From a virus, in the IMG/VR virus record IMGVR_UViG_3300030399_000044, positions 1 to 39,456 of that record: a stretch of DNA of 39,456 bases. One strand, given 5' to 3'. This document shows positions 1 to 39,456 of the stretch, one piece after another. The position numbers and the translations under genes are program-made. Position 1 is the stretch's first letter, and each line of letters starts with the position of its first letter. The notes under the pieces were generated by a model, which was not told the DNA's origin, searched no databases, and saw nothing but the letters and a program-made list of their open reading frames with translations.

Positions 1-147
1 TCCATTTACTCATTTATCTAATCCCGTTATTATTGGTGTAAAATACTTATAAAACGGCTGATCTGGCTTGCCTTTCTTGTCCTTCTGATCTAGCACAATA
101 CGCTGTATATGCTCATTGTCATCTACTGTAACGTGCGTGAGTTGCAA
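1..147. repeat. Terminal direct repeat, left copy
   Basis: The 147 bases match 39310-39456 with a single difference (T37 versus C39346). The minus-strand reading frame of the 84-aa gene runs through both copies, and its stop overlaps the start of the DUF551 gene at 39322, so the two ends join naturally. This is either assembly overlap of a circular or permuted genome or a short terminal redundancy; the mismatch suggests strain variation or a read error. Confidence 0.95.
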
Positions 148-264
148 TTTCTTTGCTTCTAATTCAGCCATCATTTTATTGAAATTGATGCGATCTTCTG
201 GAGATAGAGATTTCCAGAATAGTTTGGCTTGCTGACGTGTCATTTTGGGGGATGCCGGTTCCAT
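10..264 (-). CDS. Hypothetical protein, 84 aa
   Basis: I do not recognise this family. The protein is charged and soluble-looking, with a helical N-terminal part rich in Lys/Gln/Glu (residues 5-40) and a C-terminal stretch with aromatic residues (QPFYKYFTP). Its ATG shares bases with the upstream stop (TAATG), and its own stop shares bases with the next start (ATGA into the DUF551 gene, readable at 39322 in the second copy of the repeat). It therefore belongs to the minus-strand operon that begins near 2020. The 3' part, 10-147, is present twice because of the terminal repeat. Confidence 0.8.
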   Translation of the reverse strand: MEPASPKMTRQQAKLFWKSLSPEDRINFNKMMAELEAKKLQLTHVTVDDNEHIQRIVLDQKDKKGKPDQPFYKYFTPIITGLDK

Positions 265-416
265 TATTGAATTACCTCAAATTCTGTAATAACTAGATTA
301 TAATAAGGAAATGATTTCTTTATATCTTCAGCTAAAATAGCATTTGCGCAAACCATTCTTATGGATGCTTCATGGCCTGTGTTTAATTCGCCTTCGCTCA
401 CGATGTAGACTTTCAT
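264..416 (-). CDS. Small hypothetical protein, 50 aa
   Basis: A 50-codon frame starts with MKVYIVSEGEL at 416 and ends at a TAA that overlaps the ATG of the 84-aa gene. The beginning (MKVYIV.EGE) and the end (VITEFEVIQ) look like short phage proteins whose N-terminal beta strand MKVYVV is followed by a helix and a closing strand. Function unknown. Coupled start/stop overlap with the downstream gene and tight packing behind the 102-aa gene support real translation. Confidence 0.65.
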   Translation of the reverse strand: MKVYIVSEGELNTGHEASIRMVCANAILAEDIKKSFPYYNLVITEFEVIQ

Positions 417-434
417 TATTCTGTTATCCCGTTT

Positions 435-743
435 TTATTTTATTATTACTCTTATCGTTGAATTATCCTTAAGAAAGTAACTGCATTCCTTATGATCAAA
501 TTCTGGAACTATATCATACTTGTAACGTATGTTTATCTGATATGTTTTCCTCATTGAGGAATATCGTTTTATCTTATATCCATTATCTGATTTTATCATG
601 ATAAAATATCTCTTATTAAAATTAGATTGCAGGAAGACAAGATAATCATTACATTTACATCTGAGATGATCTAATACACTTTTATCGAATATGACCGTTA
701 ACAATGTATCATCCATATCTATTATATTTTGTATCTTTATCAT
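435..743 (-). CDS. Hypothetical protein, 102 aa
   Basis: No family recognised. The protein is basic and aromatic (many Tyr, Ile, Lys), predicted largely beta, with CKC at residues 29-31 and a HKEC motif near residue 84. It lies 18 bp upstream of the 50-aa gene and follows the 82-aa gene by 6 bp, so it is part of the minus operon. Its coding sequence contains a perfect 16-bp palindrome at 591-606 (see the repeat entry there). It is AT-rich compared with neighbours. Confidence 0.7.
   Translation of the reverse strand: MIKIQNIIDMDDTLLTVIFDKSVLDHLRCKCNDYLVFLQSNFNKRYFIMIKSDNGYKIKRYSSMRKTYQINIRYKYDIVPEFDHKECSYFLKDNSTIRVIIK
591..606. repeat. Perfect palindrome TTTTATCATGATAAAA
   Basis: A 16-bp perfect palindrome inside the 102-aa gene. 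The same core occurs as an 18-bp palindrome at 22406-22423 (inside another gene) and as TTTATCACGATAAA at 34779-34792 (intergenic, upstream of portal). Could be a protein-binding site or chance in AT-rich DNA. Confidence 0.5.
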
Positions 744-749
744 AGTGAA

Positions 750-998
750 TTATTTTAATAATTTCTTCGGACTACTGGAAGCTAATAACTTACCGCTCTG
801 TTCTCCGTAAAATGGAATAAATGGTTCCTGGTTAGTTAAAATAGAATATTGCATTTCAGATTTTAAGCCAGAGATAACTGTTTCACTCATTTTAGCAACA
901 GTTGAGGCTTCTGATATATCCATCTTGCCTGATTCTAAATCATCCATTGCTTGTAATACTCTATCTCTCAACATCTTCATGCTCGTTATTTTTGTCAT
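750..998 (-). CDS. Hypothetical phage protein, 82 aa
   Basis: Start ATG at 998 is preceded on the minus strand by a good Shine-Dalgarno (GAGAGGATGA). The N-terminal half is an amphipathic helical segment (LRDRVLQAMDDLESGKMDI) followed by EASTVAKMSETVISGLKSEM, a pattern common in small phage proteins of unknown function that carry a predicted helical bundle. The C-terminus is Ser/Lys-rich. The first 38 bp overlap the end of the 243-aa gene, typical of dense phage operons. Confidence 0.75.
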   Translation of the reverse strand: MTKITSMKMLRDRVLQAMDDLESGKMDISEASTVAKMSETVISGLKSEMQYSILTNQEPFIPFYGEQSGKLLASSSPKKLLK

Positions 999-1692
999 TC
1001 ATCCTCTCCCAATAATTAACTCTAATTTGTTTTACTCTGTCAGGATTTTTCTTGCGCCATTCTGCTGCTTTAGTTAGCACATAATCCTTATTGTTTTTAT
1101 AATAATTCTGGGAAACATCTTTCCTACACGCCTTGCATTTATAAGAATAATCCCCCTTAGCTTTCTTATAGTTTTTAATCACACCATTAATAAAAAGATC
1201 CCCATGCTTTCCACATTTAACTAATGGGGCTTTTAATCTAATTGCTTCCTCCTTTTTCTCTTGGTTCATCTTAAAGAAAATTTCTTTTTGAGATGCAATC
1301 ATTCTTTGTAATCTAATTAATGCTCTTTTAAATTGCAGAACTTCTGTTGGGATGGAGGTTCGATATTTATATTTTAATGGACCTTTTAATGAAATTCCCT
1401 TGGTGAGTTCATCTCTGACAATAAAATCCCAGAGGTCTCTTTCTGGATTTCTTTTGCTATATCTCTTGGCAGATTGTTGTTGCCATCGCTGATATTTTTT
1501 TATTCTTTGCTTTTCGTTATTAGCGTACATACGCTCTAATTTCTTATCCGCCTTATCACATTGTTTTTTACAATCTACACAATAACGATAGCCACGAGAA
1601 CTATATTCATAAGAATAAGGGTAATCAGCTATAACCATACCTTTTATTCTATGGCCATTACACTTTCTTCTGGTGTCGTCAGACATGCTCAT
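961..1692 (-). CDS. Cysteine-rich (zinc-finger-like) protein, 243 aa
   Basis: Two Cys clusters are visible: CVDCKKQC near residues 38-45 and a C-terminal CGKHG ... CKAC pair (about residues 160-190). Between them is a long basic helical region. The C-terminal segment (CKACRKDVSQNYYKNN ... AAEWRKKNPDRVKQIR) resembles the zinc-binding part of phage HNH-type proteins, but I do not see the HNH catalytic DH..N..H pattern, so nuclease activity is not claimed. It may be a degenerate homing endonuclease or a DNA-binding zinc protein. No convincing Shine-Dalgarno is seen; the start lies just upstream of the stop of the 113-aa gene, suggesting coupling. Confidence 0.65.
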   Translation of the reverse strand: MSMSDDTRRKCNGHRIKGMVIADYPYSYEYSSRGYRYCVDCKKQCDKADKKLERMYANNEKQRIKKYQRWQQQSAKRYSKRNPERDLWDFIVRDELTKGISLKGPLKYKYRTSIPTEVLQFKRALIRLQRMIASQKEIFFKMNQEKKEEAIRLKAPLVKCGKHGDLFINGVIKNYKKAKGDYSYKCKACRKDVSQNYYKNNKDYVLTKAAEWRKKNPDRVKQIRVNYWERMNDKNNEHEDVER

Positions 1693-2020
1693 AATAAGGT
1701 TGATTCATTATTGCTTTTAGGGTTACCAAATGTTTTCGCATCTGCTTAGCTAATTCTCTAGCTGCAACATATTTTGATGAGTAAATCTCATTTTCATAAT
1801 AAAGCTTCTTCTCTTCTGCCAGCATTCCTCTGTTTATTAAATATACAAAGTTATCAAACTGTAAGGGATGCTCGATGCCGATATATAAGATATATCCAGA
1901 CATTAATATAGGTTTTGCTGTAGTCCAATCGATCACATAGATAGATTGGCCTAAATTAAATGAAGCTGTCCTTCTGACAACTTCATCTTTTGATAGACCA
2001 ACGATCGTTAATTTCTGCAT
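1679..2020 (-). CDS. Hypothetical protein, 113 aa, first gene of minus operon
   Basis: No family recognised. The N-terminal half looks beta-rich (MQKLTIVGL, SIYVIDWTT, GYILYIGIE), the C-terminal half helical and basic (EIYSSKYVAARELAKQMRKH). It is the promoter-proximal gene of the minus operon that runs through the circle join to 39125. A GGGATGG sequence precedes the ATG. A TATAAA box lies about 30 bp upstream, but I could not identify a matching -35. Confidence 0.7.
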   Translation of the reverse strand: MQKLTIVGLSKDEVVRRTASFNLGQSIYVIDWTTAKPILMSGYILYIGIEHPLQFDNFVYLINRGMLAEEKKLYYENEIYSSKYVAARELAKQMRKHLVTLKAIMNQPYYEHV

Positions 2021-2083
2021 ATTCCATCCCGTAAAATGACATTTTATAACATAAAGTGAGACTTAGGGGAATAATTTTAAAAA

Positions 2084-2139
2084 TGTGACAATAAATGTCA
2101 CAAAATTGCTAGTTTAAAGCTGGCAATTGCATCTGCAAT
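2084..2139. promoter_or_regulatory. Two inverted repeats between divergent promoters (candidate operators)
   Basis: TGTGACA (2084-2090), five bases, TGTCACA (2096-2102) form a perfect 7-bp inverted repeat. ATTGCA (2126-2131), TC, TGCAAT (2134-2139) form a second one, which overlaps the probable -35 of the coat promoter. Position between divergent units fits operators for a repressor or activator. The first resembles half-sites of CRP (TGTGA...TCACA), but the spacing is nine instead of six. Confidence 0.5.
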
Positions 2140-2156
2140 CACACTGAGAGTATAAT
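2127..2156 (+). promoter_or_regulatory. Candidate coat-gene promoter
   Basis: TATAAT (2151-2156, perfect -10) is preceded at 18 bp by TTGCAT (2127-2132, weak -35). Transcription would start near 2162-2164, exactly where the repeated ACGATG and the first leader hairpin begin. The weak -35 and its overlap with an inverted repeat suggest an activated or repressed promoter. Confidence 0.5.
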
Positions 2157-2161
2157 AATTG

Positions 2162-2273
2162 TACGATGCGACAGGAAAGCTTCGTCGTCTTTCCAAGATT
2201 TGATCAACGATGTGACAGCTTTGGGTAGCCCCTTCGTCTACCGCACGATGCAGGAAGCTCCTTCGTCTTCCAA
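2162..2273 (+). ncRNA. Structured coat leader: three hairpins with a shared 9-nt loop pattern
   Basis: Three hairpins occur in a row. H1: GGAAAG 2174-2179 with CTTTCC 2189-2194. H2: GGTAG 2224-2228 with CTACC 2238-2242. H3: GGAAG 2253-2257 with CTTCC 2267-2271. Every loop is 9 nt: CTTCGTCGT, CCCCTTCGT, CTCCTTCGT. Each hairpin is preceded by ACGATG (2163, 2207, 2245). Stem bases change together while pairing is kept (H2 versus H1/H3), a mark of RNA structure under selection. The leader ends 53 nt before the coat start. No family known to me matches; cis-regulation of coat translation or stability is the natural reading. Confidence 0.6.
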
Positions 2274-2326
2274 GAGAAATCGGCAAGCCATTTATGGCTT
2301 TTACTTATTCTTTTGGAGACGACACT

Positions 2327-3574
2327 ATGTCATTTTCAGGCAATTCTTTCAGTACAACTCAATATATTCTAGACGAAACATTTGTACGATTTGTGAACTA
2401 CCTCGCATTTGCTAAAGTTGCTAATCGCAACCTTGAAGGCGATTTCAAAGGCTTAAAATATGCAACTGGCCAGACTATCAACTATCGCTTAGAAGAAAGA
2501 TACCTCGGCGGCTATGGCGCTACAGCTACATCCGAAGCCCGTGTCCAGGTTGTCCGCCCTCTTACGATTGATACTCAGTTTCATACGATGGTGGAATTCA
2601 CCGGGTTTGAACTGACCTTTGATCGTGCGCGCGACCAGCCGTATTTAGACATGATGCTTAATCCCCGTGCGAAACGTTTGGCAAACATGGTTGAGCAGTT
2701 TATCGCTACTACCAACTTCCAGACCCAGGTATATCAGGCATATGGCTCACCCGGCGTAGCAATCGACTTTAATACCGTACTGCAGACAGATGCTTACATG
2801 ACGCAGCTAGGTATTCCCGAGGATGGCAATCGCTATTGGGCTAACCCTCCGGCAGTAAGTGCAACTCTGACAAACGACTTGTACACCGTGTTCAACATGA
2901 CGGTAAACCGTGGTGCGTTGTTAGATGGTTTCATCGGGCATCTTTCCGGCTTTGATTTCTTCAAGACTAACTTCTTGCAGAGACAAGTTGCTGGTACGCC
3001 TGGCGCAACTGGTGGTACGCCTCCGACTGGTTATGTGGCAGCTGGTACAGTTACCAATGGCCCGATCACTGGTGGAAATACCATTGTTCTGACTGGTTTG
3101 GGTGCTGGCGTAGTGTTCCAGGAAGGTGACATTTTGACCCTGGATGCTGCTGCAAATGTGTTCATGGTTAATCCTTTGACCTACGAACCTTTGGCCCAAA
3201 CAGCTCAGTTTGTCGTAACTGCTCCTGTTACTTCAAGCGGTGGCAATGCGACTTTTTTGGTAAACCCAACCATCGTAATTAGTGGTGCGCGTCAGAATAT
3301 CTCTAACGCCATTCCTAACGGTGCGCAAGTTTATGCCGCCACCTCTCACAATGTCTCTATGGCTTTCCATAACCAAGCAATTGTGTTTGCAGCTCCTCCT
3401 CTCAAGGAATTGAAAGGTGGTGTTGAGGCAGTAACTTCTTACAGTGATCTGTACAAATTGGCTATGACTTACTCTCTTGGTGCTGATATCCGCAATTATG
3501 TCCAGCTAGATCGTATCGACATTATTGCTGGTGTGGCAATCAATCCAGAGTTTGCAGTAGTTGTAATGTCCTAG
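2327..3574 (+). CDS. Major capsid (coat) protein, P22 gp5-like
   Basis: Builds the procapsid shell around the scaffold and matures to the DNA-filled head. The 415-aa length is close to P22 coat (430 aa). The N-terminal part with many aromatic and charged residues, the DRARDQPYLDMML segment, the GDILTL stretch in the middle, and the late VSMAFHNQAIVFAAPPL motif fit the P22 coat family. Residues roughly 220-330 are Gly/Thr/Ala/Val-rich and could be the inserted (I-domain-like) region. I chose ATG 2327, which has GGAG at 2315-2318 with 8-bp spacing, over an in-frame ATG at 2294 without a site. It follows the structured leader and is closed by a terminator at 3588. Confidence 0.88.
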   Translation: MSFSGNSFSTTQYILDETFVRFVNYLAFAKVANRNLEGDFKGLKYATGQTINYRLEERYLGGYGATATSEARVQVVRPLTIDTQFHTMVEFTGFELTFDRARDQPYLDMMLNPRAKRLANMVEQFIATTNFQTQVYQAYGSPGVAIDFNTVLQTDAYMTQLGIPEDGNRYWANPPAVSATLTNDLYTVFNMTVNRGALLDGFIGHLSGFDFFKTNFLQRQVAGTPGATGGTPPTGYVAAGTVTNGPITGGNTIVLTGLGAGVVFQEGDILTLDAAANVFMVNPLTYEPLAQTAQFVVTAPVTSSGGNATFLVNPTIVISGARQNISNAIPNGAQVYAATSHNVSMAFHNQAIVFAAPPLKELKGGVEAVTSYSDLYKLAMTYSLGADIRNYVQLDRIDIIAGVAINPEFAVVVMS

Positions 3575-3587
3575 TAGGACGAATTGG

Positions 3588-3622
3588 GCGGCCAGCTTCA
3601 TCCCCTGGCCGTTCTATTTTTT
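3588..3622 (+). terminator. Terminator after coat gene
   Basis: GCGGCCAG (3588-3595) pairs with CTGGCCGT (3605-3612; one G-U pair) across a 9-nt loop and is followed by TTCTATTTTTT. Just behind the double stop TAGTAG of coat, it makes coat largely its own transcription unit; readthrough would feed the connector genes. Confidence 0.75.
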
Positions 3623-3634
3623 AGCGAGGTTATC

Positions 3635-3889
3635 ATGCACCAATGGAAGAAACCGGTAGTAGATGTAAACGATCATACAAACCAATTTAATTACTTAGGC
3701 CGATGGGTAGATAAAGAGTCATTTTGCGCCTTTGTGTACGACAAGAATGGGCAGTCTAAGTTAGCCAAGAATTACGACGAGTACGAAGACCTAACCACTA
3801 GCGGTGTCTGGTTTGAGTCTCAAATTTCAGCCTCTATTGCGAACCAGAAGGGGAAACAAAAAGATGGCACTATACGCGCAGACAGTTAA
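3635..3889 (+). CDS. Small hypothetical protein, 84 aa, between coat and gp4-like gene
   Basis: No family recognised. Start chosen at ATG 3635 behind AGCGAGG; an upstream in-frame extension to 3584 would run through the terminator hairpin and lacks a ribosome site. The sequence is hydrophilic and aromatic (HQWKKPVVDVND, YLGRWVDKESF), with an acidic middle. It ends 26 bp inside the next gene. Its place between coat and the connector suggests a virion or assembly role, by position only. Confidence 0.7.
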   Translation: MHQWKKPVVDVNDHTNQFNYLGRWVDKESFCAFVYDKNGQSKLAKNYDEYEDLTTSGVWFESQISASIANQKGKQKDGTIRADS

Positions 3890-4592
3890 GGATTTTGTCA
3901 CAGATGCTTATCAGTTAATCAGTGCAAATAGCCCGACGGTGCCGTTGCAAGGTAATGATATGCAGAAGGGTGTTAGGTTTTTGAATGAATTGCTTAAGTA
4001 TTATGCTTCCGATTCTTTAATGCTGACTATTGCTAAGAAGATTAATTTTACTGTTCAGATTGGCCAACAGTTTGTGACCTTTGCTGATCCTTCATATACT
4101 CCAGCTGCTGATGTGCAAATCGGTAGATTATCTAATCTACAGAATGCTTGGCTAGAGTTAGATGGGGTTGATTATCCGCTTATTGATGAATCCAGAGGAG
4201 TGTTTTTTGGATCATACAAGTTCCAGCCTCAGCGTGGGCTGCCTCGGTTCATAATAATCACAAATGATCTGAATTTAACGACAATGCAGCTTTACCCAGC
4301 CCCTTCTCAGCTATATAACATGTGGGTCTATGGCAAGTTTGAGCTACCATATATTCCTGAAAGTGGAGATATGGGCGAATTGCCACTCTACTTTTACAAG
4401 TTCCTTAAATTGGCATTAGCTAGAGAACTGGCCTTTTATAAGGGCCGCAGTGCTGCGTGGGATGAAAAGCTCGAGGGAATGTTCAAAGAGGCCGAAGACA
4501 AAATGGAAAGCGTTAGCTCTATGAATCTCGTTATTGATTCAGCTAATGAGAGCTATTTGAATGGAAGTTGGAGACTCCGCGCAGGAATTTAG
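3864..4592 (+). CDS. Head-completion / tail accessory protein, P22 gp4-like
   Basis: In P22, gp4 binds below the portal after packaging to extend the channel. This 242-aa protein starts MALYAQTVKDFVTDAYQLI, followed by a helical region of the type 'N..LKYYASDSLML', as in podovirus gp4-like connector proteins; it is longer than P22 gp4 (166 aa). A beta-rich centre is followed by a helical C-terminus. The assignment rests on order (coat, gp4, gp10) plus this N-terminal pattern. Start at 3864 is preceded by GGGGAAA; it overlaps the 84-aa gene. Confidence 0.7.
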   Translation: MALYAQTVKDFVTDAYQLISANSPTVPLQGNDMQKGVRFLNELLKYYASDSLMLTIAKKINFTVQIGQQFVTFADPSYTPAADVQIGRLSNLQNAWLELDGVDYPLIDESRGVFFGSYKFQPQRGLPRFIIITNDLNLTTMQLYPAPSQLYNMWVYGKFELPYIPESGDMGELPLYFYKFLKLALARELAFYKGRSAAWDEKLEGMFKEAEDKMESVSSMNLVIDSANESYLNGSWRLRAGI

Positions 4593-4668
4593 CGCCAGAT
4601 GGCGGTTAAAGTATACAATTTATAGTTATATGGTAATATACAGATTCTATTAATATAAGGATTTTGAT

Positions 4669-5445
4669 ATGCCAATAACTAAACCATTAAAAGATAAATT
4701 GAATGGTTTTAAAGTAATAAAAGATCTTGGAAGAGAAGAAAATGGCATGAGATATGCCTTAGTAAATTGTAAAGAATGCGGAAATGAATTTAAAACTAGT
4801 GTCTATCATATTAATACAATAGACAGTTGCGGTTGCCTCCCATGTAGGCCTGCAAAAATTCTTCCGAAAAATATAAACGGATTTAGGATTTTGAAAGATT
4901 TTGGATACAGCAATGGAAGTAGAAGAGCATTAGTTATATGTAAGGTTTGTGAGAAAGAATACGAGGTAGATCCGAATAAGCTCAAGTATAGACATCATTG
5001 CGGTTGCTTGAGAAGAGGCGTGATTGCATGTAAATATGCAAAATCGCATCCAAGGCTTACTCAGATTTATAAACACATGATGGCTAGATGTTATAGAAAG
5101 AATAGCCAAGATTATTATTTATACGGTGAAAGAGGAATAATAATTTGCAAGGAATGGCTTAAAGATAGAAACGAATTTTGTAAATGGTCTTTAAAGAATG
5201 GATATAGGGATGATTTAACAATAGATAGAATAGATAGTAATGATAACTATGAACCTGATAATTGTAGATGGTCTAATTCGGCGACACAGGCCAGAAATAC
5301 TAGTAGAAACGTTTTAACAATGGAAAAGGCTAAAAAAATGAGGAAACAACATGCTACTCATTTAAAATTGATGGCTAGAAATTATAGAGTAAGCTTAGCC
5401 ACTGTGTATAATGTTATTAATAGGAAATCTTGGATCAAAGCATGA
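4669..5445 (+). CDS. HNH homing endonuclease with zinc fingers, 258 aa
   Basis: A selfish DNA nuclease, not needed for virion function. N-terminal half: two related Cys modules, CKECG ... CGC (about residues 36-56) and CKVCEKEY ... CGC (about 100-118). The C-terminal HNH/AP2-type core contains YLYGERGIIICKEWL, then LTIDRIDSNDNYEPDNCRW (about 183-201), the hallmark of this family. A C-terminal HTH-like tail (MARNYRVSLATVYNVINRK) probably reads the target. It sits in the gp4-gp10 junction; its TGA overlaps the ATG of the gp10-like gene (ATGA). A second member of the same family is at 10853. Confidence 0.88.
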   Translation: MPITKPLKDKLNGFKVIKDLGREENGMRYALVNCKECGNEFKTSVYHINTIDSCGCLPCRPAKILPKNINGFRILKDFGYSNGSRRALVICKVCEKEYEVDPNKLKYRHHCGCLRRGVIACKYAKSHPRLTQIYKHMMARCYRKNSQDYYLYGERGIIICKEWLKDRNEFCKWSLKNGYRDDLTIDRIDSNDNYEPDNCRWSNSATQARNTSRNVLTMEKAKKMRKQHATHLKLMARNYRVSLATVYNVINRKSWIKA

Positions 5446-7370
5446 CGCAATCAAGACCTGGTCAATTTGAAGTTAAACCCCTTCCCATTGTCGGAGGATA
5501 CAATGTCGCCCGATTTAAGCAGTTATGCCCAGAAGACACAGCTAACCATTATATGGTTAAGCAAGAGAATGGTAAGCGCCAAGCCGCCCTTTTTCCGGTT
5601 TTAGGCCGGGCGCACATAAATTCCCAAGGCTACAATCAGCTAATCTTTGGTAGTGAACCACGAGGCATTTTCAAAACTATTAATTATCTGTACGTAGTCG
5701 TGGGAAACCAGATTTACCGCTATGATTCGCAGTTTAACCCGGTAAACATTACTGCTAATGCAGTGGGAAGCGCTACAAATGCGCCGCTTAATTCATTAAA
5801 TACCCCAATCTATTTCACTTTCCTGGTGGTAAACCAGATAGTTTTCGCCTGTTTCGTTGATGATGTTAATATTTATGTCTATGTCGAGAGCGGTTTACCT
5901 GGCAATCCTCTTGCATTGCCCACGCCGACGCCGAACCAAAACGGCAATTTATATGTGGTAACTGATCCTCATGCACCCGGCAATGTAAAGGTAAATGGAG
6001 TTTTGCAGCTTCCGGGTTTTATCGCCACCTTTGGCAATAGAATCACTGTTAGCGTAGCGAATTCCGCGCAATTCTTCCTATCCGTGGTCAATTTGTTGAA
6101 TCCAGATGGTACTTTTGACCCGCTCCACGCTTTCAGTATTGGATACAATGCCGTTGGTCCAGTTGCTGGAGCTGCTGTTTTCGCTCAGGCCACAGGGTTT
6201 GTCCGGCAAATGGGTGTTCTAAACAATACTCTCTATGTATTCTGCGATTATGTTACAGATGTTTGGTCAAACAATCCGGCCTATCTATCGGATAATGTCT
6301 ATTTCCCATGGCGTCAGAATTCTACGTATAACTGGAACTTTGGTATAGCTAATCCATCCTCATTAGATATTGATTTCGGCTGGCTAGTTTTCTTAGCTCG
6401 CAATAGTGATGGCTTATTGCAGTTTATGAGGACGCAGGGCGGCCAGCCAGAGGTCATGAGTTCAAAGGCTATTGATACGCTATTACAGCGTTATACTAAT
6501 CAATATGGGGCTAACAACCCATTCCTAGTAAGGAAATCCAATGGCTTCCTTTATCAATATGAGAATACCATCTTATATAGAATGTCAGGAGGTAGTTATT
6601 CTGGCACACAGATTTTAGACCAAGAATTGACGGACAATAGCATTGAGTTCTGCTTCGAAACCCAAACTTGGCATCGTTGCATTGAAATGAATGGCGAACG
6701 AAATAAGGTTAACTTGCATGTGTTTTTCAACTTTATGCATCTAGTGACTCTTACTGGTGAGGGCACTATCTATAATTTATCTGGTCAATTCTATTACAAC
6801 GAATCAAGGAATCTTAGTCAAACTAATGCTCAGGCCCCCGATGCCTATATAGCCTATCCTATGAGATATGAGCGAGTTACCCCTATTATCTCTGAAGAAG
6901 ATTATGCTGAATTTGAAACAGAATATGCTGAGATAGATTTTGTTTTCGGAGATAGCAATATAAGCTATTCGTTAGCACCATTTAGCACCGTCCAGTTCAT
7001 TATTGATGAAGTTCCGGGGGCTGATGGCTCGCCACAATATATGATAGCCGAGAATCCAGGCGCAGATGGAAATCCAATCTTCATAATCACTGATGGTTCT
7101 ACGAATGAACCGGCTATTGGTGAATTAAGCTATAATACCCTTTTCAAGCCCAGCATTGAGCTACGCTACTCTGATGATGGTGGTATATCCTATAACTCAG
7201 CCGACATAAGGGAATTTTCACAGCAAGGTGCATATATCTGGAAAATGCGCTGGTATCAGCTAGGACCCTCTAGAAACCGATGCTATAAGCTGATTTGCGT
7301 TAGCCCAGTTCCTATCACTATCCTTGGCGGTGTAATGAATGTAAGGAGGATCAGTGGGGGCGCTAATTAA
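5442..7370 (+). CDS. Packaged DNA stabilization protein, P22 gp10-like
   Basis: P22 gp10 closes the head and joins the connector to the tail needle. The 642-aa protein opens with a conserved-looking segment (RPGQFEVKPLPIVGGYNVARF) and then has a repeated beta-propeller-like pattern (LYVVVGNQIYRYD, LYVFCDYVTDVWSN, GFLYQYENTILYRM) typical of the Phage_stabilise superfamily. It is longer than P22 gp10 (472 aa), with an extra beta-rich C-terminal part. Start ATG 5442 overlaps the HNH stop and has only a weak GGA site, so translation may depend on ribosomes finishing the HNH gene. TTG 5430 in the same frame is a less likely alternative. Confidence 0.82.
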   Translation: MTQSRPGQFEVKPLPIVGGYNVARFKQLCPEDTANHYMVKQENGKRQAALFPVLGRAHINSQGYNQLIFGSEPRGIFKTINYLYVVVGNQIYRYDSQFNPVNITANAVGSATNAPLNSLNTPIYFTFLVVNQIVFACFVDDVNIYVYVESGLPGNPLALPTPTPNQNGNLYVVTDPHAPGNVKVNGVLQLPGFIATFGNRITVSVANSAQFFLSVVNLLNPDGTFDPLHAFSIGYNAVGPVAGAAVFAQATGFVRQMGVLNNTLYVFCDYVTDVWSNNPAYLSDNVYFPWRQNSTYNWNFGIANPSSLDIDFGWLVFLARNSDGLLQFMRTQGGQPEVMSSKAIDTLLQRYTNQYGANNPFLVRKSNGFLYQYENTILYRMSGGSYSGTQILDQELTDNSIEFCFETQTWHRCIEMNGERNKVNLHVFFNFMHLVTLTGEGTIYNLSGQFYYNESRNLSQTNAQAPDAYIAYPMRYERVTPIISEEDYAEFETEYAEIDFVFGDSNISYSLAPFSTVQFIIDEVPGADGSPQYMIAENPGADGNPIFIITDGSTNEPAIGELSYNTLFKPSIELRYSDDGGISYNSADIREFSQQGAYIWKMRWYQLGPSRNRCYKLICVSPVPITILGGVMNVRRISGGAN

Positions 7371-7740
7371 CCTAAACGTGGTAGATACTCCAATTATTGA
7401 GCAGACCCAGTTCGGGCCTGACATGGAGCGCTGGTTAACTACTTTAGTGGACATTGTTAATGACAATTTCCTAACGCTTAATCAGGGTTTAATAGATCTG
7501 ATTGCTGCGCAAGGGGTTACAGTTACAGCGGGAAGTGGACCCGGACCCTATACCGTGGCAGTTACGGGATTAACGGCATCAGGTTATGTTAATGCCACTT
7601 TGATTAGCTACACAGCTGTTATGCCGAATATAACCATTGTAAGCGTAGTCCCAGGATTAAATAGTTTTCAGATCACATTTAGCGCAGACCCAACGTCTGC
7701 TATTATAGTGTACCAGGCGTTTATATCGCAGCCGCAATAG
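7354..7740 (+). CDS. Virion-associated small protein, 128 aa
   Basis: Starts with GTG at 7354 behind a very strong AGGAGG (7344-7349), 17 bp inside the end of the gp10-like gene. The N-terminal half has a helical segment (ERWLTTLVDIVNDNFLTLNQGLIDLIAAQ); the C-terminal half is beta-rich and Val/Thr/Ser-rich. Position corresponds to that of P22 gp26 (tail needle), but I do not see the long coiled coil, so I do not call it a needle; a short trimeric tail or plug protein is possible. Confidence 0.7.
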   Translation: MGALINLNVVDTPIIEQTQFGPDMERWLTTLVDIVNDNFLTLNQGLIDLIAAQGVTVTAGSGPGPYTVAVTGLTASGYVNATLISYTAVMPNITIVSVVPGLNSFQITFSADPTSAIIVYQAFISQPQ

Positions 7741-7750
7741 GAGATTTATT

Positions 7751-8437
7751 ATGGATTGGGCAAGAACAGCAGGCAATGTAGGTGGTGGCGCAGCAGCAGG
7801 TAGCGCATTTGGCCCATGGGGAACGGCTGCCGGAGCTGGATTAGGTCTTATTAATAGTTTTATGGATGATCCTAACGAAGCCGCTCAAAAGAAAGAGCAG
7901 CAAGGTTATGATCAGTCTCAGGGTTATTTGCAGCCCTATAATCAAAATGGACAAGATCAATACGGACGCTTGAATGATGCCGCTGGAAAGCTATCTGATC
8001 CCGCCGCATTGCAGGATGAATGGTCAAAAAGCTACAAAAACTCAGATTACGCTAAGCAATTGTTATCTCAAAACCAATCTTCTGGTATGGATGCAGCAAG
8101 TGCGATGGGATTGTCTGGAAGTAGTGCGGCTTTGGGCAATATTCAACAAGGTGCTGGTAATATTGTTGCTCAGGATAGGCAGCAATATATGAATGATTTA
8201 ATGGATAAATATATGAAGGGAATAGGTCTGGGCCAAAATTTATATGGTGTTGGTGCTAATGCAGCAGGTCAACAATCAGGTCAGGCTCAGACTCACGGCG
8301 AGAATCAGGCCAATTTGGAATACAAGAGAATTAATGACCCCCAGAAAAATTTAACGCAAGGCATTGGATCTGCGATTAATTCTTACAATAAGAATCCAGG
8401 ACAATTTAATTCTAACGGGCAAGGTTATCTTTCATAG
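7751..8437 (+). CDS. Probable internal/ejection protein, 228 aa (gp7-like position)
   Basis: The N-terminus is Gly/Ala-rich (GNVGGGAAAGSAFGPWGTAAGAGLGLINSF cut here in two: residues 8-20 small residues, then a hydrophobic stretch to about 35), a membrane-active pattern typical of podovirus DNA-ejection proteins. The rest is Gln/Asn/Gly-rich with YDQSQGYLQPYNQNGQDQYG and a helical segment of small residues (SAMGLSGSSAALGNIQQGAGNI). It is followed by two more putative internal proteins, matching the 7-20-16 group of P22 in place and number. Good site TAGGAG precedes ATG 7751. Confidence 0.7.
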   Translation: MDWARTAGNVGGGAAAGSAFGPWGTAAGAGLGLINSFMDDPNEAAQKKEQQGYDQSQGYLQPYNQNGQDQYGRLNDAAGKLSDPAALQDEWSKSYKNSDYAKQLLSQNQSSGMDAASAMGLSGSSAALGNIQQGAGNIVAQDRQQYMNDLMDKYMKGIGLGQNLYGVGANAAGQQSGQAQTHGENQANLEYKRINDPQKNLTQGIGSAINSYNKNPGQFNSNGQGYLS

Positions 8438-8446
8438 GAGATAGAA

Positions 8447-9571
8447 ATGCCGATAGCTGATCTTATATCTAAATCTGAGTCTCCGATGGATGCTTTTTTA
8501 AATCGCCTCGATCAAGGTGAAAAAAATAGACTTATGGCGGCGCAAGCCGGGGAAGCGTCTGCAAAAGGAAATCAAGCGCAAATGATGGCTAATCTTTTTG
8601 GGGTAGCTTTTGGGGCAGAACCTCCTTCTAATGGAAATCAAAGCTCACCTGAAAGCAGTAATATGATGCCTCCGGCGGCGAGGGGCTCTAATCAACTTCC
8701 TATGCAGCAGAATGGAATGGGTGCATCTTCTCAACCTCCAGGTCAGCCTTCAAATAGGCAGCAACAAGCCAGAGATATGCTAGAACGACTGGGATATTTA
8801 GTGCCAACTTCTCAGGAAAAAGCAGCTCTTGAGCAAAAGACTGCATATAACAAAGAGCTTGGCTCATCTGATGTTAAGACAATGGGTAAATGGGATGACA
8901 CTATCACTGCTAGCCATGAAATGTCGCCTGTATTGAATAATATTCAAGAGATAAGTGCGAACCCCACTTTCCAAAACATGTATAAAAATCCTGAATATCT
9001 TGGAAAAGATATTGATTGGTTGAGTAGATTTGGTACTCCAGAGGAACAAAAGCTTATCGGAGATTTCACTACAAATCAAAAATCAATATTTTCATCTATG
9101 GGGCAAGATTTTAAAGGTGCTTTTAGAGAATTTGAACTTAATATATTTAACAAAGCCTCTCCTGATATTCATGATACTTTGCCTCAAATACAAGCTAAAA
9201 CTAATACATTATTAGCACTAAAGGGATTAGTGTCTAAAAGGTTATCTTTAGCGCAAGATATTGTTAGATCCTCTCAAGGGCAAATATCTCCATCGGCTGC
9301 TTTAGAAATAGCGGATAAACAAATAAATGCTAAAGAAGTAAGAAAACAGATAGACGATCAATTTAAAGCATCTGAAAGAGAACAAAAAGAAGCGCAGAAA
9401 CAACAAAACTCTCAAAAAGGTAATACTTCCATAGCGCCAAAAGGTGCTGAGGTTGAAATATATGATCCTCAAGGAAACCTTATCGGTCATGGCAGTAAAG
9501 TAAATGCAGCTAAATTTTTATTAGATAAAAAGCACAGAGGATATTATCAAAAGGTAATAGGAAATGGCTGA
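8447..9571 (+). CDS. Probable internal/ejection protein, 374 aa
   Basis: The N-terminal 120 residues are low complexity (Gln, Asn, Ser, Pro, Met); residues about 130-270 are helical (ITASHEMSPVLNNIQEI, FKGAFREFELNIFNKASPDI); the C-terminal 100 residues are charged coiled-coil-like (QIDDQFKASEREQKEAQKQQ). It ends with a short region (VEIYDPQGNLIGHGSKVNA). This layout is usual for podovirus internal proteins packed with DNA and ejected into the host. It overlaps the next gene by 8 bp and starts 9 bp after the previous stop with a GGAG site. Exact counterpart in P22 (gp20 or gp16) not decided. Confidence 0.65.
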   Translation: MPIADLISKSESPMDAFLNRLDQGEKNRLMAAQAGEASAKGNQAQMMANLFGVAFGAEPPSNGNQSSPESSNMMPPAARGSNQLPMQQNGMGASSQPPGQPSNRQQQARDMLERLGYLVPTSQEKAALEQKTAYNKELGSSDVKTMGKWDDTITASHEMSPVLNNIQEISANPTFQNMYKNPEYLGKDIDWLSRFGTPEEQKLIGDFTTNQKSIFSSMGQDFKGAFREFELNIFNKASPDIHDTLPQIQAKTNTLLALKGLVSKRLSLAQDIVRSSQGQISPSAALEIADKQINAKEVRKQIDDQFKASEREQKEAQKQQNSQKGNTSIAPKGAEVEIYDPQGNLIGHGSKVNAAKFLLDKKHRGYYQKVIGNG

Positions 9572-10853
9572 AGCTAATCTTGAAGAATATGGATTGATTC
9601 CAGTTAAACAGACCAAACCAGATTTGAAATCATTTGGCCTAATCCCTATTGGTCAAAATAACGAATCCGAAGATAGTAATTTAGGGAATGTTGCTAAAAG
9701 TTTAAGTTTGATTCCTGAGCCTGCTATGAAAGTGGGTCAAATGTTCAAAGGCCCTGTTTCACAAATTGCACAAGATGCATGGGGAATGGCCAAAGAAGCT
9801 CCCAGCGCTGTTATGCGCGGAATAACAAATATTCCTAAAGATATTGAATACCTGCGTAAAAATATCCCAGAAGCAGCTTCACAAATATATCATCAACCAA
9901 CAAGAGCAGCTAAAAACGCAGCTGCTGGCGGATTAGAATTAGGTGGAGAAATATCAAGAATACCGCCAGGAATCGCTAAATATTTAGCGCATATTGGCGC
10001 TATTAAGCCAGAAACAGCAGCGAAAATGCCCCAACCATTTAGTTCGCAAGAAGTAAGCAAATTTGGTGATGAATTGGTTGGTGGAAATCAGCAACCAGGA
10101 GATGAATTGATCAGAGGTGCAGTCAGAAATGCGCCGAGTTTATATGGCGTTGGAAAAGTTGCAGAAGCTCTTAATCCTATGCAACTAACCGCTGGTGGAA
10201 TAACTAAGCGCGTGCTAAATGCGCGAAAAAATGCCAAGCAAGAATATTCTGGGGAGTCGGGTCACTATAAGACTTTGTTCAATGATGCCAGAAAAGAAGG
10301 ATTAGGAAATTTTGATAATTTAGCAAAAGAAGAATCGGATATATCTAGATTAAAAAAACACACGCCCTCTCGAATGATGGAATCTATAGAAAAATTTTAT
10401 GAAAACCCATCTCATGAGGCGGGTCAAACCGCTATTAAAGATTTAGGCTTTATTATAAGGCCATTAGAAAATAGAGGATCATTACCTAGCTGGCAAACAA
10501 AACAGCTCGAAGCTGCACAGAGAACTAAAAGAAATATACAAAAAACTATGTTTTCTGATAAGAAAGGCGATATAAACCAAGAATTTTCAGGAAGACATAA
10601 TCTTATTCAAACTGGTTACGCAACAGATGTTGTGCCATATACTACAAATGCTGCAATTAATGCGTATAGAAAAGGCGATTTAAAGAAAGCTGAATTGATA
10701 GATAAATTATCTACTGGTAAATTTGCAGCACGTAAAGGATCTGCGCATCCTCAAATAGCAATTAGAAAAGCAGGGAAAGATTTGATTGGTAATAAATTAG
10801 GATACGGTGCCATTGGGGCATTGATGACAAAATTATTAAGTGGCGGATCATAA
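9564..10853 (+). CDS. Probable internal/ejection protein, 429 aa
   Basis: Begins with a duplicated short motif, LEEYGLIPVK then LKSFGLIPIG (residues about 5-32). This is followed by a long helical protein rich in Ala, Lys and Gly, with a segment of small and hydrophobic residues around 115-150 (AAKNAAAGGLELGGEISRIP) and another close to the C-terminus (GYGAIGALMTKLLSGG). It is the third of three consecutive candidate ejection proteins. Its stop overlaps the ATG of the second HNH gene (TAATG). Role as DNA-ejection protein is by position and composition; no enzymatic motif seen. Confidence 0.65.
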   Translation: MAEANLEEYGLIPVKQTKPDLKSFGLIPIGQNNESEDSNLGNVAKSLSLIPEPAMKVGQMFKGPVSQIAQDAWGMAKEAPSAVMRGITNIPKDIEYLRKNIPEAASQIYHQPTRAAKNAAAGGLELGGEISRIPPGIAKYLAHIGAIKPETAAKMPQPFSSQEVSKFGDELVGGNQQPGDELIRGAVRNAPSLYGVGKVAEALNPMQLTAGGITKRVLNARKNAKQEYSGESGHYKTLFNDARKEGLGNFDNLAKEESDISRLKKHTPSRMMESIEKFYENPSHEAGQTAIKDLGFIIRPLENRGSLPSWQTKQLEAAQRTKRNIQKTMFSDKKGDINQEFSGRHNLIQTGYATDVVPYTTNAAINAYRKGDLKKAELIDKLSTGKFAARKGSAHPQIAIRKAGKDLIGNKLGYGAIGALMTKLLSGGS

Positions 10854-11476
10854 TGCCTAAATTGAAGAATTATACAGGAGAGGTTTTTGGTATCTTTAAA
10901 GTGATTAAAGATTTAGGATTGCATTATCCCACTAAAAAAAGCAGCAAAAAGCAAAGATATATGATTGCTGAATGTATTAAATGTGGGATAAGCAGGGAAT
11001 TTATGCTCCCTTCATTAAGGAATAAACTAACAAAATGTGAATGCCAGTATAAACCATTAGTCACTAAAGAATGGTTAAGGTGTTATAAAATACATCATGG
11101 CATGACATTAAGATGCTATAACAAAAAAAATAAGGATTACTCAAGATATGGAGGAAAAGGAATATTTATATGCAAAGAATGGATAAATAATCCAAAAGAT
11201 TTTTATGAATGGGCCATTAAAAATGGATACCACAATAATCTTTCTATTGATCGAATAGATAATAATAAAGGATATTCTCCAGAGAATTGCAGATGGGCAA
11301 CAAAAGAAGAACAACAACAAAATAAAAGTTGCTCTACACCTATAGAAAAAATTAGACAAGTAAAGGAATTGTTAAAGCAAGATATAACAATGGCAGAAGT
11401 AGCGCGATTAGTTAATATAGAATATACAATCGTAAAAAGAATAAATCATAAAAGAAGTTGGAATAATGTGAATTAG
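10853..11476 (+). CDS. HNH homing endonuclease, 207 aa
   Basis: Same family as the gene at 4669, shorter: one N-terminal Cys module (CIKCG ... CECQ, about residues 42-64), core YSRYGGKGIFICKEW and LSIDRIDNNKGYSPENCRW (about 134-152), then a C-terminal HTH-like segment (DITMAEVARLVNIEYTIVKR). The start overlaps the stop of the 429-aa gene and the stop lies 10 bp before the next start, so the element sits precisely in a gene junction without breaking a gene. The two copies share motifs but differ widely, so they are separate acquisitions or an old duplication. Confidence 0.88.
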   Translation: MPKLKNYTGEVFGIFKVIKDLGLHYPTKKSSKKQRYMIAECIKCGISREFMLPSLRNKLTKCECQYKPLVTKEWLRCYKIHHGMTLRCYNKKNKDYSRYGGKGIFICKEWINNPKDFYEWAIKNGYHNNLSIDRIDNNKGYSPENCRWATKEEQQQNKSCSTPIEKIRQVKELLKQDITMAEVARLVNIEYTIVKRINHKRSWNNVN

Positions 11477-11486
11477 GGAGACACCC

Positions 11487-13559
11487 ATGTTTAGCCGTGG
11501 ATACAATCCGATATGGTCGGAATTCAATGCAGTCGGCGAATTGTTCGATGACCGCTATTACGCATTTTTTCTCCAGAACACACTTCCGTATAATTTTCAA
11601 TCAGTTTTCACCGATCCGAACGGTTTTAGCGCATGGTCAAACCCGATCCAATTTCAACCGAACGGAGAATTGCCCGATAACATATTCTTTCCTCCCGGAT
11701 CAGTCTATCGCATAGAGTTCAGGCAAGGGCCTGATCAGACATATCCGCTCATTGGCAATCCCATTGAGAATTACGTGCCCAATGGCAGCGCTTCCACTGG
11801 AGGCAATAGTATAACGACATCTGGCAATATTGTTATCAATCCTCAATTTTCAGATGTTTCATTTGGACCATCATTGACTAGCGGGATAACGCCTACATTT
11901 ACCATTACTGCAGCAGGAACATATCAAATTGCTCCAGGCTGGTCATTTGTAACTACTGGGACAGGTACTGCGACATTATCTCAGGTTGCCATATCAGGCA
12001 ATAATCAATTGCCAGGGAATCCACCTTATGCTTTGCAGATTGTATCCGCTGGATTTACAACAGCTCAATTGATTCAAACATTGCCTAACAATGGTGGTCT
12101 CTTCGGTGGTGGCACTATTGGTGTATCATTAATGGCTACTGTTGTAGGGGCGAGCGAGCAATTAACAGCCAATTACTCGCCATCGACTATCACAGGGCCT
12201 GCACCACAAATATTCAGTCAATTAATATCTGCTGGCAATTTAACAACCTATTACGGTGTTGCAGGGAATACGGTATTGATACCGGCATCCACAAATAGCA
12301 ATTCAGGTTCTAGCGGTTTTGTAAATTTTGTATTCAATCTTCCTGTGCCGGGGAATATCGAATTAACGAATATCATGATAGTTGGACAAAGCACTCCTTT
12401 GACTTCTCCAATAACTCCACCGGGTTTTCAAGAGCAGAGTTATCCTGAGATAGTAAGCCAAGAGTTTTATTATTATCGTGATTCGATATTGAATCATCCT
12501 AAAGATACTATCTTGACGGGATGGAACTTTGCATTAAATCCTTGGCAATTTACTAGCCCCACTATAGTCAATGTTGCGGCCAATCAATATACAGCAGATC
12601 AAACTATAGTTTTGCAGCAATATTACATAGCGACTGCGGGTGTCACTGGAAATAATATTGCGGTTGGTCAATCTGCTGGAACTTATAATTATGGTTTGCA
12701 AGTCAATGCAGTGTTGGATAACAATCAATTTGCATTATTGCAATATATAGACGCCAGTACGATCAGGCCATATTGGGGGCAAAATCTATCGGCAATGGTT
12801 AGGGCGTTATTGATTACAACCCAATCTTCTGCCATTCAATTTAAAGTTAGGTTATTGTGCATACCTGGGGTTCCTAACGCTACTACAGATATTTATCCAA
12901 TAGCATCTTGGACCGCAGGAAGTGATCCTGTGTTTTCTGCAGTTTCTCCTGCAGTAACGGCTATTGCCCCGTTGAACGATCCAATTTATACATTAAATTC
13001 ATCAACGCCGATGTTTTTTCCATTTAATAAGTTTACTTTGCCAGCATCAACTAATGTCAATATGACGCTAGGCATTTTGATTTACACTATTAACAACATG
13101 AGTGCTACGGGACCAGATGGAATTGTGTTTAACGATATTTCATTGGTTCAAAATGATTTTGCAGTTTTATCCAATCCACAAACATTTGATACTGTATTAA
13201 AGCAATGTCAGTATTATTGGGAAAAATCATATAATAATGAGGTTCACGCTACCAGTGGAACTTACCCAGCAACATATGTGGGTGTTTCTAGCGTATTGTT
13301 GGGTAATACAACTGCACTAATGTCTGGAATGGATAGAACATTTAAAACGGCTAAAAGAATTACTCCGAATGTTCTTTGGTTTTCTCCAGTTACAGGATCA
13401 CAAGGGTTTGTTTATAATATTACAGGCTCAACAGACGTTGCTGTTTCAACAAATAGTTACACTGGAAAAACATCTACAGGGGTTGCTTTATTGCAAGCAA
13501 CAATAAGCGATAGTAGCGCTGTAGCTGTCCATTGGACTGCTGACGCAAGAATAGGTTAA
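11487..13559 (+). CDS. Tail/fibre protein, 690 aa
   Basis: The N-terminal domain (FSRGYNPIWSEFNAVGELF ... LPDNIFFPPGSVYRIEFR, residues 1-82) resembles anchor domains of phage tail appendages. The middle contains two jelly-roll-like, carbohydrate-module-type segments beginning with N-I-V-I-N-P-Q-F (about 111) and with W-N-F-A-L-N-P (about 347). The C-terminal region (LKQCQYYWEKSYNNEV) has the CQYYWEKSY pattern common near the end of phage tail proteins. A host-contact role is likely. GGGAGA precedes ATG 11487. First gene of a four-gene tail cluster. Confidence 0.72.
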   Translation: MFSRGYNPIWSEFNAVGELFDDRYYAFFLQNTLPYNFQSVFTDPNGFSAWSNPIQFQPNGELPDNIFFPPGSVYRIEFRQGPDQTYPLIGNPIENYVPNGSASTGGNSITTSGNIVINPQFSDVSFGPSLTSGITPTFTITAAGTYQIAPGWSFVTTGTGTATLSQVAISGNNQLPGNPPYALQIVSAGFTTAQLIQTLPNNGGLFGGGTIGVSLMATVVGASEQLTANYSPSTITGPAPQIFSQLISAGNLTTYYGVAGNTVLIPASTNSNSGSSGFVNFVFNLPVPGNIELTNIMIVGQSTPLTSPITPPGFQEQSYPEIVSQEFYYYRDSILNHPKDTILTGWNFALNPWQFTSPTIVNVAANQYTADQTIVLQQYYIATAGVTGNNIAVGQSAGTYNYGLQVNAVLDNNQFALLQYIDASTIRPYWGQNLSAMVRALLITTQSSAIQFKVRLLCIPGVPNATTDIYPIASWTAGSDPVFSAVSPAVTAIAPLNDPIYTLNSSTPMFFPFNKFTLPASTNVNMTLGILIYTINNMSATGPDGIVFNDISLVQNDFAVLSNPQTFDTVLKQCQYYWEKSYNNEVHATSGTYPATYVGVSSVLLGNTTALMSGMDRTFKTAKRITPNVLWFSPVTGSQGFVYNITGSTDVAVSTNSYTGKTSTGVALLQATISDSSAVAVHWTADARIG

Positions 13560-13573
13560 TTAGGAGAATAAAA

Positions 13574-13933
13574 ATGACTGCACCCGTACCATGCACAAGA
13601 TTTCAAAAGAATTTTTTAAATAGCCTTCCCTTTTCCAATTACAATTTCAATGGATTGTTGGTCAATGGAACCGCATTATCTTTCACTGTTCCTGGCATTG
13701 CCACTCAGAAATTTAGAGTAAAATTTGTGCGTAGTTCAACCGCCGAAATTTGGGTTGCTTACAATGTTACAGCTGCCGATCCTGCTTCGGGGGTTGCTAC
13801 TACTGCCATTTATCAAGAATTAATGCCACTGGAAGAATGTCGAGTGGTAGTGGGAGGATCGACCTTAAGTTTTCTTGCAATTGCAGGAACGCCAAGATTT
13901 AGTGCCTCATTGACATTGATAGAATCCAGTTAA
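13574..13933 (+). CDS. Tail-cluster protein, 119 aa
   Basis: No named family recognised. All-beta pattern with alternating hydrophobic residues (LSFTVPGIATQKFRVKFV, AEIWVAYNVTAA, ECRVVVGGSTLSFLAIAG), suggesting a small beta-sandwich. A GGAGAA site precedes the start, 14 bp after the 690-aa gene. Lying between two fibre genes, it may be a fibre connector, chaperone-like or decorating subunit; this is inference from position. Confidence 0.7.
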   Translation: MTAPVPCTRFQKNFLNSLPFSNYNFNGLLVNGTALSFTVPGIATQKFRVKFVRSSTAEIWVAYNVTAADPASGVATTAIYQELMPLEECRVVVGGSTLSFLAIAGTPRFSASLTLIESS

Positions 13934-13949
13934 TTAATAGGTATTAAAA

Positions 13950-14855
13950 ATGACTTTGAATACCATAAAATTTAGCCAATTTGCCCAGGGCAGCTTATCG
14001 AACACCACGAATAAACTTGTTGGCGTTTCTTCGGATTCTGGGGGTAATAACATACAGGTTTCATTTCCCTTAATTTGGACAACGGCTGCCAGACCAACTT
14101 CTCCTGCTTTAGGAACTCAAGGATATAATTCCAGTTTAGGACAAGTAGAATATTGGAATGGTGGCGCATGGGTTCAGCTAGCAGCGGGAGGAAGTGGAAC
14201 GGTAGGTATTGGCGCAGCCAATCAGCTGGCTTGGTATGAATTTAATGGTACGTCGGTCGTTGGGTTAAATACTGGAAATAACGCCGTTTTAGTAAGTAAT
14301 GCTAGTGGTACGCCATCATGGTTGTCGGGAACACCAAATACTTTTTTGATTTCCGATGCTAGTGGAATACCGACTTGGAGCTCCACATTAAATACGGGGT
14401 TAGTCTTAAATCAGCCCATTATAAATCAACCAAATATTGTTGGCATAACTAATGGAAGCAATGCGGCGGCAGGAAGTGTAGGTGAGGTTATATCTGCCGT
14501 TGCTAATGAATCAGCCTCAGTTTCTTTGACAAATACCTCTCCGACCAATGTCGTTTCAATTGTCTTGACACCTGGTCAATTTTTAGTATTCGGAAATTTT
14601 TTCATTCAATGCTCAAGTGTAAATCTGAATCATGCTACTGGGTGGATTTCTCAAGTGTCAGCAACACAACCAGATCCATCTTTATATTCCACCTGGGCAG
14701 GATTTACCACAATGATAGGTCAGTTTGGTGGCGCAGTTCCAATGCAGCCAATTAATGTTACCACTACTACTGTCGTTTACCTTGGGGTTAACGCTGGTTT
14801 TGGAGCTGGATCTGCCTCTGCTTGCGGTGGAATATACGCTGTAAGAATAAGATAG
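13950..14855 (+). CDS. Tail fibre protein, 301 aa
   Basis: Three parts are visible. The N-terminal adaptor (LNTIKFSQFAQGSLSNTTN) continues into ARPTSPALGTQGYNSSLGQVEYWNGGAWVQL, a phage fibre motif. Then come short fibre repeats (NAVLVSNASGTPSW, NTFLISDASGIPTW). The C-terminal beta domain (VISAVANESASVSLTNTSP ... SIVLTPGQFLVFGNFFIQ) is of the type found at the ends of many phage fibres. The same 'A.LAT/VSNASG.PSW' repeat is expanded in the next gene, so the two may form related or alternative fibres. Confidence 0.78.
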   Translation: MTLNTIKFSQFAQGSLSNTTNKLVGVSSDSGGNNIQVSFPLIWTTAARPTSPALGTQGYNSSLGQVEYWNGGAWVQLAAGGSGTVGIGAANQLAWYEFNGTSVVGLNTGNNAVLVSNASGTPSWLSGTPNTFLISDASGIPTWSSTLNTGLVLNQPIINQPNIVGITNGSNAAAGSVGEVISAVANESASVSLTNTSPTNVVSIVLTPGQFLVFGNFFIQCSSVNLNHATGWISQVSATQPDPSLYSTWAGFTTMIGQFGGAVPMQPINVTTTTVVYLGVNAGFGAGSASACGGIYAVRIR

Positions 14856-14875
14856 AATTTATTAGGAGTTTTTAA

Positions 14876-17800
14876 ATGGCAATTACCTCTATTCAGAGAG
14901 ATACGAATAACAATGTTTGCTTTGTTAGGATAATATCCACGGACAATTTAGCAACTATTTCTAGTGCGAACTATATATCATTGCAACAGAATAATATTAA
15001 TGTCCTGAATGGCGGCCCTTTTGCTTGGTTCATCTCTGATATGATTCTTTGTTCTGCCAGTGATGCGGTTGGTCTTTTTGAATTCACGGATGCTACATTT
15101 AAAACATTAGAGCAGTATGGCTCATCTAATATTGTTAACCCTGGTGTGACAAATGAAATAGCTTATTATTCGTCATCAACCACTGTTTCTGGATTGGCCA
15201 ATCTTGCTAATGCAGTCCTAGCCACTAATGGTTCATCTATTCCTGCCATGGTTACGACATTACCCGCTCTAGTTCAAACTAATATCACTAAGTTAGGAAT
15301 TGTAACAACGGGAACGTGGCAAGGAACTCCTGTTGCCGTATCATATGGTGGGACTGGGGAATCAACTTTCACTCCCTACAGTATCATAGCTGGCGGGATT
15401 ACTTCGACGGGTAATTTTCAGAATGTATCAGGATTAGGAACATCTGGATTTGTTCTAACCTCCACTGGTGCTGGCTCATTGCCAACATGGCAAATATCTG
15501 CTGGGAGCGGTACGGTTGATACCGGGACAGCAAATGCGATCGCTTATTATCCTGCAGCGACTAAGGAAGTTTCGCCATTAACTACGATGGCATCTGCCAC
15601 GCTTATTACATCTGGTTTGGGTGTTCCTTCTTTATCGCAGACATTACCTACAGCTGTTCAAGCAAATATCACTCAGTTAGGAACACAAAGCCAAGCTCTC
15701 AATATGGGTAGCAATCAGATAAATAATCTAGCTAATCCCACAAGCCCGCAAGATGCAGCGACAATGGCTTATGTGAATTCGGTTACAGGGATAAACCAAG
15801 TAGAAGGTGTTTACGCAGCATCTACAGCTAATTTAACGGGATATACCTATCTCAATGGCGCGGCGGGAATTGGTGCCACTCTTACTGCGGCATCGACGGG
15901 CGTTTTTACCGTGGATGGAGTGACGCTTGTTGCTGGGCAGCGTTTTCTCTATAAAAATGATTCAACCTATGCTGGCGTTGCTAATGGTATTTATATCGTA
16001 ACTACAAGTTCCGGCGGCACAAATGCAGTTTTGACTCGTTCAAGTGATTACGATACCCCAGGGGACATTCAACCTGGCGATATTGTTGCCGTCACCAATG
16101 GCACAGTAAACGGCGGATCAATATGGGTTCAGACAGCCACAGTCGTTACAATTGGCGTCAGTCCTATAGCTTTCAGCATATTCTTTAATCCGGCAGCCTT
16201 TGTCTCGAGTACATTGGCAAATGGAACTATTTTTATCGGTAACGCTTCCAATGTAGCCACTCAGTCAACAAGCACATGGCCAGCAACGACCACGATTAAC
16301 CAAATTTTATACAGTTCAGCAGCAAATACTGTGACTGGCCTTGCAAGTGCCGCGAATTCTGTTTTAGCTACGAATGGCAGTTCGGTGCCGGCCTTTACTA
16401 CTTCGCTACCCACAGCTGTTCAAGTGGCCGTAGGAAGCTTAAATAGCGGTACAAGCGCAACATCTAGTACATTCTGGCGTGGAGATGGTACTTGGGCAGT
16501 TACTCCGGCTCCTACCGGGCAGGCTCTTACAGAATCGAATGACACTAACGTCACACTCACATTAGGCGGGTCGCCTACTACGGCATTATTGGCGGCTACT
16601 TCTATAACTGCTGGCTGGACGGGCCAATTAGCTGTAGGAAGGGGTGGTACAGGTTTGGCTGCTTTAACTCAATATTATACCTTAGTCGGCGCTGGCAGTA
16701 GTGCAGTAAGCTTAATAGCGCCCTCGGCAACCGCTGGCATACCTTTTATATCTGGTGGCTCATCTGCTAATCCTAGCTTTGGTACCGCTGTAGTAGCTGG
16801 GGGTGGAACAGGCAATACGACATTCACGGCCTATAGTGTTCTGTGTGCTGGTATAACGGCCACAGGGGCTTTCCAGAACGTATCCGGTACAGGGACAACA
16901 GGTTATGTCCTCACGGCTAACAATGGCGCTTTACCCACGTGGCAAGCTCCTACGGGTAGCGGAACGGTCAATAGTGGAACTGCTCAGCAATTAGCCTACT
17001 ATGCGACAAGCACAACGGCTGTCAGTGGTCTCACAACGACTTCTAATGCAGTCTTAACTTCTCCATCAGGTACTTTGACATGGGCCGCTCAATTGGGTCT
17101 CTCCTTAGGAGGCACTAATGCCAACCTCACAGCATCTAATGGCGGCATTGTCTGGTCTAACACTAGTCAATTGCAGATACTGGCAGGCACAGCTACAGCG
17201 GGACAGTTATTGCTTTCTGGAGCATCTGGATCGCCTTCATGGTCTACAAGCACCTATCCTGCAACTAATGCTGTGAATACCCTGCTTTATGCCAGCAGCT
17301 CAAATGTAATGGCGGGATTGGCGACGGCTAACAATGGTGTTCTAGTTACTTCCTCTGGTGGTGTGCCTTCCTGGCTAGCCAATGGCACTACTGGTCAGGT
17401 ACTAACGGCAACAACTTCGGGAACCCCATCATGGGCTACTCCATCAAGCACAAAAACCGCTCCTGCACCGACCGTTTACACTTCTGGATCTGGAACATAT
17501 ACCACACCCGTGGGAGCTTTATATTTGCGTGTGTTAGGAAAAGCTGGGGGCGGAGGCGGTGGTGGTGGTCTGTCCACTGGTGGTTCTGGTGGTTCAGAAG
17601 GTGGTTATTTTGAAAAGATCGTTACAAGTCCATCTGCTACCTATGCTTATGCTGTTGGGCCTGGTGGCGCTGGCGGTACATCTGGTGCAAATGGTAGTAT
17701 CGGCACGAATACTACTTTTGGAACATCTTTTTTATTAGCTATTGCCGGAGGCGGGGGAGCCTATGGCAATCCTCCAGGTGCTGCGGGAGGGGCATCGGGG

Positions 17801-18019
17801 GGAGATATTAATATACAAGGCGCTCCTGGCGGTAATATATTTTACAATGGCACTAACTTCCCGCCTGGAAGCGGTGGTGGTCAAGGCGGTGGTGTAAGTT
17901 CATTTATGAGTGTAACTGGCAATGCTGGTGTAAATGGTGGTGGAGGTGCCGGTGGCTTAAATGCTGCTGGTGGCGCAGGCGGCGCAGGATACATTTACGT
18001 TATAGCTTACTATCAATAA
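14876..18019 (+). CDS. Large tail fibre with glycine-rich tip, 1047 aa
   Basis: Residues 1-85 form an N-terminal anchor (MAITSIQRDTNNNVCFVRI ... DMILCSASDAVGL) also present at the start of the gene at 31298. Residues about 90-850 hold many degenerate repeats of the form 'A.AYY.S.TT.V.GL...ANAVL.TNGS..P...T.LP' and 'SYGGTG...FT.YS...GGIT.TG.FQNVSG'. From about 885 the protein becomes very Gly-rich, with runs of GG/GGG alternating with short loops. That composition resembles the polyglycine-II tip of S16/T2 gp38-type adhesins that contact the host receptor. Good AGGAG site precedes ATG 14876. Confidence 0.85.
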   Translation: MAITSIQRDTNNNVCFVRIISTDNLATISSANYISLQQNNINVLNGGPFAWFISDMILCSASDAVGLFEFTDATFKTLEQYGSSNIVNPGVTNEIAYYSSSTTVSGLANLANAVLATNGSSIPAMVTTLPALVQTNITKLGIVTTGTWQGTPVAVSYGGTGESTFTPYSIIAGGITSTGNFQNVSGLGTSGFVLTSTGAGSLPTWQISAGSGTVDTGTANAIAYYPAATKEVSPLTTMASATLITSGLGVPSLSQTLPTAVQANITQLGTQSQALNMGSNQINNLANPTSPQDAATMAYVNSVTGINQVEGVYAASTANLTGYTYLNGAAGIGATLTAASTGVFTVDGVTLVAGQRFLYKNDSTYAGVANGIYIVTTSSGGTNAVLTRSSDYDTPGDIQPGDIVAVTNGTVNGGSIWVQTATVVTIGVSPIAFSIFFNPAAFVSSTLANGTIFIGNASNVATQSTSTWPATTTINQILYSSAANTVTGLASAANSVLATNGSSVPAFTTSLPTAVQVAVGSLNSGTSATSSTFWRGDGTWAVTPAPTGQALTESNDTNVTLTLGGSPTTALLAATSITAGWTGQLAVGRGGTGLAALTQYYTLVGAGSSAVSLIAPSATAGIPFISGGSSANPSFGTAVVAGGGTGNTTFTAYSVLCAGITATGAFQNVSGTGTTGYVLTANNGALPTWQAPTGSGTVNSGTAQQLAYYATSTTAVSGLTTTSNAVLTSPSGTLTWAAQLGLSLGGTNANLTASNGGIVWSNTSQLQILAGTATAGQLLLSGASGSPSWSTSTYPATNAVNTLLYASSSNVMAGLATANNGVLVTSSGGVPSWLANGTTGQVLTATTSGTPSWATPSSTKTAPAPTVYTSGSGTYTTPVGALYLRVLGKAGGGGGGGGLSTGGSGGSEGGYFEKIVTSPSATYAYAVGPGGAGGTSGANGSIGTNTTFGTSFLLAIAGGGGAYGNPPGAAGGASGGDINIQGAPGGNIFYNGTNFPPGSGGGQGGGVSSFMSVTGNAGVNGGGGAGGLNAAGGAGGAGYIYVIAYYQ

Positions 18020-18033
18020 TATTAACTTTGCCA

Positions 18034-18237
18034 TTAAAGCTTAATAACGCAAGTTCCACCCAGGACGAATACAGTAGTATTTGTTTTGGACTCAACAAAG
18101 GTGAACATATCATCATAAAAGGTGATCTCTTTGACCTTTTCTTTATAGATGACTTTCCCATTCTCATAACAAGTAACTTGATCTGCAAAGGATGGTGAAG
18201 CGAGCAAGCTGATTAAAATTAACGCAAAGATTCTCAT
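18034..18237 (-). CDS. Secreted small protein, 67 aa, with signal peptide
   Basis: A clear Sec signal peptide is visible: basic M-R, hydrophobic IFALILISLLAS, and cleavage after SFA (residue 18). The mature part is about 49 residues with two Cys (in VTCYEN and GGTCVIKL) that could form a disulphide in the periplasm. Last gene of the minus recombination operon and convergent with the big fibre gene, 14 bp away. Function unknown; exported phage proteins in such places often alter the infected cell's surface or block superinfection. Confidence 0.7.
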   Translation of the reverse strand: MRIFALILISLLASPSFADQVTCYENGKVIYKEKVKEITFYDDMFTFVESKTNTTVFVLGGTCVIKL

Positions 18238-18380
18238 ATTTTCCCTATTTCCCGATAATGACCGCTCAAGGATAAGCGGCCAGTATCATTTATAACCACC
18301 GGATCAAACATGGCGGCCGGAGATCAAGTTAATGTCAATCAACATGAAAAGCCGCCATATTTGTTTAATATATACTCTGA
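18238..18380. other. Intergenic stretch with a long-loop inverted repeat
   Basis: ATGGCGGC (18310-18317) and GCCGCCAT (18351-18358) can pair across 33 nt. A 25-codon minus-strand frame (18234-18311) ends in an ATGA overlap with the secreted-protein gene but lacks a ribosome site. No promoter recognised. It may act as a processing or attenuating structure between the annealing-protein gene and the secreted-protein gene. Confidence 0.35.
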
Positions 18381-19175
18381 TTATTCCCCATTTACTACAG
18401 GGATATTGACATTTTCTTCAATATTCTGGGTAGATTCTAGTGGCAATCTGACTAAATCTTGTTCACATACTATGCGATCCCTAGCCTCGTCTTTGGCTTT
18501 CACTAACCTATCGATCAATTCCAGGTTCTTATGGTACTTCTTATAAGATGCGGTGAATATCTGCTTGAGGTCAGGTTCAGTTGTAGCGTCAAGCATCAAG
18601 TTAATAGTCTCATTAAAGGATAACATATCCTGGTTGGCTTTCTCCGCAGGTTTTGACGGTTCCAATACCTCGCCTGTTTGGGGGTTATGGTCAAGCTTAA
18701 CAGCGCCTTTCATTGTGTCTGTCTCTGCTTCATCCAACAGGCCTAATCCGCAAATAGAAAGCGTTACGCGGCGCTTAGCTTTAGTTTCAGCTTTCATCAT
18801 GGCGTTCGCAAGTGCGTCCCCTATAAGCCCTTTAATGCTGATAACGCCGGTACTCGAATCACTACGCCCATCAGGAAAACAGGCATTAGCAGTTACAATA
18901 TAAATACCATCTATAATTTTAGTATCGATATTTTTTATAGAGACCTCATAATTCTTTCTCAATTGTTCGGTTGCATCTTTAGTGCAGTAGATAACTTCCT
19001 TACCCTGGAACTTGAGCAATTGGAATGGTTTGGTCAAAGGATTTAAGCCCAATGATTCGCATATATTCTTAATGTGAGTTACTTTTTCTAGTGACGTTAA
19101 TCCTGCTAGATCATTATTGATAATAACCTTTTCAAGTAAATCGGCACCGTTATGATGTTTAACTATCTCACTCAT
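18381..19175 (-). CDS. Probable single-strand annealing recombination protein, 264 aa
   Basis: The central part (SLEKVTHIKNICESLGLNP, TKPFQLLKFQGKEVIYCTK, DATEQLRKNY, then GDALANAMMKAETKAKRR and VTLSICGLGLLDE) is a pattern I associate with a widespread phage family related to RecT/Erf/Rad52-type annealing proteins. Such proteins bind single-stranded DNA and pair complementary strands during phage replication and concatemer formation. The C-terminal 90 residues are charged and helical. No partner exonuclease of the RecE/lambda Exo type is seen. The ATG overlaps the upstream stop (ATGA). The assignment is by motif memory; treat as probable. Confidence 0.55.
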   Translation of the reverse strand: MSEIVKHHNGADLLEKVIINNDLAGLTSLEKVTHIKNICESLGLNPLTKPFQLLKFQGKEVIYCTKDATEQLRKNYEVSIKNIDTKIIDGIYIVTANACFPDGRSDSSTGVISIKGLIGDALANAMMKAETKAKRRVTLSICGLGLLDEAETDTMKGAVKLDHNPQTGEVLEPSKPAEKANQDMLSFNETINLMLDATTEPDLKQIFTASYKKYHKNLELIDRLVKAKDEARDRIVCEQDLVRLPLESTQNIEENVNIPVVNGE

Positions 19176-19378
19176 TTATCATCCCCTGTATATAATTTAT
19201 TAATCTTACGCTCTAGATAAGTGTAAGCATCCTCGTATAACTTAGCAGCTACAGGACGATTTTCACTATCTTTTTGTGATTTCTTTTTAATGTCTGCTAC
19301 AAGGTCTAAAACCTCATATATTGCTGCTCTATATCCCTTAAGGAACATGCCCGCGGTTCCTGCCATTAATTCGCTCAT
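19172..19378 (-). CDS. Hypothetical protein, 68 aa
   Basis: No family recognised. Starts MSELMAGTAGMFLKGYRAAIY and is mostly helical, basic in the middle (VADIKKKSQKDSE). Linked by ATGA overlaps on both sides: its ATG with the stop of the 47-aa gene and its stop with the ATG of the annealing-protein gene. Strict coupling suggests a helper of the recombination protein, but that is context only. Confidence 0.7.
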   Translation of the reverse strand: MSELMAGTAGMFLKGYRAAIYEVLDLVADIKKKSQKDSENRPVAAKLYEDAYTYLERKINKLYTGDDK

Positions 19379-19518
19379 TGTTCATCCTTTAATTTCTGGA
19401 TAGCTTCTTTATACATTAGCATCTGTGCTTGATGGTGATGCATAAGATCAAGTGATTCTGTGAATTTCTCACTATGATATTTCAAATTTCGCTCTAATTG
19501 TTCGATAATTTCTTTCAT
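19375..19518 (-). CDS. Small helical protein, 47 aa
   Basis: Starts MKEIIEQLERNLKYHSEKF with GGAGG seven bases upstream, a strong site. The whole protein is one predicted amphipathic/coiled-coil helix (heptad-like I/L spacing) containing a His-rich spot, LMHHHQAQM. The stop overlaps the ATG of the 68-aa gene and the start overlaps the stop of the membrane microprotein. Unknown function. Confidence 0.7.
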   Translation of the reverse strand: MKEIIEQLERNLKYHSEKFTESLDLMHHHQAQMLMYKEAIQKLKDEQ

Positions 19519-19634
19519 CGAATTGCCTCCGTAAGTTGCCATAAAGTGCTATAAAACAAGACTACAAATAATATCAGATAGATAGCAGTTTCAATAGTAT
19601 TTTGTAGGGTTTTATCGCATATTTTGCGAGCCAT
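19515..19634 (-). CDS. Membrane microprotein, 39 aa
   Basis: MARKICDKTLQNTIETAIY, then a hydrophobic helix (LILFVVLFYSTLW) gives one transmembrane segment with a basic N-terminus on the inside. The end (CGATGA) overlaps the next ATG. No strong ribosome site visible (AAAGCCA). Possibilities are a small holin-like or membrane-anchoring peptide; nothing in the sequence decides. Confidence 0.55.
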   Translation of the reverse strand: MARKICDKTLQNTIETAIYLILFVVLFYSTLWQLTEAIR

Positions 19635-19639
19635 TGGCT

Positions 19640-19828
19640 TTAGTATTGATCTACTATTTTGCATATCTCCTCCCCGTCCTTGTGAGCAACAATTTCTAGT
19701 GTTCTAGCGTGATTCTTAATATCAAATTGTCTTGGTTCCAATACTTCGCCATCAGCGTTTTTGTAGGTCAGCCAAGTTTCGGTGAATTGGAAGCCAATAG
19801 GCCTAAGTGGGATCGTCTGGATTTTCAT
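19640..19828 (-). CDS. Hypothetical protein, 62 aa
   Basis: MKIQTIPLRPIGFQFTETW followed by a beta-type pattern and an acidic C-terminus (IVAHKDGEEICKIVDQY). The start lies inside the end of the 54-aa gene (26-bp overlap). No family recognised; real on the basis of operon packing and a codon pattern like its neighbours. Confidence 0.6.
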   Translation of the reverse strand: MKIQTIPLRPIGFQFTETWLTYKNADGEVLEPRQFDIKNHARTLEIVAHKDGEEICKIVDQY

Positions 19829-19967
19829 CTAGAAATGCTCTCCTAAATTCTTGTACTTCATACAGTGAATAAGACTCAAACAATACTTCCCTCGGTTTCC
19901 CAATAAGCCGGTACATTTGGCTTATTGGGTTGTAAGAGATTATGAGATCCTTTTGGCGCTCGTTCAT
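19803..19967 (-). CDS. Hypothetical protein, 54 aa
   Basis: I start it at MNERQKDLIISYNPI (ATG 19967); the longer frame back to 20063 would need a weak start without a ribosome site. The body (ISQMYRLIGKPREVLFESYSL) looks beta-hairpin then helix (YEVQEFRRAFL). A six-codon frame with a strong GAGGAG site ends on top of this ATG (ACATGA) and may couple translation. Confidence 0.55.
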   Translation of the reverse strand: MNERQKDLIISYNPISQMYRLIGKPREVLFESYSLYEVQEFRRAFLDENPDDPT

Positions 19968-20004
19968 GTTGTTTTCCTTTTCATTGGTCTTACTCCTCGG
20001 TTGG

Positions 20005-20079
20005 TTAACATTTAAAATCTTTTGGGTGAACTTCGCGGCACTTCTCACAACGAAAATATGCAAATAATCTGTTCAGCAT
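20005..20079 (-). CDS. Possible Cys-rich microprotein, 24 aa
   Basis: Directly follows the 98-aa gene (TAAATG). MLNRLFAYFR leads into CEKCREVHPKDFKC, a compact three-Cys/one-His arrangement able to bind zinc. Too short for family recognition. Start is coupled; no own ribosome site. Confidence 0.4.
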   Translation of the reverse strand: MLNRLFAYFRCEKCREVHPKDFKC

Positions 20080-20376
20080 TTATTTAAGCCTCAATTGAGA
20101 GAATGTAATCGACATTTGGTATTGAGCATGAATAGCTGGGTTTTCTTCCTCAAGTCTCTTGCCATCCAATCTTGACTGAGTAATCTCTATTTTCTGCATT
20201 AACATTCTGCCATTTAGGATAAAGTCTTTATTGGCTGCAAAATGGCCTGAGTTGAGCTGTTCAGCGATAGCCTTCTTATCTTTTTCTAAAGTGGTAATCT
20301 GCTGATGTATATCGCGGTATCTTTCGATTAAAGTGTGTGTCTCTTGAATTGATGGTAATAAGTGTAAATGTTGCAT
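20080..20376 (-). CDS. Coiled-coil hypothetical protein, 98 aa, first gene of recombination operon
   Basis: A long helix with heptads (IQETHTLIERYRDIHQQIT, TLEKDKKAIAEQL) followed by a shorter segment rich in charged residues. GGAG precedes the ATG by 8 bp. It is the promoter-proximal gene behind the minus promoter at 20412-20440 and opposite the HTH regulator, so it is expected early in infection. Function unknown. Confidence 0.7.
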   Translation of the reverse strand: MQHLHLLPSIQETHTLIERYRDIHQQITTLEKDKKAIAEQLNSGHFAANKDFILNGRMLMQKIEITQSRLDGKRLEEENPAIHAQYQMSITFSQLRLK

Positions 20377-20411
20377 GGTTGATCTCCTGGTAACGTTGAT
20401 TGACGGGAGTA

Positions 20412-20440
20412 ATAATAACTAATAATTAATAACAAAGCAA
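20412..20440 (-). promoter_or_regulatory. Early leftward promoter
   Basis: On the minus strand TTGCTT (20435-20440) and TATTAT (20412-20417) are separated by exactly 17 bp, a good sigma70-type match (4/6 and 5/6). It drives the operon from 20376 down to 18034 and lies back-to-back with the HTH promoter, in surroundings with repeated CTAATAA/CTAGTAATA elements that may be operators. Confidence 0.65.
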
Positions 20441-20443
20441 CTC

Positions 20444-20472
20444 TTTATTTCGCTAGTAATAAATGCTAATAT
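20444..20472 (+). promoter_or_regulatory. Rightward promoter of HTH regulator (weaker)
   Basis: TAATAT (20467-20472) with TTTATT (20444-20449) at 17 bp. The -35 is poor. The gap between the divergent promoters holds direct-repeat-like CTAATAATTAATAA, CTAGTAATAAAT and CTAATAT, suitable as operator half-sites. A second option is TTGACG (20400-20405) with TAATTA (20423-20428). Confidence 0.4.
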
Positions 20473-20495
20473 TCAGATCATTAGAGGTTACCAAT

Positions 20496-20687
20496 ATGTT
20501 AACTATTAGAACTGTAAAAGATTTGCGCAGGAAATTGGGATGGACTCAGGCTAGATTAGCAAAATCTGTTGGGCTATCTCAGGGCCGTATATCCGCCTAT
20601 GAAAACGGTACCCAGCTTGCCTTATTAAAATGTGCCAAATTGATTAAATTAGCTGAAAAACACGGCCTAAGATTCGAGGTAGATTAA
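20496..20687 (+). CDS. HTH (XRE/Cro-like) transcriptional regulator, 63 aa
   Basis: A single HTH_3 domain: LRRKLGWTQARLAKSVGLSQ and RISAYENGT (about residues 10-40) show the canonical five-helix Cro/C1 pattern with the recognition helix at SQGRISAYENG. No oligomerisation or peptidase domain, so Cro-like in size. Start ATG 20496 has GAGG at 8 bp; an upstream ATG at 20463 lies in the promoter. It probably binds the repeats in 20400-20475 and sets the balance between the two early operons. No CI-type partner is present. Confidence 0.82.
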   Translation: MLTIRTVKDLRRKLGWTQARLAKSVGLSQGRISAYENGTQLALLKCAKLIKLAEKHGLRFEVD

Positions 20688-21007
20688 TGCACAATTACTA
20701 TTCAGACTACGGCAACGATTCAATACAACCAATTCGGGGTGTCACATACCACATGCTAGACGAATATATAAAGAAGCGAGTTAATAAAGAAATAGATCGC
20801 CTGACGGATCTAATCGAGAAGAAAATAACTAACATTACTACTAATTCTCTGACTGAATTACGCAATGTTAAGCATGAGGTTAAATTACTTAAAGAGCGCA
20901 GATCTAATAAGAAAGAGAAAGGGGATAAGACTATAGCTGATACATTTACGCCGGATGATAAGGACGAAGAGGATTTGCCGGTTCATGTTGAAGAGGATGG
21001 GGCATAA
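20687..21007 (+). CDS. Coiled-coil hypothetical protein, 106 aa
   Basis: TAATG overlap with the HTH gene. The centre (LDEYIKKRVNKEIDRLTDLI ... LRNVKHEVKLLKER) is a coiled coil; the C-terminus is very acidic (DDKDEEDLPVHVEEDGA). Unknown function; could be an antagonist or DNA-mimic by acidity, but this is not supported further. Confidence 0.65.
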   Translation: MHNYYSDYGNDSIQPIRGVTYHMLDEYIKKRVNKEIDRLTDLIEKKITNITTNSLTELRNVKHEVKLLKERRSNKKEKGDKTIADTFTPDDKDEEDLPVHVEEDGA

Positions 21008-21184
21008 ATGAATAAAAAAGAAACGAATAAAGAAGCATTGATAACCAAACTGAAAAGTTATGTAGAATTATCGCATGATGATCCAGAGCAAGCTCATAGT
21101 TTCGCTGATGATGCTTTATTAGAATATATCGGGGATGAGTTAATATCAGCTTATTTTCACAGTATTATTAAGTGGTACGCATAA
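21008..21184 (+). CDS. Small acidic helical protein, 58 aa
   Basis: MNKKETNKEALITKLKSYV, then an acidic helical part (DDPEQAHSFADDALLEYIG). It starts directly after the previous stop and its TAA overlaps the next ATG. No family recognised. Confidence 0.6.
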   Translation: MNKKETNKEALITKLKSYVELSHDDPEQAHSFADDALLEYIGDELISAYFHSIIKWYA

Positions 21185-21363
21185 TGACAAAAACTGTCAC
21201 GATAACATGCGATAAATGTAATCTTCTATTGCTGAAGCAGGATATTAGCGCATGTCATGAACGGGTACCAGATGGATATAGATTGACTGATTCCACCTCT
21301 TCCGTGATTAATCATTACTTTTGTTCGTGGGCATGCCTTAAGGAATGGATGGAGAATCAATGA
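21184..21363 (+). CDS. Zinc-finger-like protein, 59 aa
   Basis: Four Cys in two pairs plus His: TCDKCNLLLL near the start, SACHERV in the middle and HYFCSWACLKEW at the end. The final F-C-S-x-x-C-L arrangement is the typical closing knuckle of small treble-clef zinc fingers that bind DNA or protein. Start 21184 overlaps the previous stop (TAATG). Confidence 0.65.
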   Translation: MTKTVTITCDKCNLLLLKQDISACHERVPDGYRLTDSTSSVINHYFCSWACLKEWMENQ

Positions 21364-21557
21364 TGACCAAGTTAGAAAACTGCTATCTCAGCTCAGATAA
21401 ATGCCCCTATCCTAAGCCGCATGTTCACGTTACTACAGCAAATGGCTCATACGTGCGCTATATGGATATGACGAGACTATGCCCACATTCTAAGCAGGAG
21501 TCACACTGCATGATTTGTTTGAACAACAGGAAAGTGAAGGAATATGGAGACGATTAA
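21363..21557 (+). CDS. Cys/His-rich protein, 64 aa
   Basis: Start ATG 21363 (GGAG at 8 bp; ATG 21360 equally in frame) overlaps the previous TGA. Metal-binding residues are visible as CYLSSDKCPYPKPHVHV and CPHSKQESHCMIC. The pattern suggests two zinc sites. Function unknown; belongs to the early small-gene run. Confidence 0.6.
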   Translation: MTKLENCYLSSDKCPYPKPHVHVTTANGSYVRYMDMTRLCPHSKQESHCMICLNNRKVKEYGDD

Positions 21558-21693
21558 TGGCCTTAATATTCAAGGAAAGCGAAAATATTATCATGGGGAT
21601 GATGTGACGTTAGTACGGGATATTAAGGTTAGGATTTATAGCTGCACATATATAAAAGTGATTTATAGTCGTACGTATATAAAGGAGAAATAG
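21544..21693 (+). CDS. Uncertain small protein, 49 aa
   Basis: METINGLNIQGKRKYYHGDD followed by a repeated segment, CTYIKVIYS and RTYIKEK (DNA repeats around 21644-21682). An alternative 16-codon frame starts at 21557 with a better placed GGAG. Only one, or neither, may be translated. Confidence 0.35.
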   Translation: METINGLNIQGKRKYYHGDDVTLVRDIKVRIYSCTYIKVIYSRTYIKEK

Positions 21694-21695
21694 CA

Positions 21696-21794
21696 ATGAG
21701 AGTAATAATCGCTTTAATGCTTTGTATGGGACTTGTGGGACCCGTAATAGCTTGTAATTCAGTCCACACATGCGAGATAGCCTATGAAGTTTGA
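21696..21794 (+). CDS. Small exported peptide, possible lipoprotein, 32 aa
   Basis: MRVIIALMLCMGLVGP, then VIAC: a hydrophobic signal with a lipobox-like V-I-A-C, leaving a mature peptide of about 13 residues with a second Cys. AGGAG precedes the ATG. The end overlaps the start of the DUF2829 gene. Could be an entericidin- or Rz1-like lipopeptide, though no spanin partner is near; alternatively a simple secreted peptide. Confidence 0.5.
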   Translation: MRVIIALMLCMGLVGPVIACNSVHTCEIAYEV

Positions 21795-22086
21795 AGATGC
21801 CCTGGCCAAGATGCGGGAAGGTGCAAAGATAAGAATCAGATCAATGCCCGAGAATGATTATTACATGGCATGTTATGTTTCTATCAATCCATTTTTGTCT
21901 GATGAAGAAAAAGAAACCTGGGAGCAAACTAAAGCTCGCGGGCAATCCATTGTTTGGATGAGAGGAGATAGAATGCACCCTGATATGAAACCATCATTAG
22001 ATCTTACTGTTGATGCTTGCAAGCATGGTTGGTCACCCATGATTAACTTGCTTTGGCTTATGAGCGATGAATGGGAGATGATATAA
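21784..22086 (+). CDS. DUF2829 / Tad2-like protein, 100 aa
   Basis: The N-terminal FEDALAKMREGAKIRI and the C-terminal LLWLMSDEWEMI are the two ends of the DUF2829 fold. Members of this family (Tad2) are known to sequester the gcADPR signal of Thoeris defence. An insertion of about 25 residues (SINPFLSDEEKETWEQTKA) lengthens the middle. If active it would protect the phage against host Thoeris. Whether the nucleotide pocket is kept cannot be told by eye. Expressed early, beside a second, fused copy at 22699. Confidence 0.6.
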   Translation: MKFEDALAKMREGAKIRIRSMPENDYYMACYVSINPFLSDEEKETWEQTKARGQSIVWMRGDRMHPDMKPSLDLTVDACKHGWSPMINLLWLMSDEWEMI

Positions 22087-22124
22087 ATGGAGTTATCTGA
22101 ATGGGATATATGGGAAGGTAAAAG

Positions 22125-22565
22125 ATGGAAAAGTTAAATAGAATATTAGAATTTGAAAAACAATTTTCATCAATAGACTTATCATTAAAACTGAAAGATC
22201 TTGGAGCTTCTCAAGAAACTTGTTTTATGTGGGTTTTAAATAAACCAGATCACCCGTGTGCTGGATGGTCTATTTTTGCAAACTCCCTTGTTTCTCAAAA
22301 GTTATCGTGGGAAGATAAATGCTCTGCATATAGTTGCGCTGAATTGTTAGAATTATTGCCTTATAAAATCAAATATGATGACGATAATATTGTACTTACA
22401 AGCGATTTTTATCATGATAAAAAAAGGATAATGTACATTTATGACATTGAGGAAGGCTATACACCTGTCTTTGAAGAAACGGATACAAGTGAAGCTAATG
22501 CAAGGGCTAAGCTATTAATAACTTTAATCGAGAGTAAGTTAATGGAGATTCCTAATGTGGACTAA
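22125..22565 (+). CDS. Conserved-type phage protein, 146 aa
   Basis: No function known. Contains a Trp/Cys segment (ETCFMWVLNKPDHPCAGW) and the C-terminal EANARAKLLITLIES, a motif I have seen in several phage proteins of unknown role. Site GGGAAGG precedes the start; a 16-codon frame (22087-22137) overlaps it and may be a leader. An 18-bp palindrome sits inside at 22406-22423. Confidence 0.65.
   Translation: MEKLNRILEFEKQFSSIDLSLKLKDLGASQETCFMWVLNKPDHPCAGWSIFANSLVSQKLSWEDKCSAYSCAELLELLPYKIKYDDDNIVLTSDFYHDKKRIMYIYDIEEGYTPVFEETDTSEANARAKLLITLIESKLMEIPNVD
22406..22423. repeat. Perfect palindrome TTTTTATCATGATAAAAA
   Basis: An 18-bp perfect palindrome with the same core as 591-606 and, with one transition pair, 34779-34792. 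Lies inside the 146-aa gene; meaning open. Confidence 0.45.
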
Positions 22566-22689
22566 ATTAGATGATCTGCTAGATGGTAAGCACCGCCTCA
22601 AAACAATCTCAATCTGGATTAGCTATATCGTAGCTAATCTAGCTGTGACATTTGTATATTGTTATCAGATTACGCCGCAATGGCATTAA
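22555..22689 (+). CDS. Membrane microprotein, 44 aa
   Basis: Starts inside the end of the 146-aa gene. MWTKLDDLLDGKHRLKTIS is followed by one hydrophobic helix (IWISYIVANLAVTFVYCY). One transmembrane segment, N-terminus charged. A holin-type or membrane-tether role is possible but unsupported. Confidence 0.5.
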   Translation: MWTKLDDLLDGKHRLKTISIWISYIVANLAVTFVYCYQITPQWH

Positions 22690-22698
22690 GGATGAGAA

Positions 22699-23328
22699 AT
22701 GACAGACCGTGAACGATTAGATTTGTTATGGACTAATCACACTAGCCATATAGATGAACATCGTCTCTTAAGCAAGAGAATAGATGAGGTGGTTAATCAT
22801 ATTAAACAATATCATGAATTAATGCTTGGTATGTGTCCATTTGATATTAAAGAAGGTAATTACAAAGAATTATGTGCAAGATTAGATAAACTAGAATTTC
22901 GCCAAGAAGATGCTAGAGATTTACAGAGGATGGATGACTATGGAAAAGAAATTTATAATCTTAATAAAAAGATAGATGATCTAATCTGGGGTAAGGAAGC
23001 GTTAGAGACTGAGGAAGAAGAGAGGCTTGCTATTTTAGTTTCAGCTATTACTGGAAGATTACAAGCATTAGAAATGAAGGATTTAAACCTGTCGAAATCG
23101 ACACATTTAGAAAGTAAAGATGAGGGCCACCAATACTGCCTGACGGAACCAATGAAAGAGGGATTGAATTTTTGCCAAGCTATAGAATGGTTAAGAAGAG
23201 GACATCAAATAATGAGATTTCAAGGGATTGGAGGAGGGTCAATAACTATTCAACCTGAATGGATATTTAAAGGATCTCCTGTAAGTCGTGAGGATCTCAT
23301 TAATAATGATTGGCGAGTAATTGACTAA
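22699..23328 (+). CDS. Coiled-coil protein with C-terminal DUF2829/Tad2-like domain, 209 aa
   Basis: Residues 1-145 form a long charged coiled coil (RIDEVVNHIKQYHELMLGM ... LEFRQEDARDLQRM). Residues about 152-209 look like a short DUF2829 domain: NFCQAIEWLRRGHQIMRF at its start and SREDLINNDWRVID at its end, with a Gly-rich turn (GIGGGS). This is a fusion of an oligomerising arm with a Tad2-like head. The stop overlaps the next ATG (TAATG). Function may be signal-nucleotide binding, as for the stand-alone copy. Confidence 0.55.
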   Translation: MTDRERLDLLWTNHTSHIDEHRLLSKRIDEVVNHIKQYHELMLGMCPFDIKEGNYKELCARLDKLEFRQEDARDLQRMDDYGKEIYNLNKKIDDLIWGKEALETEEEERLAILVSAITGRLQALEMKDLNLSKSTHLESKDEGHQYCLTEPMKEGLNFCQAIEWLRRGHQIMRFQGIGGGSITIQPEWIFKGSPVSREDLINNDWRVID

Positions 23329-23492
23329 TGGATGCTAAAACGCTAATAGCACTAAGCCGCCATATAGGCTATGTAGAGGGTGTATTGAAAAATATAAGAG
23401 ATGTGATGGATATCGATGTAGAAAACGCCATAAACGAGCTTAATAGCGCCCAGGAATTGATATTTAAGATGGTGGAGAATAAAGATGTCTAA
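23328..23492 (+). CDS. Small helical protein, 54 aa
   Basis: MDAKTLIALSRHIGYVEGV and a second helix (DVENAINELNSAQELIFKM) suggest a helical hairpin. Overlaps neighbours at both ends (TAATG, then 8 bp). Similar helical-hairpin proteins are common in phage early regions. Unknown role. Confidence 0.6.
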   Translation: MDAKTLIALSRHIGYVEGVLKNIRDVMDIDVENAINELNSAQELIFKMVENKDV

Positions 23493-23907
23493 CATCATTG
23501 AACGTAAAATTCATATTGATCTTGATTATGATCTATATAACTTCATGGAAAATGAAATTGCAAGGAGAGATTACAAGATTAAAGCTCTTACACATGAATT
23601 AGAATGTTATAAGAAATATAAAAATTCCTTATTTTCTGTTCTATCGCCCCCCGATTTTGTCGATATAGACAGGATGACTCCAAATTTGAAACTTTCAGTT
23701 GTTCTTTCCTCTGAAATTAAAGATTGCAAGCTTCATGTGATTGCCAGGTGTTTTGAATCAGGAAATAGAAAGTATAAGCAATATGGGTATTATGTCGATT
23801 CATCTATATACGATGAATTATCTGAAAAACAAATTAAGATGGTCATGCTTAATATGCACAAAAAATTAGTAAGTGATATTAATAAAGAGATAATGGGGGA
23901 GATATGA
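23485..23907 (+). CDS. Hypothetical protein, 140 aa
   Basis: The N-terminal helical part (DLYNFMENEIARRDYKIKAL) is followed by a beta region (LKLSVVLSSEIKDCKLHVIA) and a C-terminal helix (SEKQIKMVMLNMHKKLV). No family recognised. Preceded by GTGGAGAATAAAG, one of several near-identical ribosome-site junctions in this region. Confidence 0.65.
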   Translation: MSNIIERKIHIDLDYDLYNFMENEIARRDYKIKALTHELECYKKYKNSLFSVLSPPDFVDIDRMTPNLKLSVVLSSEIKDCKLHVIARCFESGNRKYKQYGYYVDSSIYDELSEKQIKMVMLNMHKKLVSDINKEIMGEI

Positions 23908-23954
23908 AACCAATCCTACCAGCAAGTTATGAGAAGATGGTGGAGAAAGAATGA
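23904..23954 (+). CDS. 16-codon frame, remnant of the next gene
   Basis: Begins MKPIL and ends VEKE, the same ends as the following 50-aa protein (MKPII ... LVEKE), joined by a few other residues. It looks like a tandem copy that lost its middle but kept the start, the stop and the GTGGAGAAAG ribosome site for the next gene. Confidence 0.35.
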   Translation: MKPILPASYEKMVEKE

Positions 23955-24103
23955 AGCCAATTATAACAACAAATGACCACGAAACATTAATTATTCTCTG
24001 TGAAATTGTTTCCGATCTAGCCTATTTAGCTCGTTGCAAAGGATGGAACTTTGATCACATTGAAGGCGCAGATGAAATTATCAATTTAGTGGAGAAAGAA
24101 TGA
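23951..24103 (+). CDS. Small hypothetical protein, 50 aa
   Basis: MKPIITTNDHETLIILCEI followed by helical DLAYLARCKGWNF and an acidic end. GTGGAGAAAG precedes the ATG. Start overlaps the 16-codon remnant and the stop overlaps the YopX-like gene start (ATGA). No family recognised. Confidence 0.6.
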   Translation: MKPIITTNDHETLIILCEIVSDLAYLARCKGWNFDHIEGADEIINLVEKE

Positions 24104-24459
24104 GGCAATTTAGATTTAGAGCTTGGCATCCTGAAGATAAAGTAATGGTTTATGATCTTAATTCACTTAGAGTTTTCGGGGGTGTTCTTATTCCTGATGA
24201 TTATAAATTAATGCAATTTACTGGCCTAAAAGACAAATATGGGGAAGACGTTTTTGAAGGAGATGTTCTTCAATGTATTTACGCCAACGAAGAAGAACCT
24301 GAGATCATCATTGGAAAGGTTGAATTTGATGAAGAAGAGGCTGTTTATATTTTAATATTTGGAGAGAACAAAGATTATCTTTTTAATATGCAGGTTGAAC
24401 ATTATGCAAAAGTGATAGGCAATATTTACATTAATCCAGAGTTATTAGAGGAGAAATAA
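24100..24459 (+). CDS. YopX family protein, 119 aa
   Basis: Shows the family signature: N-terminal FRAWHPEDKVMVYDL, central LMQFTGLKDKYGEDVFEGDV, and C-terminal VIGNIYINPELLE. The YopX fold is a small beta-barrel found in many phages; no biochemical role is established. Full length for the family. Coupled on both sides. Confidence 0.85.
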   Translation: MRQFRFRAWHPEDKVMVYDLNSLRVFGGVLIPDDYKLMQFTGLKDKYGEDVFEGDVLQCIYANEEEPEIIIGKVEFDEEEAVYILIFGENKDYLFNMQVEHYAKVIGNIYINPELLEEK

Positions 24460-24569
24460 TGACAGTTTGCGCAGAATGCCTTGCGGAAATAGATGATGAT
24501 GGTATTGAATGGGTAATTCCGCCAGAAGAAATTATATGCAACGCGTGTGGAAGTGATGAATATTATTAA
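24459..24569 (+). CDS. Zinc-ribbon microprotein, 36 aa
   Basis: MTVCAECLAEIDDDG and EIICNACGSDEYY: two CxxC pairs 20 residues apart make a minimal zinc ribbon. TAATG overlap with the YopX gene gives a coupled start. Real by the clear metal site despite the short length. Confidence 0.6.
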   Translation: MTVCAECLAEIDDDGIEWVIPPEEIICNACGSDEYY

Positions 24570-24589
24570 TTTAATAGAGAATAAAAAAG

Positions 24590-24790
24590 ATGAGTGAATG
24601 GATAAGTGTTAGGGATAGGCTTCCTGAGGAAACAGGCCGTTATCTATGTTGTTATTTGATGGACGGTCACCGGTTCTATAATGATAGATGGTTCGATAAA
24701 GAACGGAGACATGAATTTAAGCATGGGTTCCAAAGTTGTGAGGATATAACGCACTGGACATTGCTAATAGAGCCTCCTAATGCTCAATAA
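24590..24790 (+). CDS. DUF551 protein, 66 aa
   Basis: WISVRDRLPEETGRYLC at the N-terminus and ITHWTLLIEPP at the C-terminus are the two conserved blocks of DUF551, a family common in phages and without known function. A paralogue lies at 39125-39322. An AGAGAATAAAAAAG sequence precedes the start. Confidence 0.85.
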   Translation: MSEWISVRDRLPEETGRYLCCYLMDGHRFYNDRWFDKERRHEFKHGFQSCEDITHWTLLIEPPNAQ

Positions 24791-24926
24791 ACTCAAATGC
24801 TGGTGGTTTGGCCATGATGGTCGGCCCTATGAAACATGGTATGTGCTGGTATCTCATGGGGTTAAAGTGTATGCTCATCGGCGATGGTCAAATTTTTGCA
24901 TCAGATGCAATCATAAATTAGCATAA
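24780..24926 (+). CDS. Small zinc-finger-like protein, 48 aa
   Basis: LKCWWFGHDGRPYETW, then FCIRCNHKLA: a single Cys-His knuckle followed by CxxC. The protein at 34612 has the same layout (CLLFGHD ... WCKRCQ), so the two are probably related. Overlaps the end of the DUF551 gene by 11 bp. Confidence 0.55.
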   Translation: MLNKLKCWWFGHDGRPYETWYVLVSHGVKVYAHRRWSNFCIRCNHKLA

Positions 24927-24960
24927 TTGCAGTTAAGAGAGAATATACAAGTATGGAAAT

Positions 24961-24990
24961 AATCCCCACCCTTTCGAGTGGGGATTCTGT
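24961..24990. terminator. Strong hairpin terminator between convergent units
   Basis: AATCCCCAC (24961-24969) and GTGGGGATT (24978-24986) pair perfectly over 9 bp with an 8-nt loop; CTGTTT follows on the plus strand and ATTATTT on the minus strand. It ends the early plus operon and, read the other way, the BclA-like gene whose stop lies next to it. Confidence 0.75.
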
Positions 24991-25959
24991 TTACAGAGCG
25001 ACTAACTCATTTGATGCTAGCAACGCAGATGCAGAGGACAGCGAGCTATTTGCAGCAACCAGCAATGCAGTATTAGCCGGGTTCAGCGTGGCAACAGCAT
25101 TATTCGCGGCAACAATAGTAGCATTCGCAGCTGTGATCACATTAGCTAAAGCAGCAGTAGCAGCAGCATAGGATACTGGTGTAGATGCAGCAACCGCAGC
25201 CGTTAGAGCTGTCTGTGCACTATTAGCAGACGCTAGAACCGCATTAGAAGCGCTTTGGGCGCTTACGGCGTCAGCTGGTAGCTGAGACAGGTTGACAGTC
25301 GTTGAAGCCGTATAAGACGACGTGGAAGCCGCAATGACCGCAAGAGATGCTGTGTTATAAGTATGCACCTGGGGATGAGCGCTGTGAGAGTCAGCTTTTA
25401 ACAGCTGGATTTTAATATACGCACTGTTTGTCTGAGCTGTTGTGCCTATTTTTGGTGCTGAGAGGTAAACGGGTGCCGAGCTTGTGCTTGCAATAGTCAG
25501 CACATCGCCTTTGTTAAAATGCATGTAAGTGTCCGCCGTGATTTCGTTAGAAGTCTGAGCGGGACTCAAAGGCACGTTACTAAAGGTACTGCCGGGAACG
25601 ATAACGCCGTTTTGAAATAAACTAAAAGTAAATACAGGCAGAGGCGCTGGAATGGGGTTTAATGTTCCTGTCATGCCCGCTGCAACGTCGTACCAGCCCG
25701 CAAGATTTACTGTAATTTGGCCAGACGAGCCAACACCAGATAAATCTAAGTGCTTAGAAGCATATTTGGTTACTTCAAACTGGATCGAGCCGCCTGGTGC
25801 ATTAGAACCAGAGCTGGGAGAAATAGTTTGAGATAACGAGGAAAAAGCTTCTGCAAATTCATTCTCTTGATCTTTGCAATGACAATCAGGCTGAGGGCCT
25901 TCTCCACCGCAATTTATATTAATTACTGCGCAAGGTTTCTTTTCGTGGTCTTGACTCAT
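24991..25959 (-). CDS. BclA/C1q-like jelly-roll surface protein, 322 aa
   Basis: The N-terminal 30 residues are Cys-rich (PCAVININCGGEG, DCHCK). Residues about 58-190 look like a BclA-C/TNF-type jelly roll: NLAGWYDVAAGMTG, FSLFQNGVIVPGSTF, MHFNKGDVLTIAST, SAYIKIQLLK. The C-terminal 115 residues are Ala/Ser/Thr/Asn-rich repeats (VITAANATIVAANNAVATL). Such trimeric domains are used at phage, spore and cell surfaces. It stands alone on the minus strand between plus operons, with its own GGAG site, like a moron gene. Virion decoration or expression in the host are both open. Confidence 0.65.
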   Translation of the reverse strand: MSQDHEKKPCAVININCGGEGPQPDCHCKDQENEFAEAFSSLSQTISPSSGSNAPGGSIQFEVTKYASKHLDLSGVGSSGQITVNLAGWYDVAAGMTGTLNPIPAPLPVFTFSLFQNGVIVPGSTFSNVPLSPAQTSNEITADTYMHFNKGDVLTIASTSSAPVYLSAPKIGTTAQTNSAYIKIQLLKADSHSAHPQVHTYNTASLAVIAASTSSYTASTTVNLSQLPADAVSAQSASNAVLASANSAQTALTAAVAASTPVSYAAATAALANVITAANATIVAANNAVATLNPANTALLVAANSSLSSASALLASNELVAL

Positions 25960-26077
25960 GAGTATAACTCCGTTTAATTAAAAGGTGAGCATATTATGAG
26001 CGCTATTTATCTAGGTGTAAATGGGTAAGAGAAATATTCTATTAAACATTGCCTTGGGTAAATCTGAGGTATATTCT

Positions 26078-26160
26078 GGTGGCTCGTGTAAGCCGGCTCG
26101 CTATGCCGGCAACCACTCTCCGTGTCTTTGATATGCTGATAACATTCAAAGACTGTTTTT
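26078..26160 (+). ncRNA. Structured RNA with intrinsic terminator upstream of initiator gene
   Basis: Nested stems: GGTGG (26078-26082) with CCACT (26113-26117, one G-U), inside it GCCGGC (26092-26097) with GCCGGC (26105-26110) around TCGCTAT. Then a linker ACTCTCC, then GTCTTTGA (26124-26131) with TCAAAGAC (26146-26153) and TGTTTTT. A TATATT box at 26070-26075 would start transcription near 26080, giving an RNA of about 80 nt. The segment AAGCC-GGCTCGCTATGCCGG followed by CAACC recalls the core of SAM-I/SAM-IV riboswitches; a c4/CI-type antisense RNA is an equal alternative. Confidence 0.5.
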
Positions 26161-26244
26161 ATGTACTAGGACTAACCAATACAGGGTTAATTATACGGCA
26201 TAGAATTTCAATTTCAACCGTTGATTAAGCCTTAGGGAAAGAAA

Positions 26245-26859
26245 ATGACCGACAAAAAAATGTCAGCTTGGGATAAAGTAAATCTAGTTCGTGCTTTTAA
26301 TATTAAGATCAATTACACGCAAAAATTCCTTCTCCTCATTATTGCTACGCATTTGGGAAACAATGACTTTTGTTTTCTAAGCCTGGATACTTTCATGGAT
26401 GAAACTTGTATTAAAAAAAGAACAACAATCTCTGATCATTTAAAAATATTGGAGAAAATTGGATTAATAACAATTTACCCCCCCTCAGAGGGATATAAAT
26501 CAAACCGATATAGCATAAATTTTGATCTTCTTATAGCTGCTAGCAGTAACCCACAGTTACTAGTTGATTCGAGATTACCAGTAACCCATGGTTACCGGCA
26601 TAGTAACCCACAGTTACTAGACCAGTCACCCACGGTTACTGGCGCAGTAACCCACGGTTACCCTAATAGAAATATAAAAGAAAAAGAAAAAAAAGATAAA
26701 AACAGCAAAAATCTTTTTTTACCTGAAAATCAAGAGCCAAAAGATAAAAGGATAGCTAAAAAGTACATTTGGATATCAAAAGAGCAAATAAAACATCCGG
26801 ATATGACCGCAGAAGAATTAGCCAATAAATATGATGAGCAATTTTTAACTATAAATTAA
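26245..26859 (+). CDS. Replication initiator, lambda O-like organisation, 204 aa
   Basis: The N-terminal 95 residues are a winged-helix domain (FLSLDTFMDETCIKKRTTI, SDHLKILEKIGLITIYPP) typical of phage replication proteins that bind origin iterons. Residues about 101-140 are encoded by the iterons themselves, giving the repeated peptides SNPQLL and VTHGY. A Lys/Glu-rich linker follows, then a C-terminal helical part (AKKYIWISKEQIKHPDM, TAEELANKYDEQF) that could contact the helicase loader. Same logic as lambda O: initiator N-domain, origin within the gene, C-domain for partners. AGGGAAAG precedes the ATG. Confidence 0.75.
   Translation: MTDKKMSAWDKVNLVRAFNIKINYTQKFLLLIIATHLGNNDFCFLSLDTFMDETCIKKRTTISDHLKILEKIGLITIYPPSEGYKSNRYSINFDLLIAASSNPQLLVDSRLPVTHGYRHSNPQLLDQSPTVTGAVTHGYPNRNIKEKEKKDKNSKNLFLPENQEPKDKRIAKKYIWISKEQIKHPDMTAEELANKYDEQFLTIN
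26545..26760. other. Phage replication origin: five iterons plus A-rich unwinding region
   Basis: Iterons, each 17 bp and an imperfect palindrome AGTAACC-CAC-GGTTACT: 26545-26561, 26580-26596, 26602-26618, 26624-26640, 26646-26662. Copies 2 to 5 repeat every 22 bp, two helix turns, so all face the same side; copy 1 is 35 bp away. Immediately right is a strongly A-rich tract (26663-26760), the expected unwinding element, as in lambda ori. All of it lies in the initiator's coding sequence. Confidence 0.85.
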
Positions 26860-26869
26860 AGGGGAAAAA

Positions 26870-27040
26870 ATGATAGATGAGCGAGAAATAACCATTTTGT
26901 ACAATGAAGTTGTAAGGCTGAGGAATTCCCTGTGTGAAATAACTCAGATATTCAATGAACATTGGTTACAATACATGCGTGAAAACAGAGAAATTTTAAA
27001 AAGAATATGTAAATTAGAACAAAATGAGGAAACAAAATGA
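26870..27040 (+). CDS. Small coiled-coil protein, 56 aa
   Basis: MIDEREITILYNEVVRLRN and RENREILKRICKLEQNEE form two helical stretches of coiled-coil type. AAAGGGGAAAAA precedes the ATG and the stop overlaps the next start (ATGA). Placed in the O-P interval; unknown role. Confidence 0.6.
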   Translation: MIDEREITILYNEVVRLRNSLCEITQIFNEHWLQYMRENREILKRICKLEQNEETK

Positions 27041-27168
27041 TCACCGAAAATGAAAGAACACATAATGCAGAAGAACATTTGAAGAAAAATGGCTGGAAAG
27101 GACATTTTACTAACTGGGATGATGTGATTAATACGGATTGGGAAATATATGATGGAACCAATACCTGA
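27037..27168 (+). CDS. Small hypothetical protein, 43 aa
   Basis: MITENERTHNAEEHLKKNG, then WKGHFTNWDDVINTDWEIY. Trp-rich and acidic. Overlaps both neighbours. No family recognised. Confidence 0.5.
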   Translation: MITENERTHNAEEHLKKNGWKGHFTNWDDVINTDWEIYDGTNT

Positions 27169-27409
27169 TGATTGGATAGACCGCCTCTTTGGGTGTATGA
27201 GCGAATTCTATGGGGGTAGATGGAACGATCTCTATAAGACAACCCTACTCCAGGCGTTACATAAGAAGATCTGGAAAAACGGCCTCCATGGGCTTTCCTA
27301 TGAGCAGATCAAAGATACACTCCGATATTATCGTAGGCATGCAGCTCAAAAGCACAATCTACCCCCATTGGTGACCGAGTTTCACCATTTTGCAAAAGAG
27401 CGTTTATAA
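27149..27409 (+). CDS. Lambda P-like replication protein (helicase loader candidate), 86 aa
   Basis: The pattern DDWIDRLFGCMSEFYGGRW ... LHGLSYEQIKDTLRYYRR ... LPPLVTEFHHFAKE matches the compact core common to phage P-type proteins that deliver host DnaB to the O-origin complex: a W..RLF..M...YG..W start, a helical middle, and a 'PP...EF' end. It is shorter than lambda P (233 aa), so it is a reduced version or only part of the function. Position directly behind the O-like initiator supports it. ATG 27152 is an equally possible start. Confidence 0.5.
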   Translation: MMEPIPDDWIDRLFGCMSEFYGGRWNDLYKTTLLQALHKKIWKNGLHGLSYEQIKDTLRYYRRHAAQKHNLPPLVTEFHHFAKERL

Positions 27410-27412
27410 TAG

Positions 27413-27441
27413 TTGACACCATAGTATCCACCTGGTAATCT
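27413..27441 (+). promoter_or_regulatory. Promoter with perfect -35
   Basis: TTGACA (27413-27418), 17 bp, TAATCT (27436-27441). It sits right behind the replication operon and in front of the 85-aa gene, probably driving 27467 onward. Confidence 0.6.
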
Positions 27442-27466
27442 AGGGTTACTTACTTAGGAGATGGAT

Positions 27467-27724
27467 ATGAAAAACGCAATTGACCAATTAATTAGCTTAA
27501 AATTAGATCATGAGAAAGATTTGTCACCATCCATGGTTGATGACAGGCCCTTAACAGCAGCAGAAATATATCTTGAAGCAGCTATCCGTCACATGGACGA
27601 TGATTTGAGAGAAGAGATACATGGTAACCATCAGATGTATGCCCACTCGAATGATGAAGAGTTTTTAACAATTTATTGCCACTTACATTTTAATAAGTTC
27701 GCCGAAGAATTTGTCGTAAATTAA
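27467..27724 (+). CDS. Hypothetical protein, 85 aa
   Basis: Start ATG 27467 is six bases after AGGAG; ATG 27461 touches the site and is less likely. Helical, acidic (AAIRHMDDDLREEIHGNHQM), with several His in the second half. No family recognised. First gene behind the promoter at 27413. Confidence 0.6.
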   Translation: MKNAIDQLISLKLDHEKDLSPSMVDDRPLTAAEIYLEAAIRHMDDDLREEIHGNHQMYAHSNDEEFLTIYCHLHFNKFAEEFVVN

Positions 27725-27741
27725 CCTCTGAAGGGATTACT

Positions 27742-27894
27742 ATGCCAACAACACAGAAAAGAATTCATATCGCGTTAACGCAAGAAGATATCAGGGAGCT
27801 AGCAATTTTGGAGGAATATTTCGGGGAGAATGCTAGTTTAGTGGTTAAGAGAGCTATAGCTGCATTGTATCTGGAGTTTTTTGGTAAAAAGTGA
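27742..27894 (+). CDS. Ribbon-helix-helix type DNA-binding protein, 50 aa
   Basis: KRIHIALTQEDIRELAIL (beta strand then helix) and FGENASLVVKRAIAALYLEF (second helix) follow the Arc/CopG/MetJ layout, with the alternating K-I-I strand to enter the major groove as a dimer. Length fits Arc (53 aa). AAGGGATTAC precedes the ATG. Likely a small transcriptional regulator for this middle region. Confidence 0.6.
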   Translation: MPTTQKRIHIALTQEDIRELAILEEYFGENASLVVKRAIAALYLEFFGKK

Positions 27895-27904
27895 AGGAAA
27901 GGCT

Positions 27905-28192
27905 ATGAAGCATGGCAGAATAGATAAAACCCAGGGAGAAATAGTACAAACATTCAGAAAAATGGGTTGTCCTACCTTCATTACCAGTGACTTGGGCAAA
28001 GGTTTCCCTGATTGTCTCACTAAAATAGGCAAGGATATTTGGTTGATTGAGATAAAAGATGGATCAAAACCACTTAGCCAACGGAAATTAACCCCACTTG
28101 AGCAAAAATTCCACATTGAATTTGATGGTTGTGTTAAAGTTATTAGCTCAGTTGATGAGGCTATTGAGTTCGTGGCCAAATGTAGAATTTAG
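27905..28192 (+). CDS. VRR-NUC / resolvase-like nuclease, 95 aa
   Basis: Start ATG 27905 (MKHGRIDKTQGEIVQTF) rather than upstream 27881. The PD-(D/E)xK pattern is visible: E near residue 15, GKGFPDCLTKIGKDIWLIEIKDG with D (about residue 39) and the E-I-K of the catalytic core (about 52-54), then SQRKLTPLEQKF. Single-domain VRR-NUC-type nucleases act on Holliday junctions or flaps; phage copies resolve replicated DNA before packaging. Confidence 0.7.
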   Translation: MKHGRIDKTQGEIVQTFRKMGCPTFITSDLGKGFPDCLTKIGKDIWLIEIKDGSKPLSQRKLTPLEQKFHIEFDGCVKVISSVDEAIEFVAKCRI

Positions 28193-28244
28193 TTGACTTT
28201 ATTTTATCCACAAGGTTATCCACAGAAACGGTGGATAAGTTTTT
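28193..28244. promoter_or_regulatory. Three DnaA boxes that also form a terminator hairpin
   Basis: TTATCCACA occurs at 28204-28212 and 28216-28224; the inverted box at 28230-28238 reads TTATCCACC. The second and third pair as TTATCCAC/GTGGATAA over a 7-nt loop followed by GTTTTT, a plausible intrinsic terminator right after the nuclease stop. TTGACT (28193-28198) just upstream adds a possible -35. Host DnaA binding, termination, or both. Confidence 0.6.
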
Positions 28245-28256
28245 AGAGAGAAAGAC

Positions 28257-28409
28257 ATGTTACTCAGTAATTGCTGCGATGAAGAATTAAAGGTCGTCAA
28301 TGGACACGAAGGAACCTCCTATTATATCTGTTCTCGCTGCGAAATGCCTACGGATGGCCATTTTGTGCTAACATCAGCCATGAACGACCATGAATTTAAG
28401 GATGAGTGA
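28257..28409 (+). CDS. Small Cys-rich protein, 50 aa
   Basis: CCDEELKVVNGHEG, then YYICSRCEMPTDGHF: a C-C start, CxxC and His residues, i.e. a small zinc-ribbon-type layout. Ends immediately before the lysozyme start. AGAGAGAAAG precedes the ATG. Function unknown. Confidence 0.6.
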   Translation: MLLSNCCDEELKVVNGHEGTSYYICSRCEMPTDGHFVLTSAMNDHEFKDE

Positions 28410-28832
28410 ATGTTGCCAGCTTACAGACTAAAATTGCGTAACCTACTTATTAAGCACGAGGGGTTTAAAGCAGTTCTAACCACAGATACCACTGGGCATT
28501 ATTTCTACGGCTATGGACATGACGCTTCAACTCCCATTAGTACCACAGCTGGCGGGGTAATCCTCGATGATGATATCCAATGGCACGCTACTCACTTACC
28601 CTTAGCTTGGCCCTTATTCAATTCCCTCTCTGACGCTCGCAAATGTGTTCTGATGGATATGTCATACAATCTTGGCTTACAAGGACTTCTAGAGTTTAAA
28701 GAGATGCTAGCAGCGTTAGAAGCCGGGAATTACGATGAAGCTGCTGATCAGATGCTAAACTCACTTTGGGCTAAACAAGTGGGCGATAGAGCCATAGAAG
28801 ATGCTGATATCATGCGGAATGATGAACTATGA
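28410..28832 (+). CDS. Endolysin, GH24 (T4-type) lysozyme, 140 aa
   Basis: Cleaves the glycan backbone of peptidoglycan to release progeny. HEGF gives the catalytic Glu17, TDTTGH the Asp26 equivalent to T4 Asp20, and YGYGHD the following turn; VLMDMSYNLGLQGL is the usual second conserved helix. At the position of T4 Thr26 there is Phe32, a departure from most of the family. No signal peptide or anchor, so a holin is required. Translation follows directly after the previous stop. Confidence 0.88.
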   Translation: MLPAYRLKLRNLLIKHEGFKAVLTTDTTGHYFYGYGHDASTPISTTAGGVILDDDIQWHATHLPLAWPLFNSLSDARKCVLMDMSYNLGLQGLLEFKEMLAALEAGNYDEAADQMLNSLWAKQVGDRAIEDADIMRNDEL

Positions 28833-28984
28833 AATTTCAGCCACCAAGAATTATGATCTTGCTTTTTATCACGACATTGCTCATAATTAAGACAATATAT
28901 GATTACAAACACAACAACTCTAGTGCTGCTTTGAATGATGCTTACCAAGCAGGACAGATGATTTTAGCTGAGGATGGCAAATGA
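28829..28984 (+). CDS. Small membrane protein of the lysis cassette, 51 aa
   Basis: MKFQPPR, a transmembrane helix (IMILLFITTLLIIK), then a hydrophilic tail (YDYKHNNSSAALNDAYQAG). One N-terminal membrane segment with an outside tail is compatible with an inner-membrane spanin fragment or pinholin-like protein. Overlaps both neighbours (ATGA). Role inferred from its place behind the lysozyme. Confidence 0.6.
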   Translation: MKFQPPRIMILLFITTLLIIKTIYDYKHNNSSAALNDAYQAGQMILAEDGK

Positions 28985-30357
28985 TTGATGTGGAAAACCT
29001 TAAAATAGAATATAAAGATATTTCTGTTTTAATACCCTACCAGGATAATTCAAGAACACACTCAGAAGACCAAGTAAAAGAGATAATAGATTCTATCAAA
29101 CGCCGAGGCTGGACAAATCCAATTCTAACGGATGGCCAAAATGGCATAGTAGCAGGGCATGGTCGATTACTTGCTGCACAAAAACTTGGCCTAAAAAGAG
29201 TTCCAACAATTGATCTTTCCTTCGCTAGTGAAGCTGACAAAATAGAATACATTATAGAAGATAACAAGCTCGCGCTTAATGCTGGCTGGGATTATGGCAT
29301 TCTTAAACTACAATTCGATTTGCTCGAAGATGCTGGATTAGACCTGAAAAACACCGGATTCCATAAAGATGAATTGAAAGAAATTCGCAATGTAAATACC
29401 TTCAGGGAAGATTTATGCGATGAAGATGAGGTTCCCACTGTTCCCACTGTTCCCGTTTCTAAACTTGGTGATATATGGATACTTGGCAATCATCGCCTTA
29501 TGTGCGGTGATAGCACTATGCTGGATCAAGTTGAAAAGCTCATGAATGGTGAAAAGGCCGAGATACTAATCACTTCACCGCCTTATTCAGATATGCGCGA
29601 ATATTCAGGAAACGATATTTCTTTGGATGTTATTACAAGTATATTTAAATCTTTTTATCAGCAAGCGAATTTTTATGTAATCAATTTAGGGTTGCAATAT
29701 AAGAATCATGAAATTAATCCATATTGGAATTCGTGGGTGAAATCAGCTACGGATATTGGTTTAAAATTGTTAGCTTGGAATGTATGGGATAAAATACAAG
29801 CCGGAAGTATTAGCAATCAATCGCAAATGTTCGCATTAAGCCATGAATGGATTTTTGTTTTTGGCGAAAAACCCAAACAATTAAACCGTATTTGGGAAAA
29901 ATCGGAAAACTCAGAAAAAAGGCAAAAATATTTTAAAGTTAATGATAAGGGTCAGAAAGTCCGATCAGTTCGACAAACGGACGGGTCAATGGATTTTAGC
30001 TCTTATGGTCGTGATTACGAATCAAAAAATATGGGTTCTGTAATAACTCAATTTAGCGAGCAAGAAAGAACAATAAATCATCCGGCAAAATATCCTGTAG
30101 GATTGCCTGAACCTTATATAGAATCAATGACGAATGAAAATGATATTGTCATTGACTGTTTTGGCGGTTCAGGCTCAACCCTCATAGCTTGCGAAAAGAC
30201 AAACCGAAAATGCTTTATGATGGAAATATCCCCTGCGTATATTTCAGTTATAATCCGGCGTTATTGTAAATTCACTGGTAAAGATGCTATATTGGAAAGC
30301 ACTGGAAAAACCTTTAAGTCTTTAGAGAATGAAAAAGAATTGCTTGCAATGCAATAA
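28981..30357 (+). CDS. DNA methyltransferase with N-terminal ParB domain, 458 aa
   Basis: Residues 1-115 are a ParB/sulfiredoxin-type domain (IVAGHGRLLAAQKLGLKRVP). A typical linker (LGDIWILGNHRLMCGDST) follows, then the catalytic TSPPY (about 198-202) and, near the end, the AdoMet-binding DCFGGSGSTLIACEKTNR (about 392-409). The motif order (TSPPY first, FGGSG second) marks a beta-class N4-cytosine or N6-adenine methyltransferase. It would protect phage DNA from host restriction or mark it for regulation. No cognate restriction gene is present; the adjacent HNH is of homing type. Confidence 0.88.
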   Translation: MIDVENLKIEYKDISVLIPYQDNSRTHSEDQVKEIIDSIKRRGWTNPILTDGQNGIVAGHGRLLAAQKLGLKRVPTIDLSFASEADKIEYIIEDNKLALNAGWDYGILKLQFDLLEDAGLDLKNTGFHKDELKEIRNVNTFREDLCDEDEVPTVPTVPVSKLGDIWILGNHRLMCGDSTMLDQVEKLMNGEKAEILITSPPYSDMREYSGNDISLDVITSIFKSFYQQANFYVINLGLQYKNHEINPYWNSWVKSATDIGLKLLAWNVWDKIQAGSISNQSQMFALSHEWIFVFGEKPKQLNRIWEKSENSEKRQKYFKVNDKGQKVRSVRQTDGSMDFSSYGRDYESKNMGSVITQFSEQERTINHPAKYPVGLPEPYIESMTNENDIVIDCFGGSGSTLIACEKTNRKCFMMEISPAYISVIIRRYCKFTGKDAILESTGKTFKSLENEKELLAMQ

Positions 30358-30913
30358 AGAATTTAATGCTAAAAGAAGCATTTTAAAATTTTGTGACAGG
30401 AAGTGTTCTGCTATATGGAGATGCAAAAATTATCCATTGGCTAAAACATGTTTTAAGAAGGGACATAAATCTTGGAATTCTGGAACAAATAAATCTGGAA
30501 TGGCAGGAAAAAAACATTCTAGGATAACAAAAGATAAAATGAGAAATGCTCATTTAGGAGAAAAATCCTATAGATGGACTGGTAAAAGTGAAGAAAATTT
30601 CAGATTAAGAAGAAGTAGTAAATATGCCGATTGGCGAAAAGCAGTATTTCAAAGAGATAACTATACTTGTCAAATATGTAAGGCTAGAAGCATGAAAGGA
30701 ATAAAAGTAGTATTAGAAGCGGATCATATTAAGCAATTTGCTTTATATCCTGAATTACGCTTTGATCTTAATAATGGACGAACACTTTGTGCTCCATGTC
30801 ATCGAAAAACAGATACATGGGGGGTACGAAAACAAGCTATGCTAGAATCAACTAACCAAACATTTAATGAGGTGTCAAATGGCAAAGATCGGACGCCCGC
30901 CCTGGATACCTAG
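30329..30913 (+). CDS. HNH endonuclease with zinc finger and NUMOD3-like motif, 194 aa
   Basis: N-terminal zinc knuckles (CLQCNKEF ... CDRKCS), a NUMOD3-like DNA-contact segment (GKKHSRITKDKMRNAHLG), and a canonical HNH core: YTCQICKARS, EADHIKQFALYP, LNNGRTLCAPCHRKTD. Clearly a free-standing homing endonuclease of a different family from those at 4669 and 10853. It overlaps the methyltransferase by 29 bp and the small terminase by 35 bp, so it has been fitted into the junction by both ends. Confidence 0.85.
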   Translation: MKKNCLQCNKEFNAKRSILKFCDRKCSAIWRCKNYPLAKTCFKKGHKSWNSGTNKSGMAGKKHSRITKDKMRNAHLGEKSYRWTGKSEENFRLRRSSKYADWRKAVFQRDNYTCQICKARSMKGIKVVLEADHIKQFALYPELRFDLNNGRTLCAPCHRKTDTWGVRKQAMLESTNQTFNEVSNGKDRTPALDT

Positions 30914-31232
30914 CGATGAAGAATTAGAAAAGGTGGAATCATTGGCAGCTAGAGGCATGACCATCGCGCAAATATGTGATTGTTTGGACATAGCTCAATC
31001 AACTATTTACGAAAAGACCAAAGAGTATTCAGAGTTGGCGGAGGCTATAAAAAGAGGAAAGGCCAAAGGTATAGCGTTAGTTACAGCGGAATTGCTCAAA
31101 AATGTTAAGTCTAAAAATGTAACGGCACAGATATTTTACCTTAAATGCCAAGCAAAATGGAAAGAGGCTAAAGACGAAGATAACTCAGGCAATGAAACTC
31201 TGATGGAAAAATTCGTAGATGGCAAACTCTGA
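30879..31232 (+). CDS. Small terminase subunit, putative, 117 aa
   Basis: MAKIGRPPWIPSDEELEKVE then a homeodomain-like HTH (ARGMTIAQICDCLDIAQSTI) and the closing helix (TAQIFYLKCQAKWKEAKDE). This 'GRPPW...AARGMT..QIA' layout is that of phage terminase small subunits that recognise the packaging site. Start chosen at 30879 behind GAGG. Unusual: three genes separate it from the large subunit at 32818. A general DNA-binding role remains possible. Confidence 0.65.
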   Translation: MAKIGRPPWIPSDEELEKVESLAARGMTIAQICDCLDIAQSTIYEKTKEYSELAEAIKRGKAKGIALVTAELLKNVKSKNVTAQIFYLKCQAKWKEAKDEDNSGNETLMEKFVDGKL

Positions 31233-31277
31233 TTGCATTTATTATAACCAGGGAGCAAAATAGGGTCTAACTTAACC

Positions 31278-31289
31278 CCTTCGAAGGAG
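31278..31289 (+). promoter_or_regulatory. Ribosome site inside a CCTTCGAAGG palindrome
   Basis: CCTTCGAAGG (31278-31287) includes most of the Shine-Dalgarno AAGGAG (31284-31289), 8 bp before the ATG at 31298. GGGT/ACCC (31263-31266 and 31275-31278) lies just upstream. The site may be masked by local pairing; CGAAGGAG is also exactly complementary to loop 3 of the coat leader. Confidence 0.4.
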
Positions 31290-31297
31290 TTTCAGGA

Positions 31298-32167
31298 ATG
31301 GCAATTACTTATTTAAAGCGCATTGATGGCGCGACCAATTCGCTCGTACAGCTTAATACTTCTGATTCAACAGCATCTGCTATAGCAGCTAATTACCTTA
31401 CTGCGCAGGCCGCCAATATTGCAGCTATTAACGAAGGTGCCTGGACATGGGAGCCTAATGATCTAATTATTCTGAGCGCTTCCGATGGCGTTTCATTAGC
31501 CACCATTAACGCAACATTCACCACCTTAGCAGCGATTACAGGGAATATTGTTTCTCCTCCTCTCACTGTTTCAACTGGTCTTGTTGCTCATGCAGGCGGT
31601 GGGCAAACTGCAGCCACACTTTTACCCTCTGAATTCAACAATGTCACAACTGTTGCGGCAGCTGGTAATAGCGTATTGCTTCCTCCCTCCTTTGTGGGTG
31701 CGCAAGTCATCGTTACCAACTCTGGCGCAAATGCTTTGCAAATATTCGGTACTACTCCAGATACTATCAATGGTGTTGCTACCGCTACAGGCATTGCGCA
31801 AGCTGCCGGGACTACCGTTGTTTATCGTGTTGCAGTCGCTGGTAATTGGACTACGAATGCAGTTACAAAGCTAACCGGGACAGTGGTAACCAATGCAGTA
31901 ACAGTTAATGGGCCAGTGGGTGTCATTACGACTGCATCGTTAAGTACCGCATCTGGCGCCAATGCTACGGCTATCGTCTTGACCAACAGTTTTATCACGG
32001 CATCCTCTGTGGTTCTGTTGCAAGACATGGGAGGCTCTAATACCACAAGAGGCGTCACGTACAGCGTCGTCCCAAGTGCTGGCAGTGCATCCATTACTAT
32101 CACTAACGGAAACGTAGCCGCAGCAGCCTTAAACGGTACTGTGATCTTCGGTTTCAGCGTATTGTAA
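31298..32167 (+). CDS. Fibre-anchor-like structural protein, 289 aa
   Basis: Residues 1-85 (MAITYLKRIDGATNSLVQL, AANYLTAQAANIAAINEGAW, LIILSASDGVSLATI) parallel the first 85 residues of the large fibre at 14876: MAIT start, ANY, N-I, then a D/N..I.L.SASD.V.L motif. The remainder is a Val/Thr/Ala-rich beta structure (TLLPSEFNNVTTVAAAGNSV) ending in VIFGFSVL. So it probably attaches to the same virion site or is a head fibre/decoration. It sits between the terminase subunits, an unusual place for a fibre. Confidence 0.65.
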   Translation: MAITYLKRIDGATNSLVQLNTSDSTASAIAANYLTAQAANIAAINEGAWTWEPNDLIILSASDGVSLATINATFTTLAAITGNIVSPPLTVSTGLVAHAGGGQTAATLLPSEFNNVTTVAAAGNSVLLPPSFVGAQVIVTNSGANALQIFGTTPDTINGVATATGIAQAAGTTVVYRVAVAGNWTTNAVTKLTGTVVTNAVTVNGPVGVITTASLSTASGANATAIVLTNSFITASSVVLLQDMGGSNTTRGVTYSVVPSAGSASITITNGNVAAAALNGTVIFGFSVL

Positions 32168-32189
32168 TTAACGATTAAGGAGAAGACCA

Positions 32190-32423
32190 ATGAGCGGATT
32201 TGATGATGGTTCAAGTGGGCAAGTGTATAACGAAGCCTATTGTATGAAAGAAAGTGTTGAGGCTAAGAACAATGCCGAGATGAATCAGAAGATGGGCTAC
32301 TTTAATATGGCCGATCTCGCGAACACAAAGGCATTCCCTGTCCAAATGACTGGAGAAAAACAGAATCGCCAGTTAGGGCCAGAGGCTGCGGATGAAAATT
32401 ATAACTACAACGCCGACAGATAG
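32190..32423 (+). CDS. Hypothetical protein, 77 aa
   Basis: Hydrophilic, Asn/Met/Gln-rich (EAKNNAEMNQKMGYFNMADL), probably helical. AAGGAG precedes the ATG, 22 bp after the fibre-like gene; a terminator follows it. No family recognised; co-transcription with the fibre-like gene suggests a virion or assembly role. Confidence 0.65.
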   Translation: MSGFDDGSSGQVYNEAYCMKESVEAKNNAEMNQKMGYFNMADLANTKAFPVQMTGEKQNRQLGPEAADENYNYNADR

Positions 32424-32446
32424 TTTTACCCCTGCGCAAAGGTAAT

Positions 32447-32493
32447 CCCGGCATTGGCTTATCCACCAATGTCGGGTATTATCTTTTCTTTTT
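32447..32493 (+). terminator. Strong intrinsic terminator
   Basis: CCCGGCATTGG (32447-32457) pairs with CCAATGTCGGG (32466-32476; one G-U) over 11 bp with an 8-nt loop, then TATTATCTTTTCTTTTT. It closes the 31298-32423 unit before the packaging genes. Confidence 0.85.
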
Positions 32494-32513
32494 ACAATTA
32501 AGGATGAGAACAA

Positions 32514-32840
32514 ATGACGCAAGATGTACCTATGCCTAGCAATTCAGTTGATCAAACACCTAAGCAATATCTGTTTCAGCAATTCTTAACTAAATATCAG
32601 GATCTATCCAAATTCATTAATCAGCTTCCTATCAATGAGAAGTTGAAAGAAGTTATTGTAAAAGAGTTCGATACTGGTTTTCTATGGGGTAAAGAAGCGT
32701 TTGCCACATTGGTATTGCCTAAACTAGAAGAACCAACGGAAATGATCCAACCATATGGCGTTGATGTTGAGCACCGAGCCAGAAAGAAATCATCTAAAAA
32801 GGCTAAGAAGAAAAAGAATGGTAAACGAAAGTCAGCTTGA
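32514..32840 (+). CDS. Hypothetical helical protein, 108 aa, upstream of large terminase
   Basis: Central helical region (FLTKYQDLSKFINQLPINEK ... FDTGFLWGKEAFATL) and a Lys-rich tail (KKSSKKAKKKKNGKRKS) for nucleic acid contact. The 'I..LP...........FLW.KEA' helix pair is loosely like small anti-CBASS (Acb2-type) hairpin proteins, but the spacing differs and I do not assign it. AAGGATGAG precedes the start; it overlaps the terminase start by 23 bp. Confidence 0.6.
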   Translation: MTQDVPMPSNSVDQTPKQYLFQQFLTKYQDLSKFINQLPINEKLKEVIVKEFDTGFLWGKEAFATLVLPKLEEPTEMIQPYGVDVEHRARKKSSKKAKKKKNGKRKSA

Positions 32841-34344
32841 TACGCTAAGAGATTTTCGCAAGTTTGCCCCGAAGTTTCTAATCATACGTACCAAGTCGGG
32901 GCAACCTAAGCCATTTGCTTTTAATAGGGCGCAGAGTTATTTACATGACAGACTTGAGAAGCAGCGAGAAAGTACGGGTCGCGTCCGGGCAGTTATCCTT
33001 AAGGGTCGTCAACAGGGTTGTTCGACTTACATTCAGGCACGGTTTTTTCATCAGGTTATTACCAGCAGAGGAAAGAAAGCGTTTATCCTCACTCACGATA
33101 AAGAAGCAACTAAAAATCTATTTAGCATGGCTCAAAGATTCTATGAAAATCTTGAAGCAGGTCTCGTTCCCAAGCCAGACACGGCCAACGCTAAGGAGCT
33201 TTATTTCAAAGAATTTGATAGCGGATACGCTGTTGGTACAGCAGGTAATAAAGCAGTTGGACGCTCCCAAACAATCCAGCTCATGCACTCGAGCGAAGTC
33301 GCGTTCTGGCAATTCGCTGAAGACCACTCGAAAGGTATCTTGCAGGCGATAAGCAATGAGAAAGGAACAGAGATCATATTGGAGAGTACAGCTAATGGTA
33401 TTGGTAATTACTTTCATAGCCGGTGGGTTAATGCTATGGCTGCTGATAGCGAGTATCAGGCTATCTTTCTCCCCTGGTATTGGCAAGATGAATATACCGA
33501 TTTCACTCCCGGCTTTAGATTAACTGATGAAGAAGAGCATTATGTCGGATTGTACAAGGATAATGGCTTAACGCCTGAGCACATGTCATGGCGAAGAAAG
33601 AAGATTAATGAGTTTAGTAAAGACTTTGATGCTGGCAAAGAATCATTCCAGATTGAATACCCATTCTCGGCTAATGAAGCATTCAAGAACCCGATTAATA
33701 ATGTATTCATTAACTCAAAGTACGTGGAGAAAGCCCGTAAACAGCGTGTAGACGCGTCAGGGCCATTGATTATCGGAGTGGATGTTGCGATCAGTGATAG
33801 AGACAGATCGGCTATAATGCGTCGCAAAGGCCGTGTTATGTTTGGTCTAGAGAAATTCAGCAATTATAATACTATGGAAATAGTGGGTAGGCTTAAGCGC
33901 GTCATCCAAAATGAAAATCCACAGAAGGTTTACATCGATTGTATTGGGATTGGTGCTGGCGTAGTGGATAGACTGCTAGAAATGGGATACTCATGTGTAG
34001 AAGGCATCAACGTAGCCAGATCAGCTAATGACAAAGAGAAATTTAAAAACCTAAGAGCTGAGCTGTACAGCGATTTGAGAGATTGGCTTTATGGTGAATT
34101 GCCCGTACAAATACCTGATGATGATGAATTGCATGGTGAGTTATGTTCGTTCGGATTCAAAGAGAATAGTTCAGGTCAAATACAAATAGAATCTAAGGAT
34201 GATATGCGAGCGAGAGGATTGAAGTCGCCTGATACGAGTGATGCTGCCATGCTGACATTTCCCGGAGGCTATTTTGGTCATGCTCAGGGTGGAAATATTG
34301 AAATACCAACATTGGCGCCTTGGGAAAGGGGAATGTTTAGATGA
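32818..34344 (+). CDS. Terminase large subunit, 508 aa
   Basis: Packaging motor. Walker A variant LKGRQQGCSTYI (about residues 60-71), Walker B region QLMHSSEVAFW (about 155-165), and nuclease acidic residues in GVDVAISDRD (about 320), YIDCIGIGAG (about 371) and SDAAML (about 474). ATG 32818 (MVNESQLDTLRDF) chosen because the upstream in-frame extension overlaps the other gene's Lys tail. Size fits P22 gp2 (499 aa) and headful-type enzymes. Its stop overlaps the next ATG (ATGA). Confidence 0.9.
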   Translation: MVNESQLDTLRDFRKFAPKFLIIRTKSGQPKPFAFNRAQSYLHDRLEKQRESTGRVRAVILKGRQQGCSTYIQARFFHQVITSRGKKAFILTHDKEATKNLFSMAQRFYENLEAGLVPKPDTANAKELYFKEFDSGYAVGTAGNKAVGRSQTIQLMHSSEVAFWQFAEDHSKGILQAISNEKGTEIILESTANGIGNYFHSRWVNAMAADSEYQAIFLPWYWQDEYTDFTPGFRLTDEEEHYVGLYKDNGLTPEHMSWRRKKINEFSKDFDAGKESFQIEYPFSANEAFKNPINNVFINSKYVEKARKQRVDASGPLIIGVDVAISDRDRSAIMRRKGRVMFGLEKFSNYNTMEIVGRLKRVIQNENPQKVYIDCIGIGAGVVDRLLEMGYSCVEGINVARSANDKEKFKNLRAELYSDLRDWLYGELPVQIPDDDELHGELCSFGFKENSSGQIQIESKDDMRARGLKSPDTSDAAMLTFPGGYFGHAQGGNIEIPTLAPWERGMFR

Positions 34345-34619
34345 ACGCAAGGGATAAGCAAAGGAAAATAGTTGGCAAGATCACTCAGGACTTATTAGAG
34401 GCTCATCGAGCGTCAATGCTGAAGCATCTCCCCGAGAACACAACTGAACCTGAATTTATTGATTATGTTCTATCTTCATGCGGCAGCTTGTTGGCTACGT
34501 TAATGGGAACATTGCAGCTAAAGACGAATGCCATTGATATTCCTGCGACTTTAGAGAAGTTAAAGCAATCGGTCATTCTCTATGTCGAAAATGATCGGAA
34601 AATGAAACATAATGATTAA
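34341..34619 (+). CDS. Hypothetical helical protein, 92 aa
   Basis: All-helical (QRKIVGKITQDLLEAHRASM, CGSLLATLMGTLQLKTNAI). ATGA overlap with terminase. Small genes of this kind are common between terminase and portal in podoviruses; role unknown. Confidence 0.65.
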   Translation: MNARDKQRKIVGKITQDLLEAHRASMLKHLPENTTEPEFIDYVLSSCGSLLATLMGTLQLKTNAIDIPATLEKLKQSVILYVENDRKMKHND

Positions 34620-34767
34620 CTGGTTATATTGTCTATTGTTTGGCCATGATTTTGATAGAAAAGATCGGGGAGATCTTCATATCCATGGTGATGATGATCC
34701 TAATATTATAATCGAAAAATATGTACGTTACTGGTGCAAGCGCTGTCAAAAGTATCGGAAGGTTTAA
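34612..34767 (+). CDS. Small zinc-finger-like protein, 51 aa
   Basis: INWLYCLLFGHDFDRKDRG and YVRYWCKRCQKYRKV: same layout as the 48-aa protein at 24780 (C..FGHD ... CxRC). A paralogous pair of tiny treble-clef proteins in early and late regions. Overlaps the 92-aa gene by 8 bp. Confidence 0.55.
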   Translation: MINWLYCLLFGHDFDRKDRGDLHIHGDDDPNIIIEKYVRYWCKRCQKYRKV

Positions 34768-34778
34768 CTATCTTAGCC

Positions 34779-34792
34779 TTTATCACGATAAA
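34779..34792. repeat. Inverted repeat TTTATCACGATAAA
   Basis: Lies in the 106-bp gap between the small zinc protein and portal. Same core as the palindromes at 591-606 and 22406-22423. The gap otherwise shows no clear promoter; its AT-rich part holds TATAAC and CATAAAAT stretches. Confidence 0.4.
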
Positions 34793-34873
34793 CCACCATA
34801 ATTTCGCTATAACTCAATCCCTATTCCATTAATGAGCCAAAGAGCATAAAATAGTCAGCTATCAAGCGACTTA

Positions 34874-37042
34874 ATGGATTGCCTATCAATGCCCAAAAAA
34901 GACCCTGAAATCTGCTCTAAAATCAGAGATCGCGTGGACAAATGGGAAAAATACTGGACGATTAACCGTTCTCTCTATTACGAATGGATCGATTTTGTCA
35001 TGGGCGATCAATGGCGAGAGGATGAGTCTAAACTATTCGAGCGCTATAACAAGATTCCGCTGATGTTTAATAAGCTGGGCGTTCTGATGAATCACCTATT
35101 GGGTGATCAAATTCAGAACACCCCAAATTTACAGATAATGCCCGATGATGATGTTCCGGTGCCTACAGCTCAGGCTCGGGCCGCGCTAATCAAAAATATC
35201 AGCCTCAATTCCGATGCTAAGACCGTTTATCAATCAGGCTACGGTCAAGCCATCGTAGGCGGATATGGAGCCTGTAGAATAGGTACAGAATATCTACATG
35301 ATGAATCATTTGAACAAGAGATCAAAATCTATGACTTCGAAGACCCGAATAGGTGCTATTGGGATCTGGCAGCAAAACACAGATGTAAAGTGGATGGTAT
35401 GTACAGCGGGTACAAAACCCGGGTCAGTAGAAGGTGGTTTAGAGATAAGTTTGGAAAAGATGTTGAAAGCCAGATCGGAACCACATCTATTACCGAAGAC
35501 AGCACTATGGCTTTCGCCGATGATGATTCCATTACTTTGGTTGATGATTTTGAGCGGATTGGAGAAAAACAATCGATTTACAAGCTATCTGATGGTTCTG
35601 TTGCTAATTCTGATGAGTTTAGAAAGCTAGAGAAGATGAAGATTGATGGCAAAACGTATAAATTCCGCAATGGACAGCCTATTACTAAGCTAGATGAGCG
35701 TCAGATTGTTAAATATACGATCCGGCATAGACAAATAGCCGGTGATTTCATCCTTGAAGAGACAGATTTCTCTTCTATTCAGCTTCCGATCATTTTTATT
35801 GATCAAAAGAGCTATTACACTAAGCAAGGGCAGCAGATTACTAGAAGCTTCTTTAAAGATGTTAAGGACGCTCAGAAGTATCTTAACTATCTTGCTACCC
35901 AATCAGGCTATATTCTCAAAGTATCTCGTTGGGATCAATTCCTAATGCCCCGTAAATGTGCCGCCTCTCCCGACGCGCAGCAGCAATGGCGCGATCCATC
36001 CGTGGTCAATGGGGCACTCTATTATGATGAAACCCCAAGTGGGGCTAAGCCGGAGCAACTAAGGCCGCCTGAGTTATCGCAGTCCTTGACCCAGCAGTAC
36101 GAGCGTACTTTGGTTGATATTCAGTCAGGCACAGGATTGTACAATACTCAACTTGGTGAAATGGGGAATGAGGTTTCAGGTACTGCCATTGATGCTAGAA
36201 ACCGTCGTGGCAATAAGAATACCCAAATACCCCGCACAGCCTTAGATATAGCTATCTGCACCATTGGCGAGATCATTAACGAGATGATACCCACGGTTTA
36301 TGATACTCAGCGCGATCTAATGCTTCCAATGCCGGATTCCGAATCTCAGAAGGTCACCATTAATAAGCCGGCAGATGAATATGGATTGCAGGTTGAGAAT
36401 GACATGACTAAGGGCCGCTTCAAGATACGATTGAAAGCCGGCCCAAGCTACGAAGGACAGAAGGACGAAGCTTTGCAGTCTCTTCAATTGGTTCTACAGG
36501 CTGATAAGGGAGGCCAGGTCTTCCCAATGATAGCCGATCTTTACGCGGAGAACCTGCCTTTAGATAACAATCTTGAGCTTAGAAATAGGCTTAGGACGCT
36601 AGTTCCACCTGAGATCATTGAGGCTGGCAAGACTGGTAAACCTGTGCCGCCTAAGCAACCGCAGCCTGATCCTATGGTTATGCTTAAGCAACAAGAATTG
36701 CAAATGAAGGCTCAGGATGCTCAGCAGAAGAACCAGCTTAAGCAGCAAGAATTGCAGTTCAAGCAGCAAGAATTGCAACGTAAGGCTATTGAGACTCAGC
36801 AAGATATCCATGTTGAGTACAATAAGCTTGAGGCTGAGAAAGAAGAGGCTGCTGCCGAACTTCAAGAGATCATCATGAGATATCAAGCCGAAAGCGAGCG
36901 CGTGGGTGCGGATTTACAGATAACCCATGCTACTAACCTAGTCAGACTGCTAGAGCATTCCGGCAAGATATTCCACGAAAAGGATATGCAAGCAGCCCAG
37001 CATAAGCACGAAAAGAGTATTAAACCCACAACTACAGTTTAA
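34874..37042 (+). CDS. Portal protein, P22 gp1-like, 722 aa
   Basis: Dodecameric ring at the head vertex through which DNA is pumped. The length equals P22 portal (725 aa). N-terminal helices (WINRS-type start, MGDQWREDESKLFERYNKIP, FNKLGVLMNHLLGDQIQNTP) and the wing/clip region are typical. The C-terminal 120 residues are a Gln-rich coiled coil (KQQELQMKAQ, KQQELQFKQQELQ) that corresponds to the P22 barrel. No good ribosome site is visible at 34874; ATG 34889 in the same frame is an alternative. Confidence 0.88.
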   Translation: MDCLSMPKKDPEICSKIRDRVDKWEKYWTINRSLYYEWIDFVMGDQWREDESKLFERYNKIPLMFNKLGVLMNHLLGDQIQNTPNLQIMPDDDVPVPTAQARAALIKNISLNSDAKTVYQSGYGQAIVGGYGACRIGTEYLHDESFEQEIKIYDFEDPNRCYWDLAAKHRCKVDGMYSGYKTRVSRRWFRDKFGKDVESQIGTTSITEDSTMAFADDDSITLVDDFERIGEKQSIYKLSDGSVANSDEFRKLEKMKIDGKTYKFRNGQPITKLDERQIVKYTIRHRQIAGDFILEETDFSSIQLPIIFIDQKSYYTKQGQQITRSFFKDVKDAQKYLNYLATQSGYILKVSRWDQFLMPRKCAASPDAQQQWRDPSVVNGALYYDETPSGAKPEQLRPPELSQSLTQQYERTLVDIQSGTGLYNTQLGEMGNEVSGTAIDARNRRGNKNTQIPRTALDIAICTIGEIINEMIPTVYDTQRDLMLPMPDSESQKVTINKPADEYGLQVENDMTKGRFKIRLKAGPSYEGQKDEALQSLQLVLQADKGGQVFPMIADLYAENLPLDNNLELRNRLRTLVPPEIIEAGKTGKPVPPKQPQPDPMVMLKQQELQMKAQDAQQKNQLKQQELQFKQQELQRKAIETQQDIHVEYNKLEAEKEEAAAELQEIIMRYQAESERVGADLQITHATNLVRLLEHSGKIFHEKDMQAAQHKHEKSIKPTTTV

Positions 37043-37054
37043 GGATGAATAAGG

Positions 37055-37975
37055 ATGAGCGGAGAAGTCAGAAACGTTGATGCCCTAATAGTGGCAGATA
37101 TGCAAAATCAGCAAGCGCCCGTGCAAGCAATACCTAATGCTCCAATAGAATCAGCGCCAGTACAGCAAGATTCGGTCGCCGAAGTTCCACATGGAACCTT
37201 AGATAGCTCAGAAAATGAACATACTAATGACAATGTAAATCAAGTTCAACCTGATGCCAATGTGACTCAAGAACCTACCAAATCAGTAGAAACCAGTAGT
37301 AAATCGGTAGATTCCCCTATTGACGAGTATGGCAATCCTATTGATGCTCCAAAAATGTACAGTGAAGAAGATGTCTCTAGGATGATTAGGGATCGCCTAT
37401 CGCGTGGTCGCCATGCTGAACAGCCAACCCAGCAACAAGTCCAGAAAGCAGCTGACGACTTCAAGACTGACCCCAATAGCGAGGAATCATGGGAAACCCA
37501 GTTAGAGGGTTTCATCGATAAGACACTAGAGAAACGCCAGTCGAAGCAAGCTGAGCAGCAATGGAAGCAGCAGGAAGCAGCCAAGCAAGCCGAATTTGAG
37601 GCTAAGTTTTCGACTGGCATGAATAAGTACCAGGATTTTCACAAGGTCATAGACCCTGTTAGGAACAATATCACTGATTCCATGATGCTCGCGGCGCGCA
37701 ATCTGGATAACCCAGCGGCTTTTATCTATGGCGCAGCTAAGCTTCACCCCCAGGAATTGGATAGGATATCGAGAATAGCAGATCCTTACGCACAGGCCTC
37801 AGAAGTGGGCAGACTGCATGAGCGCATGGTTAAGTCCAGAAGTGGCCTTAGCGCGGCTCCTAAGCCTCTGGAAGCGGTTAAAGGGGATGTTACTAACAAG
37901 CGTATGGATGACAGGCCATCTATTGATAACCTAATAGCCCAACATGCTAAGCAAAAGCAAAACGCTAGAAGATAG
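37055..37975 (+). CDS. Scaffolding protein, P22 gp8-like, 306 aa
   Basis: Guides coat assembly and leaves the procapsid before maturation. Length equals P22 gp8 (303 aa). Acidic, disordered N-terminus (first 100 residues, Gln/Asp/Val/Pro-rich), helical Gln/Lys-rich middle (EQQWKQQEAAKQAEFEAKF), and a basic C-terminus (LIAQHAKQKQNARR) matching the coat-binding helix-turn-helix end of gp8. AAGG precedes the ATG, 12 bp after portal. Confidence 0.82.
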   Translation: MSGEVRNVDALIVADMQNQQAPVQAIPNAPIESAPVQQDSVAEVPHGTLDSSENEHTNDNVNQVQPDANVTQEPTKSVETSSKSVDSPIDEYGNPIDAPKMYSEEDVSRMIRDRLSRGRHAEQPTQQQVQKAADDFKTDPNSEESWETQLEGFIDKTLEKRQSKQAEQQWKQQEAAKQAEFEAKFSTGMNKYQDFHKVIDPVRNNITDSMMLAARNLDNPAAFIYGAAKLHPQELDRISRIADPYAQASEVGRLHERMVKSRSGLSAAPKPLEAVKGDVTNKRMDDRPSIDNLIAQHAKQKQNARR

Positions 37976-38017
37976 GATAAAAAGAGTACATAATGTTATT
38001 TATTTGGGAGAGATACA

Positions 38018-38173
38018 ATGCCAATACCCGGTGATAATGGAAAACCAGCTTTAGAGAAGAAAGAACAGGAAAATCGAATAACAGATGTAGCCAATCATGA
38101 TGCCTGTGTTCAGAAAGAAGTCATGCTTAATAAGCCAGCATCGAAAGAAAAATGTATTTTTGGAGAAATATAA
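38018..38173 (+). CDS. Small hypothetical protein, 51 aa
   Basis: MPIPGDNGKPALEKKEQEN, C-terminal KEKCIFGEI. GGGAGAG precedes the ATG. The last 63 bp (38111-38173) are repeated, 83% identical (52/63), at 38212-38274 in the following frame. Unknown function. Confidence 0.55.
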   Translation: MPIPGDNGKPALEKKEQENRITDVANHDACVQKEVMLNKPASKEKCIFGEI

Positions 38174-38196
38174 TTATAAAGCATGCCTACTACAAT

Positions 38197-38274
38197 ATGG
38201 GTACAAGCTTACAGAAAGAAGTTAAGCTTAATGCGTCAGAATCTAAAGAAACGTGCATTTTTGGAGAAATCTAA
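38197..38274 (+). CDS. 25-codon duplicate of the preceding gene's end
   Basis: MGTSLQKEVKLNASESKE, then TCIFGEI: copies the QKEV.LN ... CIFGEI end of the 51-aa protein. The open frame is kept, so the duplicate may still be translated or serve only to carry the TTTGGAGAAAT ribosome site for the next gene. Confidence 0.4.
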   Translation: MGTSLQKEVKLNASESKETCIFGEI

Positions 38275-38343
38275 ATGTCTTATCCTTGCCCAAAATGTAA
38301 AGGCTATGACTGTGACGGAAGGAGTAACTGCAATGGCAAATAA
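38275..38343 (+). CDS. Cys-rich microprotein, 22 aa
   Basis: MSYPCPKCKGYDCDGRSNC: four Cys arranged C-x2-C-x4-C-x5-C, enough to hold one metal ion. GGAG nine bases upstream inside the duplicated segment. Its stop lies 11 bp inside the next gene. Confidence 0.45.
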   Translation: MSYPCPKCKGYDCDGRSNCNGK

Positions 38344-38518
38344 GAATGAGAAAGATAAAGAATGCTGCTATGAGGAAATGACTAAAGGCGTAGGCGGTCA
38401 AAGCGAACCAAGTGAGTATTTTAATCCTCCCTTGATTAATGGCTATGAAACTACGCGCAAGAGTTTTATGGGCGATAAAGGATTTGATTGGTCTGGTATG
38501 GAGAAGGGTAAGCGCTAA
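38333..38518 (+). CDS. Small hypothetical protein, 61 aa
   Basis: ATG 38333 has AAGGAG at 8 bp, so I do not use the longer frame from 38183. Charged, with CCYEEM near the start and FMGDKGFDWSGMEKGKR at the end. No family recognised. TAATG overlap with the next gene. Confidence 0.6.
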   Translation: MANKNEKDKECCYEEMTKGVGGQSEPSEYFNPPLINGYETTRKSFMGDKGFDWSGMEKGKR

Positions 38519-38709
38519 TGGATAACGCCTATAATCAATCTATGGTAGCTTATCAAGATGGCCCAGGTGAGGAAAATACTGAGCGTGGCATGCCTGACGG
38601 TAAAGAGCAATTTGGCAAAGCAAATCGCATGCCTCAAGAGAATAAGGGCTATAAGCAGGTAAAATATCCCGCTAATCCTACTAAGAATCGCGGTGGAGAA
38701 TATCGGTAA
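38518..38709 (+). CDS. Small hypothetical protein, 63 aa
   Basis: Disordered-looking, Gly/Asn/Gln/Glu-rich (NTERGMPDGKEQFGKANRM), ending in basic residues. Coupled at both ends by TAATG. Unknown role. Confidence 0.6.
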   Translation: MDNAYNQSMVAYQDGPGEENTERGMPDGKEQFGKANRMPQENKGYKQVKYPANPTKNRGGEYR

Positions 38710-38990
38710 TGTCGATAAAATCCCAAACGCCTGGAATAGCATCTGATATACCGCTTATGTCTAAGCAGCGTGGGCCAGTTTATGTAATGGGTAAAGAGGA
38801 GAAGAAGACTATGCCATTGAACAAAGGTGCTAAACCAGGTTCTAAAGGATTTGGCGAGAATATTGCAGCAGAAATTAACGCTGGCAAAGCTGCCAAACAG
38901 GCTCAGGCTATTGCCTACAGTGAATCAGGCGAGAAACATCACAAACAACCTAAAACACATTCACACCACAGACATTCGGAGAATAGATAA
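38709..38990 (+). CDS. Small phage protein with '...NIAAEINAGK..KQAQAIAYS' motif, 93 aa
   Basis: Residues about 36-75 (LNKGAKPGSKGFGENIAAEI, AGKAAKQAQAIAYSESGE) match a motif frequent in small phage proteins of unknown function (Gly/Lys-rich start, then a helix and KQA.AIA.S..G). The C-terminus is His/Lys/Ser-rich (KTHSHHRHSENR), suitable for metal or nucleic acid binding. Confidence 0.65.
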   Translation: MSIKSQTPGIASDIPLMSKQRGPVYVMGKEEKKTMPLNKGAKPGSKGFGENIAAEINAGKAAKQAQAIAYSESGEKHHKQPKTHSHHRHSENR

Positions 38991-39124
38991 TGAAAGCATG
39001 CAGCAAAGATATGAAAGGTAAAATGAAAGATGATAAGAAAATGAAAGATATGCCGAAGAAGAAAGGCGTCCATGAAGTATCTGAGAAGCGCATTAAGGAA
39101 TATGCCAATAAGAAGAAGAAATAG
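38990..39124 (+). CDS. Lys/Met-rich microprotein, 44 aa
   Basis: MKACSKDMKGKMKDDKKMKD and a C-terminal KRIKEYANKKKK. Extremely basic; likely nucleic-acid binding or packaged with DNA, by composition only. TAATG overlap with the previous stop. Ends against the convergent DUF551 gene with no terminator between. Confidence 0.6.
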   Translation: MKACSKDMKGKMKDDKKMKDMPKKKGVHEVSEKRIKEYANKKKK

Positions 39125-39322
39125 TTATCTTGGAGATTTAGGAAGTAACATCCAATGACTAGGAATATATTCTAATCCCTGATCATTGAACCATGCTATT
39201 TCCATTTCTCTATTCTCTAGTTTTGCAAGATAGCCAATCCTGAAATAGCCATCACTTTCATACGTGATTACTTCTGTATCAAATAAAGGCAATCTATCCT
39301 TAACACTTATCCATTTACTCAT
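39125..39322 (-). CDS. DUF551 protein, 65 aa, last gene of the minus operon
   Basis: WISVKDRLPLFDTEVITY at the N-terminus and SHWMLLPKSPR at the end are the conserved DUF551 blocks. Paralogue of 24590-24790. On the circle its ATG overlaps the stop of the 84-aa gene listed at 10-264 (ATGA), tying it to the minus operon from 2020. Unknown function. Confidence 0.85.
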   Translation of the reverse strand: MSKWISVKDRLPLFDTEVITYESDGYFRIGYLAKLENREMEIAWFNDQGLEYIPSHWMLLPKSPR

Positions 39323-39456
39323 TTATCTAATCCCGTTATTATTGGCGTAAAATACTTATAAAACGGCTGATCTGGCTTGCCTTTCTTGTCCTTCTGATCT
39401 AGCACAATACGCTGTATATGCTCATTGTCATCTACTGTAACGTGCGTGAGTTGCAA
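39310..39456. repeat. Terminal direct repeat, right copy
   Basis: Same 147 bases as 1-147 except C at 39346. Contains the 3' part of the 84-aa minus gene and the first codons of the DUF551 gene. Supports a circular map of 39,309 bp. Confidence 0.95.

Follow-up and report, generated by a model that had tools for sequence, protein, structure and literature searches.

Tandem pseudoknots in the coat gene leader of an uncultured clade of P22-like phages, and a possible switch at the coat ribosome-binding site

Introduction

Coat protein is the main product of a phage-infected cell, and its supply must match that of scaffold and portal. To our knowledge, control of coat synthesis at the RNA level is little described in tailed DNA phages. 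Among phage translational operators is the leader pseudoknot of T4 gene 32; like the coat leader considered here, operators of this type are leader RNA structures that can set the amount of one structural or DNA-binding protein, but they lack its permuted pseudoknots in tandem, a feature kept across an entire clade. The preQ1, SAM-II, and guanidine-III riboswitches are translational riboswitches with H-type pseudoknot aptamers, and share with the coat leader a short pseudoknot, a few invariant residues, and a strand in common with a Shine-Dalgarno helix. The coat leader differs in having no loop between the 3′ strands of its two helices (a′ and b′), a second loop (L2) of 2–4 nt, and open ends where a long loop is usual, that is, a permuted H-type arrangement; it also has no match in Rfam, and precedes a phage coat gene rather than a gene of metabolism.

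Two further systems share the position of the element. The putL RNA of phage HK022 is ~70 nt long, consists of two stem-loops just past its promoter, and acts without a protein partner (PMC9378689). Both put RNAs (putL and putR) resemble the coat leader as ~70-nt tandem folded units, cis-acting and promoter-proximal, at or near the start of a phage transcript (PMC9378689), but their units are two stem-loops, the first of which contains a triplex in its stem; they occur on early transcripts, where RNA polymerase reads them, and as described in that paper they have neither an a/a′ pseudoknot nor a helix to the ribosome-binding site. Stem-loops at the 5′ end stabilize some bacterial mRNAs, for example ompA and papA, and the Bacillus RppH requires at least two unpaired 5′ nucleotides (PMC3997798). 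The ompA, papA, and aprE leaders are like the coat leader in placing a base-paired 5′ end on an abundant mRNA (PMC3997798); unlike it, they are simple hairpins and have neither tandem pseudoknots nor a second, alternative fold.

The coat leader in the window

The window is the whole 39,456-nt stretch analyzed, IMG/VR virus record IMGVR_UViG_3300030399_000044. A plus-strand gene at 2327–3574 encodes a P22-like major coat protein of 415 aa (PHROG 283, major head protein, E = 6.6e-39) with hundreds of relatives, in the P22 gene order portal-scaffold-coat; the portal matches phrog_156, and the scaffold is named by position, without a profile match. Upstream of the coat gene are the –10 box of a predicted promoter (TATAAT, 2151–2156, plus strand), for which no good –35 box was found, and a Shine-Dalgarno sequence, GGAG (2315–2318, plus strand), 8 nt before the start codon. 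The plus-strand structural operon runs from the coat gene (2327) to ~18019, with minus-strand genes thereafter. It includes two HNH endonuclease genes between structural genes (4669–5445 and 10853–11476, plus strand) and a gene for a 1047-aa tail-related protein (14876–18019); elsewhere in the window, a ParB-like nuclease domain is fused to a DNA methyltransferase (28981–30357, plus strand; phrog_498, E = 2.4e-105, and phrog_620).

The original prediction placed three tandem hairpins with similar loops between the –10 box and the coat gene, each preceded by ACGATG, and all of these parts are present: stems GGAAAG/CTTTCC (2174/2189), GGTAG/CTACC (2224/2238), and GGAAG/CTTCC (2253/2267); 9-nt loops CTTCGTCGT, CCCCTTCGT, and CTCCTTCGT; and ACGATG at 2163, 2207, and 2245. 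The element also lies where it was expected to, at the predicted 5′ end of the coat transcript: the TATAAT box would place +1 at ~2163, in the ACGATG of the first unit.

The units are nevertheless not plain hairpins. ACGA(TG) is complementary to the (CG)TCGT of the loop that follows it, as ACGATG/CGTCGT in unit 1 and ACGA/TCGT in units 2 and 3. Because leader word and loop word are mutual complements, each unit is, from its sequence, an H-type pseudoknot of the form a-L1-b-L2-a′-b′, with a′ running directly into b′. The reading as a repeated RNA element stands, that as plain hairpins does not, and the shared leader and loop words, though present in the window, are not conserved motifs: they are the two strands of one helix, free to vary in relatives as long as they stay paired.

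Unit 1 (2163–2194, plus strand; alignment A3) is made up of a ACGATG (2163–2168), L1 CGACA, b GGAAAG (2174–2179), L2 CTT, a′ CGTCGT (2183–2188), and b′ CTTTCC (2189–2194). Unit 2 (2207–2242, plus strand) comprises a ACGA (2207–2210), extending to ACGATG if a U.U mismatch is permitted, b GGTAG (2224–2228), a′ TCGT (2234–2237), and b′ CTACC (2238–2242). In alignment with relatives it is the homolog of their first unit, and it is near-identical to ACGAAG.CGTAGGTTATA.GGTAG.TCC.CTTCGT.CTGCC in L018. Unit 3 (2245–2271, plus strand) has a ACGA (2245–2248), L1 TGCA, b GGAAG (2253–2257), a′ TCGT (2263–2266), and b′ CTTCC (2267–2271), the last an anti-Shine-Dalgarno sequence; it aligns over the second unit of relatives. 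Unit 1 is thus an extra one compared with most relatives, by alignment with the nearest of them, and three-unit leaders are also found elsewhere (L039/L122). Between units 1 and 2, AAGATTTGATCA (2195–2206, plus strand) occupies the aligned place of the –10 box in relatives; it may be a degenerate second copy of the promoter region, such as a duplication of promoter plus unit 1 would leave behind.

A detector demanding the a/a′ and b/b′ helices, with no sequence core, finds all three units in 2160–2326. Three were reached in none of 1000 dinucleotide shuffles of the window leader, and this is the only 167-nt tile with three units in the whole window, both strands included. Nested folding of the leader gave a different structure and missed every unit, since its energy model excludes pseudoknots.

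Distribution and design of the units in related phages

Scans of IMG/VR yielded many relatives whose coats are 73–91% identical; a second set, grouped around L083, has 83–96% identity to the L083 coat. Upstream sequence was inspected over 230 nt for the first 30 relatives and over 200 nt for a further 47. Nearly all of those with intact upstream sequence have two, sometimes three, units between the –10 box and the coat start. The usual layout is a –10 box, 5–7 nt, and two tandem units of the form a(3–6)-NGUA-...-b(3–7)-(N)C-a′-b′-A, for example AAGTG.CGTAGTAAA.GACAG.CCC.CACTT.CTGTC or, in L025, GGCG.TGTAAC.GTCT.AC.CGCC.GGAC. The first pseudoknot strand most often begins 5–6 nt after the –10 hexamer (55 of 98), so that strand a of the first unit coincides with the predicted transcription start; in the window the spacing is 6 nt.

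With a strict detector that includes the GTA core, applied to 136 distinct upstream regions, units were found in 114 leaders, against ~8 expected: 61 leaders have two, 53 have one, and 22 have none, where shuffles gave 0.1, 8.2, and 127.7. Among the 22 are three unrelated outgroup coats, the window itself, one leader separated from its coat gene by intron-like sequence (L090, on a contig shared with L007), and relaxed variants visibly like the design, with CGAA (L087) or AGCA (L095) in place of the core. In L007, intron-like sequence separates leader from coat match at ~4740–5000; the L017 coat gene has a group I intron at about codon 30 (1750–1961, plus strand; Rfam RF00028, 86.8 bits); and coat matches in L021 and L070 are split near codons 23–30, with the same GATATAGTC mark.

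The conserved residues, G|NGUA and C|C, flank the a/a′ helix. When the detector does not require the core, GTA is still at the same position in 91 of 138 units. In a set of 166 units, a C precedes a′ in all 166 and is the first base of a′ in 165, neither being demanded by the detector. L1 is 4–11 nt in nearly all units and opens with NGUA, while L2 is mostly 2–4 nt. With no gap between a′ and b′, the helices could stack along this one continuous strand, with L2 crossing the deep groove of a/a′ and L1 spanning the stack; the unit would then be the usual H-type pseudoknot in permuted form.

In relatives a scaffold-like gene lies 163–4400 nt upstream of the coat gene on the same strand, placing promoter and leader, as predicted from sequence, between scaffold and coat throughout the clade. 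This variable stretch holds tRNA genes in L051 (4380–4527, minus strand) and L016 (2925–2997, plus strand). An int-alpA RNA (Rfam RF02996, above gathering score) occurs ~50–115 nt upstream of the coat leader, on the opposite strand, in L205 (2335–2382, minus), L018 (973–1040, minus), and L210 (2737–2804, minus); none was seen in the window. In the isolate phages with the nearest coats (VvAW1, P26218, 1.211.A, and CV-1-33), which are ~26–27% identical, the coat gene begins 6–30 nt behind the scaffold gene, without a leader.

One relative, L083 (contig BMAG01000039.1), lies in the single-cell genome BBSC-SA01, classified as a soil Legionellales bacterium (PMC7453286); the Legionellales, whose phages are poorly known, are a candidate host group.

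In 2.9 million viral contigs, three unit-specific patterns matched 26, 33, and 11 times, 70 in all. Sixty-nine are directly upstream of, and in like direction to, a P22-like coat gene of this clade; for the seventieth, the stored sequence stops at the match and shows nothing of what follows. The tie to the coat gene that had been proposed holds in 69 of the 69 matches with downstream sequence. The earlier statement that no described family has this form also agrees with the searches made. Against Rfam 15 the window has no match at gathering score and the leader none up to E 10; L005 at loose thresholds gave only sub-threshold chance matches, and the leaders of 24 further loci no match to the element. 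Megablast against phage records gave no match, and no description of such a motif was found in the open-access literature. To judge from these comparisons, the element matches none of the known RNA families searched.

Covariation and covariance model

Pairing was assessed on an alignment of 50 non-redundant leaders (A2). The a/a′ cells of the two pseudoknot helices are paired in 98.8% and 97.0% of cases, and eight of the nine pseudoknot pairs vary on both sides, the ninth being an invariant G-C; these counts lean toward the structure, the rows having been picked by a detector requiring pairing and GTA, and are inflated by kinship, related sequences not being independent. The structure as a whole is 81.6% paired, compared with 36–45% when slid by 1–3 columns, and none of 500 shuffles was as high. 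Compensatory changes that keep the stems, which the original prediction called for, are thus seen across relatives, and within the clade neither same-coat relatives that lack the units nor stem breaks without compensation were seen.

Support free of the choice of rows comes from the detection rate relative to shuffles, the C|C residues, and a covariance model built on the nested pairs only (R1). R1 recovers leaders on which it was not trained (L246, at 2e-10, L269, L265, L258, L007, and L010). It does not match L243–L245. In the records of 21 relatives (36–40 kb) it has exactly one strong match each, at the coat leader, and no second strong copy elsewhere; over 185 genomes of one bacterial class it returned only the already known phage contig. 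Two weak matches in the window (993–1133, minus strand, and 37896–38023, plus strand) rest on start-site letters and were discarded.

R1 does not match the window leader. As in the family, there are at least two a-L1-b-L2-a′-b′ units upstream of a P22-like coat gene (here three), the first strand a follows the –10 box by 5–7 nt, and the last b′ can also pair beside the Shine-Dalgarno sequence (UUCCAAGAGAA with UUCUUUUGGAG). Missing is the combination of NGUA directly after a with C|C at the L2/a′ border: the window reads CGAC, TGAC, and CAGG after strand a (or TGCG, TGTG, and TGCA), and the GUA core is lost from all three units. Near relatives of the window are relaxed too, with CGAA in L004 and AGCA and TGAA in L012. 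By position, pairing, and the alternative helix, the window copy is a diverged three-unit member of the predicted family that fails in one defining feature.

An alternative helix at the ribosome-binding site

In the window, UUCCAAGAGAA (2268–2278) can pair with UUCUUUUGGAG (2308–2318) in an alternative helix, P3 (2268–2318, plus strand), with a predicted fold of –20.9 kcal/mol for 2267–2335. It overlaps b′ of unit 3 and buries the GGAG of the Shine-Dalgarno sequence; since both use b′, the last pseudoknot and P3 are mutually exclusive. P3 is capped by an inner hairpin, P4 (AAGCCA/UGGCUU, 2285–2300, plus strand), which is likewise predicted and covaries in relatives, where 75% of cells are paired and all four pairs show double changes. 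P4 was rejected as a terminator or attenuator: it has 6 pairs, 3 of them G-C, and a poor T run, and P3 encloses it without competition.

A homologous P3 helix covaries in relatives. As in the window, the last b′ has an alternative partner, a stretch (P3′) that immediately precedes or touches the Shine-Dalgarno sequence, with b/b′/P3′ reading for example GTCT/GGAC/ATTTGTTC-GTCAGGGAG in L241, TGCTG/CAGCA/TTGCTG-GAG in L102, TAACTG/CAGTTG/ATAACTG-GAG in L118, and GTCG/CGAC/TTGTCG in L116. When each leader is given its own P3′, the b′/P3′ helix scores at least 7 in 46 of 71; over 500 swaps of partners the mean is 23.9 and the maximum 32. In alignment A2, pairing of the P3 columns reaches 78%. The figure is 74% for shuffles, of which 2 in 500 do as well, and 34–61% when slid, so that covariation is weaker than in the pseudoknots.

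In minimum-energy nested folds of 50 leaders, b′ pairs with downstream sequence in 49 and within the b hairpin in none, as would be expected of a switch, the other state being a pseudoknot that nested folding cannot score. With the last pseudoknot folded, the Shine-Dalgarno sequence is predicted to be more open in 25 of 49 leaders and less so in 8; the window GGAG is predicted to be paired either way. P3′ ends 1–8 nt before the Shine-Dalgarno sequence in many relatives, so that sequestration would be partial and the direction of the switch not uniform. A hairpin with the Shine-Dalgarno sequence in its loop, scoring at least 7, occurs in 35% of leaders (vs. 2.5%), and by inspection its 5′ arm is often P3′. 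A putative sensor and expression platform with a common switching strand, as in a translational riboswitch, are both present, b′ being part of the last pseudoknot and of P3.

Discussion

Comparison among relatives establishes the predicted structure, its conservation, its place, and the strand b′ common to two helices. From these we infer a direction of effect, a ligand, and translation as the controlled step: the leader would be a cis-acting, 5′-terminal RNA switch for coat translation, a reading given a probability of about one half. The transcript would open, from its predicted +1, with two tandem pseudoknots (three in the window) acting as the sensor, and b′/P3 would be the switching element. 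A trans-acting factor, or folding kinetics, would choose between the last pseudoknot and P3 and so set coat translation. With the last pseudoknot held, b′ would be withheld and the ribosome site more open; with it opened, P3 would be paired, in the window together with the GGAG itself. Binding of a protein or of the ribosome, as was first suggested, may be involved. Among ligands, a protein of virion assembly (either free coat or scaffold) would make the most sense, since it would link coat supply to assembly, and the like cores of the tandem units suggest the same ligand for each. With its first nucleotides held in a helix, the mRNA might also be expected to undergo slower 5′-end-dependent decay.

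That last effect could conceivably be the whole function, the tandem pseudoknots shielding an abundant mRNA from decay of the RppH, RNase E, or RNase J type, with neither switching nor ligand. Strand a of unit 1 is at the predicted +1, and only the coat gene, the most demanded product, carries the element, as such shielding would have it. Plain hairpins suffice for this task, however, and it leaves unexplained the invariant GUA and CC residues, the repetition of units, and the conserved competition between b′ and P3′ at the ribosome site; the idea deserves to be taken seriously, but is probably wrong.

A second alternative, an antiterminator like put, is unlikely. RNA polymerase, bound by the nascent element, would then pass over the pauses or terminators of the structural operon. 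With a total length similar to that of putL and a start at the predicted +1 ahead of a plus-strand structural operon, two units would suit such a role. Terminator-like sites downstream are nevertheless not in excess (16 found, 13.4 expected), the element is absent from the other operons of these phages, P3 at the Shine-Dalgarno sequence is left unexplained, and the text of PMC9378689 on putRNA makes no mention of a pseudoknot.

Compact pseudoknots with a few invariant nucleotides also resemble self-cleaving RNAs, but a ribozyme or leader processing site is very improbable given that no Rfam ribozyme was matched and that a single gene would have no need of two or three such copies in tandem. 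That the repeats, which adjoin a promoter, act as DNA (an operator or packaging site) with incidental stems is scarcely credible when helix sequence is free and complementarity kept, pseudoknot register included, and when the two units of a single genome have different helices, since a DNA site would conserve sequence.

More tentatively, and with the odds against it, the leader might represent a new class of regulatory RNA: a sensor of tandem permuted H-type pseudoknots at the first nucleotides of a viral mRNA, reading capsid assembly through free coat, scaffold, or another ligand, and coupled by strand exchange to the coat ribosome-binding site. A structured, strongly covarying leader is present in nearly all of a large uncultured phage clade, beside the coat gene only; its invariant nucleotides point to a specific binding partner, and one of its strands is shared with the ribosome site. 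So short and modular an element could yield a new aptamer-like module.
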